From: Methylococcus geothermalis
GTDB taxonomy: Bacteria > Pseudomonadota > Gammaproteobacteria > Methylococcales > Methylococcaceae
Direction: 5' to 3'
DNA: 64,000 nucleotides
NCBI RefSeq assembly: GCF_012769535.1
Contig: NZ_CP046565.1
Span: 1,254,501-1,318,500, forward strand
The notes below the pieces were generated by a model. It saw only the letters and a program-made list of their open reading frames with translations. It ran no database searches and had not been told where the DNA came from. Below are positions 1 to 64,000 of the stretch, one piece after another (the first letter of the stretch is position 1; each line of letters begins with the position of its first letter). Position numbers and translations under genes: made by a program.

Positions 1-766
1 TCGAGGTGGTGCCCACCGCGATCACCCGGCCGCCCCGGCTGCGGGTGCGCCGCACGGCATCGACGACGTCCACCCCTACTTCGCAGAATTCGGCATGCAT
101 CCGGTGATCCTCGAGGTTTTCGGCACGCATCGGTTGGAACGTGCCGGCCCCGACGTGCAGGGTCACTCGCGCCATGGCCACGCCGGCATCGCCGAGCCGT
201 TCCAGCATGGCGGCATCGAAATGCAGACCGGCGGTCGGGGCGGCCACTGCCCCCGGCTTAGCCGCATACACCGTTTGATAACGCTCCAGGTCGGCCGGCG
301 TGTCGGCACGGCTGATATAGGGCGGAAGTGGCATATGGCCGATCCGCTCGAGCACGGTTTGAAGTGACTCTTCGCCTTCCATTTCGAGATGGAAAAGATC
401 GCCCTCGCGGCCGAGCACCGTTACGCGGTGGCCTTCGTCCAAAAAAATCGTGGTGCCGGCCTTTGGCGACTTGCTGGCCCGCACGTGTGCCAGCATGTGC
501 CGCGCACCGAGGAGGCGCTCCAGCAATATCTCCACGCCGCCGCCGGTATCCTTGCGGCCGAAAAGGCGCGCGGGAAGGACGCGGGTATCGTTGAATATCA
601 GGAGGTCCCCAGGGCGCAGAAGCGCATCCAGGTCGCGGAAGAGCCTGTCTTCCAGGGCGCCGGTCGCGCCATCGAGGCAGAGCAGACGGCTGGCGGAACG
701 TTCCGCCAGTGGTGACTGGGCGATCAGCGTTTCGGGCAGATCATAGCGGAACTCGCTTTTCAACAT
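1..766 (-). CDS. queA: S-adenosylmethionine:tRNA ribosyltransferase-isomerase (5' part, runs off the window)
   Basis: QueA transfers and isomerises the ribosyl part of AdoMet onto 7-aminomethyl-7-deazaguanine at tRNA position 34, giving epoxyqueuosine. The reverse strand reads [20 protein letters not shown] at the start, then [18 protein letters not shown] and, further on, [17 protein letters not shown] and [13 protein letters not shown], all typical QueA blocks. About 255 codons are present of the usual 340 or so; the C-terminus lies beyond base 1. The ATG at 766 fits the normal QueA N-terminus. QueE and QueC of the same queuosine pathway are encoded 42 kb away in this window. Identification is firm; only the missing end is unknown. 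Confidence 0.95.
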
Positions 767-864
767 CGCCGCATGTTAACAGAAATCGGGCGGAACCAGA
801 CCATCAGCAATGGCTGCAAGCTGGCGCCGGCGCCGGAATTTCCTTATACTAAGCCGCCCTGATT

Positions 865-951
865 GCCGGGATGGCGAAACTGGTAGACGCGCCAGACTCA
901 AAATCTGGTAGTGGAAACACTGTGTCGGTTCGATTCCGACTCCCGGCACCA
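865..951 (+). tRNA. tRNA-Leu (anticodon CAA)
   Basis: An 87-nt class II tRNA. The acceptor arms GCCGGGA and TCCCGGC pair, the anticodon stem CCAGA/TCTGG encloses the loop CTCAAAA (anticodon CAA, codon UUG), a variable arm is present, and the T arm carries GGTTCGATTCC. CCA is encoded at 949-951. A TATACT hexamer at 845-850, 15 nt upstream, is a plausible -10 box, but no good -35 is visible. The degraded integrase just downstream suggests this gene was used as an integration site. Confidence 0.96.
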
Positions 952-1006
952 TCGCCTATAGGAATTGCATGCCTTCCGGCGGATCGTACACCGCTGAGTT
1001 TGGGCC

Positions 1007-1420
1007 ATGGCAACTTGTCCGAAACGCCACGGCGCCGTCGTCCGCATTTCCGGGCGCACCCGCACCACCACATTCATACCGAAACCGAGGCCCGCGACTG
1101 GGCGGCCCGGGTCGAAGCCAGGCTGCGCCGATCATCTCCCAAGCAGGTCGCGGCCTACAACATCCGCACCATGCACGAGCCGTTCGAGCGCTATCGCTAC
1201 GAGATCGCCCCGACGGAGCGCGGGCAGAGGTTCGAGGTCATCCGTCTCGATGCATCATGCCGTGGCTCGCTGGCCGAGTTCGATCCGGTGACGCTGGATG
1301 CCGGTCATATCCGGGCCTAGCGTGACGAGCGCCTGGAGTCGGTAAGCACCGGGACAGTGCTCCGCGAGCTGACATAGATCAGTTCCGTCATCAGCCCACC
1401 CGGTTGCGGAGACTCGCAAG
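1007..1420 (+). pseudogene. Degraded tyrosine-recombinase (phage-type integrase) N-terminal remnant
   Basis: The pieces resemble the N-terminal arm-binding and SAM-like domains of site-specific integrases. One frame opens with MATCPKRHGAVVRISGRTRT from 1007. The next frame continues TETEARDWAARVEARL, then FERYRYEIAPTERGQRFEVI and LDAGHIRA, and after an in-frame TAG at 1318 goes on RDERLESVSTGTVLREL before a second TAG at 1375. The frame change near 1070, the two stops and the absence of any catalytic domain (no R-H-R-Y) show a dead gene. Its position 55 nt after tRNA-Leu is the classic site of an island integrase. Family assignment rests on pattern recall. Confidence 0.7.
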
Positions 1421-1809
1421 CCGTCCGCGCCGCTGCCGGGTCCCACGCCCAGGTTCCTTGCTCCGGCCGCAGGCCAGGGCTGCACCGCCCGTTCCGAGGC
1501 CGGCGGGGTGTGTTGCGCGGGTTCGTGGGCCCAGGGGCATCCTCGAAGGCCCATTCGCTGTCGAGTGATCCGAAACTGACAGCCTTGCAATTTGGCGGGA
1601 TCGCTCTTGCAGGTATGCGTAGGGGACGAAAAAACGACAAATTCAGGACCGCGTCGGTGTGTTGGTTGGTGTGTTGACACGACGACCTGGCTGGAACAGC
1701 CATTCGAGCGGCCTTACTCTTTGGAGAGATTCTTGCTTATCCAACAATCAAGGCAAGCGATCGCGTTGATAACGCCCGCTGCAGTTTTGTCCGGATGGAG
1801 AGCAGCATC
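1421..1809. other. Non-coding stretch after the integrase remnant
   Basis: No reading frame here looks like a protein, no RNA gene is recognisable, and no second copy of the tRNA-Leu 3' end (a candidate attR) is visible. It is probably decayed island DNA. Confidence 0.5.
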
Positions 1810-2139
1810 ATGACTCAGAACACCGAAAGCACGGCCATCATCCTCGCAAATGTGTTGAATTTGTCCGCCGACGCAGTCGCCAGTATTTCGGAGCGAGAGC
1901 AGCTCAGTCTCGCCACGAAGTCGTTAGAAATGTTCACCGAACAAGCCAGGCGCGCGCAAGATCTGGCCAACAAGGCCCAGGATCAGACCGACGCTGTGCT
2001 TCTGGAACTGGAGGAAAGTCGCCGCCAGATTCGCAAACTGTTGGACGCCTGCCAAAAGTGGGAAGCCATTGCCAATGGCCTTTTGGCGCAGCTCGTCATG
2101 GTGACTCGCCCACCTGGACAGTCGGAAAGGGTGCATTGA
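1810..2139 (+). CDS. Small alpha-helical, probably coiled-coil protein of unknown function
   Basis: A 109-aa protein that I do not recognise. After a short Ser/Thr-rich start it is almost entirely predicted helix: residues about 25-95 are rich in Glu, Gln, Ala and Leu with heptad-like spacing (EMFTEQARRAQDLANKAQDQ, then LLELEESRRQIRKLLDACQK), suggesting a coiled coil. There is no signal peptide or membrane segment. The ATG at 1810 is preceded by a purine-rich GGATGGAGAG; an ATG five codons upstream at 1795 is possible. It lies in the accessory pocket behind the integrase remnant, so it may be island cargo. Confidence 0.6.
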   Translation: MTQNTESTAIILANVLNLSADAVASISEREQLSLATKSLEMFTEQARRAQDLANKAQDQTDAVLLELEESRRQIRKLLDACQKWEAIANGLLAQLVMVTRPPGQSERVH

Positions 2140-2383
2140 CCCGATGAGCCTTTGGATTCCCCCTCGCACCCCAGGTCAGATACCAGGAGCAACGGCGCCC
2201 CCGAGTTGCCAACCGATCTGCTTCGGCCCAAGCCAGGCGGAAGGCAGGATTCCTTTCGGTGGCGGGGAGGGCCGGCCGCCGCTCGATAACGCTTCCCTTC
2301 AATTCGGCGCCCCGGCGCCATATGATGCGACTACCCGGGCGGATTGTATCTCGGGGCCACAGTGACCCCGATTGGAGGGTGAT

Positions 2384-2608
2384 ATGAACGCGGAGGAATT
2401 TCTGCTTGCGCTGGGACTCATTCAGGATGGCAGCGCTTGGCGAGACGGGACGGATGGCAGGATGGCTGGCGAGAATGCCGAGGCGGCGCTGATCGCGATG
2501 AAGGGGGAGATAGTCCGCATGGCGTTCGAACCGGGAGTCGATGAACCCCTTTCCATGAAGCAGGCCATGGAGGCGTTGCGGCTCATTTCGGACTTGGAAA
2601 AGCGATGA
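2384..2608 (+). CDS. Small acidic protein of unknown function
   Basis: A 74-aa soluble acidic protein starting MNAEEFLLALGLIQDGSAWR, with no domain that I recognise. The ATG at 2384 has a good Shine-Dalgarno sequence (GGAGGG) about 5 nt upstream; an in-frame TTG at 2372 overlaps that ribosome-binding site and is less likely. A near-palindrome, GGGGCCACAGTGACCCC at 2353-2369, sits just ahead of the ribosome-binding site and could be an operator or RNA hairpin. It shares the accessory pocket with its small neighbours. Confidence 0.6.
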   Translation: MNAEEFLLALGLIQDGSAWRDGTDGRMAGENAEAALIAMKGEIVRMAFEPGVDEPLSMKQAMEALRLISDLEKR

Positions 2609-2708
2609 TCTGCGCCCCGCTGTTTGGCTCCAAGGGGCGGAATCCGGCGACTCTCATGGCTTCGAAGGCGGTTGTCCCCCGCGGGCGCCGTCCTTGTGAA
2701 GCACGTGC

Positions 2709-2858
2709 TTACCGCCGGTACAGCCGCATGAAAGACGACGCGGCATAGATCATCACGGCGAAAAGAATCCATTCCTCGACCGATACCGAGGTGGGGTCGT
2801 CGTCGACCATGACGATGCCGGCGAGAGCGGCGGTTACGATGATTGCGTAGTTGACCAT
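2709..2858 (-). CDS. Small single-pass membrane protein, unknown function
   Basis: A 49-aa open frame reading MVNYAIIVTAALAGIVMVDD, followed by VEEWILFAVMIYAASSFMRL and ending in LYRR. Two hydrophobic stretches (about residues 3-19 and 29-45) separated by an acidic DDDPTS loop suggest a tiny two-helix hairpin or a signal-anchored protein. The start has only a weak AGGTG ribosome-binding site. I recognise no family. Coding status is inferred from the coherent hydrophobic pattern. Confidence 0.45.
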   Translation of the reverse strand: MVNYAIIVTAALAGIVMVDDDPTSVSVEEWILFAVMIYAASSFMRLYRR

Positions 2859-2939
2859 CGGCGCACCTGGGCAGATCCAAGGCAAGGGAATGGAGACAAT
2901 CTACAGCATTCGGGTAGGTTTTTTACAGGAGGTTCCCCG

Positions 2940-3077
2940 ATGTGCCGCAGATGTTCGCCGGCTTGCTACGAATCGATCCTCGTCCAAACGGCGGTCTCCC
3001 GGCGACGGGGTTATTGCCGGGGGATCATGAGGGACGGTCTGGCCGCGGCATTTCTTGCTGGCCGGAGGCGGCCCTAG
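2940..3077 (+). CDS. Possible Cys/Arg-rich small ORF with strong ribosome-binding site
   Basis: A 45-codon frame starting MCRRCSPACYESILVQTAVS and ending in an Arg-rich tail (GRRRP). An AGGAGG sequence lies about 8 nt before the ATG, which is why it is listed. The stop overlaps the end of the converging permease gene by 4 nt. It could be a genuine small protein or leader, or a chance frame with a good ribosome-binding site. No family is recognised. Confidence 0.25.
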   Translation: MCRRCSPACYESILVQTAVSRRRGYCRGIMRDGLAAAFLAGRRRP

Positions 3078-4123
3078 CCGGCTTCATGCCTGGCATCGAG
3101 CCAGGCTTTCAGCAGGGCATGGCTCACGGCCAGGAGGGTGGAGCCGATGAAGATGCCGATGAAGCCCCAGGCCAGCATCCCGCCGATCACGCCCAGGAAC
3201 ACGATTGCCAATGGCGTGCCGCTGCCTTGGGCAATCAGATAGGGCTTGATGACATTGTCCATGGTGTTGACGAACAGGCCCCAGACCACCATGAAGATCA
3301 TCCAGCCGGTCTGGTCCTGGATTTCCAGCCAGACCGCTGCCGGAATCCACACCAGTCCGGTGCCGAGCTGCAGCGTGGCCAGCAGGAAACTGGCGAACCA
3401 AAGGAGCAGTGCGCCCGGTACGCCGGCCAGCAGCAAACCGAACGCGGTCAGCACCGACTGGATCAGGGCCGTGCCCATGACCCCAATGGTGACGCTGCGG
3501 ATGGTCAGCCCGGCGATGCGCACCAGTTCCGTGCCGCTTTCGCCGGCGATGGTGGATGCGAACCGTTCGAGCAGGCCGGCGAGCGATTTGCCGTGCACGA
3601 ACAGGAAGCCCGCGAGTATGGTAGCGAGCAGGAACTCCAGCAGCGACAGAGTGAGATGGGCGCCCTGGCTGACGGTCCAGGCGGCGGCCTTGCCGATCCA
3701 GGGGCGGATCTTCGTCAGCGTCGTTTCGAGATTTTCGATCGCCGCCAGCCAGCGTGATTCGATCTCCGGTCCCGCCAGTGGAATACGGTTTATCCAGGCG
3801 GGCGGGCCGGGCAGGCGCAACGCCGAAACGTCCTCGGTCATGTGCAGGACGCCCTGGACATGGTCGGCCAAAGAGTTGATCAGCAGAGCCACCGGCATGG
3901 CGATCACCAGGAGGATCACCGCGGTGATCAGCGCGGCGGCGATGCCGGCGCGGCCGCCCAGTCGCTCCGTCAGGCGTTCGAACACCGGCCAGCTGGCGAC
4001 GGCGATGATCGTGGACCAGATCAGGGCGCCGGTGAAGGGCGCGATTATCTTGATGCAGGCGGCGATCAGCAGGCCTACGGTCAAAAGGCCGATTGCACGT
4101 TCGAAAAAGCGGTCCGCGGTCAT
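3074..4123 (-). CDS. AI-2E family membrane transporter (YdiK/PerM-like)
   Basis: A 349-aa inner-membrane protein with about seven or eight hydrophobic segments, matching the AI-2E/UPF0118 permease family in size and shape. The C-terminal block (VFLGVIGGMLAWGFIGIFIG) is the family's most conserved region. Members export small molecules or ions; the substrate here cannot be told from sequence. It is the last gene of a minus-strand run headed by an MlaE-type lipid permease, starting 6 nt after the lipoprotein gene stops, so it is probably co-transcribed with the lipid-transport genes. Confidence 0.88.
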   Translation of the reverse strand: MTADRFFERAIGLLTVGLLIAACIKIIAPFTGALIWSTIIAVASWPVFERLTERLGGRAGIAAALITAVILLVIAMPVALLINSLADHVQGVLHMTEDVSALRLPGPPAWINRIPLAGPEIESRWLAAIENLETTLTKIRPWIGKAAAWTVSQGAHLTLSLLEFLLATILAGFLFVHGKSLAGLLERFASTIAGESGTELVRIAGLTIRSVTIGVMGTALIQSVLTAFGLLLAGVPGALLLWFASFLLATLQLGTGLVWIPAAVWLEIQDQTGWMIFMVVWGLFVNTMDNVIKPYLIAQGSGTPLAIVFLGVIGGMLAWGFIGIFIGSTLLAVSHALLKAWLDARHEAG

Positions 4124-4129
4124 GGGCGT

Positions 4130-4732
4130 TCAGGGTTGGCGAAAGGTTTCCAGGGCGCCGCCGGCCTCTCGGGCGAAGGCGGCAAGCAGTTCGCTCTGCG
4201 CCGAAACCAGCGATTCCGTGTCGCGCGGTTGTGCGGTGGCCTGGTAGTTCGAGCGCTTGCGGTACACCGTGGTGCCTCCCTTCGAGATGCTCCAGGCGAT
4301 GTCCAGCACGCTGACGCCGCTGCCGTCGGTGTGGAAGCGGTCGATCCGGGCTTCGAGCTGCAATTCGGGTGCGTCGTTGCGACGCCAGGGATAAATGATG
4401 ACATGGTCCGCCGGATGCAGCCGGGACAGGTTTTCCGCCAGGACCCGGGTCAGATTTTCCTGCAACGGTTCCGACCAGCGCTGGAATTCGTCGAGCTGCA
4501 GCCGGTTCCGGCCCGCCGCGACGACGATCTGGGGCCGGTCCAGGTAGGATGCCAGCTTGATCGGTCCGACGCCGACCACCGCGGGTTTGACGTTCGCCGG
4601 CTGTTGCCGGGACGCGGTGAGCGGCTGCAACTGGTAGAAATTGGCCGGTTCGGTGCTGCGCAGGCAACCGGCGGAAGACAAGGCGGCCAGCGTGAGCAGC
4701 AGGAACGGAAACGGCTTGTGGGCGCGGCGCAT
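4130..4732 (-). CDS. ABC-type transport auxiliary lipoprotein (PqiC/YmbA-like)
   Basis: A 200-aa lipoprotein. Residues 1-23 form a signal peptide ending in the lipobox LSSAGC, with Cys23 the likely lipidated residue and outer-membrane sorting likely. The body, beginning FYQLQPLTASRQQPANVKPA and containing GVGPIKLASYLDRPQIV and RNRLQLDEFQRWSEPL, matches the ABC_trans_aux (DUF330) family that accompanies MCE-protein lipid transporters. It starts 5 nt after the MlaD-like gene, consistent with operon membership and with a role as the outer-membrane partner of that MCE protein. Confidence 0.9.
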   Translation of the reverse strand: MRRAHKPFPFLLLTLAALSSAGCLRSTEPANFYQLQPLTASRQQPANVKPAVVGVGPIKLASYLDRPQIVVAAGRNRLQLDEFQRWSEPLQENLTRVLAENLSRLHPADHVIIYPWRRNDAPELQLEARIDRFHTDGSGVSVLDIAWSISKGGTTVYRKRSNYQATAQPRDTESLVSAQSELLAAFAREAGGALETFRQP

Positions 4733-4737
4733 CGGGC

Positions 4738-5727
4738 TCAGTCTCCGTCGTTTTCCTTGCCCACGATCAAGGCATTCGGGTTGCGCTGGATGAAGTCGCT
4801 CAGCACTCGGATGGCCCGCGCCGCCTGGGAGATTTCTTCGATCGCCGCATCGAGCGTATGCTGGAGTACGGGATCGTTGACGCTGCCGGCGGCGCCATCG
4901 ATCTGGCGCATGGCGGAGGTGGTGGCAAGCAGGGTCTCGTCCAGACGCTTGAGTGTCGGCTGAAGCTGGCTGTCCAGATCGTTGGTCAGCCGCCGGTGAT
5001 CGCCGATGGCGCCGTCCAGGTTGGCGAGCATGGGGCTCAGGCGGGCCCGCGATTCTTTGAGCGTGGCGTTGATCTGCTGCAATGCCTGGTCGGTAGAGGT
5101 CAGTATCGACTCGATTTTCGGCGAATTGAGCAGCTCCTCCGCCCGCCGGATGGAAGCGACCAGCGCGGCCGCGATCTCGTGCATCGGCAGTTGGCGGAAC
5201 TCGGAAACCACCTCGTCGATGGTATTGGTGATCTTTTCCTTGCTGGAGGGAATGGCCGGGATTTCCTCATAGGGGTGGAAGTCCAGGGTGTTTCCGACCA
5301 GATTGACGGGCGTGTAGGGAAGGAAATCCAGGGCGACATAGAGCTGACCGGTCACGAGGCTTTGCACTTGAAGCTGGGCCCGCAGCCCGCGTTCGATCAA
5401 CGGCTGGATGCTGCGGTGGCGCTTTTTCGCGACATGGCCGGAGCGGTCGACCATCTTGTTCGGGTCCACCTCGATCACCACCGGCGTCAGGACCCGGCTG
5501 CCGTCCATGTCGGCGAGCACGCGAATGTCGACGACATTGCCTACCGCGACGCCCTTGACCTTCACCGGCGCCCCCACGTTCAGCCCATTCACGGATTCGG
5601 TGAAGTACACCACGAACCGCATGGTGTCGCTGACTTTGAGCTGGGTGAACAGCAGCACGCAAACCACCAGCAGTACGATGCCGCCCACCACGAAGCCGCC
5701 GATCAGGGTGGGATTAGCCTTGTTCAT
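4738..5727 (-). CDS. MlaD-family (MCE domain) substrate-binding protein
   Basis: A 329-aa protein with one N-terminal membrane anchor (about residues 8-29) followed by an MCE domain (FVVYFTESVNGLNVGAPVKV, KGVAVGNVVDIRV). The C-terminal third is helical, as in periplasmic MCE proteins that form hexameric lipid channels. It would sit in the inner membrane with the domain in the periplasm, passing phospholipid between the MlaE/MlaF transporter and the outer membrane. Its start overlaps the upstream ATPase gene by 14 nt. Placement between ATPase and auxiliary lipoprotein fits an Mla/Pqi-type intermembrane transport system. Confidence 0.9.
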   Translation of the reverse strand: MNKANPTLIGGFVVGGIVLLVVCVLLFTQLKVSDTMRFVVYFTESVNGLNVGAPVKVKGVAVGNVVDIRVLADMDGSRVLTPVVIEVDPNKMVDRSGHVAKKRHRSIQPLIERGLRAQLQVQSLVTGQLYVALDFLPYTPVNLVGNTLDFHPYEEIPAIPSSKEKITNTIDEVVSEFRQLPMHEIAAALVASIRRAEELLNSPKIESILTSTDQALQQINATLKESRARLSPMLANLDGAIGDHRRLTNDLDSQLQPTLKRLDETLLATTSAMRQIDGAAGSVNDPVLQHTLDAAIEEISQAARAIRVLSDFIQRNPNALIVGKENDGD

Positions 5728-6535
5728 CTGAATACCATTGAACTTCCGGGGTTTCGGGTTCGAGCGCTGCGAGATCGGCCGTGGTCGTGGCCTCGCCGCG
5801 GGTCAGGAACGCCAGCACCCGCGGATCGTCGCTCTCGGCCAACAGTTTACGCGGATCGCCCGAGGCGATCATGGTGTGCGACTCGGCATCGAGGAAAACG
5901 GAATTGTTGCCGATGGCGAAGATGCTGGCCAGTTCGTGGGTGACCACGACGACGGTGCTGCCCAGGCTGTCGCGCAGGTGCAGGATCAGATCGTCCAGCA
6001 GCTTGGCGCTCACCGGGTCGAGACCGGCGGAAGGCTCGTCGAAGAACAGGATTTCCGGGTCCAGCGCCATGGCCCGCGCCAGACCGGCCCGCTTCTGCAT
6101 GCCGCCGCTGATTTCCGAAGGGTAGTAGTCCTCGAAGCCGGCCAGCCCGACCAGGGCCAGCTTGAGCGAAACCAGTTCGCGGATCTCGGCCGGGCCGAGC
6201 CGGGTGTATTCGGTCAGGGGCAGCGCGACGTTTTCGGCCAGGGTCATCGAACTCCACAGGGCGCCACTCTGGTAGAGCACGCCGAAGCGCCGCATCAGCC
6301 GCGCCCGCTCGACCTCGGAGACGTCCCACAGTCCTTGTTCGCCATAATGGATGTGGCCGGCGGCCGGCTTCTGCAGGCCGATCATGTGCCGCAGCAGCGT
6401 GCTCTTGCCGCAGCCGCTGCCGCCCATGATGATGAACACGTCGCCGCGGTCGACCGTGAAGCTCAAGTCCCGCTGGATGACGAAGTCGCCATAGGCCAGG
6501 GTCAGGCCGGTGACGCGAATGTGGGGCTCCGCCAT
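5714..6535 (-). CDS. ABC transporter ATP-binding protein, MlaF type
   Basis: A 273-aa ATPase. Walker A GGSGCGKST lies at about residues 38-46, the signature is SGGMQKR, Walker B/D-loop reads ILFFDEPSAGLDP and the H-loop is VVTHEL. The GGM signature and overall pattern are those of MlaF-like ATPases that energise phospholipid transport. The ATG at 6535 begins MAEPHIRVTGLTLAYGDFVI; longer upstream frames lack conserved sequence. It follows the permease gene by 11 nt and overlaps the MCE gene by 14 nt, so translation is probably coupled. Confidence 0.93.
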   Translation of the reverse strand: MAEPHIRVTGLTLAYGDFVIQRDLSFTVDRGDVFIIMGGSGCGKSTLLRHMIGLQKPAAGHIHYGEQGLWDVSEVERARLMRRFGVLYQSGALWSSMTLAENVALPLTEYTRLGPAEIRELVSLKLALVGLAGFEDYYPSEISGGMQKRAGLARAMALDPEILFFDEPSAGLDPVSAKLLDDLILHLRDSLGSTVVVVTHELASIFAIGNNSVFLDAESHTMIASGDPRKLLAESDDPRVLAFLTRGEATTTADLAALEPETPEVQWYSDEQG

Positions 6536-6546
6536 AGGCCGGTTTT

Positions 6547-7689
6547 CTAGAGATGCAGGATCGTCGTGACGACCGTCATGACCGCATCGGAAGCCACGAT
6601 CAGCGTGATCGCCGTGACCACCGCCGAGGTCGTGGCCAGGCCGACGGCGGCGGAACTCCGGCCGCATTCCATGCCGCGCAGGCAGCCCGCCAGCGCAACC
6701 AGCACGCCGAACACCGTACACTTGAAGAGGCCCACCGCGATGTCGCCGAAATGGACGAACTTCTGCAGCTCGTTCAGGAACTCCGCGCGGGAAATGCCGT
6801 AAGTGCTGATCCCGACCAGCGCGCCGCCGGCGATGCCCATGATGTCGGCATAGATGCACAGGACCGGCATCATGAGGACGAGGGCCAGCATGCGCGGCAG
6901 CACCAGAAAATCCATGGGGTTGATGCCCATGGTCTTGAGCGCGTCGATTTCCTGGTTGACCTGCATCGTGCCGATCTGGGCGGCATAGGCGGCGCCGGTG
7001 CGTCCGGCCATGATGATGGCCGTCATCATGGCCCCCATCTCGCGCACCATGCCGATACCCACGGCGCCGGCGATGTAAATCTCGGCACCGAACATCGACA
7101 ACTGGTGCGCACCCACGAACGCCAGGATCATGCCCACCAGCAGGCTGATGAGCATCACGATCGGCAGCGCCCGCGCCCCTGCCTCTTCCACGAACTGCCA
7201 GAAATCGACCGGTCGAAACCGTGCGCGCCCGCCGAACAGGCGGAGGACGCTGAGCGAAGCCTCGCCGATGAATCCGAGCAGGCTGCCGGTTAGATGCCAG
7301 ACCGTCAAGGCGCGCAAGCCCACGCTTTCCAGAAATCCGGGATTGGCCTCGGTCCGGCGCGCGTCCTGGCGCTCGGGCACCGCGTAAGCCAGTTTCAGCA
7401 GCCCTTGCACGCCGGCGGGCAGGCCGTCCGGCACGACGGCGATACCGCGTTGGCGGCAGGCATCGAGGACGCGTACCAGGAAGGTGAGGAGCGTGCTGTC
7501 CCAAGCCGCCAGGTCGTCGGTTCTGAAGGAAACCGTCGCGGATTCGGGCATTTGTTCGGCGATGCCGGTGAGTCCGGCATCGCCGTCCCCCATGCCCTCG
7601 CGCGTCCAATTGCCGCTCAGAGCGAGGATCAGGATGTCACCCTGGCGTTCGATGCTCAGTTTTCGGCCCGGTTCGGGTTCCTTGGACAT
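6547..7689 (-). CDS. MlaE-family lipid ABC permease with N-terminal STAS-like domain
   Basis: A 380-aa protein. The first 110 or so residues (LSIERQGDILILALSGNWTR, VSFRTDDLAAWDSTLLTFLV) look like a STAS/MlaB domain. The remainder is an MlaE permease with the family core GMVREMGAMMTAIIMAGRTG, AAYAAQIGTM and EIDALKTMGINPMDFLVLPR and about five membrane segments. In E. coli MlaB and MlaE are separate; here they are joined. The ATG at 7689 is preferred over an in-frame GTG two codons upstream, although neither has a clear Shine-Dalgarno. It heads the five-gene lipid-transport run. Confidence 0.92.
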   Translation of the reverse strand: MSKEPEPGRKLSIERQGDILILALSGNWTREGMGDGDAGLTGIAEQMPESATVSFRTDDLAAWDSTLLTFLVRVLDACRQRGIAVVPDGLPAGVQGLLKLAYAVPERQDARRTEANPGFLESVGLRALTVWHLTGSLLGFIGEASLSVLRLFGGRARFRPVDFWQFVEEAGARALPIVMLISLLVGMILAFVGAHQLSMFGAEIYIAGAVGIGMVREMGAMMTAIIMAGRTGAAYAAQIGTMQVNQEIDALKTMGINPMDFLVLPRMLALVLMMPVLCIYADIMGIAGGALVGISTYGISRAEFLNELQKFVHFGDIAVGLFKCTVFGVLVALAGCLRGMECGRSSAAVGLATTSAVVTAITLIVASDAVMTVVTTILHL

Positions 7690-7839
7690 GCACACAGGTT
7701 GAGGCGCGGAGCAGGCAGGAAGTCGGCCGATTATCGCAATATCGGAGGGCGGTCGCCATGTCGCCGGTTACGATTGATCTGGCAAGAGTTTTCCGGACAC
7801 AAAATCAGGCAGCTTTTCAGTCTATCTTGGTATGAAGGG

Positions 7840-7980
7840 ATGATGGACACAAGAATAGACCAAGCAACTCAGGGCGTCTTGTCAAGGGTCAGGCGGCATG
7901 ATAAGAATGGCCGGAAGCTATACGGAAATGATTCAATCAATTGTTGGGCGTCAGAATATTTGATGCGAGAAAGTAGATGA
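7840..7980 (+). CDS. Possible small ORF coupled to the acetyltransferase gene
   Basis: A 46-codon frame beginning MMDTRIDQATQGVLSRVRRH that ends with TGA overlapping the ATG of the next gene (ATGA). An AAGGGA lies directly before the start, which is too close for an ideal ribosome-binding site. The product is basic and matches no family that I know. It may be a coupled leader peptide, a relic of a truncated upstream gene, or chance. Base composition is AT-richer than the surroundings, like the gene it precedes. Confidence 0.3.
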   Translation: MMDTRIDQATQGVLSRVRRHDKNGRKLYGNDSINCWASEYLMRESR

Positions 7981-8570
7981 AGTGGGATGAACTGAGAGCT
8001 GATACATACAGACAATACGGAAGCTTTAACTGGGGAAACGTTATCAAGGGGATGCTTTTCCGTAGAACCTTTCGCCCCGTGGTTACTTTGAGACTTTGTC
8101 AAGCTGTGGCGGCTGGCCGTGGCCCACTCCGATTTATGCTTCTTCCATTGAAAGTGCTTCATCGCCTTGCTACGCATCTGGCAGCGATGGATTTTTCGTG
8201 GAAAACAAGAGTTGGGGGAGGTCTCGCCCTTACGCATGGATGGGGCCTTGTCGTTAATCAGGGCGCGGTCATTGGCAGAAACGTAACTCTATTTCACGGT
8301 GTTACTCTCGGAAGACGTGATCGCATCGCACCCGACGGGACTCGCCTGACTGAATATCCTGTGATTGAAGACGAAGTATGGATTGGTCCACATGCAATCA
8401 TTGTTGGTGGTGTGACCGTTGGTCGAGGAAGCAGAATCGCTGGAGGCGCATTTGTAACAGAAAGTGTCCCACCATATTCGGTTGTCGCAGGCAACCCAGC
8501 ATCAATCGTAAAAAACAACTGCACACCCGATGTTATGAATCCTGCGCCACTAGAGTTGTTGCTGCGTTAA
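7977..8570 (+). CDS. Serine O-acetyltransferase-like hexapeptide-repeat acetyltransferase
   Basis: A 197-aa acyltransferase with left-handed beta-helix hexapeptide repeats from about residue 80 on (NQGAVIGRNVTLFHGVTLG, VWIGPHAIIVGGVTVGRGSR). The motifs LALTHGWGLVVNQGAVIG and the C-terminal VVAGNPASIV are typical of the serine acetyltransferase family, especially shorter variants found in polysaccharide loci. It lacks the long N-terminal helical domain of CysE, so the acceptor may be a sugar rather than serine. The gene is clearly AT-richer than its neighbours and stands alone, suggesting horizontal acquisition. Confidence 0.8.
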   Translation: MKWDELRADTYRQYGSFNWGNVIKGMLFRRTFRPVVTLRLCQAVAAGRGPLRFMLLPLKVLHRLATHLAAMDFSWKTRVGGGLALTHGWGLVVNQGAVIGRNVTLFHGVTLGRRDRIAPDGTRLTEYPVIEDEVWIGPHAIIVGGVTVGRGSRIAGGAFVTESVPPYSVVAGNPASIVKNNCTPDVMNPAPLELLLR

Positions 8571-8769
8571 ATTTAGTATAATTTCAGCCTTTCTCAAAAT
8601 TTCGACTTTATTAGAGTTGCTTCCAATGATAACCATATGGTCACAAAGACATTTTCAGGCTCCAAAGGCCGGCGGCAAGGTCTAAAAAAGCCATCGATGA
8701 ATAAGTCGAGTCGGTTTCTGATGCGATGCATCAAGCAGTCCTGAATCCGTATTCGTCCCCATGAGTCTC

Positions 8770-10877
8770 TATAACAAATCCACTTGTATCAACGGAGGCA
8801 ACTCTCATTTTTCGGCGCCTGTCCGGCGCAGATGGCGATTGGCGTCATGGCGAATCACACATCGTTGGCGATGCCAATGCTCCACCGGTTGTGTTGCTCG
8901 ATCACCGGCATCAGGTCCACCGTGGCCATGCGGCCCTGATCGACTACCACCCTTCCGTTGACGACCGTGTAACGGGCCTTCTGCGGGGCGCAGAACACCA
9001 CCGCGGCGACCGGATCGTGGAGGGCGCCGGCGAAATCCACGGTATGCAGGTCCAGGCTGAAGAAGTCCGCGCACATGCCTTCGGCGATCGCCCCGATGTC
9101 GCCGCGCCCCAACACCCTGGCGCCGCCCAGCGTCGCCAGTTCCAGCGTTTCCCGCGCCGTCATCCATTCGTTCGAGCGCTTCGGGTGCGAGGGCGAGAGG
9201 TGCATGTATTTCGCCGGACCTTCCGGCGGCCGCAGGCCCATCTTCAGGCGGGCCAGCAAAAAGGCGGCGCGGACTTCCTGCATCATGTTCGAGCTGTCGT
9301 TGCTGGCCGATCCGTCCACGCCCAGCCCGACGTTGACCCCGGCCTCCATGTACTTCTTGATCGGCGCGATGCCGGAAGCCAGCCGCATGTTGGAGGAAGG
9401 ACAGTGCGCAGCGCCGCAGCCGCAGCGGGCGAAGTGGCGGATCTCGTCGTCGTCGACATGGATCGCATGGGCGAACCAGACGTCCTCGCCCAGCCAGTCC
9501 ACGGTTTCCATCCATTCGACCGGACGCATGCCGAATCGGCTCAGGGTATAGCGTTCCTCGTCGAGGGTCTCGCACAGATGGGTGTGCAGGCCGACCTTGT
9601 AGTGGCGGGCCAGCGCGGCGGATTCCTTGAGCAGCTCCGGCGTCACGGTGAATGGCGCGCAGGGGGCGACCACGATTCGGGTCATGGCGCCGTGGGAGGC
9701 GTCGTGATAGGTCTCGATGACGCGCTGGGTGTCCTTGAGGATGAAGTCTTCGTCCTCGACGCAGTCGTCCGGCGGCAGGCCGCCTCTGGATTCGCCCAGC
9801 GACATGGAGCCGCGGCTGCAATGGAAGCGGATGCCGATTTCCCGAGCCGCGTCGATCAGGCAATCGGCGCTGTTACCATTCTTGAAAAGGTAGGTGTGGT
9901 CGAACACCGTGGTGCAGCCGCTCAGCGCCAGTTCGGCCAGTCCCACCAGCGCGCTCAGCCGTGAAGCCTCGGGCGTGATTCGGGCCCAGATCCGGTACTG
10001 CGCCTGCAGCCAGGGAAACAGGTTGTTGTTCTGGGCGGCGGGGAGGCAGCGCGTGAGGGTCTGGTTGAGATGATGGTGGCAATTGACGAAACCCGGCAGC
10101 ACGATCTGGCCGGACAGGTCGATGACCGTGTCGGCCGCCTGCGGCAGCTCGCCGACCGGCCCGACCTTCTTGATGATGCCGTCCTCGGCATAGATGCCGG
10201 CGTTTTTCAGCTCCCGCCGTTCGGTGTCCATCGTGACCAGGATTTCTGCGTTGGTGGCGAGCAGTGTTTTCATGGCGTGAGCCCGGTGTTCCCAGATTTG
10301 CGGTGTTGTCCACCGATGACTTCGAGCGGTACGCCGTGCCGGCGGCTACTGAAGCTTATGGGCTCCCTTGAATCGGGTCAATCGGCGCCGCTTCCGTTCC
10401 GGGCATACGTCTTGCCTGGAACAGGCGTAAACTTTTTGTCGCATTACCATCCCAGGGATATATCCGCTATGGCCAGTTTTTCCCCGCAACATTTGTTGAA
10501 ACGCCTCGTCCTGCTGGCGGTGCTGTGCGCCTCCGGCCTTGCCGGGGCCGACGACCGCGACAAGGCGAACGATCTCCTGCGCGACGCCACCATCACCTTC
10601 AACGAATTCGTCGCCGACCCCAACATGGGCTGGTTCCGCGACAACGTGAAGGATGCGAGGGCTCTGGTGATCGCACCCCAGGTGCTCAAGCTGGGTTTCA
10701 TTTTCGGCGGTTCCGGCGGCAATGCCGTGGTGCTGGTCAAGGACAAGCAGACCGGCGAATGGGGGTACCCGGCGTTCTATACGGCCGGTGCCGTGACCGC
10801 GGGTCTGCAGATCGGCGGCGAGCTGACCGACGTCATCATGATGGTGATGACGGAAGGTGGCATGAATGCGCTGCTCA
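8770..10877. repeat. Segmental duplication, copy 1 (2108 bp)
   Basis: This segment is nearly identical to 23696-25803 in the same orientation with a constant offset of 14926 bp. It carries a complete 8-oxoguanine deaminase gene and the first part of a SYLF-domain gene, cut at 10877. I see at least five substitutions (9179, 9259, 9338, 9355, 9670) and no net indel. The flanks differ completely on both sides. The 199 bp before it (8571-8769) is AT-rich and holds no gene I can support. Confidence 0.97.
8855..10273 (-). CDS. 8-oxoguanine deaminase / amidohydrolase (copy 1)
   Basis: A 472-aa amidohydrolase of the subtype that deaminates 8-oxoguanine to urate (relatives include AtzB/TrzN-like hydrolases). 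Metal-binding features are visible: His66-68 in GFVNCHHHLNQTLTR, HTHLCETLDE, FAHAIHVDDDE and GLGVDGSASND. The motif TRCLPAAQNNNLFPWL is close to characterised 8-oxoguanine deaminases. A cytosolic metal-dependent enzyme in purine salvage or oxidised-base clean-up is expected. It differs from copy 2 at only two residues that I can see (V to I, K to Q). Its 5' side faces the SYLF gene divergently. Confidence 0.85.
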   Translation of the reverse strand: MKTLLATNAEILVTMDTERRELKNAGIYAEDGIIKKVGPVGELPQAADTVIDLSGQIVLPGFVNCHHHLNQTLTRCLPAAQNNNLFPWLQAQYRIWARITPEASRLSALVGLAELALSGCTTVFDHTYLFKNGNSADCLIDAAREIGIRFHCSRGSMSLGESRGGLPPDDCVEDEDFILKDTQRVIETYHDASHGAMTRIVVAPCAPFTVTPELLKESAALARHYKVGLHTHLCETLDEERYTLSRFGMRPVEWMETVDWLGEDVWFAHAIHVDDDEIRHFARCGCGAAHCPSSNMRLASGIAPIKKYMEAGVNVGLGVDGSASNDSSNMMQEVRAAFLLARLKMGLRPPEGPAKYMHLSPSHPKRSNEWMTARETLELATLGGARVLGRGDIGAIAEGMCADFFSLDLHTVDFAGALHDPVAAVVFCAPQKARYTVVNGRVVVDQGRMATVDLMPVIEQHNRWSIGIANDV

Positions 10878-11014
10878 TTCCCGTAGGGCGGATGCCGGCG
10901 GTCGATTCGCCGCATCCGGCGGAACCCGAAAAGACGGTTCAGCCCTGGTCGGGCACCCTCGCTCCTCTCCTTCACCCCGGCCCAGAGGGCGGGGCTATAG
11001 CATCCGCGCCATGA
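10469..11014 (+). pseudogene. Truncated SYLF-domain gene with foreign 3' tail (copy 1)
   Basis: The first 136 or so codons (signal peptide MASFSPQHLLKRLVLLAVLC onward, to GGMNALL) match the intact gene at 25395-26084. At 10877 the duplicated segment ends and the frame continues for about 45 unrelated codons (IPVGRMPAVDSPHPAEPEKT on) to a stop at 11014, overlapping the rimI 3' end by 20 nt. The lost part is the C-terminal half of the SYLF/Ysc84 lipid-binding fold, so the product is unlikely to work. It is an open frame, but a duplication by-product. Confidence 0.85.
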
Positions 11015-11531
11015 CCAGCGCGTCTTCCCGGCCGTTGCGCGCCGGGTAGTAGCCCTTGCGGGTGCCGACTTCGTTGAAGTCGAGGGCGCGGTAGAGCTTG
11101 ATGGCGTTGTGGTTGGAGGGGCGCACCTCGAGGAAGACGACTTCGGCGTCGCGCCTCCTGGCTTCTTCGACCAGGTGTTCGAGCATGATGCGGCCGTAGC
11201 CCTTGCCCTGGGTGTGCGGGGCGACGCACAGGTTGAGGATGTGTGATTCGCCGGCGCCGGCCGAGACGATGCCGTAGCTGACGATCCGTCCGGCCTTTTC
11301 GCCGACGAAGCAGCCGTAGTTCACGTTGAGGCAGTCGCGGAAGGTCGGCGGCTCCCAGGGAAACTCATAGGCGCTTTTCTCGATGGCGATGACGGTCCCG
11401 AGGTCGATTTTCTTCATCGGCCGCAGCCGGTACTCCGCCTGTTCTGCCAGGCTGGGGTTGTGTTTGTAGTAGAACTCGGTTTCGGCGTCGTAGCTCATCC
11501 ACTTCTTGATCTGGTCGAACAGGCTGGCCAT
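10995..11531 (-). CDS. rimI: Ribosomal-protein-alanine N-acetyltransferase
   Basis: A 178-aa GNAT acetyltransferase. The core reads SHILNLCVAPHTQGKGYGRI (acetyl-CoA loop QGKGYG), then VFLEVRPSNHNAIKLYRALD and FNEVGTRKGYYPARNGREDA, the RimI pattern for acetylating the N-terminal Ala of ribosomal protein S18. An N-terminal extension of about 30 residues (MASLFDQIKKWMSYDAETEF) precedes the usual start. It lies 3 nt after the glycosylase gene, probably in the same transcript as leuA. Many genomes place rimI beside tsaB; here tsaB is elsewhere. Confidence 0.9.
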   Translation of the reverse strand: MASLFDQIKKWMSYDAETEFYYKHNPSLAEQAEYRLRPMKKIDLGTVIAIEKSAYEFPWEPPTFRDCLNVNYGCFVGEKAGRIVSYGIVSAGAGESHILNLCVAPHTQGKGYGRIMLEHLVEEARRRDAEVVFLEVRPSNHNAIKLYRALDFNEVGTRKGYYPARNGREDALVMARML

Positions 11532-11534
11532 GGT

Positions 11535-12290
11535 CTAGCTCGATAATGGGACTTGTGACTTGTTCAGGGTTTCGACGGCCAGCAGCAGGTCCTGCCAAGC
11601 CTTGCGCTTCTCCAGGGGGGAGCGCAGCAGGTAAGCGGGGTGGTAGGTGATCACCAGCGGGATGCCTTCGTACTGGAATACCCGGCCACGCAGCTTGCCG
11701 ATGGCTTCGTTGGTTTTGAGCAGATTTTGCGCGGCGATGCGGCCCGCGGCAAGGATGACGCGCGGCCGAAGCAGGGCGATCTGGCGCTTGAGATAGCTTT
11801 CGCAGGCTTCCGCTTCTTCCGGCTTGGGGTCGCGGTTGCGAGGCGGGCGGCATTTGAGGACGTTGGCGATGTAGACGTCTTCGCGCTTCAAGCCGATGGC
11901 CCGCAGCATCTCGTTGAGGAGTTGGCCGGCACGGCCCACGAAGGGTTCGCCCTGCAGGTCTTCCTGTTCGCCGGGGGCTTCGCCGATCACCATCCAGGTG
12001 GCGCGGCGGTTGCCGACGCCGAACACGGTCTGGGTGCGGGTGCAATGCAGTTCGCAGCGGGTACAGGCGGAGACTTCCGCCGCGAGGCTGTCCCAATCGT
12101 CCGTTGCCGGCGTTTTGGAAACGGGCGATTCCCGAGCCGGCATCTCCGGTCCGCATTCGGTCGCCGCCGGCGGGGGAGCTGGCTCCGCGCTCAGCTCGGC
12201 CGGCGGACGCCGCAGCTCCCAGACCGGGATGCCCATGGCGTCCAGATACTGGAGGCGGAGCCGCTCTTTCAGGTCCGTATCGTCACACAT
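11535..12290 (-). CDS. Uracil-DNA glycosylase, family 4
   Basis: A 251-aa glycosylase that excises uracil from DNA. Motifs are [20 protein letters not shown] and AGQLLNEML for the active site, and [20 protein letters not shown] for the DNA-intercalation loop. The Cys pattern [12 protein letters not shown] plus later [11 protein letters not shown] would bind the 4Fe-4S cluster of this family. The first 75 residues are variable and proline-rich. Its start overlaps the leuA stop by 8 nt, so it is translationally linked to leuA, with rimI following. Confidence 0.92.
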
Positions 12291-13827
12291 CCCCGACTTG
12301 CGGGTGGGTGCGCCGGTTGGGCGCCAGCAGCTTGTTCACGGCGTTGATGTAGGCCTTGGCCGAGGCGATCACGATGTCGGTATCGGCGCCCTGGCCGTTG
12401 ACGATGCGCCCGCCTTTCTCGAGCCGCACGGTGACCTCGCCCTGCGCATCGGTGCCGCTGGTGATGTTGTTGACCGAGTACAGCGTCAGCGCGGTGTCCG
12501 TGTGCAGCAGCGATTCGATGGCCTTGAGGCTGGCGTCCACCGCGCCGCCGCCGGTCGACGAGCCGGTGCGTTCCTCGTTGTCGACCTTGAGGGTGACGCT
12601 GGCTTCCGGAATCTCGCCGGTTTCCGAGCAGACCCGCAACGCGACCAGCTTGACTCGTTCGTCCTCGGCTTCGGCACCGGCCTCGGTGATCAGGGCCTGG
12701 AGGTCCTCGTCGAAGATTTCGTGCTTCTTGTCGGCCAGCACCTTGAAGCGCTGGAACACCGAATTCAGCTCCTCTTCCGAGGCGAACTCGATGCCGAGTT
12801 CCTGCATCCGGGTGCGGAACGCGTTGCGGCCGGAATGCTTGCCCAGCACCATCCGGTTGGCGCTCCAGCCCACGTCCTCGGCGCTCATGATCTCGTAGGT
12901 TTCCCGGCTCTTCAGCACCCCGTCCTGATGGATGCCGGATTCGTGGGCGAACGCGTTGGCGCCGACGATGGCCTTGTTGGGTTGGATCGGGAAGCCGGTG
13001 ATGCTGGACACCAGCTTGGAACAGGCGACGATTTCCCGGGTGTCGATGTCGCTGTGGCAAGGGAAGATGTCCTTGCGGGTGCGAACCGCCATGACGATTT
13101 CCTCCAGCGCGGCGTTGCCGGCCCGTTCGCCCAGGCCGTTGATGGTGCATTCCACCTGGCGTGCGCCGTGCAGGACGGCAGCCAGAGAGTTGGCGACCGC
13201 GAGTCCCAGGTCGTTGTGGCAATGGACCGAAAAGACCGCCTTGTCGGCGTTCGGTATCCGCTCGATCAAGCGGCCGATCATGCGCCCGAACTGCTCCGGG
13301 AAGGCGTAGCCCACGGTGTCGGGGATGTTGAGCGTGGTCGCCCCGGCGTCGATCACGGCTTCCAGGATGCGGCAGAGGAAATCCTCCTCCGAGCGTCCGG
13401 CGTCCTCGGGCGAGAATTCCACGTCGTCGGTGTACTGGCGGGCCCGCTTGACGGCCTTCACTGCGTATTCCACCACCTGGTCGGGCGACATCTGCAGCTT
13501 GTGCCGCATGTGGATGGGGGAGGTGGCGATGAAGGTGTGGATGCGGGCGCGCTGGGCGTCCTTGAGGGCTTCGCCTGCGCGGTCGATGTCGCGGTCGAGG
13601 GCGCGGGCCAGGCCGCAGACCCTGCTGTCCTTGATGGTCCGGGCCACGGCCTGGACGGCCTCGAAATCGCCGGGGCTGGCGGCGGGAAAGCCCGCCTCGA
13701 TGACATCGACCTTCAGGCGCTCCAGCGCCCGGGCGATGCGCACTTTCTCATCGCGGGTCATGGACGCGCCGGGGCTCTGTTCCCCATCGCGCAAGGTCGT
13801 GTCGAAAATGATCAGTTTGTCGTGCAT
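12283..13827 (-). CDS. leuA: 2-isopropylmalate synthase
   Basis: A 514-aa enzyme condensing acetyl-CoA with 2-ketoisovalerate, the first committed step of leucine synthesis. The N-terminal catalytic barrel has [19 protein letters not shown] and the metal-binding [17 protein letters not shown] and NGLGERAGN. The C-terminal LeuA regulatory domain ([20 protein letters not shown]) is complete, so leucine feedback is expected. It lies downstream of ilvBNC-pssA, with its own likely promoter at 14046-14074 and a 200-nt leader. Length and start are normal. Confidence 0.97.
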
Positions 13828-13923
13828 GCGAAACTCCGCTAGGGCCGCCGGTTCGATGCGGACGGCAGGTTCTGTTCGTCCGGAAATAGGGGGGTGTATC
13901 GAAAAGATCGCGTGTTCTGCCCC

Positions 13924-14037
13924 TCAGGGCAGGAGCAGGCGGAGGAAATCGAAAGACGACAGGGCGTCCGCCGAGGCACCGGCAGCCGGCGCGGCATCGA
14001 AGCGGAAGGTAGGCAGGATCGACATGATGCGTTTCAT
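13924..14037 (-). other. Candidate leucine-rich leader peptide ahead of leuA
   Basis: A 37-codon frame (MKRIMSILPTFRFDAAPAAG ... FDFLRLLLP) ends 97 nt before leuA. Its last codons are Leu-Arg-Leu-Leu-Leu-Pro, and the stop lies in a perfect 6-bp hairpin CTGCCC-TGAG-GGGCAG. Together with an upstream promoter this resembles a transcription-attenuation leader for a leucine gene. Weak points: no clear ribosome-binding site, the predicted transcript start falls close to the ATG, and there is no obvious U-tract. An internal ATG five codons in is another possible start. Confidence 0.35.
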
Positions 14038-14045
14038 TGGCTTGG

Positions 14046-14074
14046 AATATACACGGCCCCGGCCGGCTTGCCAA
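14046..14074 (-). promoter_or_regulatory. Likely sigma-70 promoter for leuA
   Basis: On the minus strand TTGGCA (14069-14074) and TATATT (14046-14051) are separated by exactly 17 bp; each matches the consensus at 5 of 6 positions. It lies between the pssA stop and leuA, giving a leader of about 210 nt. Confidence 0.6.
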
Positions 14075-14083
14075 TGGACGCCT

Positions 14084-14830
14084 TCAGGCGCGCCGCTCGC
14101 CGCGCCGCCGTTTCAGCAGGGCCAGCGTCAAGGCGGGGCCCGACAGGGCATAGGCGCCGAAGAACAGGAACAGCACCAGCGGCGGGTTGGAAAACAGCAC
14201 CGCGAACAGCAGCATCACGAAGATGGCGTTGACGAAGGGCACCCGGCCACGCAGGTCGACGTCCTTGAAACTGTAGTAGCGGAAGTTGCTGACCATCGCC
14301 AGCCCCGTGGCGATGGATAGCCCCAAGGCGATGTAGCGCATGGTCTCGCCGCTCAAGCCCTGGTCCACCGAGAACCAGACGAAGCCGGCCAGGATGGCGG
14401 CGGCCGACGGGCTGGGCAGACCCTGGAAATAGCGCTTGTCGGCGGTGGCGATCTGGGTGTTGAAGCGGGCCAGCCGCAGCGCGCCGCCGGCGGTGTGGAC
14501 GAACGCGGCGACCCAGCCGAGCTTGCCCATCGTGGACAGCGACCAGATGTAGACCACCAGGGCCGGCGCCGCCCCGAACGAAATCATGTCCGCCATGCTG
14601 TCGTATTCCGCCCCGAACGCGCTCTGCGTATTGGTCATGCGGGCGACCCTGCCGTCCATGCCGTCCAGGATCATGGCGACGAAGATGGCGATCGCGGCCA
14701 GTTCGAAGCGCTGGTTGAGCGCGGCAGTGATGGCGTAGAAGCCGGCGAAAAGCGCGGCCGTGGTAAACAGGTTGGGCAGCAGGTAGATGCCGCGCCGACG
14801 TTTGGGATTGGGTGAGGAATTTTCTTCCAT
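14084..14830 (-). CDS. pssA: CDP-diacylglycerol--serine O-phosphatidyltransferase
   Basis: A 248-aa integral membrane enzyme making phosphatidylserine, the precursor of phosphatidylethanolamine. The CDP-alcohol phosphotransferase motif D-G-x2-A-R-x8-G-x3-D-x3-D appears as DGMDGRVARMTNTQSAFGAEYDSMAD. The rest consists of hydrophobic helices with a basic C-terminus (KRRRGERRA). The ATG at 14830 (MEENSSPNPKRRRGIYLLPN) is chosen; a longer start at 14872 would begin within a perfect palindrome. It sits between ilvC and leuA, an arrangement also found in other proteobacteria. Confidence 0.94.
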   Translation of the reverse strand: MEENSSPNPKRRRGIYLLPNLFTTAALFAGFYAITAALNQRFELAAIAIFVAMILDGMDGRVARMTNTQSAFGAEYDSMADMISFGAAPALVVYIWSLSTMGKLGWVAAFVHTAGGALRLARFNTQIATADKRYFQGLPSPSAAAILAGFVWFSVDQGLSGETMRYIALGLSIATGLAMVSNFRYYSFKDVDLRGRVPFVNAIFVMLLFAVLFSNPPLVLFLFFGAYALSGPALTLALLKRRRGERRA

Positions 14831-14844
14831 GGTGGAAAACTGTC

Positions 14845-14872
14845 GTGCCGGCGCGCATATGCGCGCCGGCAC
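14845..14872 (-). terminator. Perfect 28-bp palindrome between ilvC and pssA
   Basis: GTGCCGGCGCGCAT is followed directly by its exact reverse complement. On the minus strand it is followed by GACAGTTTTCC, so it may act as an intrinsic terminator or attenuator that lowers pssA expression relative to ilvC. With no unpaired loop it could also form a cruciform or be a protein-binding site. Confidence 0.5.
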
Positions 14873-14878
14873 AAAGTA

Positions 14879-15934
<1,056 letters not shown>

Positions 15935-15958
15935 CTAGGGGGAAACGTTGGCGCGGGG

Positions 15959-16450
15959 TCAGACGTGGAGTCCGCGTTCCCCGCGCAGGATGCCGGTGGT
16001 GCCGGAGCGCACCACCTCGATGATGTCTTCCTCCCGCAGGGCTTGCAGGAAGGCATCCAGCTTGGATTTTTCACCGGTGACTTCGATGACGTAGCTGGTC
16101 GGCGCGACGTCGATGATGTTGCCGCGGAAAATGTCGGCCAGGCGCTTGACCTCTTCGCGGCCGCCGTTGGTCGCGCGTACCTTGACCATCATCAGCTCGC
16201 GCTCGATATGGGCCGATTCCGACAGGTCGATCAGCTTGACCACGTCGATCAGCTTGTTCAACTGCTTGGTGATCTGTTCGATGATGTCGTCGCTGCCGGA
16301 GGTCACGATGGTCATGCGCGACAGGGTCGGGTCCTGGGTCGGCGCCACGGTCAGCGACTCGATGTTGTAGCCGCGGGCTGAGAACAGGCCGGCAACCCGC
16401 GACAGCGCGCCCGATTCGTTTTCGAGCAGAACGGAAATGATGTGGCGCAT
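15959..16450 (-). CDS. ilvN: Acetolactate synthase small (regulatory) subunit
   Basis: A 163-aa protein with an N-terminal ACT domain (RHIISVLLENESGALSRVAG, LFSARGYNIESLTVAPTQD) and the usual C-terminal half. It binds valine and activates the catalytic subunit. The size is that of IlvH/IlvN long forms. Its ATG begins 2 nt after the ilvB stop, indicating tight coupling with the large subunit. Confidence 0.96.
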   Translation of the reverse strand: MRHIISVLLENESGALSRVAGLFSARGYNIESLTVAPTQDPTLSRMTIVTSGSDDIIEQITKQLNKLIDVVKLIDLSESAHIERELMMVKVRATNGGREEVKRLADIFRGNIIDVAPTSYVIEVTGEKSKLDAFLQALREEDIIEVVRSGTTGILRGERGLHV

Positions 16451-16452
16451 GA

Positions 16453-18183
16453 TCAGGCAAGCTCCCTATCGACCGCGGTGCCGGGCGCCAGCCGCATGTC
16501 GTGATGGGCTTTGCCGGATTCGATCATGGGGTAGACGTTTTCGGTGGGATCGGTCAGGAAATCCATGAACACGGTGCGATCCTTGAGTTTCAGGGCTTCT
16601 TCCAGGGCCGGGCGCACGTCGGCCGGCTTTTCGATGCGCATGCCGACATGGCCGTAGGCTTCGGCCAGCTTGACGAAGTCCGGCAGGGTTTCGAGATAGG
16701 AATGGGAATAGCGGCTTTCGTAGATGAACTCCTGCCACTGCCGCACCATGCCCATGTAACCGTTGTTCAGATTGACGATCTTGACGGGGGTACGGTACTG
16801 CAGGGCGGTGGCCAGTTCCTGGATGCACATCTGGATGCTGGCTTCGCCGGTGACGCAAACGACTTCCTCGTGCGGATGCGCGAGCTTGATGCCGATGGCG
16901 GCGGGCAGGCCGAAGCCCATGGTGCCGAGGCCGCCGGAATTGACCCAGCGGCGCGGCTGGTCGAACTTGTAGTACTGCGCCGCCCACATCTGGTGCTGGC
17001 CGACGTCCGATGCCACGAAGGCCTCGCCCCGGGTCAGATCCCACAGCTGTTCGATGACGAACTGCGGCTTGATCCGATCGCTGGCGCGGTCGTAGCGCAG
17101 GCAGTCGAGGCTGCGCCATTGCTCGATCCTCGCCCACCAGGCTTTCAGCGCCTCGGCATCGGGGGTGCGGCCGGAGGCCTTGATGATCTCGATCATGTCG
17201 GCCAGCACCGGCGCGACTTCGCCGACGATGGGCACGTCCACCTTCACGGTCTTGGAGATCGAGGCCGGATCGACGTCGATGTGGATGATCTCGGCGTCGG
17301 GGCAGAATTCGGCGATCTTGCCGGTGACGCGGTCGTCGAAGCGGGCGCCCACCGCCAGCAGCACGTCGCAGTCGTGCATCGCCATGTTGGCCTCGTAGGT
17401 GCCGTGCATGCCCAGCATGCCGACGAACTGGCGGTCGGTGGCGGGATAGCCGCCCAGGCCCATCAAGGTGTTGGTGATGGGGAAGTTCAGCATCCGCGTC
17501 AGCGCGGTCAATTCGTCCGCGGCATTGCCAAGGATGACGCCGCCACCGCTGTAGATCATCGGTCGCCGGGCCGACAGCATCAGCTCCACCGCCTTTCTGA
17601 TCTGGACCGGGTGGCCTTTGACCGAAGGGTTGTAGGACCTCAGCGAGACGCTGCGCGGATACTCGTAGGGTATCTTGATGTTCGGATCGGTGACATCCTT
17701 GGGGATGTCGATCACGACGGGGCCCGGGCGGCCGGTGGTCGCGATGTAGAAAGCTTTCTTGAAGGTCTCGGCCAGCTTGTGGATATCCTTGACCAGGAAA
17801 TTGTGCTTCACGCAGGGGCGCGTGATGCCGACGATGTCGGCCTCCTGGAAGGCGTCGCTGCCGATGACGGGCAGGGGCACCTGGCCGGTGATGACGACCA
17901 GAGGGATCGAGTCCATGTGGGCGGTGGCGATGCCGGTGACGGCATTGGTCGCGCCGGGGCCCGAGGTCACCAGGACCACGCCGGGTTTTCCGGTGGAGCG
18001 CGCATAGCCGTCGGCGGCATGGGTCGCGCCCTGTTCGTGGCGTACCAGGATGTGCTTTACATCGTCCTGCTTGAACAGCGCGTCGTAAATATGCAGCACT
18101 GCACCGCCCGGATAGCCGAAGATGTATTCCACACCTTCGTCTTTCAGGCACTGGACAACGATTTCCGCACCGCTGAGTTCCAC
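16453..18183 (-). CDS. ilvB: Acetolactate synthase large (catalytic) subunit
   Basis: A 576-aa thiamine-diphosphate enzyme forming acetolactate from pyruvate. The N-terminal domain has [19 protein letters not shown] and the catalytic-Glu region [20 protein letters not shown]; the C-terminal TPP domain reads [20 protein letters not shown] then [14 protein letters not shown], with GEA in place of the more usual GDG or GEG. The start is GTG at 18183, supported by AAGGGGG about 10 nt upstream. It is the first gene of the ilvBNC-pssA run, with a likely promoter at 18272-18300. ilvI would be an equally valid name. Confidence 0.96.
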
Positions 18184-18271
18184 GATCTTCGGCCCCCTTT
18201 ACTGATCAGGCACTTATGAGCGTCCGTTGCAAATCGCTCCGGTGTGGGAGCGCGCAAGTGAAAAGTTGGAA

Positions 18272-18300
18272 ACCATACCCGGAACTTCGTGTTACGTCAA
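18272..18300 (-). promoter_or_regulatory. Likely sigma-70 promoter for ilvB
   Basis: Minus-strand TTGACG (18295-18300), a 17-bp spacer and TATGGT (18272-18277). The leader to the GTG start would be about 80 nt. No convincing leader peptide rich in Val, Ile or Leu is seen in it. Confidence 0.5.
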
Positions 18301-18362
18301 GGACAAGTTTCGAAACCTCACGCCGTTTTAGCCGCAACGCCGCTGGGTCGGGGGCATGGGTA

Positions 18363-18584
18363 TCAGTGTTGCAGAGCCGCGGGCCTCGCCGTCCCTTTGG
18401 TCTGACGCTGGAAGCGGGCCAAGGCCGCATTCAAAGTGCTGCACAGCCGCAGGAAGGCTTCGGGATGGATATGCAGGCTCGCATAGCCCACTTTCAGATG
18501 GAAGCATGCGCAGTCCTGGCAGTAGTCGACGCGGCAGAGGCCGTCGCCGGCCAGGTTCTGGACTCGGCAAGGGGTATTTTTCAT
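18363..18584 (-). CDS. Small Cys-containing protein, probably iron-regulated
   Basis: A 73-aa protein beginning MKNTPCRVQNLAGDGLCRVD, then YCQDCACFHLKVGYASLHIH. Five Cys in the first 29 residues (a CxxCxC cluster among them) suggest metal binding. The block FHLKVGYASLHIHPEAF recalls small uncharacterised proteins found near iron genes, but I cannot name a family. GAGGAA about 9 nt upstream supports the ATG at 18584. It follows the 78-aa gene by 47 nt, and both lie downstream of a Fur-like box, so iron-repressed co-expression is inferred. Confidence 0.75.
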   Translation of the reverse strand: MKNTPCRVQNLAGDGLCRVDYCQDCACFHLKVGYASLHIHPEAFLRLCSTLNAALARFQRQTKGTARPAALQH

Positions 18585-18631
18585 GGCGGTAGTTCCTCGT
18601 GAGGCTGGCAAAGGTCGGGGGCCGTATCCGT

Positions 18632-18868
18632 CTATCCCAACGATTCGACGAGGCGCCAGTAGGTTCGCATGTACAGATAGGTGCAGCGTTCCTGTGGCGG
18701 TTCGTCGAATTGCGGGTGGGAAAGAAGCCGGTCGAGGCAGTTTGCGATGTTGCCCGCGATCGAAGAAGAGGGCGTCCTCGCATATTGCATCAGCAAGGAA
18801 CGCAAGAGACCCACCAGGATGTCCGTGGAGATTTGGGGTTCGGCAGGCGTTGAAGGAAGGCGATTCAT
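18632..18868 (-). CDS. Small protein downstream of a Fur-type box, unknown function
   Basis: A 78-aa soluble protein starting MNRLPSTPAEPQISTDILVG, with a helical middle (LLRSLLMQYARTPSSSIAGN, IANCLDRLLSHPQF) and a C-terminal YLYMRTYWRLVESLG. An excellent GAGGAG ribosome-binding site precedes the ATG. No domain is recognised. It is the first gene after the Fur-type operator at 18941-18959 (72 nt upstream) and probably forms an operon with the Cys-containing protein. The pair may serve in iron acquisition or iron-starvation adaptation; that is inference from the operator only. Confidence 0.7.
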   Translation of the reverse strand: MNRLPSTPAEPQISTDILVGLLRSLLMQYARTPSSSIAGNIANCLDRLLSHPQFDEPPQERCTYLYMRTYWRLVESLG

Positions 18869-18940
18869 GGTGGCTCCTCAAGGTGGGTTGGAACGCATGT
18901 TTTCGGGGGCGCGGCGGCTAATTCGGCGCCCTTGGAATTA

Positions 18941-18959
18941 ATGATAACGATTCTCATTT
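18941..18959. promoter_or_regulatory. Fur-type iron box
   Basis: The minus strand reads AATGAGAATCGTTATCATT, very close to classic Fur boxes built from (G/A)ATAAT-like hexamers in inverted array. The local sequence is AT-rich within GC-rich DNA. It precedes the 78-aa gene on the minus strand. Confidence 0.75.
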
Positions 18960-19223
18960 GTATGTCAACCGTGATCCGGTTTGAGTTTCCGAAGCGCTCC
19001 TCTGGCGGCTGATCGCTCCGGGCCGCAGCTTCTCGCGGGAACGGGGGGAGGCTGCCCGATGTTTGCTCTGGCCATACATTTCCAATATTATCGAAATGTC
19101 GAAATATGAAGGCCCATGGGGAGAGCCCAGTGGGCCGATATGCGGAGCCGGGCTCGGTCGCTCATCCATGGGCGGCGCTTTCCGGCAGTTCAATTAGCCT
19201 CTCATGAATGCCAGGTGGGTCGT
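18960..19223. other. Non-coding stretch between the Fur box and the ArsI-like gene
   Basis: No coding frame is credible. At 19083-19110 an AT-rich patch with ATATT/AATAT ends and two TCGAAAT half-sites resembles an operator, possibly for an ArsR-type repressor of the downstream gene, but the symmetry is poor. Confidence 0.3.
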
Positions 19224-19679
19224 ATGAAACGTTTGCATGTCCACATTTCGGTTGCCGATATCGAATCGAATATCGGTTTCTACAGCGCCGTTTTCGGCTC
19301 CGAGCCGACGGTGCGGAAGCCCGATTACGCCAAATGGATGTTGGACGATCCGAGGGTCAACTTCGCCATCTCCAGCCGCAGCGGCAAGAGTGGGCTGGAC
19401 CATCTCGGCATCCAGGCCGAAGACGATGCCGAGCTGGCCGAGCTGAAACAGCGTCTCGACCGCGCCGATACCCCGGTCGCCGAACAGAAGGGCACCGGCT
19501 GCTGCTACGCGGTATCGGACAAATACTGGGTGCTCGATCCACAGGGCATACCTTGGGAATCCTTCCATTCGCTGGCCGAGATTCCGGTGTTCGGCGAAGC
19601 GCCGAAGGCCGAAGCGGGCGCCCAGTCGGCTTGCTGCGCTCCGGAAGTGAGCGCGAAGCCGTCCAAGTGTTGCGGGTGA
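19224..19679 (+). CDS. ArsI/CadI-type glyoxalase-fold metalloenzyme
   Basis: A 151-aa vicinal-oxygen-chelate protein. It opens MKRLHVHISVADIESNIGFY, continues VFGSEPTVRKPDYAKWMLDD and has GLDHLGIQAE, the paired Cys in KGTGCCYAVSDKYWVLDPQG and the acidic ligand in PWESFHSL. These match ArsI C-As lyases and CadI-like proteins that bind or process organoarsenicals or cadmium. The tail ends in Cys pairs (SACCAPE, KCCG), as in this family. The ATG at 19224 is the natural start. No arsR, arsB or arsC neighbour is present; the gene is isolated beside an IS cluster. Confidence 0.85.
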   Translation: MKRLHVHISVADIESNIGFYSAVFGSEPTVRKPDYAKWMLDDPRVNFAISSRSGKSGLDHLGIQAEDDAELAELKQRLDRADTPVAEQKGTGCCYAVSDKYWVLDPQGIPWESFHSLAEIPVFGEAPKAEAGAQSACCAPEVSAKPSKCCG

Positions 19680-19738
19680 CATCATCAAACTGTGAGCTAA
19701 TGTCAAATCTGGTGTACGGGCCATTAGCACAAGGCTGA

Positions 19739-21027
19739 TCAGGCGGCCAATACCTGCTGTTCCGGTGGGTCGTCGGTCACCGGGATCCCATCTTCAAACA
19801 CCACGCCGGAAAGTCAAGTCCGGGATGCGTTCGGCGCCGCGAATGCGCCGCCAGGATTTCGCCGCCTCCTCCATCAGCTTGAACGCCAGCCCGAGGAACG
19901 TTGACCGCGACAGGCAGTTCTTGGCGCGTGTGGTACGGTGGCGGACCGTCGCGAACGTGGACTCGATCGGGTGGGTGGTCCGTAGCTGCTGCCAGTGCTC
20001 CGCCGGCAAGTCATGGAAGGCCAGCAGGGCCGCCCTTCGGCAGGCTCAGGGGCCGCCCGGTCCTTGGTCAATTTCTCGGTGGCCTTCGGGTACGTTGCTT
20101 GATAGCTCTGCACGCAGCGGTCAAACGCCTGCTCCGCCTCGCGCCGCGTGGGCGCCATCCAGATCGCCTGGAGCGCGGCCTTGGCTTGGCTCTGTAAGGC
20201 TTTCGGCAGGCTGCTCAGGACATTGCCCATCTTGTGAAACCCACACCGCTGATGGCGGGTCTCGGCGTAGACCTCGTCCATTGCGGCCCAGAAGCCCAGC
20301 GCCCCGTCGCCGATCGCCAGGCGTGGCCCCTCGGTCAGACCGCGGGTCTTGAGGTCCCGCAGCACGTCGAGCCAGGACGCTTTCGCTTCACGGAAGCCAT
20401 CCGCCAAGGCAACGAGTTCCTTCCTGCCGTCGCACCGTACGCCGATGATCACCAGCAGACACAGCCGCGGGTCGTCCTCTTCACGGACGCCGGTGTGGAC
20501 CCCATCGGCCCACCAGTACACGTAGCGCTGTTCGGACAGATCCCGCCGTGCCCACGCCTGATACTCCCGAGCCCAATCGGCCTTCAAGCGACTCACCACA
20601 TTCGCTGATAGGCCCTTGGCCTGGTCACCGACCAGCACCGTTAGGGCCTCCTGCAGATCCCCGGTCGAGATCCCTTTCAGATACAGCCACGGCAAGGCCG
20701 CGCAGATACGACCGGAACGGCGCACATACGGCGGCACCAAGGCCGAGTTGAACTTCACCCCGCTCCCCGAACGGTCCCGGACCTTCGGCACCCGCACCGA
20801 CACCGGCCCGACCGCCGTCAGCACCTCGCGTTCCGGCAAATCACCGTTGCGGACAATGGCCCGCTGACCGCCCCATGTGCGCACGTTCCCGTACCGGCTC
20901 AACAACTCCCCCAACTCCGTCTCGATGGCCTTCTGGATCAACTCGCGGGCACCCTTCGGATCAAATCCTCCAGACCCAGCCCCAGCTCCGTTGCCTTTTT
21001 CTCCTCGTCCTGCGTAACCTTGCTCAT
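19739..21027 (-). pseudogene. IS256-family (mutator type) transposase, frameshifted
   Basis: Reads MSKVTQDEEKKATELGLGLE at 21027, then in another frame ELGELLSRYGNVRTWGGQRA, GNVLSSLPKALQSQAKAALQ and TEKLTKDRAA, then in a third frame PAEHWQQLRTTHPIESTFAT and TRAKNCLSRSTFLGLAFKLM. The block HPIESTFATVRHRT and the DGVHTGVREED catalytic region are IS256 hallmarks. At least three frame changes are visible: a single-base loss near 20955, a 23-bp insertion at 20027-20058 and a loss near 19800. The gene is dead. Confidence 0.85.
20027..20058. repeat. Small 23-bp insertion in the transposase gene
   Basis: GGGCCGCCC (20027-20035), a 14-nt core TTCGGCAGGCTCAG, then GGGCCGCCC again (20050-20058). Removing 23 bp restores the transposase frame across LTKDRAALLAFHDLPAEHW. 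The repeat boundary is ambiguous; the inserted unit could be CCCTTCGGCAGGCTCAGGG with a 4-bp target duplication. Confidence 0.7.
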
Positions 21028-21091
21028 GGCGTACTCACCTCAATGCTGCTTTTCAGTCTCGACAACCGAATTGTCAGCAGGGTACGCCACC

Positions 21092-22175
21092 CGTTCAAGC
21101 CATCACCCCCCTGGCTCATACACCAGTTCCGACTATAACTCGGTCTCCGACATTAATGGCGTTTCGGCCAAGCGGATGATCGAAGGTCTGATTGGCGGGC
21201 GATCCCCGGAGGAACTGGCCACCCTTGGGTTGGGCAGTCTCAAGGGCAAGCGCGACATCCTGGCCGATTCTCTCGATGGCGATCTGTCGCCCAGGCACCG
21301 TTTGTTGCTCGCGTCCCTGCGCGATCATGTGCGCTATCTCGAGGCCGAACTGGCGAAACTGGATGCCTATCTGCTGGCCGCGATGGAACCTTATGCGTGG
21401 GCGCATCGGTTGCTGCAAAGAAGGAGCACAAGGAAGTCGAGCGAAGCGAGCGAGTGCGACGCCCCCCGCGAAGCCGTAGGCCCGGATGTTTTGTCGGAAT
21501 CCGCGGCTTCATCGCGGGTGGAGACAAAACATAAGGGACCCGACACGGCGTCGAGTCATTGTGGAAGCCTTGGCGGAGTGCGTCGCGGAGAGACGGACGG
21601 AGTCGAGGCTGACGCAGGACGGCGCGGGCCGCCGAAGGCAAAGACGTCGCCAATTTTTTGCTCCCGAGGGTGACTGGGATGTCCCGTCGGGTTTCGCAAA
21701 AAATGGCGACGCTCCCGCGATCCCTGGCATCGACGATATGGCTGCCGCCATGATCCTGATCGAGATCGGGGACGATCTGTCCCGCTTCGGCAGCGCTGAC
21801 CGTTTGGCCTCCTGGGCCGCCTTGTGTCCTGGCAACAACGAGTCCGCCGGCAAGCGCAAGAGCGGCAAGACACGCAAGGGCAATACCATCGTCCGTTACC
21901 TGCTTTGCGAAGCGGCCAATGCCGCTCGACGCACCAAGAGCGTCTTTGCGTCCAAATACAACGGCCTCGTCATCCGACGCGGCCACAAGAAGGCCATCGT
22001 TGCCCTCGCTCACAAACTGATTCGCACCATCTTCTTCGTCCTGAACCGCCGCCTGCCATATCGTGACTCGGGGTTCGATTACGAGGCGGCCAGCGTTGCC
22101 AAAAATGCACCTCGCTGGATCAAGGCGCTGAAGAAATTCGGCCTCTGGCACCACAACGCTCCCGCAGCGGCTTGA
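21092..22175 (+). pseudogene. IS110/IS1111-family transposase remnant, split and lacking its N-terminus
   Basis: The C-terminal two-thirds of an IS110-type transposase. The first piece (GVSAKRMIEGLIGGRSPEEL to YAWAHRLLQ) is in one frame; after a 300-bp insert the second piece resumes at PGIDDMAAAMILIEIGDDLS, then WAALCPGNNESAGKRKSGKT and RKGNTIVRYLLCEAANAARR, the conserved Transposase_20 domain. The N-terminal DEDD catalytic domain is absent, replaced by the IS256 junction at about 21091. Such elements carry a bridge RNA in a non-coding end, but none can be assigned here. Confidence 0.85.
21419..21718. repeat. Structured ~300-bp non-coding insert inside the IS110 remnant
   Basis: It interrupts the transposase exactly between HRLLQ and the expected TIPGIDD. 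It holds two strong hairpins: ATGTTTTGTC (21486-21495) pairing with 21533-21542 around an inner stem CCGCG/CGCGG, and GTCGCCAATTTTTTGC (21646-21661) pairing with 21696-21710 around smaller stems. No coherent protein is encoded. It may be a MITE or a mobile structured-RNA element. Confidence 0.55.
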
Positions 22176-22308
22176 CCTGCCACGGCCATCGCCTTCTCCA
22201 TTCCGCTTCGCCGGAAGAGCTTCGCTCGCCTCATCCATCAGGGGCTTTCACGGTAACGCATTGATGTAATTGTACAATGACGCATCCGACTCCTTCACCC
22301 AGCCGACC

Positions 22309-23453
22309 ATGCCGCACTTCGAAGTCAAGCAAACCGCCAAGCTCAACCTGACCTCCTACTCGGGCCTGGCGCTGATCGGGCAGTGCTGCCAGGCGGCGCA
22401 GGTGGAGGCGGTGATCGACCCGAGGCTGCCGGTGTCGCAGGGCATGCGGAGCTCGGACCTGGTCAAGTCGATGGTGGGGCTGCTGAGCCTGGGCAAGAGC
22501 GACTTCGAGGCGATCGAGCCGTTTCGCGGCCGGCGACCGCTTCTTCAAGGAAGCGCTCGGGCTCGCCAAGGTGCCCGGCAGCGTGTGGATGCGCCAACGG
22601 CTCGATGCCCGAGCGGCCGAGCTGCGCGAGCTGACCGACGAGCTCTCCCTGCGCCTGCTCGAGCGCACCGAGGCGCCGACCCGCGCCTGCGCCGGGTGTG
22701 CGCCGCCGATGCGAAGCTGTTGTGGCGGGCCGACAGCGGCTTCGACAGCGCCCGGCTGCTGTTCGCGTTGGCCGACGAGCGTGATCGCTGGGCAGCGCTG
22801 GGGCGTTCGTTCGACTACCTCACCAAGTGGAATCCGCGCCGCCAGAACAAGGCCGCGTGGGTGAATCGGGTCGAGGCCGCCGGTGCGTTCAAAGAAGTGC
22901 GCGCGGGCAAGGGGGTGGACTGCTGGACCTGCAGATCGAACGCGCCTGGAAGAAGGCCAAGCGCACGCTGCGCCTGGTGGTGCGGGTGACCGAGCGCACG
23001 ATCGACAAGAAGGGGCAGCACTTGCTGATCCCCGAGATCGAGCTCGAAGGCTGGTGGACCAGCCTGGCCGAGCCGATGAGCGAAGTGATCGAGCTCTACA
23101 AGCAGCACGGCACCCACGAGCAGTTCCACTCCGAGATCAAGACCGACCTGGACCTCGAGCGCCTGCCTTCGGGCAAGTTCGACACCAACGACGCGGTCGT
23201 GCATCTGGCTGCGTTCGCCTACAACGGCCTGCGCCTGATCGGCCAACTCGGGCTGACCGGCGACATCTCGCCGATCCGCCACCCGGCCAAGCGCCGGCGC
23301 ATCAAGACGGTGCTGCAGGAGGTGATGTACCGCGCGGCGAAGTTTGTCGAACACGCTCGCCGCTTGGTGCTGGACTTCGGGCGCGGCGTCGCCGCGCATG
23401 TGAAGGTGTTTGCCGCGGTGCAGGCGCGACTGTGCGCGGTGGCTTCGCCGTGA
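22309..23453 (+). pseudogene. IS1380-family transposase, frameshifted with internal loss
   Basis: Starts MPHFEVKQTAKLNLTSYSGL and continues in several frames: RFFKEALGLAKVPGSVWMRQ, then KLLWRADSGFDSARLLFALA, then LPEIELEGWWTSLAEPMSE-like and HSEIKTDLDLERLPSGKFDT through to the C-terminus. The DSGFD and HSEIKTDLDLER motifs are those of IS1380 transposases. The span is about 380 codons against 440-480 expected. It lacks the central catalytic-Asp block and shows about four frame changes, so it is inactive. Confidence 0.85.
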
Positions 23454-23695
23454 TGCAAATCCGGCGGCCGAATTCTCCGAATCGAGGCCATTTCGCTGCG
23501 GCGAAAGGCCGACGGTCGCGCGGGAGCAGGAACATGACGTAGCGCACCCGCCGCAAGCCCGGCTCGCCGTGGCTCCGGGCCGTGAAAGGACGGCGCTCGG
23601 GGCTGCGGTGAGCTGAGATTGGGAGTCAGGCAGCAGAAAAATCATGCGCTGGGGCTCGCGGAGCGGGTACGCGCTGAAGACAACACGGATTCAGG
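23454..23695. other. IS remnant spacer before duplication copy 2
   Basis: No gene is visible. It is probably the right end of the IS1380-type element plus flank. ACGGATTCAGG at 23685-23695 abuts the duplication and occurs inverted at 8740-8750, 20 bp before copy 1. Confidence 0.4.
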
Positions 23696-25803
23696 TATAA
23701 CAAATCCACTTGTATCAACGGAGGCAACTCTCATTTTTCGGCGCCTGTCCGGCGCAGATGGCGATTGGCGTCATGGCGAATCACACATCGTTGGCGATGC
23801 CAATGCTCCACCGGTTGTGTTGCTCGATCACCGGCATCAGGTCCACCGTGGCCATGCGGCCCTGATCGACTACCACCCTTCCGTTGACGACCGTGTAACG
23901 GGCCTTCTGCGGGGCGCAGAACACCACCGCGGCGACCGGATCGTGGAGGGCGCCGGCGAAATCCACGGTATGCAGGTCCAGGCTGAAGAAGTCCGCGCAC
24001 ATGCCTTCGGCGATCGCCCCGATGTCGCCGCGCCCCAACACCCTGGCGCCGCCCAGCGTCGCCAGTTCCAGCGTTTCCCGCGCCGTCATCCATTCGTTCG
24101 AGCGTTTCGGGTGCGAGGGCGAGAGGTGCATGTATTTCGCCGGACCTTCCGGCGGCCGCAGGCCCATCTTCAGGCGGGCCAGCAGAAAGGCGGCGCGGAC
24201 TTCCTGCATCATGTTCGAGCTGTCGTTGCTGGCCGATCCGTCCACGCCCAGCCCGACGTTGACGCCGGCCTCCATGTACTGCTTGATCGGCGCGATGCCG
24301 GAAGCCAGCCGCATGTTGGAGGAAGGACAGTGCGCAGCGCCGCAGCCGCAGCGGGCGAAGTGGCGGATCTCGTCGTCGTCGACATGGATCGCATGGGCGA
24401 ACCAGACGTCCTCGCCCAGCCAGTCCACGGTTTCCATCCATTCGACCGGACGCATGCCGAATCGGCTCAGGGTATAGCGTTCCTCGTCGAGGGTCTCGCA
24501 CAGATGGGTGTGCAGGCCGACCTTGTAGTGGCGGGCCAGCGCGGCGGATTCCTTGAGCAGCTCCGGCGTCACGGTGAATGGCGCGCAGGGGGCGATCACG
24601 ATTCGGGTCATGGCGCCGTGGGAGGCGTCGTGATAGGTCTCGATGACGCGCTGGGTGTCCTTGAGGATGAAGTCTTCGTCCTCGACGCAGTCGTCCGGCG
24701 GCAGGCCGCCTCTGGATTCGCCCAGCGACATGGAGCCGCGGCTGCAATGGAAGCGGATGCCGATTTCCCGAGCCGCGTCGATCAGGCAATCGGCGCTGTT
24801 ACCATTCTTGAAAAGGTAGGTGTGGTCGAACACCGTGGTGCAGCCGCTCAGCGCCAGTTCGGCCAGTCCCACCAGCGCGCTCAGCCGTGAAGCCTCGGGC
24901 GTGATTCGGGCCCAGATCCGGTACTGCGCCTGCAGCCAGGGAAACAGGTTGTTGTTCTGGGCGGCGGGGAGGCAGCGCGTGAGGGTCTGGTTGAGATGAT
25001 GGTGGCAATTGACGAAACCCGGCAGCACGATCTGGCCGGACAGGTCGATGACCGTGTCGGCCGCCTGCGGCAGCTCGCCGACCGGCCCGACCTTCTTGAT
25101 GATGCCGTCCTCGGCATAGATGCCGGCGTTTTTCAGCTCCCGCCGTTCGGTGTCCATCGTGACCAGGATTTCTGCGTTGGTGGCGAGCAGTGTTTTCATG
25201 GCGTGAGCCCGGTGTTCCCAGATTTGCGGTGTTGTCCACCGATGACTTCGAGCGGTACGCCGTGCCGGCGGCTACTGAAGCTTATGGGCTCCCTTGAATC
25301 GGGTCAATCGGCGCCGCTTCCGTTCCGGGCATACGTCTTGCCTGGAACAGGCGTAAACTTTTTGTCGCATTACCATCCCAGGGATATATCCGCTATGGCC
25401 AGTTTTTCCCCGCAACATTTGTTGAAACGCCTCGTCCTGCTGGCGGTGCTGTGCGCCTCCGGCCTTGCCGGGGCCGACGACCGCGACAAGGCGAACGATC
25501 TCCTGCGCGACGCCACCATCACCTTCAACGAATTCGTCGCCGACCCCAACATGGGCTGGTTCCGCGACAACGTGAAGGATGCGAGGGCTCTGGTGATCGC
25601 ACCCCAGGTGCTCAAGCTGGGTTTCATTTTCGGCGGTTCCGGCGGCAATGCCGTGGTGCTGGTCAAGGACAAGCAGACCGGCGAATGGGGGTACCCGGCG
25701 TTCTATACGGCCGGTGCCGTGACCGCGGGTCTGCAGATCGGCGGCGAGCTGACCGACGTCATCATGATGGTGATGACGGAAGGTGGCATGAATGCGCTGC
25801 TCA
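23696..25803. repeat. Segmental duplication, copy 2 (2108 bp)
   Basis: Near-identical to 8770-10877. This copy continues seamlessly into the complete SYLF gene, so it keeps the original 3' context and is probably the donor or ancestral locus. Its 5' side abuts IS1380 debris. Confidence 0.97.
23781..25199 (-). CDS. 8-oxoguanine deaminase / amidohydrolase (copy 2)
   Basis: A 472-aa enzyme with the same metal-binding motifs as copy 1 (CHHHLNQ, HTHLCE, AHAIHVDDDE). The two visible differences are I for V in RIVIAPCAPF and Q for K in APIKQYMEAG, neither at a catalytic residue. Both copies appear functional, which would give a double gene dose. It is divergent from the SYLF gene, with 195 bp between starts that could hold both promoters. 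Confidence 0.85.
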   Translation of the reverse strand: MKTLLATNAEILVTMDTERRELKNAGIYAEDGIIKKVGPVGELPQAADTVIDLSGQIVLPGFVNCHHHLNQTLTRCLPAAQNNNLFPWLQAQYRIWARITPEASRLSALVGLAELALSGCTTVFDHTYLFKNGNSADCLIDAAREIGIRFHCSRGSMSLGESRGGLPPDDCVEDEDFILKDTQRVIETYHDASHGAMTRIVIAPCAPFTVTPELLKESAALARHYKVGLHTHLCETLDEERYTLSRFGMRPVEWMETVDWLGEDVWFAHAIHVDDDEIRHFARCGCGAAHCPSSNMRLASGIAPIKQYMEAGVNVGLGVDGSASNDSSNMMQEVRAAFLLARLKMGLRPPEGPAKYMHLSPSHPKRSNEWMTARETLELATLGGARVLGRGDIGAIAEGMCADFFSLDLHTVDFAGALHDPVAAVVFCAPQKARYTVVNGRVVVDQGRMATVDLMPVIEQHNRWSIGIANDV

Positions 25804-26084
25804 GCTCCAAGTTCCAGCTCGGGGTGGATGCCAGCATCGCCGCCGGACCGGTGGGTACGGGCAGCCAGGTGGCGACCGTGGACATCCTGCAGTTCAGCCG
25901 GGCCAAGGGGATTTACGGCGGGCTGACCCTGGAAGGCGCGGTCATCACACCGCGGGACGGTCTCAATTCCGCCTTTTACGGCCGGATCGTGGACCCGGTG
26001 GATATCCTGATCCGCCATACTGTCACGAACCCTTTGGCGGACCGGCTGAGAATGGCGGTCGCCAAGGCGACTTCCGCCAAATGA
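25395..26084 (+). CDS. SYLF/Ysc84-domain lipid-binding protein, secreted
   Basis: A 229-aa protein. Residues 1-27 form a signal peptide (KRLVLLAVLCASGLAGA), followed by a SYLF domain: ALVIAPQVLKLGFIFGGSGG, WGYPAFYTAGAVTAGLQIGG, ELTDVIMMVMTEGGMNALLS and GVDASIAAGPVGTGS. The bacterial family binds phosphoinositide-like or other lipids; here it would be periplasmic or outer-membrane associated. It ends 36 nt before the reductase gene, suggesting co-transcription. The 10.5-kb locus carries a truncated copy. Confidence 0.88.
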   Translation: MASFSPQHLLKRLVLLAVLCASGLAGADDRDKANDLLRDATITFNEFVADPNMGWFRDNVKDARALVIAPQVLKLGFIFGGSGGNAVVLVKDKQTGEWGYPAFYTAGAVTAGLQIGGELTDVIMMVMTEGGMNALLSSKFQLGVDASIAAGPVGTGSQVATVDILQFSRAKGIYGGLTLEGAVITPRDGLNSAFYGRIVDPVDILIRHTVTNPLADRLRMAVAKATSAK

Positions 26085-26120
26085 TCCTCGACTCGTTTAT
26101 CTCGACAGGAGCTGTCCGTC

Positions 26121-27239
26121 ATGACGAACCCCTTGTTCCAGCCCTTCCGGCTCGGTCCCTACACCCTCAAGAACCGCATAGTGATGGCGCCCCTGACCCG
26201 CTCTCGCGCCGGACAGCCGGGCAATGTGCCCACGGTGTTGAACGCGGAGTACTACCGGCAACGCGCCGGAGCCGGTTTGATCATTTCCGAGGCCACCCAG
26301 GTTTCCCGCCAAGGCCAGGGTTATGCCTGGACGCCGGGCATCCATTCCGCGGAACAGGTGGAAGGTTGGCGTCTGGTGAGCGATGCCGTGCACGGGGCCG
26401 GCGGCCTGATGTTCATGCAGCTCTGGCATGTCGGCCGGGTTTCCCATCCCGCCTTGCAGCCGGACGGTGCGCTGCCGGTCGCTCCGTCCGCGATCGCGCC
26501 GAGCGGCATGGCCTTCATCGCCAATGCCGAAGGAAAGGGCGAGCTGGTGCCCTTCGTCACCCCGCGAGCCCTGGAGCTCGACGAGATGCCCGGCATCGTC
26601 GGCCAATACCGTGATGGCGCCCGCAATGCCCTGGCAGCCGGCATGGACGGCGTCGAAGTGCATGCCGCCAACGGCTATCTGCTCGACCAGTTCCTCAATT
26701 CGTCAACCAACCGGCGCGAGGACGCCTACGGCGGCTCCCCGCAAAACCGGGCGCGTCTGTTGATGGAGGTTCTGGAGGCGGTGTGCGGAGTCTGGGGTTC
26801 CGACAGGGTAGGCGTGCGGCTGTCGCCCCTGGGCACCTTCAACGACATGGGGGATGCGGACCCCGAAGCGACATTCGGCTACGTGGCCGAACGTCTGAAC
26901 GACTTCAAACTCGCCTACCTGCATGTCGTCGAGCCCTCCGTGGCCGGAAACGCACCGGTCGCGAGTCCCGACCCGCGGAACGAAGCCATCATGGCGATGA
27001 TCAGGGGAACGTTCCGCGGCCCGCTGATCGTCTGTGGCGGCTACGACCAAGCCAAAGCCATCGCCTGTCTCGAAGCCGGCCGCGCCGACCTCGTCGCCTT
27101 CGGACGACTGTTCATCGCCAACCCCGATCTGCCCGAGCGTTTCAGGCGGGGCGCTCCTTTGAACACATGGAACGAGGCAACCTTTTACGGCGGTGGCGCC
27201 GAGGGCTACACCGATTATCCCGCCTTGGATGCGCCGTGA
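26121..27239 (+). CDS. Old Yellow Enzyme family alkene reductase (NemA-like)
   Basis: A 372-aa FMN barrel that reduces activated C=C bonds (N-ethylmaleimide, enones, nitroesters) with NAD(P)H. Visible blocks are LGPYTLKNRIVMAPLTRSRA at the N-terminus, TQVSRQGQGYAWTPGIHSAE, MQLWHVGRVSHP, the catalytic-region HAANGYLLDQFLNSSTNRRE and DAYGGS, and the FMN phosphate site FGRLFIANPDLPERF. The ATG has AGGAG about 8 nt upstream. Its physiological substrate is unknown; detoxification is common for this family. Confidence 0.93.
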   Translation: MTNPLFQPFRLGPYTLKNRIVMAPLTRSRAGQPGNVPTVLNAEYYRQRAGAGLIISEATQVSRQGQGYAWTPGIHSAEQVEGWRLVSDAVHGAGGLMFMQLWHVGRVSHPALQPDGALPVAPSAIAPSGMAFIANAEGKGELVPFVTPRALELDEMPGIVGQYRDGARNALAAGMDGVEVHAANGYLLDQFLNSSTNRREDAYGGSPQNRARLLMEVLEAVCGVWGSDRVGVRLSPLGTFNDMGDADPEATFGYVAERLNDFKLAYLHVVEPSVAGNAPVASPDPRNEAIMAMIRGTFRGPLIVCGGYDQAKAIACLEAGRADLVAFGRLFIANPDLPERFRRGAPLNTWNEATFYGGGAEGYTDYPALDAP

Positions 27240-27368
27240 TCCCCGCAGCGGTGGGCGGGAAACGCTAAGAGCGCAGGCTCGACACGATCGGGGCCGGTAC
27301 AAACCTCTGGTCATCATTTTAATGATCGCGCGATCGACACTTACAGAATCAACATCCAACTTCCGTCT

Positions 27369-27923
27369 CTACCATCGGTCGAGCAGATAACCGGAGACCG
27401 TGGCGTCGACGGAGACCGTCCCGCTGTCGTCCATGCCGCGGCTGACCGAGAATCGCATCGGGAGGCCGTCGGGGTCGGCGTACGCCCGCATCGGTTGGGC
27501 GGCCGCATAGACATCGATCCCGGCCCCGCTGTACTGCGGGGATAGGACCAGATAGTGCCAACTCGTCTCTTCGCGCCGGACGGTCGTCCGCAAGGACGCG
27601 AAATATCTCTGCCCGGAAGGCCCCTGCATCAACGCGGAAACATGCTCGATGACCAGCCGGTGCCGGGCTGGTACGGCAATCTCCGCATAGCCTTCCTTTT
27701 CCTCGTTGCCGATCGTGAACCGTACCGTTTGTTGAAACGGCTGAATGTCCTCGCGCCGCTCGAAGGTCCGGGGCAACGGCAGCGGGAGCCGGTCAGTGAC
27801 AGCGGGGACGAGGGAGGGCGACGGCTCGGGGGGTTGGGCGGGGGCAGCCGACGTTCCGGAAACGACGGCCAGAACGATGGCCATGGCGGCTAAACGCTTC
27901 GTGGTTTGAGGATTGGAGTTCAA
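27369..27923 (-). CDS. Secreted protein of unknown function
   Basis: A 184-aa protein with a signal peptide (KRLAAMAIVLAVVSGTSAAPA) and a mature part rich in beta-strand-like sequence (FTIGNEEKEGYAEIAVPARH, LVIEHVSALMQGPSGQRYFA, MDDSGTVSVDATVSGYLLDR). I recognise no domain; the pattern is reminiscent of small periplasmic beta-sandwich proteins. The TTG at 27923 gives a proper signal peptide; an ATG 13 codons later would leave it too short. It is isolated, converging on the reductase gene, with IS debris behind it. Confidence 0.65.
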   Translation of the reverse strand: MNSNPQTTKRLAAMAIVLAVVSGTSAAPAQPPEPSPSLVPAVTDRLPLPLPRTFERREDIQPFQQTVRFTIGNEEKEGYAEIAVPARHRLVIEHVSALMQGPSGQRYFASLRTTVRREETSWHYLVLSPQYSGAGIDVYAAAQPMRAYADPDGLPMRFSVSRGMDDSGTVSVDATVSGYLLDRW

Positions 27924-28035
27924 CGGGGATCTCGCGTTCGGTCGGGGTGAAGAGGGCGGCAGGACTTCTCGAGTCAGGCTGCATCATAGGGAAAGGGTCA
28001 TGACTAGTAGTACGTTCCATAAAAACAGTGACAAA

Positions 28036-28242
28036 TCATGCAAGCCCCAAGTCGAACTTTTTCCAGCGGAACGGGACAGGGGTCTGGTTGAACTCGGCGA
28101 TGCCTTTGAGAATCCGCTCCTTGAGTTCGGCCTTTGAGGTGACCCGGATGTGGCGAAGGAAGGTTCGAGCCATCTTGGAGAAGGCACACTCGATCAGGTT
28201 GAGCCAGGAGCCATGTTTGGGAGTATGAATATATTCTGCGGT
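28036..28242 (-). pseudogene. IS630-family transposase C-terminal remnant
   Basis: The reverse strand reads EYIHTPKHGSWLNLIECAFS, then KMARTFLRHIRVTSKAELKE, ending QTPVPFRWKKFDLGLA and a stop at 28036. The HTPKHGSWLNLIE motif contains the last catalytic Glu of the IS630 DDE domain. The N-terminal part is missing because the IS3-type element begins at 28243. Confidence 0.85.
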
Positions 28243-28294
28243 GGCCCCGGTTTTTTAGACAGGATTTTACCGGGCTTAAGTGGGCTTCTGCGGT

Positions 28295-29167
28295 TTAGGC
28301 TGCCTTCTGGAGTGGCAGCGAATTAAAGTACACGCTATCCGGGGTCTTGCCATCAAGCGATGAATGAGGCCGCCGTTCATTGTAAAACTTGAAATAGCTT
28401 TGTAAGCCTTGCCTTGCTTGAGAAACTGAGTCGTAAGCATGCAAGTAAACTTCCTCGTATTTCACGCTTTTCCAAAGCCGTTCGACAAATACGTTATCGA
28501 CCCAGCGGCCCTTGCCGTCCATGCTGACTCGGAGACCTTGACCTTGGAGCAGATCGACAAACTCTGTGCTGGTGAACTGGCTGCCTTGGTCGGTGTTAAA
28601 GATCTCCGGCTTGCCATGACGCTGTAGAGCTTCCTCGACGGCCTCGATGCAGAAGTCCGTGGTCAGGCTGTTGGACAGTCGCCAAGACAGCACCCGCCGG
28701 GTCGCCCCGTCGAGTACCGCAGCCAGGTACACGAAGCCTTTGCGCATGGGGATGGAGGTGATATCCATGGCCCCTACGTGGTTCGCTCTGGTGATCTCCA
28801 GACCGCGCAGCAGATAGGGGAAGATCGGGTTCTGCGGATGCTTCCGGCTGGTGTTCGGCCGTCGATACAGCGCCTCGATGCCCATCTTCTTCATCAGCGT
28901 GGACACATGCCGGCGGCCCACCTGAATGCCTTCCAGGCGCAGCAGGTCGCGCAGCATGCGGGCGCCAGCAAACGGATGGTTGATGTGCAACTCGTCGATC
29001 CGACGCATTAAGGCCAGATCGCTTTCTGAAACTGGCTGGGGCACGTAATACACCGAAGAGCGGGATAGCTCCAGCAATTCACACTGGCGCACCACAGGGA
29101 GCTTGTCAGACCGGTCAATCATCGTTTTGCGCTCGCATCGCCGACGCGACCGAGCGCGGCGACTCAA
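28295..29167 (-). CDS. IS3-family transposase OrfB (DDE integrase domain)
   Basis: About 290 residues including the HTH_21 region (LPVVRQCELLELSRSSVYYV) and the rve integrase core with its DDE residues: NHVGAMDITSIPMRKGFVYL, EIFNTDQGSQFTSTEFVDLL and VDNVFVERLWKSVKYEEVYL. The C-terminus FYNERRPHSSLDGKTPDSVY is typical. It has no good start of its own and overlaps the orfA 3' end in the -1 frame, so it should be made as an OrfAB fusion by ribosomal frameshifting. The frame is intact. Confidence 0.93.
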   Translation of the reverse strand: MSRRARSRRRCERKTMIDRSDKLPVVRQCELLELSRSSVYYVPQPVSESDLALMRRIDELHINHPFAGARMLRDLLRLEGIQVGRRHVSTLMKKMGIEALYRRPNTSRKHPQNPIFPYLLRGLEITRANHVGAMDITSIPMRKGFVYLAAVLDGATRRVLSWRLSNSLTTDFCIEAVEEALQRHGKPEIFNTDQGSQFTSTEFVDLLQGQGLRVSMDGKGRWVDNVFVERLWKSVKYEEVYLHAYDSVSQARQGLQSYFKFYNERRPHSSLDGKTPDSVYFNSLPLQKAA

Positions 29168-29424
29168 AAATCATTCGCCATCGCCAACTGCCCGATCTTG
29201 GCGTGGAGTTCCTTCACGTCTGGCCCGCTCGACTCACTGCGTTCCGCGGCTGTGGCGAACACGTCGCTCGCCCGCTCCTGCAACTGGCTCTTCCACTGCG
29301 TGATCTGGTTGACGTGAACTTCAAACTGTTCCGCTAACTCCGCCAACGTCTTATCGCCTTTGAGCGCTGCCAGGGCCACCTTGGCCTTAAAGGCCGCCGA
29401 GTGATTTCTTCTCTTTCTCTTCAT
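29164..29424 (-). CDS. IS3-family OrfA (HTH DNA-binding)
   Basis: An 86-aa protein starting MKRKRRNHSAAFKAKVALAA, with the HTH_8/Tnp_1 fold (LAELAEQFEVHVNQITQWKS) and a leucine-zipper-like tail. It stops at TGA in AATGATTTTTGAG. The slippery A-TTT-TTG heptamer at the stop allows a -1 shift straight into OrfB (DFLSRRARS). It binds the element ends and regulates transposition. Confidence 0.92.
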   Translation of the reverse strand: MKRKRRNHSAAFKAKVALAALKGDKTLAELAEQFEVHVNQITQWKSQLQERASDVFATAAERSESSGPDVKELHAKIGQLAMANDF

Positions 29425-29442
29425 CTTTGTTCTCCGATTTCA

Positions 29443-29484
29443 GCCCTTCCTAGGGCCGGTGATGCCCTTCCTAGGGCCGGTGAT
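29443..29484. repeat. Tandem 21-bp direct repeat in the IS3 5' region
   Basis: Two exact copies of a 21-bp unit (29443-29463 and 29464-29484), each holding CCTAGG within CCCTTCCTAGGGCCGG. It lies upstream of orfA and may alter its promoter or be a site-specific scar. Confidence 0.85.
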
Positions 29485-29530
29485 TAGAACAGAAACCTCA
29501 CCTAAGCGGCTGTCCTATTTTCCGGGGCCG

Positions 29531-29820
29531 GCTCTGCGCTCGGTATCGAACATCGCTTGACCAAGCCGTGAACCCCGCAAACCAACGGCATGGTGGAACG
29601 CTTCAATGGCCGCATCGCCCAGGTGCTCGCCACACGCCGTTACAACAGCGCACAAGACCTGGAATCCACGCTGCTCAGGTATGCCTGGCTCTACAACCAT
29701 CATTTGCCTCAGAAAGCCTTGGGACATCGTTGCCCCATGGACGCCATGAAACAGTGGTACGCTGATAAACCCGATTTGTTCATTAAACCACCGCGCAATC
29801 AGCCTGGACCTGACACGTAG
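29531..29820 (+). pseudogene. IS481-like transposase C-terminal remnant
   Basis: Reads ALGIEHRLTKP, an in-frame TGA, then TPQTNGMVERFNGRIAQVLA, RRYNSAQDLESTLLRYAWLY and [20 protein letters not shown]. The TNGMVERFNGRI block with its catalytic Glu belongs to the rve integrases of IS481-type elements. The N-terminal part is missing at the IS3 boundary, and an internal stop replaces the usual Arg before TPQTNG. Confidence 0.8.
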
Positions 29821-29822
29821 GC

Positions 29823-29927
29823 GCTTTCCCGATCGGTCAGTTGGAAGGAAACCGCCTCGGCACCGGCCACGAAGGCCCGCACCTGGGCGAGGGTTCGGAG
29901 GTTTTGGGTCTGTAAGGTCACGATCAT
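29823..29927 (-). pseudogene. N-terminal fragment of a second integrase-type transposase
   Basis: On the minus strand a frame starts [20 protein letters not shown] and continues [17 protein letters not shown] before running into the IS481-like remnant. This opening resembles the N-terminus of rve-type IS proteins. Only 35 codons remain. The 160 bp between it and yebC holds no gene. Confidence 0.55.
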
Positions 29928-30091
29928 GTCTCCATGATCCCAACCCTCGCCCCTTCAGGCTCATCTCACGCTGGAAATACACACCCTCGTTCAGGCTCAT
30001 GTGTCATTGGACAAGGCTGCCGGTCGATTCGACCCGGCTCGCAGTGTTAGACTTGCGTGATTTAATCAGTCCGGAGGTCTTGAAAAGCACT

Positions 30092-30838
30092 ATGGCGGGT
30101 CATAGCAAATGGGCCAATATCCAGCATCGCAAGGGGGCCCAGGATGCCAAGCGCGGCAAGTTGTTCACCAAGCTCATTCGCGAAATCACCGTCTCCTCGC
30201 GTACCGGCGGTCCCGATCCCGGAAACAACCCCCGCCTGCGCACGGCCGTGGACAAGGCGCTGGTCGCCAACATGTCGAAGGACACCATCGAGCGTGCCAT
30301 CAAGAAAGGTTCGGGGGCCGCGGACGGCGATAGCTACGAAGAAGTCCGCTACGAGGGGTACGGGCCCGGCGGTATCGCCGTGCTGGTCGACTGCCTGACC
30401 GACAACCGCAACCGCACCGTGGCCGAGGTCCGCCATGCCTTTTCCAAGGCCGGCGGCAATCTGGGCACGGACGGTTCGGTCGCCTATCTGTTCGCCAAGA
30501 CGGGGGTCATCAGCTTCGGTGCCGATCTGGGCGAGGACCGGGTGATGGAGCCGGCGCTGGATGCCGGCGCCGACGATGTGGTGGTGAACGAGGATGGCTC
30601 GGTGGACGTGCTCACGGCGCCCGACCAGTTCGAAGCGGTGCGCGATGCGCTGCAGTCCGCGGGACTCACGCCGGAGGCGGCGGAAGTCACCATGCGCGCC
30701 AGCACCAGCGTCAAGCTGGACAAGGAAGACGCGGAGAAGATGATTCGCCTGCTCGAACGCCTGGAGGACCTGGATGACGTACAGGCCGTCTATTCCAATG
30801 CGGATATCGGCGAAGACATTCTTGCCGAACTGGGCTGA
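30092..30838 (+). CDS. yebC: YebC/PmpR-family DNA-binding or translation-associated protein
   Basis: A 248-aa member of the TACO1/YebC family. It opens [20 protein letters not shown], followed by [20 protein letters not shown] and [20 protein letters not shown], the signature blocks. Relatives are described as transcriptional regulators and, more recently, as factors easing ribosome stalling at proline stretches. It is 9 nt upstream of ruvC, the usual gammaproteobacterial arrangement, so it is probably the first gene of the ruv operon. Confidence 0.96.
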
Positions 30839-30847
30839 GCCGGCGCG

Positions 30848-31345
30848 ATGAGGCGCGTCCTCGGCATCGATCCGGGTTCCCGCGTCACCGGCTATGGCAT
30901 CCTCGACTGGGCCGGCAAGCCGGTGTTGGTGACGGCGGGGTGCATACGCACCGAGACCAACGATTTTCCCGAGCGTCTGCGCCGGATCTTCGAGGGGATC
31001 AGCCGGATCGTGGAGGAATTCAAGCCGGAGGAAATGGCGGTGGAGCAGGTGTTCATGCACAAGAACGCGGATTCGGCGCTCAAGCTGGGCCATGCCCGGG
31101 GCGCGGCGATCTGCGCCGGTGTGTCGCGCGGACTGGCGGTGCACGAATATGCTGCCCGCCAGGTGAAGCTCGCCCTGGTCGGCAAGGGCGGTGCGGACAA
31201 AGTCCAGGTGCAGCACATGGTTTGCTTCCTGTTAGGGCATGAGACTCCCCTTGCGATGGATGCCAGCGATGCACTGGGTGTGGCCCTCTGCCATCTGCAT
31301 CATCAGCAGACCTTGAACCGCATGAACCGGATGGCGCAACGATGA
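30848..31345 (+). CDS. ruvC: Crossover junction endodeoxyribonuclease
   Basis: A 165-aa Holliday-junction resolvase. The RNase H-like fold shows the catalytic Asp in MRRVLGIDPGSRVTGYG, Glu in EEMAVEQVFMHKNADSALKL and the C-terminal acidic pair in MDASDALGVALCHLH. It cuts junctions migrated by RuvAB. Its stop overlaps the ruvA ATG (ATGA), so translation is coupled. Confidence 0.97.
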   Translation: MRRVLGIDPGSRVTGYGILDWAGKPVLVTAGCIRTETNDFPERLRRIFEGISRIVEEFKPEEMAVEQVFMHKNADSALKLGHARGAAICAGVSRGLAVHEYAARQVKLALVGKGGADKVQVQHMVCFLLGHETPLAMDASDALGVALCHLHHQQTLNRMNRMAQR

Positions 31346-31947
31346 TCGGCTTCGTTCGCGGAATCTTGGTCGCCAAGCGCGCGCCGGCACTGTTGATCGA
31401 CGTGCAGGGTTTGGGGTACGAGATAGACGCGCCCATGTCTACCTTCTACAACCTGCCCGAGATCGGCGCCGAGGTGCGGCTCTACACTCATCTCCAGATC
31501 CGCGAGGACGCCCACAGCCTGTTCGGCTTCGGTACCGAGGCCGAGCGCAGCCTGTTCCGCAGCCTGATCCGGGTCAGCGGCATCGGCGCCAAGCTGGCGC
31601 TGGCCATCCTGTCCGGCATCTCGGTGGATGATTTCCGGGCCTGCGTGGAGCGGCAGGATTCGGCGCGTCTGGTCCGGCTTCCCGGCATCGGCAAGAAGAC
31701 CGCCGAACGCCTCATCATCGAGCTGCGGGACCGGCTGGACCTCGGCGTGCCGTCCGTGGCCGCGGGAAATTTTTCCGGCAGCGCACCTCAGTCCTATGTC
31801 GTCGATCCGGCCGACGAAGCCGTCAGCGCCCTCATCGCGCTCGGCTTCAAGCCGCAGGAGGCGAATACGCTGGTGGCCAAGCAGGCCGCCGAAGGCCGCA
31901 GCGCGGAAGACCTGATCCGGCTGGCGCTGCAGTCGGCGGTGCGCTGA
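31342..31947 (+). CDS. ruvA: Holliday junction branch migration protein RuvA
   Basis: A 201-aa protein. The N-terminal OB fold begins [20 protein letters not shown]; two helix-hairpin-helix motifs ([20 protein letters not shown] and [20 protein letters not shown]) bind junction DNA; and the C-terminal domain ([20 protein letters not shown]) contacts RuvB. It overlaps ruvC by 4 nt and is followed 13 nt later by ruvB. Confidence 0.97.
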
Positions 31948-31960
31948 AGGAGCCCGATCC

Positions 31961-32995
31961 ATGACGCAGCGGCTGGTGAGTGCGGCGGGGCAGTGGGACG
32001 AAGAGGCCATCGACCGCGCCATCCGTCCCAAGCGGCTGGAGGATTACGTCGGCCAGCGCGCCATGCGCGAGCAGATGTCCATCTTCATCCAGGCGGCGCT
32101 GGGGCGCGGCGAGGCGCTGGATCATGTGCTGATCTTCGGCCCGCCGGGCCTGGGCAAGACGACCCTGGCCAACATCATCGCCAACGAGCTGGGCGTCAAC
32201 GTGCGCCACACCTCCGGTCCCGTGCTTGAAAAAGCCGGCGACCTGGCGGCCCTGCTGACCAATCTTGAACCGCGCGATGTGCTGTTCATCGACGAGATAC
32301 ACCGCCTCGGCGCGGTGGTGGAAGAAGTGCTGTATCCGGCGATGGAGGATTACCAGATCGATATCATGATCGGCGAAGGCCCCGCCGCCCGCTCGATCAA
32401 GCTCGATCTGCCGCCGTTCACCCTGGTCGGGGCGACCACCCGTGCCGGGCTCCTGACTTCGCCCTTGCGCGATCGTTTCGGCATCGTGCACCGGCTGGAG
32501 TTCTATACCGTCGACGAGCTGGGCCGGATCGTCGCCCGATCCGCCCGGATCCTGGGCAGCGAGATCACCCCGGAAGGGGCGCTGGAAGTGGCGCGCCGCG
32601 CCCGCGGCACGCCGCGCATCGCCAACCGGCTGCTGCGCCGGGTGAGGGACTTCGCCCAGGTCATGGCCGACGGCCGGATTACCGAGGCGGTGGCCGGCCG
32701 CGCGCTGGAAATGCTGGATGTCGACCCGAACGGCTTCGATCAGCTGGACCGGCAACTGCTGCTGACGATGATGGAAAAATTCGACGGCGGCCCGGTCGGC
32801 CTGGACAACCTCGCCGCCGCCATCGGCGAGGAACGCGGCACGATCGAAGACGTACTGGAGCCCTATCTGATCCAGCAGGGCTTCATCATGCGCACCCCGC
32901 GCGGTCGTATCGCTACGCGTCATGCCTACCTCCATTTCGGACTGAAGCCGCCGCAACGGACAACCGTCAACGAGGAATTGTTCGGCGATGAGTGA
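31961..32995 (+). CDS. ruvB: Holliday junction branch migration ATPase RuvB
   Basis: A 344-aa AAA+ motor. Walker A is [20 protein letters not shown], Walker [12 protein letters not shown], sensor 1 [20 protein letters not shown], and the C-terminal winged helix ends [13 protein letters not shown]. It forms hexamers that pump DNA through the RuvA-bound junction. It overlaps ybgC by 8 nt. Confidence 0.98.
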
Positions 32996-33395
32996 AGCGT
33001 TCGTCTGGCCGGTGCGGGTCTACTATGAGGACACCGACGCCGGCGGCGTGGTGTATTACGCCAACTATCTGAAATTCATGGAGCGTGCCCGCACCGAGTG
33101 GCTGCGTGCCCTGGGGTTCGAGCAGGACAGTCTGCGGGAGCGATGGGGCGTGATTTTCGCGGTGCGTTCGGTGCAGGCCGACTACCTCAAGCCCGCGCGT
33201 TTCAACGACGCCTTGCAGGTTAGCGCGGAACTGGTGGAGGCGAGGCCGGCGAGCTTCAGCTTCGTTCAGCGGGTGATGCGGGAGGGCGTCACGCTGTGCG
33301 AGGGGAGGGTGCGGATCGTCTGTCTGGCCGCCGACAGTTTCCGGCCGCAAGCCGTGCCGGAGGTCGTCCTGAAACGGCTGCGGGAGGTCGGCTGA
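32988..33395 (+). CDS. ybgC: Tol-Pal-associated acyl-CoA thioesterase
   Basis: A 135-aa hot-dog thioesterase. The active-site segment is [20 protein letters not shown] with the catalytic Asp, followed by [20 protein letters not shown]. It hydrolyses acyl-CoA or acyl-ACP and links to phospholipid metabolism. In many gammaproteobacteria it directly precedes tolQ; here two opposite-strand genes (3.1 kb) intervene. Its start overlaps the ruvB stop. Confidence 0.94.
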
Positions 33396-33473
33396 ATTCC
33401 TCGCTAGCGTAATGTTCCCGACAAAGCTTTGGCACTCGGGGGCTCTCGCGGCAGTCGGGCGGCCTTTCTTTTG

Positions 33474-33507
33474 GTGACTTTTCTTTGGCCGAGCAAAGAA
33501 AAGTTAC
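33474..33507. terminator. Strong hairpin between convergent genes
   Basis: A 14-bp stem (GTGACTTTTCTTTG with CAAAGAAAAGTTAC, one G-T wobble) and a 6-nt loop, GCCGAG. It lies between ybgC and the converging lipoprotein gene and may terminate both. Similar CTTTCTTTTGGT...AAAGAAAAGT hairpins recur between genes in many proteobacteria (from memory). Confidence 0.6.
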
Positions 33508-33631
33508 CCGCCTTCGGGTGCGGAAACCCGATTCAAATCATCGTCGCGATAGCGACTCTTCGCTGACCCTCGTACCCACCCAAATTACTACCGTTCAGAA
33601 AGTAAAGAAATGTTGGGGACGGTACGCTAGC

Positions 33632-34339
33632 TCATTTTCCACTTACCGGCAGCCCACGTCCGTTCATGTCCGCGATGGCGCCGAGGTCGTCCGCGAGTTG
33701 CCTGAGGATGGCCTTGGCGAGTTCGGGATAGCGGAAATCGTCCTGCACGTCGTAGATCCAGCTCGTCTTGCCGATCTGCCGGGAATACTCCTTTTCCCAC
33801 AGGACCTTGCCGTTGCCGTTTTCCCTGAGCCGGAAGGCGAGGACCAGTTCGTCGTCGAAGCTGTCCGAAGGCGCGCCCAAGACCCAGAATAGCGGGCCGA
33901 ACACCGACAGCCCGTAACTGAACATTTTCGAACGATATTGGGTCGATTTCACCGTGCCTTCGAGCTTGAGATCGGCTTCGCCGCCGCCGCGGCTGAATGC
34001 GACCTGTTTGAATATCCGGGCCCCGTCGAGTTCCGCCACGGTCGCCCGGGCCAGGTCCTCGTCCGGTTTCCATAGCCATGCCCCGGTATTCGCGTGCCGT
34101 TGAGCGTACTCGGGCTGGGAGAGGTCTTGCCAGCCGAACGGGAAGAGGGGCATGGCGTAATGCATCAGCTCGTCGGTATTGGCATGCGCCCGTGCGTCCT
34201 GGAATGGCGGTACCGCGACTGTCAGAACCAGCAGGGGGCGGCGCTCCGCAGCCGGCTCGGGCCGGTATATCCAGGTCTGTTGCGTCCCGCATCCGGCGCA
34301 GGCGGCCGCGAGCACGCCGGCGCAGACGCGCTTTCTCAT
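33632..34339 (-). CDS. Putative lipoprotein of unknown function
   Basis: A 235-aa protein with a short lipoprotein signal (MRKRVCAGVLAAACAGCGTQ); the lipobox is AACAGC or ACAGCG. The mature part contains VLTVAVPPFQDARAHANTDE, LEGTVKSTQYRSKMFSYGLS and QDDFRYPELAKAILRQLADD, suggesting a periplasmic mixed alpha/beta domain. I cannot name the family. It begins 17 nt after the dynamin-like GTPase gene on the same strand, so the two are probably co-transcribed and may act together at the envelope. Confidence 0.75.
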   Translation of the reverse strand: MRKRVCAGVLAAACAGCGTQQTWIYRPEPAAERRPLLVLTVAVPPFQDARAHANTDELMHYAMPLFPFGWQDLSQPEYAQRHANTGAWLWKPDEDLARATVAELDGARIFKQVAFSRGGGEADLKLEGTVKSTQYRSKMFSYGLSVFGPLFWVLGAPSDSFDDELVLAFRLRENGNGKVLWEKEYSRQIGKTSWIYDVQDDFRYPELAKAILRQLADDLGAIADMNGRGLPVSGK

Positions 34340-34356
34340 GCGGAGGAGATGTTTTT

Positions 34357-36687
34357 TCAGGAGCCTTCGACGGAACGCCGTTCCGGCCCGACCGCGGCGG
34401 TCACAACCATGTAGGCATCCCGGACCGCCTTCTGTTTGTCCAGTTCGGCCTTGAGCTCGGCGTCGAGATCGCGGGTGAGCTGTTTCATGATGGTCTTGGC
34501 GATTTCGCCCTTGATGGATTCGAAATAGCCCAGCAACTCGCCTTCCAATTCTTCGAAGTAATTCTTGATGCCCCGCCGCGCGAACTTGTTGATCTGTACC
34601 TGCTGCCGGCGGGTATATTCGAGCAGGCCGGCCTTGTAGCAATCCAGGGCCCGGTCGATTTCGTCGCCCCGGATCGTCGCGGCCGTGAGCTGTACCGGCG
34701 CGGCATCGGCGAGACTGTCCCGAATGCGGCGCAGCTTGTCCAGCCCCAGGGCGAGCATCTGCTGCGCTCCTTCGTGGGGGCCGATCAGATGCATGGTTCT
34801 GGCGATTTCCAGCGCCCGATCGGCGTTTTTCTGTACCTGCGCCAGGACATCGTCCCTGTTGCGGCCGGCATCGCCGGCGGCCTGCGCCATGATGTCGCGG
34901 CCGAGGTCGTCGATGACTTCGCCGTACTCGAACAGGAACACGTCGCACATGCCCTTCAGCCGGTTGAGCATGTCGCGGCCGCTCAGCCGGTCCTGCAGCA
35001 CCGTCAGCACCTCGGGCGGCAGGGCGTCGGTCGCGGCGATGTCTTCCAGCAGTTGCGCCAGATGGCGGCGCACCATCTGTTCTTCCAGCAAATGCTGCAA
35101 CTGGCTGCGGAAGGTGTGCTGGATGTGCAGCTTTTCCTCGATCTTGTGCGGCAGGCGGCTGACCACGCTGTGCAGGTCCAGGCCTTTCAGCAGCTCGTTC
35201 TTGAGCGCCTTGCGGTCCAGGGTGTCGATCGCATGGGTGATCTGCTGGCCAAGCTGTTCCTGGTCCTCGTCACGCCAGAACACGAATTCCGGCAGCACCT
35301 CGGTGCGCAACGCCTTGACGTGCTCTTCGACCGTGGAACGCAGGCGCCGCAATACTTCGTCCTGGCGGCGCGACAATTCGCTGGCGATGAAGGTGTTTTT
35401 CATGCTGTCGTCGCTCGTGTTGAGGTAACTCTGGTGGAAGGGTTCCAGGTGTTCCCGCAATCTTTTCGCCAAGTCCAGGTACTCGCTGCGGGCTTCGTCG
35501 AGAAATTCGGCGCGGGCGGTATGTGCCAAGTAATCGAACAGGCCGGTACGGAATGCGGCGAAATTCTTGGCCTCTTCCAGCGACTTGAGATAGCGCTCGG
35601 CCTCGTGGCGCTCCGGTATCTTTCCGATGGCTTTTTGGAGGGCGTCCGCATGTTCGCGGATGCCGCTGCTCTGCTCCAGACGGCCGTCCTGAATCAGTTT
35701 CAGCAGCAGGTAATTGAGCGCAGAGACCCGGAAAACGCGGTCCTTGGCAATATGGAAACCGTAGCGGTCGATCTTCTGGCCGAAGTTGACCTGCTCTTCT
35801 TTTTTCTGCTGCGCGCTCAGCACGTCCCACTGGTTGATGACCCAGAATGCCCGCTGCAGCACGCGTTTGCGCTGGCTGTGGATTTCCGCGAGCAGTTCGA
35901 TCTCCTCGCCTTCCAACAGGTGGAACACCTTCATGGCGATGACGAAGGCCTTGGCGTCGTTTTCCACGTACGATTTGGTGACCTTGCGGTGGCGCGGATT
36001 GACCACGCCCAGCCCCGGCAGGTCCACCAGCACCACGTTTTCCGGAATGCTGACGTCGGTGAGGAAAATTTCCGCCTGGTTGACGAAAAGCACGTCCTCG
36101 TAATCTTCGGTGACGTAGCTCGGCAGTTCTTCCAAGGCGATTTCCTTGACTGCCCCGCTGAGTTTGCTCCAGCCGTGGATGAGGGTCTTCAGCTCGTCGA
36201 AAAACTTCTGTTTGTTGAAAGACCCGAACTGGCCCTTGTGCTGCTCGATGTCCCGGCTCAACTGGCTCAACAGCTCGCCCCGGCTCAAGCTGCGGTAGCC
36301 CTCGCAGCTCTTGCGCAGCTCCTTGGAAAGCTCCTCAAGGTATAGATCCTTCAGCTCTTCGCGCTCGTTTTCATCCAGGTAATGAATGACGGCTTTGGCA
36401 GCCTTGCCTTTGCGTATGAGGGTGGGGATGGCGGTGAACGATTTGGTCGCTTGGGGCAGGATGTCATTGCCGAGCACGGCATTGATGATCGTGCTCTTGC
36501 CGGCCGAGAACGCGCCCAGGAACGCGACCGGGAACTCCGGTGACTTCAGCCGTTCCAGCCAGCTCCGCTTGCGGTTGACGTAATATTTGAAATCGTCGGT
36601 CAGTCCCAGATAGGGGGCGGCGGCGTCGTAGGCTTCGAATAGGCGGGTGAATGCCTTCACGTAAAGGCTGTAGTCCGGCTCTTTCAT
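34357..36687 (-). CDS. Bacterial dynamin-like GTPase
   Basis: A 776-aa large GTPase. The G1 motif FLGAFSAGKSTIINAVLGND, switch-I Thr in KSFTAIPTLIRKG, G3 VVLVDLPGLGVVNPRHRKVT and a G4-like VINQWDVLSAQQ mark the dynamin family. The remaining 500 residues are long helices (stalk/assembly region) with no obvious transmembrane hairpin. Such proteins remodel or tether membranes. ATG at 36687 is used; a TTG five codons upstream has a better GAGGA ribosome-binding site. It is transcribed away from tolQ and towards its lipoprotein partner. Confidence 0.88.
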   Translation of the reverse strand: MKEPDYSLYVKAFTRLFEAYDAAAPYLGLTDDFKYYVNRKRSWLERLKSPEFPVAFLGAFSAGKSTIINAVLGNDILPQATKSFTAIPTLIRKGKAAKAVIHYLDENEREELKDLYLEELSKELRKSCEGYRSLSRGELLSQLSRDIEQHKGQFGSFNKQKFFDELKTLIHGWSKLSGAVKEIALEELPSYVTEDYEDVLFVNQAEIFLTDVSIPENVVLVDLPGLGVVNPRHRKVTKSYVENDAKAFVIAMKVFHLLEGEEIELLAEIHSQRKRVLQRAFWVINQWDVLSAQQKKEEQVNFGQKIDRYGFHIAKDRVFRVSALNYLLLKLIQDGRLEQSSGIREHADALQKAIGKIPERHEAERYLKSLEEAKNFAAFRTGLFDYLAHTARAEFLDEARSEYLDLAKRLREHLEPFHQSYLNTSDDSMKNTFIASELSRRQDEVLRRLRSTVEEHVKALRTEVLPEFVFWRDEDQEQLGQQITHAIDTLDRKALKNELLKGLDLHSVVSRLPHKIEEKLHIQHTFRSQLQHLLEEQMVRRHLAQLLEDIAATDALPPEVLTVLQDRLSGRDMLNRLKGMCDVFLFEYGEVIDDLGRDIMAQAAGDAGRNRDDVLAQVQKNADRALEIARTMHLIGPHEGAQQMLALGLDKLRRIRDSLADAAPVQLTAATIRGDEIDRALDCYKAGLLEYTRRQQVQINKFARRGIKNYFEELEGELLGYFESIKGEIAKTIMKQLTRDLDAELKAELDKQKAVRDAYMVVTAAVGPERRSVEGS

Positions 36688-37007
36688 GGCGTGGGTTTCC
36701 AAAGAGGGTCCTCGTGGCAGGCGGTTGGGGGCGGGCCGGGTGACAAGTCCATGAACATGCTGCTACGGCATTTTAGCATCTAACCTCTCTGAACCAATCC
36801 GGCCGGCTTGCCGGTTCCCGACGGCCGGAAAGGCGTGGGGCCGCGTCCCGCCGGAACCATCGTCTCCGTCATCGCGGCTTGATGCGCGTGGCCGCTATTT
36901 CTTACACTAGCCAGTATCCGGAATGCAAAATCCTTTCGGTCAACCTCCTGCCGCATGCCGGTTCCCACGACTTCAGCCATCCCATTACCTTAACTCTCAG
37001 AGCAAAA
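36688..37007. other. Divergent intergenic region between the dynamin-like gene and tolQ
   Basis: 320 bp without a gene. It should carry promoters for both directions; the best tolQ candidate is at 36879-36908. A GC-rich inverted patch (CCGGCCGGCTTGCCGG) sits near 36800. Confidence 0.5.
36879..36908 (+). promoter_or_regulatory. Possible sigma-70 promoter for the tol-pal operon
   Basis: TTGATG (36879-36884), 18-bp spacer, TACACT (36903-36908), each 4 of 6 to consensus, 100 nt before the tolQ ATG. Confidence 0.4.
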
Positions 37008-37685
37008 ATGAATTCTGAGCTGTCCATCATTACCCTGATCAAGGAAGCCAGCCTGGTCGTCCAGATCGTCATGTTCATTCTGATCGCGGCGTCCGTGATC
37101 TCCTGGACGTTCATCTTCGGCAAATATCGCGAAATCCGGCGGGCCGAACAGACCTCCATGGCGTTCGAAGACCGCTTCTGGTCGGGCATCGATCTGGCCG
37201 ATCTGTATCGCCAACTGGCGACGGAAAGCGACGAGTGCGGCGGCATGGAACTCATCTTTCTGGCGGGCTTCAAGGAATTCGGCCGCCTGCGGCAGCAGAG
37301 CGGCATCATGCCGGAGGCGGTGATGGAGGGCACCCAGCGGACGATGCGCGTGGCGCTGAACCGCGAGCTGGACAAGCTGGACGAAAGACTGCCGTTTCTT
37401 GCCACCGTCGGATCGACCAGCCCCTACATCGGACTGTTCGGCACGGTATGGGGCATCATGAATTCGTTCCGCTCGCTCGGCTCGGTCAAACAGGCGACCT
37501 TGGCGATGGTGGCGCCCGGCATTTCGGAGGCGCTGGTCGCCACGGCCATGGGGCTGTTCGCGGCGATCCCGGCGGTGATCGCATACAACCGGTACTCGAC
37601 CAACATTTCCCGGCTGGCCAATCGCTACGAGTCCTTCACCGAGGAATTCCTGAGCTTGCTGCACCGGCAGGCCCATACGAAATGA
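37008..37685 (+). CDS. tolQ: Tol-Pal system inner-membrane proton-channel protein TolQ
   Basis: A 225-aa MotA/TolQ/ExbB protein with three membrane helices: about residues 15-37 (VVQIVMFILIAASVISWTFI), 130-150 and 165-190. The conserved GTVWGIMNSFRSLG and ALVATAMGLFAAIPAVIAYN blocks hold the channel-lining Thr/Ala residues. With TolR it converts proton motive force to movement of TolA during division. The ATG at 37008 (MNSELSIITLIKEASLVVQI) is the natural start; the longer upstream frame is not conserved. It overlaps tolR by 4 nt. Confidence 0.97.
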   Translation: MNSELSIITLIKEASLVVQIVMFILIAASVISWTFIFGKYREIRRAEQTSMAFEDRFWSGIDLADLYRQLATESDECGGMELIFLAGFKEFGRLRQQSGIMPEAVMEGTQRTMRVALNRELDKLDERLPFLATVGSTSPYIGLFGTVWGIMNSFRSLGSVKQATLAMVAPGISEALVATAMGLFAAIPAVIAYNRYSTNISRLANRYESFTEEFLSLLHRQAHTK

Positions 37686-38119
37686 ACGTTTCCTCGGGAT
37701 CCAGGCGTGATCGCCGCCGGCCCATGGCCGAAATCAACGTCGTGCCCTACATCGACGTCTCGCTGGTGCTGCTCATCATTTTCATGGTGACCGCGCCGAT
37801 GCTCCAATCCGGCGTCGACGTCGACCTCCCCAAGGCCGAGGCGAGGGCAGTCGACCCCAATCAGGACAAACCGATCATCGTCACCATCGACAAGGACGGC
37901 CAGCTCTACCTGGATGCGACCAACCAGGAGGACATTCCGGTCGACCCTGCCAGCCTGACCGAGAAGGTGACCCGCGCCCTGGCCGAGAAACCGGGCACCG
38001 CCGTCCTGATCCGGGGTGATAAATCCGTGGATTACGGCCGGGTGATCACGGTCATGGCCGCGCTCAAGAACTCGGGCGTGCCCCAGGTCGGACTGATGAC
38101 GAATCCCGTCGAAGATTGA
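37682..38119 (+). CDS. tolR: Tol-Pal system protein TolR
   Basis: A 145-aa ExbD/TolR protein. One membrane helix carries the essential Asp in INVVPYIDVSLVLLIIFMVT (about residue 25), followed by a periplasmic domain (AVLIRGDKSVDYGRVITVMA). It forms the proton-driven core with TolQ. Its start overlaps tolQ and its TGA shares bases with the tolA ATG. Confidence 0.97.
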   Translation: MNVSSGSRRDRRRPMAEINVVPYIDVSLVLLIIFMVTAPMLQSGVDVDLPKAEARAVDPNQDKPIIVTIDKDGQLYLDATNQEDIPVDPASLTEKVTRALAEKPGTAVLIRGDKSVDYGRVITVMAALKNSGVPQVGLMTNPVED

Positions 38120-39918
38120 TGGCCGATCCCCGTCTCCGCCGGCTGCGCGGGCCCTTCGCGCTGGCGCTGGCGCTCCATGCCGTACTGCTGAGCCTGTTCG
38201 CGCTGAAGTTCGAATCTTCGCAACGATCGGCAGAAGCGCCTCGACCTGAAATCATCGAGGCGGTGGTCCTCGACGATCCCCGTATCGCCGCTGAGGCCGA
38301 GAGGCTCAAGACCGAAACGGCCCCACCGGCGGAAACTGCCGCCGAGCCGGTTCCCCAGTCTGAGCCGCCCGAACGGCCCGAGTCCGTTCCAACCCCGAGT
38401 CCGGAGGAATCCCGACGCGCTCAGCAAATCGAGGCCGAACGCAGGGAGGCCGAGCGCCGGCGGATGGCCGAACAGAAACGGCTCGATGCGGAACGGCGTG
38501 AGGCCGAGAAGGCCGCAGAAGAGAGGCGGCGGCAAATGGAAGCGAAGAAGCTCGCCGAGCAGACGCGCAAGGAAGACCAGAAACGGAAGGCGGAGGCCGC
38601 GGCGAAAGAAAGGGCGGCGGAAGAAGCTCGCGAGAAGGCCGAAGCCGAGGCGAAGCGGAAAGCCGCCGAAGCGGCGCGCGAAAGGGCCGAGGCGGAAGCC
38701 CGGCAGAAGGCGCTCGAAGAATCGAGGCTCAAAGCAGCCGCGGCCAAACAGAAGGCGGAGGCCGAGGCACGCGAGAAGGCCGAAGCCGAGGCCCGGCGCA
38801 GAGCGGCCGAGGAAGCCAAGGCCAGGGTGGAGGCCGAGGCGAAGCAGAAAGCCGCCGAAGCGGCGCGTGAAAGGGCCGAGGCGGAAGCCCGGCAGAAGGC
38901 GCTCGAAGAAGCGAGGCTCAAAGCAGCCGCGGCCAAACAGAAGGCGGAGGCCGAGGCACGCGAGAAGGCCGAAGCCGAGGCCCGGCGCAGAGCGGCCGAG
39001 GAAGCCAAGGCCAGGGCGGAGGCCGAGGCGAAGCAGAAAGCCGCCGAAGCGGCGCGCGAAAGGGCCGAGGCGGAAGCCCGGCAGAAAGCGCTCGAAGAAT
39101 CGAGGCTCAAAGCAGCCGTGGCCAAACAGAAGGCGGAGGCCGAGGCACGCGAGAAGGCCGAAGCCGAGGCCCGGCGCAGAGCGGCCGAGGAAGCCAAGGC
39201 CAGGGCCGAAGCCGAGGCGAAGCAGAAAGCCGCCGAAGCGGCGCGCGAAAGGGCCGAGGCGGAAGCCCGGCAGAAGGCGCTCGAAGAATCGAGGCTCAAA
39301 GCAGCCGCGGCCAAACAGAAGGCGGAGGCCGAGGCACGCGAGAAGGCCGAAGCCGACGCCCGGCGCAGAGCGGCCGAGGAAGCCAAGGCCAGGGCGGCGG
39401 CGGAAGCCAGGAAAAAGGCCGCAGAAGATGCCCGCAAACAGGCGGAGGCCGAAGCCAAGCGTGAGGCCGCGGAAGAGGCCAAAGCGAGAGCCGCGGCAGA
39501 GGCAAGGCGGGAAATCGAAGAAGAGGCCCGGCTTAGGGCTGCGGCCGAAGCGAAAAAGAAGGCGGCCGAGGATGCGCGGCGCAGGGCCGAGCTCGACGAA
39601 CAGATCAACAAGGAACACAAGGAGCTGGTGGAACGGGAAGCCAACCAATGGGCGAACCGTTACATCAAACCCCGCGTGGAAGGCTTGTGGCTCAAGCCGC
39701 CTGCCGCCAGAGCCGGGCTGTCCTGTATAATCCAGGTACGAACACTTGGGGATGGAACCGTCGTGGAAGCCCGCGTGGTCAAGAGCAGCGGGGATGCGGC
39801 TTTCGATCGTTCCGCGGAGAGCGCGGTGAAAAAGGCGTCCCCTCTACCCATGCCTTCCGATCCCAAAGTCGCAGCAGAACTCAGGTCTTTCACGTTCAAA
39901 TTCGATCCTTCCGGTTAG
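38119..39918 (+). CDS. tolA: Tol-Pal system protein TolA with expanded coiled coil
   Basis: A 599-aa protein, against about 420 in E. coli. It has an N-terminal membrane anchor ([20 protein letters not shown]), a Pro/Glu-rich segment, a long Ala/Glu/Lys/Arg coiled coil (about residues 95-500) spanning the periplasm, and a globular C-terminal domain ([40 protein letters not shown]) that contacts Pal. The length increase comes from four 63-residue near-identical repeats at 38662-39417. The ATG overlaps the tolR stop. Confidence 0.95.
38662..39417 (+). repeat. Four tandem 189-bp repeats within tolA
   Basis: Units start at 38662, 38851, 39040 and 39229 with GCCGCCGAAGCGGCGCG and are nearly identical at the DNA level, differing at scattered sites (for example TCG/GCG at the ESR/EAR position). 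Each encodes 63 residues, a whole number of heptads (9 x 7). The last unit diverges at its end. Confidence 0.95.
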
Positions 39919-39937
39919 TCGAGTCAAGGTACAGAGC

Positions 39938-41212
39938 ATGAGCAAGGCGTGCGCGATCGCCCGTTGGGTTTCGTTCCTGTTGCTTTTCGTTGCGGGTTCG
40001 GCCGCGGCGGAGCTCCAGGTTCAGATCAGCCAAGGCGTAGAGGGTGCGATTCCGGTAGCCATCGTGCCCTTCGCCAACCAGGAAGGCTTGACCGACGCCA
40101 TCAGCCAGATCGTTTCCGCCGATCTGCAGCGCAGCGGCAGGTTCCGGCCGCTGGCGGAGAGCGCCATGCGGGAGCGGCCGACGGCACCGGACCAGATTCA
40201 GCAAGCCGCATGGCAGGCCCTGGGCCAGGATTTCGTTGTGGTGGGGCAGATCCAGCCGGGCGGCGGCGGATACGAAGCCGATTTCCATGTCGTGGACGTC
40301 ATCCGCGGCACGCTGGTGATCAGCTACAAGCTGCCCTTCGGCCGGGCTGAAACCCGCCAGGCGGCCCACCGCATCGCCGACGTGATCTACAAGGCGATCA
40401 CCGGCGAGCCCGGTGCATTCGCCACTCGCGTCGCTTACGTCAGCGTGTCGGGCGAAGGCGCCGGCCGGCGCTACCACCTGCAGGTGGCCGATACCGATGG
40501 CTACAACCCGCAGAGCGTCATCGCTTCGAACGAGCCGATCATGTCGCCGGCGTGGTCGCCCGACGGCACCAAGATCGCCTATGTTTCGTTCGAAACCCGG
40601 ACTTCGGCGATCTACGTCCAGACCCTGGCGACGGGCGAGCGCCGCAAGGTGTCGGACGCGCCGGGCATCAATGGCGCGCCGGCGTTCTCTCCGGATGGGT
40701 CGAAGCTGGCGCTGACCCTGTCGAAGGGCGGCAACCCCGACATCTACGTCATGAACCTGGGATCGGGCGCGCTGAACAAGATCACCGACTACAGCGGGAT
40801 CGACACCGAACCGAACTGGTCCCGGGACGGCCGCTCCATCGTGTTCACCTCCGATCGCGGCGGCAAGCCCCAGCTGTATCTGGTGTCGGCAAGCGGCGGA
40901 GCGGCCGAGCGGCTGACCTATGACGGGGATTACAACGCCCGAGGCGTGTTCTCGCCGGACGGGCGCAGCCTCGCCATGGTGCATGGCAAGGGCGGCGACT
41001 ATCGGATCGCGGTGATGGACCTGGCCAGCCGCGCGCTCCGGGTCCTGACCAATGGCCCCCTGGACGAGTCGCCCGGATTCGCGCCCAATGGCAGCATGAT
41101 TCTGTACGCGGCGCGGCGGGGGCAGCTGGCGGCGGTGTCGATCGACGGCAAGGTCCGTCAGAGCTTGCGGATCGAGGGCGGCGCTGTGCGGGAGCCGGCG
41201 TGGTCGCCTTGA
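39938..41212 (+). CDS. tolB: Tol-Pal system periplasmic protein TolB
   Basis: A 424-aa periplasmic protein with a signal peptide ending AGSAAA ([20 protein letters not shown]...). The N-terminal domain ([40 protein letters not shown]) precedes a WD40-like six-bladed beta-propeller with repeated [20 protein letters not shown]-type blades. It binds Pal and relays TolA action. It follows tolA by 19 nt. Confidence 0.97.
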
Positions 41213-41261
41213 TGGCACCGTCACCGGCCTTAAATCTTGAGGTTTTGGAAAGGTAGGCAAT

Positions 41262-41861
41262 ATGAAGTGTATTCGAACGGGTTTGGTGATATTGATGTCG
41301 GCATCGCTGCTGATGGCAGGGTGCTCCAAGACGGAAGAGGTCAAGCCGGATGATGCAGCCGGCGTGGGTTTGGAGGGCGGCGGTCCGGGCGGTCCGCAGA
41401 TCGGCAAATACGGCGCGGGCGGCGGGGCCGGCAAGGCTTACGGCGGAACCGGCGGCGCCTATGGCGGCAAGGGAGGGGCTTACGGCGGCGCGGGCGATCC
41501 GGCGCTGAACGATCCCTCCAGCCCGCTTTCCAAGCGTGTGGTCTACTTCGGCTACGACAGCAGCGAGGTGCTTCCGGAGTATGTTTCGGTGATCAACGCC
41601 CATGCCGCTTATCTGGCTTCGCATCCCAACGTCACAGTGACGCTGGAAGGCCATTGCGACGAACGCGGCTCGCCCGAGTACAACATCGCGTTGGGCGAAC
41701 AGCGTGCGCGATCGGTTGCCAACACCATGCATTTTCAAGGCGTCGGCGACGGCCAGATGCAGATCGTGAGCTTCGGCGAAGAAAAGCCGGCGGACTCCGG
41801 AAGCGGCGAATCGTCCTGGTCGCGCAACCGCCGCGTCGAAATCGTTTATCCGGGAAACTGA
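41262..41861 (+). CDS. pal: Peptidoglycan-associated lipoprotein Pal
   Basis: A 199-aa outer-membrane lipoprotein with lipobox LLMAGC. Between anchor and domain lies an unusually Gly/Tyr-rich linker of about 45 residues (YGAGGGAGKAYGGTGGAYGG). The C-terminal OmpA-like domain binds peptidoglycan: VYFGYDSSEVLPEYVSVINA, TLEGHCDERGSPEYNIALGE and QRARSVANTM, with the diaminopimelate-contacting Asp/Arg. It completes the Tol-Pal bridge and follows tolB by 49 nt. Confidence 0.97.
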   Translation: MKCIRTGLVILMSASLLMAGCSKTEEVKPDDAAGVGLEGGGPGGPQIGKYGAGGGAGKAYGGTGGAYGGKGGAYGGAGDPALNDPSSPLSKRVVYFGYDSSEVLPEYVSVINAHAAYLASHPNVTVTLEGHCDERGSPEYNIALGEQRARSVANTMHFQGVGDGQMQIVSFGEEKPADSGSGESSWSRNRRVEIVYPGN

Positions 41862-41865
41862 TCTT

Positions 41866-42735
41866 ATGAAGCCGATACCTGTTCTGTTGACGCTATCCGG
41901 ACTGTTGCTGGCCGTCCCGGTATGGGCGGAGCAGGGCTATGGCGGCTACGATGCCGGCGCCTATGGCGCGGAAACCTTGGACGAGCGCGTCGCCAAGTTG
42001 GAAAGAAAGCTTTCCGGCCAGGTGCTGATGGAGCTGAACGGCCAGATCGAGCGCCTGCAGCGCGAGCTGGCCAAGACCCGCGGCCAGCTCGAAGAGGTCA
42101 ACCACAAGCTGGAGACGCTGAAGAGCCAGCAGCAGGCCATGTACACCGATCTCGATCAGCGGATCCGGCAGGGAGCCGGCGGTGCCGCCCCGGCTCCAGC
42201 GTCGTCTGAGAGCGCCGGGGCGAATGCCCCGGATGCCGGCGCCGAAGACGCCGGGAGTGGCAGCGAGACCCGAACCGCCGCCGCGGCGGCTACCCCGGTG
42301 CCGGCGCCGACGAGCAGGCCCGTCGCGCCGCCCCCCGTATCCGACGGTGCGGCTCGAGAAGCGGCCTACCAAAAGGCCTTCGGCACGCTCAAGGACGGCA
42401 AGTACGCCGAAGCCATCAAGGAATTCAAGAGCTTCACCGCGCGCTATCCCAGCGGCGACTATGCCGACAACGGCCAGTACTGGCTGGGCGAGGCCTACTA
42501 CGTCAACCGCGACTTCACCAGCGCGAAGGATGCCTTCCAGAAACTGATCAAGAACTTCCCGCAAAGCGCCAAGGTTTCGGACGCGGCGCTCAAGCTGGCC
42601 TACATCGAGTCCGATACCGGCCAGGCAGCCAGCGCCAAGCAGATGCTGAACGACGTCATCAAGCGCTATCCGGGTTCCACCGCGGCCAAGCAAGCCGAAA
42701 AGCGGCTCCAGAAATTGCAGCAGGAGAAGCGCTAA
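41866..42735 (+). CDS. cpoB: Cell division coordinator CpoB (YbgF)
   Basis: A 289-aa periplasmic protein. It has a signal peptide (LLTLSGLLLAVPVWA), then a coiled-coil trimerisation domain (LERKLSGQVLMELNGQIERL, QRELAKTRGQLEEVNHKLET), a Pro/Ala-rich linker and C-terminal TPR repeats (YQKAFGTLKDGKYAEAIKEF, GEAYYVNRDFTSAKDAFQKL). CpoB links PBP1B activity with Tol-driven constriction. It begins 4 nt after pal and ends 5 nt before queE. Confidence 0.96.
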   Translation: MKPIPVLLTLSGLLLAVPVWAEQGYGGYDAGAYGAETLDERVAKLERKLSGQVLMELNGQIERLQRELAKTRGQLEEVNHKLETLKSQQQAMYTDLDQRIRQGAGGAAPAPASSESAGANAPDAGAEDAGSGSETRTAAAAATPVPAPTSRPVAPPPVSDGAAREAAYQKAFGTLKDGKYAEAIKEFKSFTARYPSGDYADNGQYWLGEAYYVNRDFTSAKDAFQKLIKNFPQSAKVSDAALKLAYIESDTGQAASAKQMLNDVIKRYPGSTAAKQAEKRLQKLQQEKR

Positions 42736-42740
42736 AGGCC

Positions 42741-43388
42741 GTGCCGGAAACCCTCGTCCGCATCACCGAAATCTTCTTCTCGCTCCAGGGCGAAACCCGC
42801 ACGGTCGGCCTGCCGACCGTGTTCGTCCGTCTCACCGGCTGCCCGCTCCGCTGCGTGTATTGCGATACGGCGTATGCCTTCAGTGGCGGACAGCGCATGA
42901 GTATCGCCGAGATCCTCGAACGGGTCGGCGGTTACGGCGTGCGCCATGTCACGGTGACGGGCGGCGAGCCGCTGGCGCAGAAAGCCTGCCTGCCGCTGCT
43001 CGCGGCCTTGTGCGACGAAGGCTACGAGGTGTCGCTGGAGACCGGCGGCGCGCATGATGTTGCCGGCGTAGATCCCCGGGTTGTGCGGGTGGTGGACCTG
43101 AAGACCCCCGGTTCCGGCGAAGTTTCCCGCAACCTCTACGAGAATGTCGATTCGCTCCGGGCGGGCGATCAGCTCAAGTTCGTCATCACCGACCAGGCGG
43201 ATTACGATTGGGCCGTGGCGAAGCTGAACGAATACCGGCTCGCCGAGCGCTGCGAAGTGCTGTTTTCTCCGGTGGCCGGCTCGCTGGAGCCGGCGCAGCT
43301 CGCCGAATGGATCCTGCGGGACCGGCTGCCGGTTCGATTCCAGCTCCAGTTGCACAAGCTGCTCTGGGGCGACAGGCCGGGGCGATGA
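42741..43388 (+). CDS. queE: 7-carboxy-7-deazaguanine synthase
   Basis: A 215-aa radical SAM enzyme making 7-carboxy-7-deazaguanine for queuosine. It opens [20 protein letters not shown], has the cluster motif [18 protein letters not shown] (CxxxCxxC) and the AdoMet-binding [18 protein letters not shown]. The start is GTG at 42741, 5 nt after cpoB. Its TGA overlaps the queC ATG. The tol-pal-cpoB-queE-queC order is widespread in gammaproteobacteria. Confidence 0.95.
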
Positions 43389-44059
43389 TGAAACCTGCCG
43401 TCGTCTTGTTGTCGGGCGGACTCGATTCCGCCACCACGCTGGCGATCGCCCGGCGCGAGGGTTTCGCCTGCCATGCCATGAGCTTCGATTACGGCCAGCG
43501 GCACGGCGCCGAACTCCAGGCCGCCCGGCGCGTCGCCCACTCGTTGGGGGCAATCGAGCACAAGACCGTCCACATCGGCCTCGATGCGATCGGCGGATCG
43601 GCGCTGACCGATCTCAACATCGCCGTACCCGATCATCCGCAGAACGGGATCCCGGTCACTTACGTTCCCGCCCGCAATACCGTGTTCCTCGCCTTTGCGC
43701 TGGGCTGGGCCGAAGTGCTGGAATCGACGGATATCTTTATCGGCGTCAATGCCGTCGACTATTCCGGCTATCCCGATTGCCGGCCGGAATTCATCCGGGC
43801 CTTCGAGCAGCTCGCCAATCTGGCGACCAAAGCCGGTGTCGAAGGCGGGCGGTTCCGGATTCACACACCGCTGATCGATCTTTCCAAGGCCGACATCATC
43901 CGTACCGGTACGGCTCTCGGCATCGACTATGCCATGACGGTATCCTGCTATGCCGCCGATGCGGAAGGCCTAGCCTGCGGCGTTTGTGATTCCTGCCGTT
44001 TGCGCCGGCAAGGGTTCGAGCGGGCCGGCATCGCCGATCCCACCCGCTATCACCGCTGA
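43385..44059 (+). CDS. queC: 7-cyano-7-deazaguanine synthase
   Basis: A 224-aa ATP-dependent ligase converting the 7-carboxy compound to preQ0. The PP-loop is [20 protein letters not shown]; further blocks are [20 protein letters not shown] and [20 protein letters not shown]; the zinc-binding Cys cluster reads [20 protein letters not shown]. Two tandem ATGs (43385, 43388) are possible; the first forms an ATGA overlap with queE. It supplies the pathway that ends with QueA at the window start. Confidence 0.96.
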
Positions 44060-44132
44060 AGCCGTCCGCCTCGGCCGGTCTGGTATCATTGGCCTCTTTT
44101 CCAATCCACCGCTCACCCATCAGGTTCTAGGG

Positions 44133-45539
44133 ATGACCCACCGCACACGTTTCGCACCCAGCCCGACCGGCCACCTCCATATCGGCGGCGCCAGAACGGC
44201 GCTGTTTTCCTGGCTGTATGCCCGCAAGCATGGCGGCACCTTCATCCTGCGCATTGAGGACACGGACCTGGAGCGCTCGACGGTGGAGTCCGTCAATGCC
44301 ATCCTCGAAGGCATGACCTGGCTGGGGTTGGAATACGACGAGGGGCCGTTCTACCAGACCCATCGCTTCGACCGCTACGGCGAGGTGATGGAGCAGTTGC
44401 TGGAGGCGGGGCATGCCTACCGCTGCTACTGCACCAAGGAGGAACTGGAGGAACTGAGGGCAGGACAGATGGAGCGCAAGGAAAAGCCCCGTTACGATGG
44501 CCGCTGCCGCCATCGTACCGAGCCCAGGCCGGGCGTGTCTCCGGTGATCCGCTTCCGCAATCCGGTCGAAGGGGAAGTGGCCTGGGACGACCTGGTGCGC
44601 GGGCGCATTGCGTTCCAGAACAGCGAACTCGACGACCTGATCATCGCACGCTCGGACGGCACCCCGACCTACAACTTCACCGTGGTGGTGGATGACATGG
44701 ACATGAAAGTGTCCCACGTCATTCGGGGCGACGATCATGTCAACAACACCCCGCGCCAGATCAACATCCTCAAGGCCTTGGGTGCCGAACTTCCGCATTA
44801 CGGCCACGTGCCGATGATCCTCGGCGCCGACGGTGCGCGCCTGTCGAAGCGCCACGGGGCGGTCAGCGTCATGCAATATCGCGACGAAGGCTATCTGCCG
44901 GAAGCCTTGCTCAACTACTTGGTCCGTCTGGGCTGGTCCTACGGCGACCAGGAAATTTTCTCGATCGATGAGATGATCGAATATTTCGAAGCCAGCGACA
45001 TCAACCACTCGGCTTCGACCTTCAACCCCGACAAGCTGCTCTGGCTGAACCATCATTACCTGATGCATTCCGATCCCGCGCATGTCGCCCATCACCTGCG
45101 TTGGCACCTCGGGCGGCTGGACATCGATCCGACGGAGGGTCCCGATCCCATCGACATCGTGCTGGCCCAGCGCGAACGTTGCAAGACCCTGGTGGAGATG
45201 GCGCAGGCCAGCCGGTTCTTTTACCAGGACTTCGACGACTATGACCCGAAATCCGCCCAGAAGAACCTCACCTCGGCCAGCGTGCCGGTGCTCGAAGAAG
45301 TGCGGCGCCGGCTCGCCGTCGTCGAAAACTGGGAGAAGGAACCTCTGCACGCCGTGCTCGTGTCTACCGCGGAGGATTTAGGGTTGAAGCTGGGCCTTGT
45401 CGCCCAGCCGCTGCGGGTGGCCGTGGCCGGCACTGCCGTGTCGCCGCCGATGGACGTAACCCTTTGTTTGCTGGGCCAGTTGCGTACACTGAATCGCATC
45501 GACCGGGCTTTGCAGTACATCGAAGCAAAAAAAGACTAG
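44133..45539 (+). CDS. gltX: Glutamyl-tRNA synthetase
   Basis: A 468-aa class I synthetase. The HIGH-type motif is [20 protein letters not shown], the KMSKS-type motif is [18 protein letters not shown], and [20 protein letters not shown] and the [20 protein letters not shown] stem-contact block are present. It charges tRNA-Glu with glutamate. A Cys-type zinc site ([20 protein letters not shown] with DGRCRHR) is recognisable. Start ATG 44133 follows AGGG. A tRNA-Glu gene lies just downstream. Confidence 0.97.
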
Positions 45540-45565
45540 ACGGACATGGGGTTCGATCTTATAAT
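45537..45565 (+). promoter_or_regulatory. Promoter for the tRNA-Ala/tRNA-Glu pair
   Basis: TAGACG (45537-45542), exact 17-bp spacer and a perfect TATAAT (45560-45565), 18 nt before tRNA-Ala. It overlaps the gltX stop. Confidence 0.65.
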
Positions 45566-45583
45566 GGTTGCTCCACTTCGGTT

Positions 45584-45659
45584 GGGGCCATAGCTCAGCT
45601 GGGAGAGCGCAACAATGGCATTGTTGAGGTCGGGAGTTCGATCCTCCCTGGCTCCACCA
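45584..45659 (+). tRNA. tRNA-Ala (anticodon GGC)
   Basis: A 76-nt tRNA with encoded CCA. Acceptor GGGGCCA/TGGCTCC includes the G3-U70 pair that identifies alanine tRNAs. Anticodon stem CAACA/TGTTG encloses ATGGCAT (anticodon GGC, codon GCC). Confidence 0.97.
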
Positions 45660-45682
45660 ACCAAAAGATGGACATCAGTCCT

Positions 45683-45758
45683 GTCCCCATCGTCTAGAGG
45701 CCCAGGACACCGCCCTTTCACGGCGGCGACGGGGGTTCGAATCCCCCTGGGGACGCCA
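45683..45758 (+). tRNA. tRNA-Glu (anticodon UUC)
   Basis: A 76-nt tRNA, acceptor GTCCCCA/TGGGGAC, anticodon stem CCGCC/GGCGG with loop CTTTCAC (anticodon TTC). CCA is encoded. It is 23 nt after tRNA-Ala and probably co-transcribed with it. Confidence 0.97.
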
Positions 45759-45986
45759 TAAATTCAATCACTCGCGATTCAAGGCAGCGACCGTACGGAA
45801 AAAGCGCGGAAACACGCCTTCGGCCAAGTGCGGAAAATGAAGGACGAATCCGCCGCTTTCACCTCGCTTGCCTTCCCAATTTTCCCATCCGACAGGTTCC
45901 CCGGTTCCCCGGTTCCTAGAGGGTCCACCGCATCCCTCGCGCCGCTGGCCTGCACCCGTCAGCCCTGGGATGGCGGCGGGTGAGGG

Positions 45987-47048
45987 TCATCTGAACAGGT
46001 CGAGCTGCTTGCCTTCGGGCGCTCTGAAGGCGCCGGCATCGAGGGCAGGCAGCTCGGCGGTCAGGCCGTGGCGTTTGAGTGCAAGCAGGAAGCGGCGGGC
46101 GAGGAGACCTGCATAGTCGCCGCTGCCGACCTGCCGCCGGCCGAAGCTAGAGTCGTAGATTTTGCCGCCGTGGGCGAGTGTGACCAGGCTGAGAGTGTGA
46201 GCGGCTTTCAGCGGGTAGTGCGCGTTCAGCCATTCCGCGAACAGGGATTCGACTTCCCGCGGCAGCCGCAACAGGATGTATCCCGCCGATACGGCGGCGT
46301 GCTCGGCCGCCTTTTCCACGATGCGTTCCATCTCGCTGTCCGTGAGCCAGGGAATGACCGGTGCGATCATCACCTTCACCGGCACCCCGGCTGCAGCGAG
46401 GCGCGCGACCGCTAGCAGCCGCCGGTGCGGGGCCGAGGCGCGGGGTTCGAGCTTCAGGGCCAGCGCCTTGTCCAGCGTGGTGATGGAAACCTGCACGTTG
46501 GCCAAGCCCGCCGCCGCCATCTCGCCGAGGATGTCCAGATCGCGCTCGATCAGGGCGGATTTGGTGGTGATCGTCACCGGGTGGCGGGCGCGCTGCAGGA
46601 CTTCGAGCACTTGGCGGGTGATTCGCCACTGGCGCTCGATGGGCTGGTAGGGATCGGTGTTGGCGCCCAGGGCGAGGGGCGAGCACCGATAGTTGGGATG
46701 GGCCAGCTCCTTTTCGAGCAACTGGGGAGCATCGGGTTTGGTGAACAACCGGGTTTCGAAATCCAGTCCCGGCGAGAGTCCCAGGTAGGCATGGCTGGGC
46801 CTGGCATAGCAATAGATGCAGCCGTGCTCGCAGCCGCGATAGGGATTCAGAGACTGGTCGAAGGGGAGGTCGGGCGACTGGTTGCGGGCGATGACGGAGC
46901 GGGAGGTTTCGACGCCGACCTGTGTCGCCAGCGCCGCGGGTTCTTCCGGAAACCAGCCGTCGTCCACGGCTTCCCGAGTCGTGCCGGAGTAGCGGGAGGC
47001 TGCGTTGCTGACGGCGCCACGGCCATGGCGCGGGGTGCTGGATTTCAC
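45987..47048 (-). CDS. PA0069-family radical SAM protein
   Basis: A 353-aa radical SAM protein of the spore-photoproduct-lyase-like group. The cluster motif is LNPYRGCEHGCIYCYARPSH (CxxxCxxC); then LALGANTDPYQPIERQWRIT and VTITTKSALIERDLDILGEM follow the family pattern. The biochemical role of the family is not established. It ends with PEGKQLDLFR. It lies alone between the tRNA genes and moeB, on the opposite strand to gltX. Confidence 0.9.
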   Translation of the reverse strand: MKSSTPRHGRGAVSNAASRYSGTTREAVDDGWFPEEPAALATQVGVETSRSVIARNQSPDLPFDQSLNPYRGCEHGCIYCYARPSHAYLGLSPGLDFETRLFTKPDAPQLLEKELAHPNYRCSPLALGANTDPYQPIERQWRITRQVLEVLQRARHPVTITTKSALIERDLDILGEMAAAGLANVQVSITTLDKALALKLEPRASAPHRRLLAVARLAAAGVPVKVMIAPVIPWLTDSEMERIVEKAAEHAAVSAGYILLRLPREVESLFAEWLNAHYPLKAAHTLSLVTLAHGGKIYDSSFGRRQVGSGDYAGLLARRFLLALKRHGLTAELPALDAGAFRAPEGKQLDLFR

Positions 47049-47122
47049 GAATCGGCTGCCGGATCGAAGGGGACGGGATGGCTCGGTCCGATGCTAGCAT
47101 TTTCCGGCTGGTCCCGGGCGGC

Positions 47123-47869
47123 TCACCGATGGCCGCAAGTCGGACAGGCGGGGTTCCGCGCCAGCTTGATTTCGTGCCATTCCAGCCGCAGCGCGTCGAA
47201 CACCACAAGGCGGTTGCTACGGACGGTATCGAGGCCCAGCAGCAGTTTGATGGCTTCCAGGGCCTGCATGCTGCCGATGATGCCGGGCAGCGCCGCGACG
47301 ACGCCGTTGCGGGCGCAGCTCGCATCGAGCTCGCCGCTCTGCGGATACAGGCAGTTGTAGCAGGGATGCTCGCCATCGCCCGGCGTGAATACGGCAAGCT
47401 GTCCCTCGAAGCGGATCGCCGCGCCCGATACCAGCGGGGTACGGGTCGCCACGCAGGCCGCGTTGACCGCAAACCGGGTCGCGAAATTGTCCGAGCAATC
47501 CAGAACCACGTCGACCGCGCCGGCCCAATCGTGCAAGGCCGATGCGGAAAGGCGTTCCGACATCGGCTCGATCCGGACATCCGGGTTCATCCGGCGGAGC
47601 CGGTCGGTACAGGCTTCGGCTTTGCCCCGGCCGATGTCCGCCGTATCGAAAGCGATCTGGCGCTGGAGGTTGGAGAGATCGACCGTATCGAAATCGCTCA
47701 CGACCAGCCTGCCGACGCCGGCGGCGGCCAGATAGATGGCGGCCGGCGAGCCGAGCCCGCCCAGCCCGACGATGAGCGCGCTGGCGCCGAGCAGCCGGGT
47801 CTGGCCTTCGGCGTCGACCTCGGGAAGCATGATCTGGCGGCTGTAGCGGAGGAGTTGAGCGTCGTCCAT
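47123..47869 (-). CDS. moeB: MoeB/ThiF-family sulfur-carrier adenylyltransferase
   Basis: A 248-aa E1-like enzyme. The nucleotide-binding motif is LIVGLGGLGSPAAIYLAAAG, followed by DTVDLSNLQRQIAFDTADIG with the catalytic Arg, DCSDNFATRFAVNAACVATR, and two Cys pairs (CYNCLYP, CPTCGHR) for zinc. It would adenylate the C-terminus of MoaD or ThiS; no moaD/thiS neighbour is present to decide. There is no rhodanese domain. It is divergent from tsaB. Confidence 0.88.
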   Translation of the reverse strand: MDDAQLLRYSRQIMLPEVDAEGQTRLLGASALIVGLGGLGSPAAIYLAAAGVGRLVVSDFDTVDLSNLQRQIAFDTADIGRGKAEACTDRLRRMNPDVRIEPMSERLSASALHDWAGAVDVVLDCSDNFATRFAVNAACVATRTPLVSGAAIRFEGQLAVFTPGDGEHPCYNCLYPQSGELDASCARNGVVAALPGIIGSMQALEAIKLLLGLDTVRSNRLVVFDALRLEWHEIKLARNPACPTCGHR

Positions 47870-48006
47870 CGGGAGAAAGGTTCGGGCTGCCGGGGGGAGC
47901 GGCGATTATAACGGGTACGGGGCTGAGGGAGGTCTGCAGGCAGACCGCCGCGCTGAGTTAAACTGCCCTTTCGCCACAAGTAGCGTATTCCAACAGAATC
48001 CGAGCC

Positions 48007-48693
48007 ATGATCGTACTCGCCATCGAAACCGCGACCGAAGCGTGTTCGGCTGCACTTTGCCATGACGGCGCCATTCTCGAGCGCTACCAGTTGGCGCCGA
48101 GGGAGCACAACCGGCTGATCCTGCCCATGCTGGAATCGCTGCTGGCGGAAGCGGGCTTGGTCCTGGGGCAGGTGGATGCCCTGGCTTTCGGGCGCGGGCC
48201 GGGGTCGTTCACCGGGGTCCGCATCGCCGCCGGGGTGGCGCAGGGCATCGCCTTCGCGCTGGATCTTCCTGTCGCGCCGGTTTCGACCCTGGCCGCCCTG
48301 GCGGACGAGGCGATCGGCCAAACCGGCGGCGACTATGCCTTTCCCTGCATCGACGCGCGGATGGCGGAGGTCTATTTCGCCGTCTATCGCCGGGATGCGG
48401 AAGGTTATCCGGCGCTGCTGGGAGAGGAGCGCGTCCTGCCGCCCGGGCAGGCGGATTTTTCGCCGGCGGAGGGCGTCGGCATCGGAACCGGCAGCGGCTG
48501 GGCCACCTACCAGGCTCGTCTGAGCGGCCTGGCCGGCGGGCGCCTGGCCTCGATTTTGAGCGGGCGCTTCCCCCGCGCCGGCTCGGTCGCGCGGCTCGGT
48601 GCCAGGGTTCACGCCCTGGGCACAAGCGTCCCGGCAGAACAGGCGCTGCCGGTGTATCTGCGGGACGACGTCGCCAGGAAGCCGAAGCCGTGA
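48007..48693 (+). CDS. tsaB: tRNA threonylcarbamoyladenosine synthesis protein TsaB
   Basis: A 228-aa ASKHA-fold protein partnering TsaD and TsaE in making t6A37 on ANN-decoding tRNAs. It opens MIVLAIETATEACSAALCHD, then REHNRLILPMLESLLAEAGL and ALAFGRGPGSFTGVRIAAGV, which are characteristic. The C-terminus is normal. A YrdC/YciO-family gene follows 86 nt later, in keeping with the related pathway. Confidence 0.94.
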   Translation: MIVLAIETATEACSAALCHDGAILERYQLAPREHNRLILPMLESLLAEAGLVLGQVDALAFGRGPGSFTGVRIAAGVAQGIAFALDLPVAPVSTLAALADEAIGQTGGDYAFPCIDARMAEVYFAVYRRDAEGYPALLGEERVLPPGQADFSPAEGVGIGTGSGWATYQARLSGLAGGRLASILSGRFPRAGSVARLGARVHALGTSVPAEQALPVYLRDDVARKPKP

Positions 48694-48779
48694 GTCCGTC
48701 CCGATACCCGTGGGAGTATGGGTTGAGACCGCGATCGGCCGCATATCGGCTGCCGCGGCTCCTGTAGTACACTAACGGC

Positions 48780-49403
48780 ATGGCGCAATATTTCGAGGTG
48801 CATCCCCAGACGCCGCAGCAGCGGTTGATCCGCCGGGCCGCGGAGATCGTCAGCCAGGGGGGGCTGATCGTCTATCCGACCGATTCGTCCTATGCCTTCG
48901 GCTGCCAACTGGACTGCAAGGATGCCCTGGAGCGCATCCGCCGGATCCGCCAATTGGGCGAAGACCATCATTTCACCCTGATCTGCCGCGACCTTTCCCA
49001 GGTTTCCGCTTTCGCCAAGATCAACAACGAAGCTTTCCGCCTGATCAAGACCTTGACGCCGGGGCCCTACACCTTCCTGCTGCAGGCCACGCGCGAGGTG
49101 CCGCGACGGCTGCAGCATCCCAAGCGCAAGACCATCGGGATTCGCCTGCCGGATAACGCGGTTTCGCAGTTGCTGGTGGCGGAGCTGGACGATCCCTTGT
49201 TCAGCTCGACCCTGATCCTGCCAGGCGAGACCGACGGCCTGACCGATCCCGAGGACATCCGCGATCGCGTGGGATCGCGGGTAGAACTGATCCTTGCCGC
49301 GGGAGTCATACCTTTCGCGGAAACCACGATCGTCGACCTGACCGGCGAGTTCCCGGTCGTCGTTCGCCAGGGCAAAGGCGGCATCGGCCTGCTGGGCGCC
49401 TAG
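48780..49403 (+). CDS. YciO/YrdC/Sua5-family protein
   Basis: A 207-aa YrdC-domain protein: GGLIVYPTDSSYAFGCQLDC, EDHHFTLICRDLSQVSAFAK, LTPGPYTFLLQATREVPRRL and KTIGIRLPDNAVSQLLVAEL. The extended MAQYFEVHPQTPQQRLIRRA start is typical of YciO rather than TsaC. TsaC makes threonylcarbamoyl-AMP; YciO-type proteins are close paralogues with a less certain role. Neighbouring tsaB hints at t6A metabolism. Confidence 0.85.
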   Translation: MAQYFEVHPQTPQQRLIRRAAEIVSQGGLIVYPTDSSYAFGCQLDCKDALERIRRIRQLGEDHHFTLICRDLSQVSAFAKINNEAFRLIKTLTPGPYTFLLQATREVPRRLQHPKRKTIGIRLPDNAVSQLLVAELDDPLFSSTLILPGETDGLTDPEDIRDRVGSRVELILAAGVIPFAETTIVDLTGEFPVVVRQGKGGIGLLGA

Positions 49404-49442
49404 CCTTCTCGTCCCTTTTTCACTTTCGAGCCTTATCACACG

Positions 49443-50108
49443 ATGGATGATCTTACTTTGGTTCAGCGTTTCAGCGTCTGGCTGCTGCCCGTGTTGTTCG
49501 CGATCACGCTGCACGAAGTGGCGCATGGCTGGATTGCCAGCAGGCTGGGCGACAATACTGCCAAGAGCCTGGGTCGGTTGTCGCTGAATCCGTTGCGGCA
49601 CATCGATCCGGTCGGAACCGTTCTGGTGCCTGGGCTCCTCCTGGCTTTCGGCGGTTTCATCTTCGGCTGGGCCAAGCCGGTGCCGGTGGACTGGGGCCGC
49701 CTGCGCCACCCGCGGCGGGACATGGCCCTGGTGGCGGTGGCCGGTCCAGGGGCTAATCTGATCATGGCCCTGGGGTGGGCGATCCTGCTGCGGCTGGCCA
49801 TGGAGCTGCCAGAAAGCCTGGATTACATGGCCCTGCCCTTGGGGTTGATGGGCAAGGCCGGCGTCACCATCAACAGCGTTCTGATGGTGCTGAACCTGTT
49901 GCCGATCCCGCCGCTGGACGGCAGCCGGGTCGTGTCCACCCTGCTGCCGCTGCGGGCGGCGATCCAATACAGCCGGATCGAGCCCTATGGCTTCTGGATC
50001 CTGCTGATCCTGATCTATACGGACATTTTGGGGCGCATCATGGTCGGGCCGCTGCTACTGGTCCAGCATCTGGTCTACACCGTCGTCGGTCTGGGCGGGG
50101 GCGCATGA
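49443..50108 (+). CDS. Site-2-protease family (M50) membrane metalloprotease
   Basis: A 221-aa membrane protein with the zinc motif in ITLHEVAHGWIASRLGDNTA (HExxH), a second conserved block GFIFGWAKPVPVDWGRLRHP, and the third-ligand motif LNLLPIPPLDGSRVV (NxxPxxxLDG). About five membrane helices are seen. This short bacterial S2P subfamily has no PDZ domain, unlike RseP; its substrates are unknown. Its TGA overlaps the scpA ATG, a neighbourhood often seen in proteobacteria. Confidence 0.92.
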   Translation: MDDLTLVQRFSVWLLPVLFAITLHEVAHGWIASRLGDNTAKSLGRLSLNPLRHIDPVGTVLVPGLLLAFGGFIFGWAKPVPVDWGRLRHPRRDMALVAVAGPGANLIMALGWAILLRLAMELPESLDYMALPLGLMGKAGVTINSVLMVLNLLPIPPLDGSRVVSTLLPLRAAIQYSRIEPYGFWILLILIYTDILGRIMVGPLLLVQHLVYTVVGLGGGA

Positions 50109-50923
50109 CCGAAGCGCCGTCCGTACCGGGAGCCTTGGAACCGGTCGCTCGGGTCAAGGGCGCGCCGGTCAGCCAGTTGCCGGAAGACCTGTACATTCCG
50201 CCGGACGCGCTGGAGATCTTTCTGGAAACCTTCGAGGGTCCGCTCGATCTGCTGCTGTATCTGATCCGCAAGCAGAATTTCGACATCCTCGACATCCCCA
50301 TCGCCGAGATCACCCGCCAGTACATCGGCTACATCGAGATGATGGACATCATGCGGATGGAACTGGCCGCGGAATACCTGCTGATGGCGGCGATCCTGGC
50401 CGAGATCAAGTCCCGGGTGCTGCTGCCCCGGCCGAAGGAGGCCGAAGCCGAGGAAGAGGATCCACGCGCCGAACTTGCGCGGCGCCTGCAGGAATACGAG
50501 CGGTTCAAGGCCGCGGCGGAGCGGCTGGATGACTTACCGCGGCTGGAGCGCGACCTGTTCGAAACCGGGGCGGGGAGCGATGACATTCCGGTGCCGAAGG
50601 TCTATCCGAGCATTGCCATGAACGATCTGCTGTCGGCGTTCCAGGATGTGCTCAAACGCCTGAACCATACCAGCCATCACCATATCCGCCGGGAAGCGCT
50701 GTCGGTGCGCGAGCGCATGAGCCTGATTCTCGAACGCCTGAACGGCGATGTGACACTGGCTTTCGAAGCCCTGTTCCCGCGCCGCGAAGGGCGCCCGGGA
50801 GCGGTGGTGTCGCTGCTGGCCGTCCTGGAGCTGAGCAAGGAGCGGCTGATCGAAATCATCCAGGACGAGCCCCTCGGGGCCGTGCGGGTACGCTCTCTGG
50901 TCGCCGCCGCCGGTGGTGACTGA
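50105..50923 (+). CDS. scpA: Segregation and condensation protein A
   Basis: A 272-aa kleisin. The N-terminal SMC-binding region is DALEIFLETFEGPLDLLLYL and IRKQNFDILDIPIAEITRQY, then LLMAAILAEIKSRVLLPRPK; the C-terminal winged helix reads VVSLLAVLELSKERLIEIIQ. A 40-residue N-terminal extension precedes the usual start. With ScpB and SMC it condenses and separates chromosomes. It overlaps the protease gene by 4 nt and is followed by scpB 1 nt later. Confidence 0.95.
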   Translation: MTEAPSVPGALEPVARVKGAPVSQLPEDLYIPPDALEIFLETFEGPLDLLLYLIRKQNFDILDIPIAEITRQYIGYIEMMDIMRMELAAEYLLMAAILAEIKSRVLLPRPKEAEAEEEDPRAELARRLQEYERFKAAAERLDDLPRLERDLFETGAGSDDIPVPKVYPSIAMNDLLSAFQDVLKRLNHTSHHHIRREALSVRERMSLILERLNGDVTLAFEALFPRREGRPGAVVSLLAVLELSKERLIEIIQDEPLGAVRVRSLVAAAGGD

Positions 50924-50924
50924 C

Positions 50925-51530
50925 ATGGATCTCAAGTCCATCGTCGAAGCCGCGTTGTTCGCAGCGCAAAGGCCGCTTGCCGTCGCCGAGCTGGAAGCCT
51001 TGTTCGGCGAGGACGAGCGTCCTGACGCTGAAGAGATTCGGCGGGCGCTGGAGACCCTGGCGGAGGAATACTCGGAGCGGCCGCTGGAGCTTCGCAAGGT
51101 GGCCAGCGGTTATCGGTTCCAAGTTCGCGCCGCCTATGCGCCGTGGCTTTCCAGGCTGTTCGAGGAGCGGCCCGGCCGCTATTCGCGCGCCCTGCTGGAG
51201 ACCCTGGCGATCATCGCCTACCGGCAGCCGGTGACACGCGGCCAGATCGAAGAGATTCGCGGCGTCGCGGTCAGTTCGGGGATCATCCGCACGCTCACCG
51301 AGCGGGAATGGGTGACCGTGGTCGGCCATCGCGACGTTCCCGGCCGCCCGGCCCTGTTTGCCACCACGCCCCAGTTTCTCGATTATTTCAATCTCGAATC
51401 CCTGGCGGATTTGCCGGCCCTGCCGGAATTCGCCGTATCACCGGAGTTAGAAGATGTCCTTGCCGCCGCGCAAACCGACCAAACCCGTCCGCCCGAGGAA
51501 CCGTCCGCTCCCGCCGGCGCCGGGGTCTGA
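50925..51530 (+). CDS. scpB: Segregation and condensation protein B
   Basis: A 201-aa tandem winged-helix protein, with IVEAALFAAQRPLAVAELEA, YRFQVRAAYAPWLSRLFEER, LLETLAIIAYRQPVTRGQIE and IRGVAVSSGIIRTLTEREWV. It dimerises and binds ScpA. ATG 50925 is preferred; GTG codons at 50913 and 50916 overlap scpA. The last 77 nt overlap rluB in another frame, and the stop falls within a CTGAGCCTGCCGAAG motif. Confidence 0.94.
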   Translation: MDLKSIVEAALFAAQRPLAVAELEALFGEDERPDAEEIRRALETLAEEYSERPLELRKVASGYRFQVRAAYAPWLSRLFEERPGRYSRALLETLAIIAYRQPVTRGQIEEIRGVAVSSGIIRTLTEREWVTVVGHRDVPGRPALFATTPQFLDYFNLESLADLPALPEFAVSPELEDVLAAAQTDQTRPPEEPSAPAGAGV

Positions 51531-52368
51531 GCCTGCCGAAGCCGGTGAGGGCGAACGTATCCAGAAGGCGCTGGCGCACGCCGGTTTCGGGTCCCGGCGA
51601 GAGATAGAGGGCTGGATCCGCGAGGGCAAGGTCTTCATCAACCGCCGTCCCGCGCATCTGGGCGACCGCTACCGCAAGGGCGATCAGGTCATGCTGAACG
51701 GCCATCTGATCAATCTCGAAAAGCGCCTGCAGGCGGCCACCCGGGTCCTGCTGTACCACAAGCCGGTCGGCGAACTGGTCAGCCGGCGCGATCCGGAAGG
51801 CCGTCCGGTGATCTTCTCGCAATTGCCGCGGCTGGAACTGGGGCGCTGGGTCGCGGTGGGGCGGCTGGACGTCAACACCCAGGGACTGATCCTAGCGACC
51901 AACAGCGGCGAACTGGCGCATCGTTTGATGCACCCTTCGCGCGAAGTCGAGCGCGAGTACGCCGTCCGCATCCTGGGGACGGTCAGCGAGGCCATCATCG
52001 AGAGACTGATCAACGGGGTCCAGCTCGACGACGGTCCGGCGCGTTTCGAATCGGTCGTAGAGGCCGGGGGAGAGGGCGCGAACCGCTGGTTCCATGTGGT
52101 GGTCCGGGAGGGGCGCAACCGGCTGGTGCGGCGCCTGTGGGAATCGCAGAACCTGGTCGTGAGCCGCCTCATCCGGGTGCGCTATGGGGATATCGTTCTG
52201 CCGCCGCGGCTGCGCGCCGGCGCCTCCGTCGCGCTGGAAGGGGAGGCTCTGGACGGTTTGCTGCGTTCCGTGGGACTGCCGCCGGTGACGCCGGAAACGC
52301 CGCCGAAGCGGCGTTTCGGCGGCGAAGTCCGGGGCCGGGAGAGCGGATTCCGCAAGCGGCGGAGCTAG
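51454..52368 (+). CDS. rluB: 23S rRNA pseudouridine synthase RluB
   Basis: A 304-aa RsuA-family enzyme modifying U2605 of 23S rRNA. After a Pro/Arg-rich lead (residues 1-30) come the S4 domain (ERIQKALAHAGFGSRREIEG) and the catalytic domain with GRLDVNTQGLILATNSGELA, where the Asp is catalytic, then REYAVRILG. The C-terminal tail is basic (KRRFGGEVRGRESGFRKRRS). The ATG at 51454 makes a 77-nt overlap with scpB; the first conserved residues come after the overlap, so a later start is possible. Confidence 0.93.
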   Translation: MSLPPRKPTKPVRPRNRPLPPAPGSEPAEAGEGERIQKALAHAGFGSRREIEGWIREGKVFINRRPAHLGDRYRKGDQVMLNGHLINLEKRLQAATRVLLYHKPVGELVSRRDPEGRPVIFSQLPRLELGRWVAVGRLDVNTQGLILATNSGELAHRLMHPSREVEREYAVRILGTVSEAIIERLINGVQLDDGPARFESVVEAGGEGANRWFHVVVREGRNRLVRRLWESQNLVVSRLIRVRYGDIVLPPRLRAGASVALEGEALDGLLRSVGLPPVTPETPPKRRFGGEVRGRESGFRKRRS

Positions 52369-52454
52369 CTTTCTGCAAGGCGGCGAAGCAGGTATGATGC
52401 GGCCCCAGCGCCGCCGAGGAGAACGCTCCGGATCCGGGAGAAGGACGTATTTCA

Positions 52455-53066
52455 ATGAACACCCATATCGTTTGGCATCAATCCACCGTAGTCCGCGATC
52501 AGCGCGAACAGCAGAACGGCCATAAGAGTTTCATCCTCTGGTTCACCGGCCTCTCCGGCGCCGGCAAGTCAACCCTGGCGCACCTGGTCGAGCAGCGCCT
52601 GTTCGAACAGGGCTGCAAGACCTATGTCTTCGACGGCGACAACGTCCGTCATGGCTTGTGCTCGGATCTGGGGTTCAGTGCCGAGGACAGGTGCGAAAAC
52701 ATCCGCCGAATCGGCGAGATGAGCAAGCTGTTCGTCGATGCCGGCGTCATCGCGCTGACCGCATTCATTTCGCCCTTCCGCCGCGACCGCGACCTGGTCA
52801 GGGCGCTGGTCGAACCCGGCGACTTCGTCGAAATCTTCTGCGACGCCCCGCTCGAAGTTTGCGAGCAGCGCGACGTGAAAGGGCTGTACCGCAAGGCCAG
52901 GAGCGGTGAGATTCTGGATTTCACCGGGATTTCCTCGCCTTACGAAGCGCCGCTCAAGCCGGAAATCCTGGTGCGGACGGGAGAGCACGGCCTGGACGAT
53001 TGCGCGGGACAAATCCTCGAATATCTCGAAAAGAACGGAAAGATCAACCTGAAAACGACAAGGTAG
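52455..53066 (+). CDS. cysC: Adenylyl-sulfate kinase
   Basis: A 203-aa kinase phosphorylating APS to PAPS in sulfate assimilation. The P-loop is [60 protein letters not shown] and [16 protein letters not shown] are the APS-binding blocks. The lid region has [20 protein letters not shown]. Sulfurylase genes (cysD/cysN) are not adjacent. It ends 6 nt before galU, so they may share a transcript. Confidence 0.95.
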
Positions 53067-53072
53067 GACATC

Positions 53073-53951
53073 ATGGCAAAAGTCATCAGAAAAGCCGTTT
53101 TCCCGGTTGCGGGGCTGGGGACCCGCTTCCTGCCCGCCACCAAGGCCAGCCCGAAGGAAATGCTGCCGGTGGTGGACAAGCCGTTGATTCAATATGCGGT
53201 TGAAGAGGCCGTGGCGGCCGGCATCGACGAGATGGTCTTCATCACCGGTCGCAGCAAGAACGCGATCATGGACCATTTCGACAAGGCCTACGAACTCGAG
53301 ACCGAACTGGCGGCGCGAGGCAAGGACGACATCCTGAACATCGTCCGGAACATCATTCCGCAGCATGTCACCTGCATCTACATCCGTCAGGCCGAGGCCT
53401 TGGGCTTGGGCCACGCCGTCAACTGCGCCAAGGCGGTCATCGGCAACGAACCGTTCGCGGTGCTGCTGGCGGACGATCTGATCGACGGCAGCAACCACGG
53501 CGGCTGTCTGTCGCAGATGGTCCGGATCTTCGACAAATGGCAGTGCTCCGTGCTGGGCATCGAGCGCATCGATCCCAGCGAAACCCACAGCTACGGCATC
53601 GTGAAAACCAGTCCGATCGAGGCTGGGCTGGACAAGGTCGAGGCGATCGTGGAAAAGCCGCGGCCCGAGAATGCGCCGTCGAACCAGGCGGTGGTGGGGC
53701 GCTACATCCTCACGCCGGCGATCTTCGACAAGCTGGCCAATGTCTCGCGCGGCGCGGGCGGGGAAATCCAGCTCACCGACGCCATCGCGATGCTGCTGAA
53801 CGAACAGACGGTGCTGGCTTACGAATTCAACGGCAAGCGCTACGACTGCGGATCCAAGCTGGGCTATCTCATCGCCACGGTGGAGCAGGGCCTGCAGCAT
53901 GCCGAGCTGAGGGCAGGCTTCGAGGCCTATCTGAGGAGCCTGCAACTCTAA
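53073..53951 (+). CDS. galU: UTP--glucose-1-phosphate uridylyltransferase
   Basis: A 292-aa nucleotidyltransferase producing UDP-glucose for polysaccharides and lipopolysaccharide. It opens [20 protein letters not shown], then [20 protein letters not shown]; the metal-binding [11 protein letters not shown] and the glucose-contacting [20 protein letters not shown] follow. The length is normal for GalU. It converges on an aminotransferase gene with a strong hairpin between them. Confidence 0.96.
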
Positions 53952-53963
53952 GAGGCGAAGCAG

Positions 53964-53993
53964 GGCATTGCCGGGGGTGGCCCCGGCAATGCC
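53964..53993. terminator. 13-bp-stem hairpin between convergent galU and aminotransferase genes
   Basis: GGCATTGCCGGGG, loop GTGG, CCCCGGCAATGCC: a perfect 13-bp stem. No long U-tract follows on either strand, but its place between convergent genes suggests bidirectional termination. Confidence 0.65.
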
Positions 53994-53999
53994 TCGCGT

Positions 54000-55181
54000 T
54001 CATCTGGAGAGGGTGGCCGCCAGGCGCTCCATGGCCTTTTCCAGATTGGCCATGCTGGTGGCGATGGACAGGCGGATGTGGCCCGGCGCGCCGAAAGCGG
54101 AGCCGGGAACCACGGCCACGCCGCCCTGTTCGATCAGGTATTCGGACAGCGCCAGGTCGTCTGCCAGATTCAGGCTTGCCATCGCCGCTTCGACATTCGG
54201 CAGCACGTAGAACGTGCCGTGGGTTTTCAGGCAGTTGACGCCGGGAATGGCGTTCAGCTTGCCGACCACGAAATCGTGCCGCTCCTTGAACGCCCTGACC
54301 ATGGAGGCGATGAAGCCCTGCTCGCCATTGAGCGCGGTTTCGGCGGCGACCTGCGAGATCGAGGTGGGATTGGAGGTGCTCTGCGACTGGATGTTGGTCA
54401 TGGCTTCGATCAGCCGCTCGGGTCCTGCCGCGTAGCCGATGCGCCAGCCGGTCATCGAATAGGCCTTGGATACGCCGTTCAACACCACGGTCCGGTCGTA
54501 CAGCTCCGGGCAGACATTCAGGATGTTGCTGAATTTGCCTTCCCAGAGGATATGCTCGTACATGTCGTCGGTGGCGATGACGACCTCGGGAAACCGCCGC
54601 AGCACCTCGCCGAGGCCGGCCAGCTCGTCCGCGGTATAGGCCATGCCGGTGGGGTTGGACGGACTGTTGATCACGAACAGCCGGGTCCTGGCCGTGACCG
54701 CGGCTTCCAGTTGCGCCGGGGTGATCTTGAAGGACTGAGCCTGCGGGGCTTCGACGATGACCGGCATGGCGCCGGCCAGCAGCACCATGTCCGGATAGGA
54801 CACCCAGTACGGCGCCGGGATGACGACCTCGTCGCCGGGATTGAGCAGGGCCTGGGCCAGATTGTAGAAACTCTGCTTGCCGCCGCAGGACACCAGGATC
54901 TGCTTGAGCGTGTAATCCAGCCCGTTTTCGCGCTTGAATTTCGCCTGGATCGCCTGCTTGAGGCCGGGCGTTCCGTCGACTGCGGTGTATTTGGTGAAGC
55001 CCTTTTCGATGGCCTGGATGGCCGCCTGCTTGATATGGTCGGGCGTATCGAAGTCGGGTTCGCCGGCGCCCAGTCCGACGATGTCCTTGCCGGCGGCGCG
55101 CATCGCCGCGGCGCGGGCGGTGACGGCAAGGGTCGGAGACGGCTTGATGGACTGGACGCGGTCGGAAAGTTGTATGCTCAT
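54000..55181 (-). CDS. Class I aminotransferase, aspartate aminotransferase type
   Basis: A 393-aa PLP enzyme of the Igamma/AspB type. Visible blocks are GLGAGEPDFDTPDHIKQAAI, SCGGKQSFYNLAQALLNPGD, NSPSNPTGMAYTADELAGLG, the PLP-lysine motif VLNGVSKAYSMTGWRIGYAA and IRLSIATSMANLEKAMERL. It probably interconverts aspartate and oxaloacetate with 2-oxoglutarate; prephenate or other substrates are possible in this subfamily. It is divergent from uvrB. Confidence 0.9.
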   Translation of the reverse strand: MSIQLSDRVQSIKPSPTLAVTARAAAMRAAGKDIVGLGAGEPDFDTPDHIKQAAIQAIEKGFTKYTAVDGTPGLKQAIQAKFKRENGLDYTLKQILVSCGGKQSFYNLAQALLNPGDEVVIPAPYWVSYPDMVLLAGAMPVIVEAPQAQSFKITPAQLEAAVTARTRLFVINSPSNPTGMAYTADELAGLGEVLRRFPEVVIATDDMYEHILWEGKFSNILNVCPELYDRTVVLNGVSKAYSMTGWRIGYAAGPERLIEAMTNIQSQSTSNPTSISQVAAETALNGEQGFIASMVRAFKERHDFVVGKLNAIPGVNCLKTHGTFYVLPNVEAAMASLNLADDLALSEYLIEQGGVAVVPGSAFGAPGHIRLSIATSMANLEKAMERLAATLSR

Positions 55182-55358
55182 CAGTTTCGCGGATTGGCTG
55201 GAAAAATCGAGGCGTTATGTTACCGGTTAGCCGGCTTTCCTTGAACTCCATGAGCGGAAAATTTGTCATTACCGATATCGCGGCCGTCCGGCCTGGGCGG
55301 TCCGGATATCGTTGGAAACACCCGGTTCAGTGATTTTCTCCTGGAGGTTTGACACGCC

Positions 55359-57440
<2,082 letters not shown>

Positions 57441-57526
57441 TGCTTGCAAAGCCTCCGTTCAGCCGGGACGCGGAATCGCCGACCGGGAAAAGGCCAAGAT
57501 CGAAGCTGAATGAACAGGGGGTAAAT

Positions 57527-58240
57527 ATGGCACGACGCATCATCGTATGGGACCTCGCCACGCGAATATTCCACTGGTCGCTGGTGACCAGCTTTTTCGG
57601 CGCCTATCTGTCGGCCGACAGCGACTACCGGGTGCTGCATGTGATGTTCGGCTACACCATTCTGGGGCTGATCGGTTTCCGGCTACTGTGGGGATTCGTC
57701 GGGCCGCGCTATGCCCGGTTCAGTGAGTTCGTGCGCGGACCGCTCGCGATTTTCCGCTACCTGAAAAGCCTGCTGTCCAAGCACCCCGAGCATTACGTCG
57801 GCCATAACCCCGCGGGGGCCGTCGCCATCGTGCTCCTGCTGTTTCTCGGCATTCTCGTCTGCACTTCCGGCCTGCTGTCCTACGACGAACGCTGGGAGAA
57901 TTCGCTGAAGAGCTTCCACGCCCTCCTTTCCCATTGCATGCTGGCGATCGTGTTCGTCCACATCGGGGCGGCGATCATTTCGGGTTTCCTGCATCACGAA
58001 AACCTCGTCCTTTCCATGCTCACCGGCTACAAGGAAGGCGAGGCGGGCCAATCGATAGTGGGCACGCGGCCCTGGGCGGGGCTGATGCTCGCGGCGGCGA
58101 TCGCTTCGTTCTGGATGCTGGCGCTGCCGGCGAATCCCTTTCGGGACGACACCGGACACGGCGAGGCGGTGGCAACCGCGGATATTCCTGAAAAATCGCA
58201 GGAATCGTTCACGATGTCGTCGAAGTCCGGACGGTTCTGA
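57527..58240 (+). CDS. Cytochrome b561/hydrogenase-type membrane cytochrome b
   Basis: A 237-aa integral membrane protein with about four helices and the conserved start IIVWDLATRIFHWSLVTSFF, where the first heme-ligand His lies in helix 1. Further His residues are in YRVLHVMFGYTILGLIGFRL, KSFHALLSHCMLAIVFVHIG and GFLHHENLVL, matching the cytochrome b561/Ni-Fe-hydrogenase b-type family. It would pass electrons between quinol and a periplasmic c-type partner. ATG 57527 has AGGGGG 6 nt upstream. Three c-type cytochromes lie 2.4 kb downstream. Confidence 0.88.
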   Translation: MARRIIVWDLATRIFHWSLVTSFFGAYLSADSDYRVLHVMFGYTILGLIGFRLLWGFVGPRYARFSEFVRGPLAIFRYLKSLLSKHPEHYVGHNPAGAVAIVLLLFLGILVCTSGLLSYDERWENSLKSFHALLSHCMLAIVFVHIGAAIISGFLHHENLVLSMLTGYKEGEAGQSIVGTRPWAGLMLAAAIASFWMLALPANPFRDDTGHGEAVATADIPEKSQESFTMSSKSGRF

Positions 58241-58259
58241 TTTTCCCCGGAGCGGCGGC

Positions 58260-59999
58260 ATGTCGAAGCAGAACGGGTATTTGTTCCCTCTCTTGTTCAT
58301 TGCCGGCGCCTGCGGCTGGGCGGAGACGTCGGCCGAGGATGCGCTGGATCAAGGCCTCGAGGCGGTGCGCCTGCGCCATTATGACGAGGCGTCCGCGCAA
58401 TGGCAGACCTTGGCCGAACGGGGCGACGCCGAGGCGCAATACCGCCTGGGGGCGATGTTCCAGAACGGCCGCGGCGTGCCGAAAGACTATTCGCAGGCAC
58501 TGAAGTGGTTTCGGGCCGCCGCGGGCCAAGGACAGGTCCGCGCACAGTTCGAGCTGGGGCTGATGTACGAGAAAGGCCTCGGCGTCCGCCCCGATCCGGC
58601 TCAGGCGCGGGCATGGTATGAAAAAGCCGCGGCTCAGGGCCATGCGATGGCGCGCAGGCGGCTGGAGACCATGCCTTTCGCCACTACGGATACGGGCGCC
58701 GCTACGGAAGGCGCGCCCGCCCGGACGGACACGGCCTTGCATCGCGCGGCCCGGCGAGGTGACGCCGATGCGGTGCGGGATTTGCTGGCGCGCGGCGTCG
58801 AAATCGACGCATGGGACGACAAAGGCCGTACGCCTTACCGGCTTGCGTTGGAGGCCGGCCATCCCGAGATAGCCCGCTTGCTGGCCGCCGCCGGCGCGGA
58901 CCAGCGCCGGCCCCTGGCGGAGGTCAAGGGTGGGCAAGGAGAGCGGTCGAAGCATCCGACCTCCCGCCTGGGCCCGCAAGACGACATCGGCGCTTATCCC
59001 GGCTGGCCGGCGATCACGGTCGCGGCCTGGCGAGGCCATGCGTCCACCGTGGAAGCATGGCTGGCGCGAGGCGCCGACGTCGCTGCGAGAGCTCCGGACG
59101 GCCATCTCCCTCTGACCCGCGCGGCCTGGAACGGCCATGCCAAAATCGTGAAAACCCTGTTGGCCCACGGGGCGGATGTCAACGCCGCGACGCCGGATGG
59201 CCGGACCGCTCTGATGTGGGCAGCCCTGGAAGGGCATCATGAGACGGTCGTGGCGTTGGCAGCCGGCGGGGCGAACCTGGACGCGACCGATGGGGATGGA
59301 AACACCGCCCTGGCCTGGGCGGCGCAGCGCGGCAAGGCCTCGACCGTGCGGACCTTGTGCGGTCTGGGCGCGGCCAAGGGCATGGCGCGGAAGGACGGCA
59401 GGAACGCCGTCATGCTGGCGGCCATCGGAGGGTACCGGGAAGCCATCGAGGCTCTGTTGGAAGCTTCGGCCGATCCGAACGCCATCGATGCGGAAGGCCA
59501 TACGGCCTTGTGGCTCGCCGTCGACAGAGGGCATGCCGGGATCGTCGATACTCTGCTGGACCATGGCGCCGACTTCGCTCACGATCGGGCATCCGGTCCC
59601 AACAGCCTGATCCGGGCCGCCTGGAAGGGTGATGACAATGTGGTCGAAATGCTGTTGGCGCATGGCGCCCTCGTGGACGCGCCGAGCGCGGACGGCAATA
59701 CAGCCTTGACCGTGGCTGCCAGCCGCGGACATACCGGCGTGGTCCGCATGCTTCTGGCGAAAGGCGCCAATCCCGATCTTCGGAACAGGCGGAACATGAC
59801 TGCGCTGATGCTGGCGGCACAAGCCGGCCACGGCGAGATTCTGGCGGCTTTGCTGGAGGCCGGCGCCGATCCGGCCCTCCGCAACGAGCACAGGCAGAGC
59901 GCCGTCTCGCTGGCCCGAGCCGGGGGCCATGAAGACTGCGTCAAGATCCTCGAAAAAGACTCGGCCCGCTGGAAGGTACTTTTCGGTTCCCTTCGCTAG
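58260..59999 (+). CDS. Periplasmic Sel1-repeat plus ankyrin-repeat protein
   Basis: A 579-aa protein with a signal peptide (LFPLLFIAGACGWAE), two or more Sel1-like repeats at about residues 55-135 (AQYRLGAMFQNGRGVPKDYS, FELGLMYEKGLGVRPDPAQA) and then roughly ten or eleven ankyrin repeats to the C-terminus (LMWAALEGHHETVVALAAGG, LTVAASRGHTGVVRMLLAKG, LMLAAQAGHGEILAALLEAG). Both repeat types bind proteins, so a scaffold or inhibitor role is likely. The start is 20 nt after the cytochrome b gene, suggesting co-expression. Confidence 0.88.
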   Translation: MSKQNGYLFPLLFIAGACGWAETSAEDALDQGLEAVRLRHYDEASAQWQTLAERGDAEAQYRLGAMFQNGRGVPKDYSQALKWFRAAAGQGQVRAQFELGLMYEKGLGVRPDPAQARAWYEKAAAQGHAMARRRLETMPFATTDTGAATEGAPARTDTALHRAARRGDADAVRDLLARGVEIDAWDDKGRTPYRLALEAGHPEIARLLAAAGADQRRPLAEVKGGQGERSKHPTSRLGPQDDIGAYPGWPAITVAAWRGHASTVEAWLARGADVAARAPDGHLPLTRAAWNGHAKIVKTLLAHGADVNAATPDGRTALMWAALEGHHETVVALAAGGANLDATDGDGNTALAWAAQRGKASTVRTLCGLGAAKGMARKDGRNAVMLAAIGGYREAIEALLEASADPNAIDAEGHTALWLAVDRGHAGIVDTLLDHGADFAHDRASGPNSLIRAAWKGDDNVVEMLLAHGALVDAPSADGNTALTVAASRGHTGVVRMLLAKGANPDLRNRRNMTALMLAAQAGHGEILAALLEAGADPALRNEHRQSAVSLARAGGHEDCVKILEKDSARWKVLFGSLR

Positions 60000-60625
60000 A
60001 TCCCTCCTGCAGGGTCCGCCCTCGCCGAGGCGGACGCCTCGCTCGCGCGCGGTCTTCTCGCCCCGCCGCATCTGCCGGTTCCGGCTCCTCTCCCTCGCGA
60101 ACCGGCATCACTACGCTGCGTGGATATCGTTCTACGCTTTTACTCGCGCCAACGCTGCCGCTCCCACGGCGGAGCGGCCAGTGGGGTCCGCCCTGAGAGT
60201 ATTCGAGGGAACGCATATTTCCCGCGCGGAGTAGCCGCAGTCGGGTCGCAATGATGAGGATGACGCTTTCAGGAGACAGCGTGCAACCATCCCGCCGACA
60301 TCGGCCAGCCTCCGCGTGGCGGTGACTATAAGGGATCGCTTCCGAAGATATCCGGCAAATTTGATCTGCATCAAGAACTCGGCACCAAGAGGCGTTGCCT
60401 GCTGGCGACGAAAATCCGCACAAAATAGAGAGGGTTATCGTAGTTGCATGTTTCGTCAAGGAAATATGTGATGGCACGTATATTGTTTGTGTCATGGCAG
60501 CGAAGTCATGGAGATGCCGGGCGGACATCCTTCAACGCTTCGGTGATGAAGGATTCCGGACCGGCTTGGAGCCAAGGACTGAATCCTCCATCGTGGTATC
60601 GACCCATCAATATGAGGTTAGGATT
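60000..60625. other. 626-bp intergenic region before the cytochrome cluster
   Basis: No credible gene. The first 240 bp are GC-rich; the rest is AT-richer and probably carries the promoter and leader of the first cytochrome gene. I see no convincing -35/-10 pair and no known riboswitch. Confidence 0.5.
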
Positions 60626-61831
60626 ATGACGAAAGAACTTGGGAATTCTCGATCTGGAAAATGTACGGCCGGCGGGATGCTGGCCAAGCGGGCTCTGTCA
60701 TTGGCGGTGGTCGTGGCCGCGACGGGGAGTGTCTCCGGCGAGGCCTTTGCCGCGCTGACCTATGCCGGCAACTGCCAAATGTGCCATGGCGCTTACGACG
60801 GTGCGTCGGGGAGCACCGCCGGTGGGATCGGGCCGGCGTTGTCGGGAGCGAAGAAGAACGCTTCGGCGACCAAAGCGGCTGTCCGTGCTGGCGGCACCAT
60901 GGGATCGATGGGCGCCGCCTGGTCGGACGCCGATCTCAACGCCGTGGCGCTGGAAATAGGAGGAGCCGCGGATCTCGGGACCGCGACCCCGACACCCGCA
61001 CCGACCGCTACGCCGACACCCGCTCCGACGGCCACGCCGGCACCGACCAGCACGCCGGCTCCGACGGCCACGCCCCATCCGTCGCCGACCCCGTCCCCTA
61101 CCGGGACGCCCGGTCCTTCACCCACGCCATCGCCCACGGCGACACCCAGTCCGTCTCCGACCCCCGAGCCCTGCACCGATGAAGCGAGGCCGGAGATCGA
61201 CACCATTCCGTCGCCGTGGGATGCCAACGAAGGGAAGGAACTCCTGTTCAGCGTCAGCGCCCTCGACTGCGATGACGATACTCTAACCATCAAAGCGAAA
61301 GGGCTGCCCTCCGGAGCCACCATGACCCAGGAGTTCGATCCGGATGTCCGCAAACAGGTCGCCACGGTTCGCTGGACGCCGGGGCCGGAGGCCGTGGGCA
61401 GGGTGCACCCTGTCGTGTTCGTGGCCGTCGACAAGGACAGCAACGGACAAAGGAAGGAGGTGTCGATACCTCGCTGGACCGCCATCCGGGTATGGCCGGC
61501 CAATACGACGCCCGAAGCGGCAGCGGTCGAGGTCGTGGCGATTCAACGCGCTCAATGGTCGGCCGTTCAGAACCAGCTCGTTCTGGCGGGACGCATCAAG
61601 TTCAGCAGGATTCTGACCAAGTCCGAGCGGCAAGCGCTGGTCGCCGATCCCATCGCCATCAGGGATGCCACCAGCCACGAAGTCATCGGCCGGGTCAATG
61701 CCAGTGCATCGGGCAAGTGGTCTACCCGAATCCCGCTGGAAAGCGGGAAGGTGCCATGCTCCGTGGAGGTCGATTTCCATGGCGAAATGGGGTCGCGTCC
61801 GGTCAAGCGCGCTCCGTCGCAGTGCAACTGA
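60626..61831 (+). CDS. Secreted mono-heme c-type cytochrome with Thr/Pro linker (paralogue 1)
   Basis: A 401-aa protein. It has a Sec signal peptide ([22 protein letters not shown]), then a small cytochrome c domain with heme site NCQMCHGAY and a Met-containing loop ([11 protein letters not shown]), then a linker of about 60 residues of [10 protein letters not shown]-type repeats. An Ig-like domain ([40 protein letters not shown]) follows, with a C-terminal domain ([20 protein letters not shown]) ending KRAPSQCN. Export and cell-surface or periplasmic electron transfer are inferred. The exact partner is unknown. Confidence 0.85.
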
Positions 61832-61935
61832 TCGAAAAAGGGAAGGGACCTGCTTTCCCAACTCCAGTTGTTGACTACATTTAGTCTCACGTTCCAGAGG
61901 CATGGATAATCTGGAATGTTAGAGGTTTCTGATTT

Positions 61936-61993
61936 GTTGCTCGAGAAGGGTCACGGCCCCGCAAAGATACCTTCGGGGGCCGTGATGAGCAAC
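61936..61993 (+). promoter_or_regulatory. Two-tier hairpin in the leader of cytochrome paralogue 2
   Basis: GTTGCTC (61936-61942) pairs with GAGCAAC (61987-61993); inside, TCACGGCCCC (61951-61960) pairs with GGGGCCGTGA (61976-61985). It lies 64 nt before the ATG. It could be a terminator of gene 1 or a regulatory leader structure; no U-tract follows. Confidence 0.5.
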
Positions 61994-62056
61994 GTGACAG
62001 GGGGGCCGGCCTGGAGCCGGACGACTTTCCATGACATGTAACTTGGGGTTGACATT

Positions 62057-63244
62057 ATGAAAGAGACATTGGCTCGTTCCGGCGGGAAACCGGCCGGAAT
62101 TCGCAACAAGGCGTTATCGTTGGCCGTGGTCATGGCTGCCGCGGGAACCGTTTCCACCGATGCATTTGCGGCGGCGACCTATTCCGGCAGTTGCCAGGGG
62201 TGTCACGGCGCCTATGACGCCAACACTGGGCGTACGGCCGGCGGTTACGGTCCGGCTCTTTCGGGAGCGAAGAAGAACGCTTCGGCGACCAAGAAGGCGA
62301 TTGCCAACGTCGCTGCGATGAACAGCTTGAGCAATCTCACCAACGCCGACTTGAATGCCATCGCACGGGAAATAGGTGGCGCGGCGGATCTTCCGGTGGC
62401 GACGGCGACGCCCACACCCACACCGGCTCCGACGGCCACCCCGGCCCCGACGCCTAAACCGACCCCGGCTCCGACGACCACGCCGGCTCCGACGCCTAAA
62501 CCGACCCCGGCTCCGACGACCACGCCGGCGCCCACGCCCGCTCCGTGCGCGGATGAATCAGAGCCTGAACTCGACACCATTCCGTCGCCGTGGGACGCCA
62601 ACGTTGGCAAGGAGCTCAAGTTCACGGTGAGCGCCCTCGACTGCGACGATGATTCGTTGGTGATCAAGGCCAAGGGTCTTCCGAAGGGTGCGAGCATGAC
62701 CCAAGGGTTCGATGTCAACACCCGCAAGCAGGTCGCAACCATCACCTGGACCCCGGGACCGGACGCCGAAGGCAAGATCTACCATGTCACGTTCACCGCC
62801 GTAGAGTCGGAAGTCCGCGCCCAGAAACGGCGGGAGGGGGAGAGCAAGCAGGATGATCAGGGCCATTCCTCGGCATCTCGTTCCACCGATATTCGCGTAT
62901 GGCCGGCGAACACCACGCCGGAAGCGGGAGCCGTCGAAGCGGTCGTGATCCAGCAGGCGCAATGGCAGTCTTCCAAGAAGACCGGCAAGCTCGCCGTGAA
63001 CGGCTCCATCAAGTTCAGCAAGCTTGTGACCGCAACTGAACGCGCTGCTTTGCTGGCCAATCCGGTGATCATCCGGACGGATAGCACTCAGGAGATCATC
63101 GGGCAAGCGACCGCGAACTCTTCCGGCAAGTGGTCGGCCAATCTTCCGTTGGCCAGCACGGCTGTCCCCTGCGTGGTGGATGCCGAGTTCGTGAGCGACA
63201 CCGCTTCCCGCCCGGTGAAACGCGCGCCGTCGCAATGCAAGTGA
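62057..63244 (+). CDS. Secreted mono-heme c-type cytochrome with Thr/Pro linker (paralogue 2)
   Basis: A 395-aa paralogue of the preceding protein with the same order: signal peptide (LSLAVVMAAAGTVSTDAFA), heme motif SCQGCHGAYD, the block [20 protein letters not shown] with a candidate axial Met in VAAMNSLSNL, a linker of TPAPTTTPAPTPKP repeats, the Ig-like domain [20 protein letters not shown]-type and the C-terminal domain LAVNGSIKFSKLVTATERAA ending KRAPSQCK. A charged insert (ESEVRAQKRREGESKQDDQG) distinguishes it. It is probably the product of tandem duplication. Confidence 0.85.
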   Translation: MKETLARSGGKPAGIRNKALSLAVVMAAAGTVSTDAFAAATYSGSCQGCHGAYDANTGRTAGGYGPALSGAKKNASATKKAIANVAAMNSLSNLTNADLNAIAREIGGAADLPVATATPTPTPAPTATPAPTPKPTPAPTTTPAPTPKPTPAPTTTPAPTPAPCADESEPELDTIPSPWDANVGKELKFTVSALDCDDDSLVIKAKGLPKGASMTQGFDVNTRKQVATITWTPGPDAEGKIYHVTFTAVESEVRAQKRREGESKQDDQGHSSASRSTDIRVWPANTTPEAGAVEAVVIQQAQWQSSKKTGKLAVNGSIKFSKLVTATERAALLANPVIIRTDSTQEIIGQATANSSGKWSANLPLASTAVPCVVDAEFVSDTASRPVKRAPSQCK

Positions 63245-63300
63245 CCTGCGATACCTGAAAAAACGGGTTTGATATGGATTTGAAGGGACAAACTCGTTCA

Positions 63301-63330
63301 CGCTCCTCTTCGTGAGGGGAGGAGCGTTTT
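63301..63330 (+). terminator. Likely intrinsic terminator after paralogue 2
   Basis: CGCTCCTC and GAGGAGCG form an 8-bp stem, followed by TTTTC and, 9 nt on, TTTTTG. It is 57 nt after the stop. The next gene therefore probably has its own promoter within 63331-63551. Confidence 0.6.
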
Positions 63331-63551
63331 CGATACTTTTTGTTTGACTATCTTTATTTGAGACGCTCGTTCGGTATTGCCCGAGTTATATGCTGGGAAA
63401 TTCGAATCAGCGGGCGTTTAATCCGTTGTCGCTCGGGAAATACCGCAGGGAATGGCGGTCTCCAAGGATTTAGAGGGATAGGGTGGTGTAGAAAGGCGCC
63501 ACCCATAAGGGAGCGACGCTTTGTTATGACATGAAACTTGGGAGTTTCGAT

Positions 63552-64000
63552 ATGAATGTCAAATTAGTGAAATCAGGAACCAAGCCATCCGGCTATCAAT
63601 TCAGGACCTTGTCTATGGCAGTCATTGTTGCCGCGAGTGGCGGTTTCGCCTCCGAAACATTTGCCGCGGCCACCTATTCCGGCAGTTGCCAGGGGTGTCA
63701 CGGCGCCTATGACGCCAACACCGGCAGTACGGCCGGCGGTTACGGCCCGGCTCTTTCGGGAGCGAAGAAGAACGCTTCGGCGACCAAGAAGGCGATTGCC
63801 AACGTCGCTGCGATGAACAGCTTGAGCAATCTCAGCGACGCCGACTTGAATGCCATTGCCCTGGAAATAGATGGCGCGGCGGATCTTCCGGTGGCGACGG
63901 CGACGCCCACACCCACACCGGCTCCGACGATCCAGCCAACGCCGCTCCCGACGATCCAGCCAACGCCGCTCCCGACGATCCAGCCAACGCCGCTCCCGAC
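63552..64000 (+). CDS. Secreted mono-heme c-type cytochrome (paralogue 3, cut by window end)
   Basis: The first 149 codons of a third paralogue. A signal peptide (FRTLSMAVIVAASGGFASETFA) precedes the heme motif SCQGCHGAYDANTGSTAGGY. The cytochrome domain is nearly identical to paralogue 2 at DNA level ([20 protein letters not shown]), then the linker switches to a new repeat, PTIQPTPLPTIQPTPLP. The rest lies beyond base 64000. The high identity of the heme domain with paralogue 2 points to recent duplication or gene conversion. Confidence 0.85.
   Translation, partial: MNVKLVKSGTKPSGYQFRTLSMAVIVAASGGFASETFAAATYSGSCQGCHGAYDANTGSTAGGYGPALSGAKKNASATKKAIANVAAMNSLSNLSDADLNAIALEIDGAADLPVATATPTPTPAPTIQPTPLPTIQPTPLPTIQPTPLP

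Follow-up and report, generated by a model that had tools for sequence, protein, structure and literature searches.

Methylococcus capsulatus is reported to pass electrons to electrodes and to Fe(III), and deletion of MCA0421 lowers its current but does not abolish it (PMC6281684); the residual current implies that other parts are missing. The surface cytochromes c553o of Methylococcus (MCA0338, MCA0421, MCA0423, MCA2160 and MCA2259; PMC4831470, PMC4257694) are c-type cytochromes with Ig-like or PKD extras, while porin-cytochrome conduits such as MtrCAB and the Methylobacter PCC (PMC13322032) join an outer-membrane barrel and multiheme cytochromes in one gene run. Further, Neisseria is described to glycosylate its envelope cytochromes CycB and CcoP with O-glycans (PMC11130364), and an actinobacterial GT39 enzyme acts on S/T-bearing linkers between the folded modules of secreted enzymes, these substrates being glycoside hydrolases (GH6) unlike the proteins considered here (PMC11727336).

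Here we describe an array of three cytochrome genes that begins near the end of a window of 64,000 nucleotides from Methylococcus geothermalis. From their neighbourhood, the array proteins would seem to be glycosylated components of a route that takes electrons across the outer membrane. We found no joint treatment of Methylococc, immunoglobulin-like, cytochrome c and linker in the literature searched, a scope outside which most subscription papers fell, and no apparent report, judged from listing level, of glycosylated outer-membrane cytochromes in electron transfer.

Three tandem cytochrome genes

The first-pass annotation had described a common order of class I cytochrome c domain, Thr/Pro linker, Ig-like domain and Cys-ending C-terminal domain in three consecutive genes (Table 1). 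The order was confirmed in all three, although for gene 3 the earlier statement was an extrapolation, as the window stops early in its linker, just past the heme domain; the gene is complete in the genome beyond the window. The three-gene array is also present in M. capsulatus Texas and in the genus mate G011, hence it is neither an assembly artefact nor due to chance.

Table 1. Positions of the features at the array locus, in window coordinates
Feature	Position	Strand	Remarks
Cytochrome b561 gene	57524..58240	+	PF01292, 2e-22
Ankyrin/Sel1 repeat protein gene	58260..59999	+	exported-looking
Sigma-54-like element TGGCAC-N5-TTGTT	60472..60487	+	candidate promoter upstream of gene 1, 1 mismatch
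Gene 1	60626..61831	+	401 aa, putatively exported monoheme cytochrome
Gene 1 domains	heme ~60755-60976; Thr/Pro linker ~60977-61171; Ig-like ~61169-61501; C-terminal (predicted Ig-like) 61502-61828		limits from alignments
Predicted hairpins	61879..62056	+	gene 1-gene 2 spacer
Gene 2	62057..63244	+	395 aa, domain order of gene 1
Gene 2 domains	heme ~62174-62392; linker ~62393-62542; Ig-like ~62543-62908; C-terminal 62909-63241
Gene-conversion tract, gene 2	62175..62434	+	approximate limits; heme domain and first linker codons
Terminator-like hairpin	63306..63324	+	weak; between genes 2 and 3
Gene 3	63552..64000	+	514 aa; alternative start 63531; cut by window end, full end equivalent to 65096
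Gene 3 domains	heme ~63669-63887; 24-bp repeat linker from ~63888
Gene-conversion partner tract, gene 3	~63670-63929

Each protein has exactly one CxxCH motif and a distal Met aligned in all three (the Met92 column is invariant in the alignment of the three), and the orthologues from Texas and G011 retain the CxxCH, a conservation on which the first-pass claim of novelty depended. Together with a domain of ~70 residues as in PF13442 (Cytochrome_CBB3) and PF00034, these features mark the array proteins as class I c-type cytochromes with a single predicted heme domain of His/Met type. They differ from the class in that a linker and two Ig-like domains are attached to the heme domain, and in that the PF13442 cut-off of 27 is passed by gene 1 (30.7) but missed by genes 2 (22.3) and 3 (24.8).

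The heme domains of genes 2 and 3, earlier noted as nearly identical in DNA, are indeed 95.0% identical, compared with 67.2% for the Ig-like and 66.0% for the C-terminal domain, while each heme domain is only ~79% identical to its own Texas orthologue. As read from these comparisons, genes 2 and 3 have the heme domain and linker start in common through gene conversion. It is also right that the linkers differ in repeat unit; that of gene 3 holds 21.1 copies of a 24-bp unit (96% matches) reading PTI(Q/R)PTP(L/F). Gene conversion, linker turnover and the existence of 1-, 2- and 3-heme relatives all support the earlier view of an evolving system.

The sigma-54-like element upstream of gene 1 is found in both other three-gene loci as well. 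Such matches with at most two mismatches are frequent at these loci (L006 has 8, two of which show one mismatch), so it is the conservation that supports the candidate promoter. Sigma-70-type promoters numbered 3 against 3.2 expected. The spacer hairpins comprise 57 predicted pairs, 3 with two-sided change and several broken among three sequences, and the terminator-like hairpin is considered weak because 20 were found in the 13.5-kb region where shuffles gave 13.2. At gathering scores Rfam returned three tRNAs only and no known riboswitch in the window, and a search of the array region at E 5 gave two matches, both scoring far short of the gathering level.

The Ig-like domains and their family

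The C-terminal domain had been taken as unique, which did not hold. A model of the Ig-like and C-terminal domains together (pLDDT 94.6) gave two Ig-like domains with PDB matches. In the structure search the best TM-score across both was 0.50, with rows spanning model residues 3-217, and most of the top rows for the pair span the first domain only. Both domains thus appear to have the Ig-like/cadherin-like beta-sandwich fold, and by its model the C-terminal domain is a second Ig-like fold. Profile searches placed it in 69 of the 311 genomes of the order; a contig scan with the three C-terminal domains, far less sensitive, found only M. capsulatus Texas. Pfam and NCBIfam have no family with a trustworthy match to the Ig-like or C-terminal domains of the three proteins, and the search for a well-described family of known function, which would have removed the novelty, found none.

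We read 84 ORFs bearing the C-terminal domain, drawn from loci around the best matches and hence not a random sample of all places matched (L098-L107 were omitted as L108-L117 cover the same places). CxxCH was present in 64 of them, exactly once in 60, and 20 had none. Alignment A7 retained 62 of the 84, leaving out ORFs below 40 bits, without an Ig-profile match or of unsuitable length, and a G013 relic; He_PIG and Big_9 were each matched in 6 of these 62 relatives. A related Ig-like domain is carried by L010 and L062, which from their PKD and multiheme Pfam matches and their size are probably c553o proteins (MCA0338-like). L062 differs from the array proteins in being multiheme (9 CxxCH) with the Ig-like domain N-terminal.

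The Ig-like domains resemble those of adhesins and cadherins (Z 10.8 and rmsd 1.9 over 100 residues for SrpA; E 5.3e-6 in a profile comparison with surface protein R28), which would suit surface structural, adhesive or copper/iron-binding proteins in which the heme is incidental. We hold this to be very improbable, as the array proteins keep both CxxCH and distal Met, the single CxxCH prevails among the family ORFs read, albeit with the 20 that have none, and multiheme genes are linked to the array. Metal binding, which the first-pass annotation offered beside electron transfer, found no support among the observations here.

Genes around the array and their distribution

A b-type cytochrome gene had been noted close by, and cytochrome b561 does lie two genes upstream with the ankyrin/Sel1 gene between; in G020, which belongs to another genus, a homologue of the latter likewise precedes the array. 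Downstream, outside the window, the array is followed by GtrA (PF04138, 7e-25), a GT2 glycosyltransferase (PF00535, 1e-28) and then, in the opposite orientation, four closely spaced genes. These encode cytochromes with 21 and 11 CxxCH, a TPR protein predicted to form a barrel and a protein O-mannosyltransferase (PMT); the four share one strand, and 55, 6 and 36 bp separate them in turn. The PMT is assigned to GT39 from its matches to PF02366 (5e-24; 85.6 bits, cut-off 22.7) and PF16192 (3e-16; 60 bits, cut-off 32.4). Neisseria O-glycosylation uses the pgl system, whereas the candidate enzyme here is of GT39 type.

The barrel protein was modelled with moderate confidence (mean pLDDT 73, pTM 0.51) as an N-terminal beta domain, TPR helices and ~22 C-terminal strands by manual count. 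The structure search returned generic barrels and the Pfam search only TPR_6, below its cut-off (E 0.01); an MtrB or PioB identity drew no Pfam match at E 0.01. By the model, an outer-membrane-type beta-barrel, probably placed in the outer membrane, adjoins multiheme cytochromes as in a porin-cytochrome conduit. Compared with MtrCAB and the Methylobacter PCC, this barrel has extra N-terminal parts and only the sub-cut-off TPR_6 in Pfam, and in place of a decaheme there are cytochromes with 21 and 11 CxxCH.

Beyond relics, the barrel occurs in 6 of the 38 genomes of the family (the G037 copy is truncated where its contig stops). Members of the C-terminal-domain family with Pro-rich linkers, counted over all family genomes with a domain match at 1e-6, occur in exactly the same 6, a match that spans only three genera and is not phylogenetically independent. 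PMT_4TMC was found in 10 of the 38: all 6 of the genus, G020 and three of g14, which have a distant PMT and no Pro-rich-linker members. G020 repeats the order array-GtrA-GT2. In G037, GT2 and an ORF that looks GtrA-like by eye follow a linker protein, which is cut so that its heme-domain part falls outside the sequence seen; despite these there is no PMT_4TMC match. The cytochrome adjoining the G037 barrel contains 32 CxxCH and gave a Pfam match of MtrC/MtrF type (1.6e-35).

Two genus mates, G012 and G013, have lost the array, the b561 and ankyrin genes, the barrel and both multiheme genes from the locus, with short relics left. PMT, GtrA and GT2 are kept in G013, and PMT and GtrA in G012 where GT2 is frameshifted; as they persist without the array, these genes may have other substrates. 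The barrel is also found in 5 genomes of other families, in 4 of them with multiheme-like sequence alongside, and there the C-terminal-domain profile at 1e-6 gave one match each in G056 and G072 (ORFs not read) and none in the other 3. Since the barrel exists elsewhere without a known array, the array is at most accessory to the conduit. Both observations are what one would expect if array and conduit were independent, lying in a common genomic island by descent, with PMT, GtrA and GT2 glycosylating something else. We consider this improbable, because two genera have the same neighbourhood and a third has part of it, the match is six of six, and the loss was joint in two genomes.

MCA2181 of strain Bath, a "class I cytochrome c fused to a conserved hypothetical protein" detected in the periplasm (PMC4831470), was considered as an array gene and rejected. 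A better candidate is a 116-aa CxxCH protein with a 152-aa hypothetical (1331175-1332037), at the edge of a cluster of a CopC gene beside ZnuA-like and permease-like ORFs, identified by eye (~1332-1343 kb), with the array ~12 kb further. We take this cluster for CRC3 (MCA2168-2179) of the same paper; the placement is by interpolation of locus numbers rather than by sequence matching, and a second CopC gene lies at 956 kb. Hence the periplasmic detection was not applied to the array. Table 1 of PMC4831470 has no copper-regulated cytochrome between MCA2160 and MCA2259, the interpolated Bath range of the array.

A proposed role in electron transfer

We propose that the array encodes three exported class I c-type cytochromes, each holding its heme domain via a long Thr/Pro linker on a tandem Ig-like pair, and that it would form one functional unit with cytochrome b561, the ankyrin/Sel1 protein and a conduit in the outer membrane. 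The conduit would consist of the 21-CxxCH and 11-CxxCH cytochromes and the TPR-bearing barrel protein. GtrA, GT2 and PMT would most likely glycosylate the Thr-rich linkers, a suggestion drawn from the genes, and the sugars would stiffen and shield them. The heme heads, on glycosylated stalks, would then deliver electrons to the outer-membrane conduit or take them from it. Taken whole, stalked cytochromes serving a porin-multiheme conduit with O-glycosylated linkers is a tentative proposal, its chance close to even and slightly below. The linked multiheme cytochromes, the barrel and the co-loss support the electron transfer of the first-pass annotation, which is thus borne out in part: electron transfer and evolution are supported, metal binding is unsupported here, and the unique domain did not hold.

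A cell-surface location, as also assumed earlier, is plausible, and the periplasm is another candidate site. Class I monoheme cytochromes are commonly periplasmic. Five of the monoheme kind were found in the periplasmic fraction of M. capsulatus Bath (PMC4831470), and the predicted N-terminal beta domain and TPR helices of the barrel protein would face this compartment. The heme heads might be periplasmic shuttles on Pro-rich linkers that bear no sugars, swinging between inner-membrane donors, b561 or others, and the side of the conduit that faces the periplasm, with the Ig pair docked to peptidoglycan or to the TPR part of the barrel. It seems rather unlikely to us, as it leaves the adjacent GtrA-GT2-PMT genes unexplained, and as a related Ig-like domain stands at the N-terminus of the c553o-type L062 and L010, members of a protein group of which part was recovered at the surface of Bath (PMC4831470, Table 1).

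Returning to the stalked cytochromes, we further speculate that O-mannosylated, mucin-like stalks, each bearing a single heme, surround the barrel conduit and its 32 hemes (21 + 11) as a flexible brush. Gene conversion would swap heme heads among the paralogues, and the number of repeats would set the length of the stalks. This elaboration we deem unlikely.

Single-heme Ig proteins emerge from the analysis as an order-wide family of methane oxidisers, of which no description was found in the literature searched. The locus is a concrete candidate both for a second conduit, equipped with accessory cytochromes of its own, and for a bacterial O-mannosylation cassette together with an obvious candidate substrate in a proteobacterium. 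If the brush is true, aerobic methanotrophs would have an extracellular electron-transfer layer of a new kind.

The three-gene array and its neighbours

The source genome is a single contig of 3.37 Mb. Genes 1 and 2 of the array are complete within the window, and gene 3, interrupted by the window end, codes in the full genome for 514 residues with the same domain order. All three proteins begin, as judged by eye, with a signal-like stretch ending in AFA/A, followed by a class I cytochrome c domain that has a single CxxCH, then by a Thr/Pro linker (19 Thr in 65 residues, 17 in 51 and 46 in 182 for genes 1, 2 and 3) and two more domains. The four-part order reported by the first-pass annotation for three consecutive genes was thus confirmed, and the b-type cytochrome gene it had placed close by is that of a cytochrome b561. 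The three-gene array, with its flanking genes in place, is also found in Methylococcus capsulatus Texas, the nearest named relative found.

Location of the array, its neighbours and related features in compared genomes (L numbers are stretches read from genomes; PMT, protein O-mannosyltransferase)
Feature	Position	Placement
Cytochrome b561 gene; ankyrin/Sel1 gene		upstream of array
Sigma-54-like element	window 60472-60487; L020 6955; L050 6837	upstream of gene 1
Gene 1	window 60626-61831
Gene 1-gene 2 spacer	window 61879-62056
Gene 2	window 62057-63244
Gene 3	window 63552 to beyond window end
GtrA, then GT2 transferase		downstream of array, array strand
21-CxxCH cytochrome, 11-CxxCH cytochrome, barrel protein, PMT		beyond GtrA/GT2 and facing them, opposite strand
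593-aa NPCBM protein, genome G020	L048 11441-13222	between GT2 and PMT
Frameshifted GT2, genome G012	L066 about 9311-10347
32-CxxCH protein, genome G037	L072 1-3726	minus strand, open at contig end
Small CxxCH protein, then hypothetical protein	G000:C1:1331175-1332037 (source genome)	edge of copC/ZnuA-like cluster

The genes of the opposite-strand run are separated by gaps of 55, 6 and 36 bp, and its two multiheme cytochromes and barrel protein form a predicted conduit. The barrel protein was modelled at moderate confidence with an N-terminal beta domain, TPR helices and 22 strands (our own count), and the top PDB matches were outer-membrane barrels. The beta domain had no match in Pfam; we would guess it to be AMIN-like.

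Domain architecture, linkers and the likeness of genes 2 and 3

A model of both C-terminal domains, built on 62 relatives, reached a mean pLDDT of 94.6 and matched tandem Ig/cadherin structures. In the structure comparison the first domain aligned over 100 residues with the cadherin-like region of SrpA from streptococci (Z 10.8, rmsd 1.9), Fat4 was among the tandem pairs aligning across model residues 3-217 (Z 9.0, rmsd 4.9), and the highest Foldseek TM-score across both domains was 0.50, for intimin D00-D0. The sequence profile of the first domain matches surface protein R28 (E 5.3e-6). The profile HMM search that had been proposed was carried out, and none of the Pfam or NCBIfam models names or covers the second domain; its counterpart at the N-terminus of L062, a relative of the c553o surface cytochrome type, matches the bacterial Ig model Big_6 at 1.1e-5, slightly under cut-off. 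The C-terminal domain is hence not unique, as had been claimed, and belongs instead to an Ig-like family without a name. Its two Cys (that of VPC and the terminal one) are kept widely among relatives and likely form a disulfide.

With a 24-row profile at E 1e-6 this domain was detected in 69 of the 311 genomes from the order, spanning 24 of 50 genera. We read 84 domain-bearing ORFs; some are truncated by the end of a contig, which makes the heme counts minimum values. At least 64 carry a CxxCH, exactly one in 60, and 80 have the domain no more than 50 residues from their C-terminus. One N-terminal CxxCH, an Ig-profile match and the terminal domain are combined in 49, and 25 have a Pro-rich stretch of at least 25 residues. 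Linkers range from TPAPTA, PTAA or Cys-bearing repeats to none at all, and the genus mate G014 has two- and three-cytochrome-domain versions ahead of the linker-Ig-terminal-domain part (L053 and L055). The proposed modular evolution is therefore borne out and is broader than claimed. In three stretches from other families of the order (L111, L112 and L113) the linker is a Cys-bearing TCTAPQVLQNNVCVTPS-like repeat and not Pro/Thr, and the CxxCH heads are small and by eye differ from class I cytochromes.

The heme domains of genes 2 and 3, earlier described as nearly identical in DNA, share 95.0% identity, compared with 79.2% and 79.6% to their Texas orthologues. For the Ig and C-terminal domains the relation is reversed, with 82-88% to the Texas orthologues and 66-67% between the two paralogues. 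The near-identical tract runs from the heme-domain start into the linker, and these sequence comparisons trace the likeness to gene conversion. Linker length also differs among relatives, as the comparison suggested by the first-pass annotation revealed: genes 1, 2 and 3 have 71, 57 and 189 residues in the source genome, 75, 53 and 73 in Texas and 85, 105 and 89 in the genus mate G011, with limits slightly wider than in the Thr counts.

Distribution and loss of array and predicted conduit

G020, of another genus, has kept the ankyrin gene, a four-gene array, GtrA, GT2, PMT, the barrel and both multiheme genes; no b561 gene turned up in the stretches read from it. An additional protein there ends in an NPCBM domain. 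In G037, of a third genus, one contig opens within a Pro-rich-linker member followed by GT2 and, by eye, methyltransferase-like and GtrA-like ORFs, and on another contig the barrel adjoins a 32-CxxCH protein. As 32 equals 21 plus 11, this may be a fused or rearranged counterpart of the source-genome pair, or a coincidence.

Among 38 family genomes the barrel was present beyond relics in G000 (the source genome), G010, G011, G014, G020 and G037 (cut by the contig end in the last), exactly the six with Pro-rich-linker family members. The linker survey drew on ORFs of every one of the 18 family genomes that had a domain match at E 1e-6, secondary matches being partly read; no Pro-rich-linker member occurred in the ORFs read from the other 12, and G012 and G013 had only a c553o-type domain and a relic. 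Fisher's test on the 6/0/0/32 table gave 3.6e-7 with related genomes counted as independent observations; in reality there were about three origins, and losses besides. PMT_4TMC was found in 10 of the 38: all six of the source genus, G020 and three of the g14 group, whose PMT is of a distant type.

At the G012 locus b561, ankyrin and all three array genes are absent, the barrel is a remnant of about 21 residues and the 21-CxxCH gene a 46-residue fragment. PMT and GtrA are open and GT2 is frameshifted, possibly by cassette decay or a sequencing error; small frameshifts at these loci may be assembly errors. G013 retains PMT, GtrA and GT2 along with a 3' piece of gene 3 and two short pieces of the barrel; b561 and ankyrin are absent, and between barrel remnant and SDR gene there was no multiheme match and no ORF with two or more CxxCH. 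The b561 and multiheme losses were scored at this locus only, and part of the losses in G012 and G013 could be one shared event. The loss of both cassette sides in two genomes links array and conduit, and the persistence of PMT and GtrA after array loss speaks against the glycosylation genes serving the array exclusively.

Regulation and a possible electron route

In each of the three genomes compared, the element TGGCAC-N5-TTGTT occurs at a matching position ahead of gene 1, amid diverged surroundings. It departs from the sigma-54 consensus at one position, an important one, and matches of such quality are not rare in these loci; we therefore regard it as a candidate promoter only. The gene 1-gene 2 spacer carries conserved predicted hairpins, with three two-sided changes as well as broken pairs among three sequences, and no Rfam model came close to its gathering score there. 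The copper-regulated cytochrome table of PMC4831470 lists no locus tag between MCA2160 and MCA2259, so an array in M. capsulatus Bath, if there is one at the interpolated place, was not seen as copper-regulated. The small CxxCH protein near the copC/ZnuA-like cluster is an MCA2181 candidate.

The class I cytochrome, Ig domains, porin-cytochrome conduit and bacterial O-mannosylation are each known; their combination was not found described in the literature searched. According to PMC6281684, M. capsulatus trades electrons with electrodes, in part via MCA0421. Methylobacter has a different, MtrAB-type conduit, whose distribution across the order was charted in 2026 (PMC13322032), and the available text of that paper makes no mention of the present type. 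The observation behind the first-pass annotation stands, and its interpretation as an evolving cell-surface electron-transfer or metal-binding system is partly supported and now testable. On the most likely reading the linkers would be O-glycosylated stalks, on which the heme heads would exchange electrons with the barrel conduit, and this conduit may provide an added outer-membrane route alongside the known M. capsulatus surface cytochromes.
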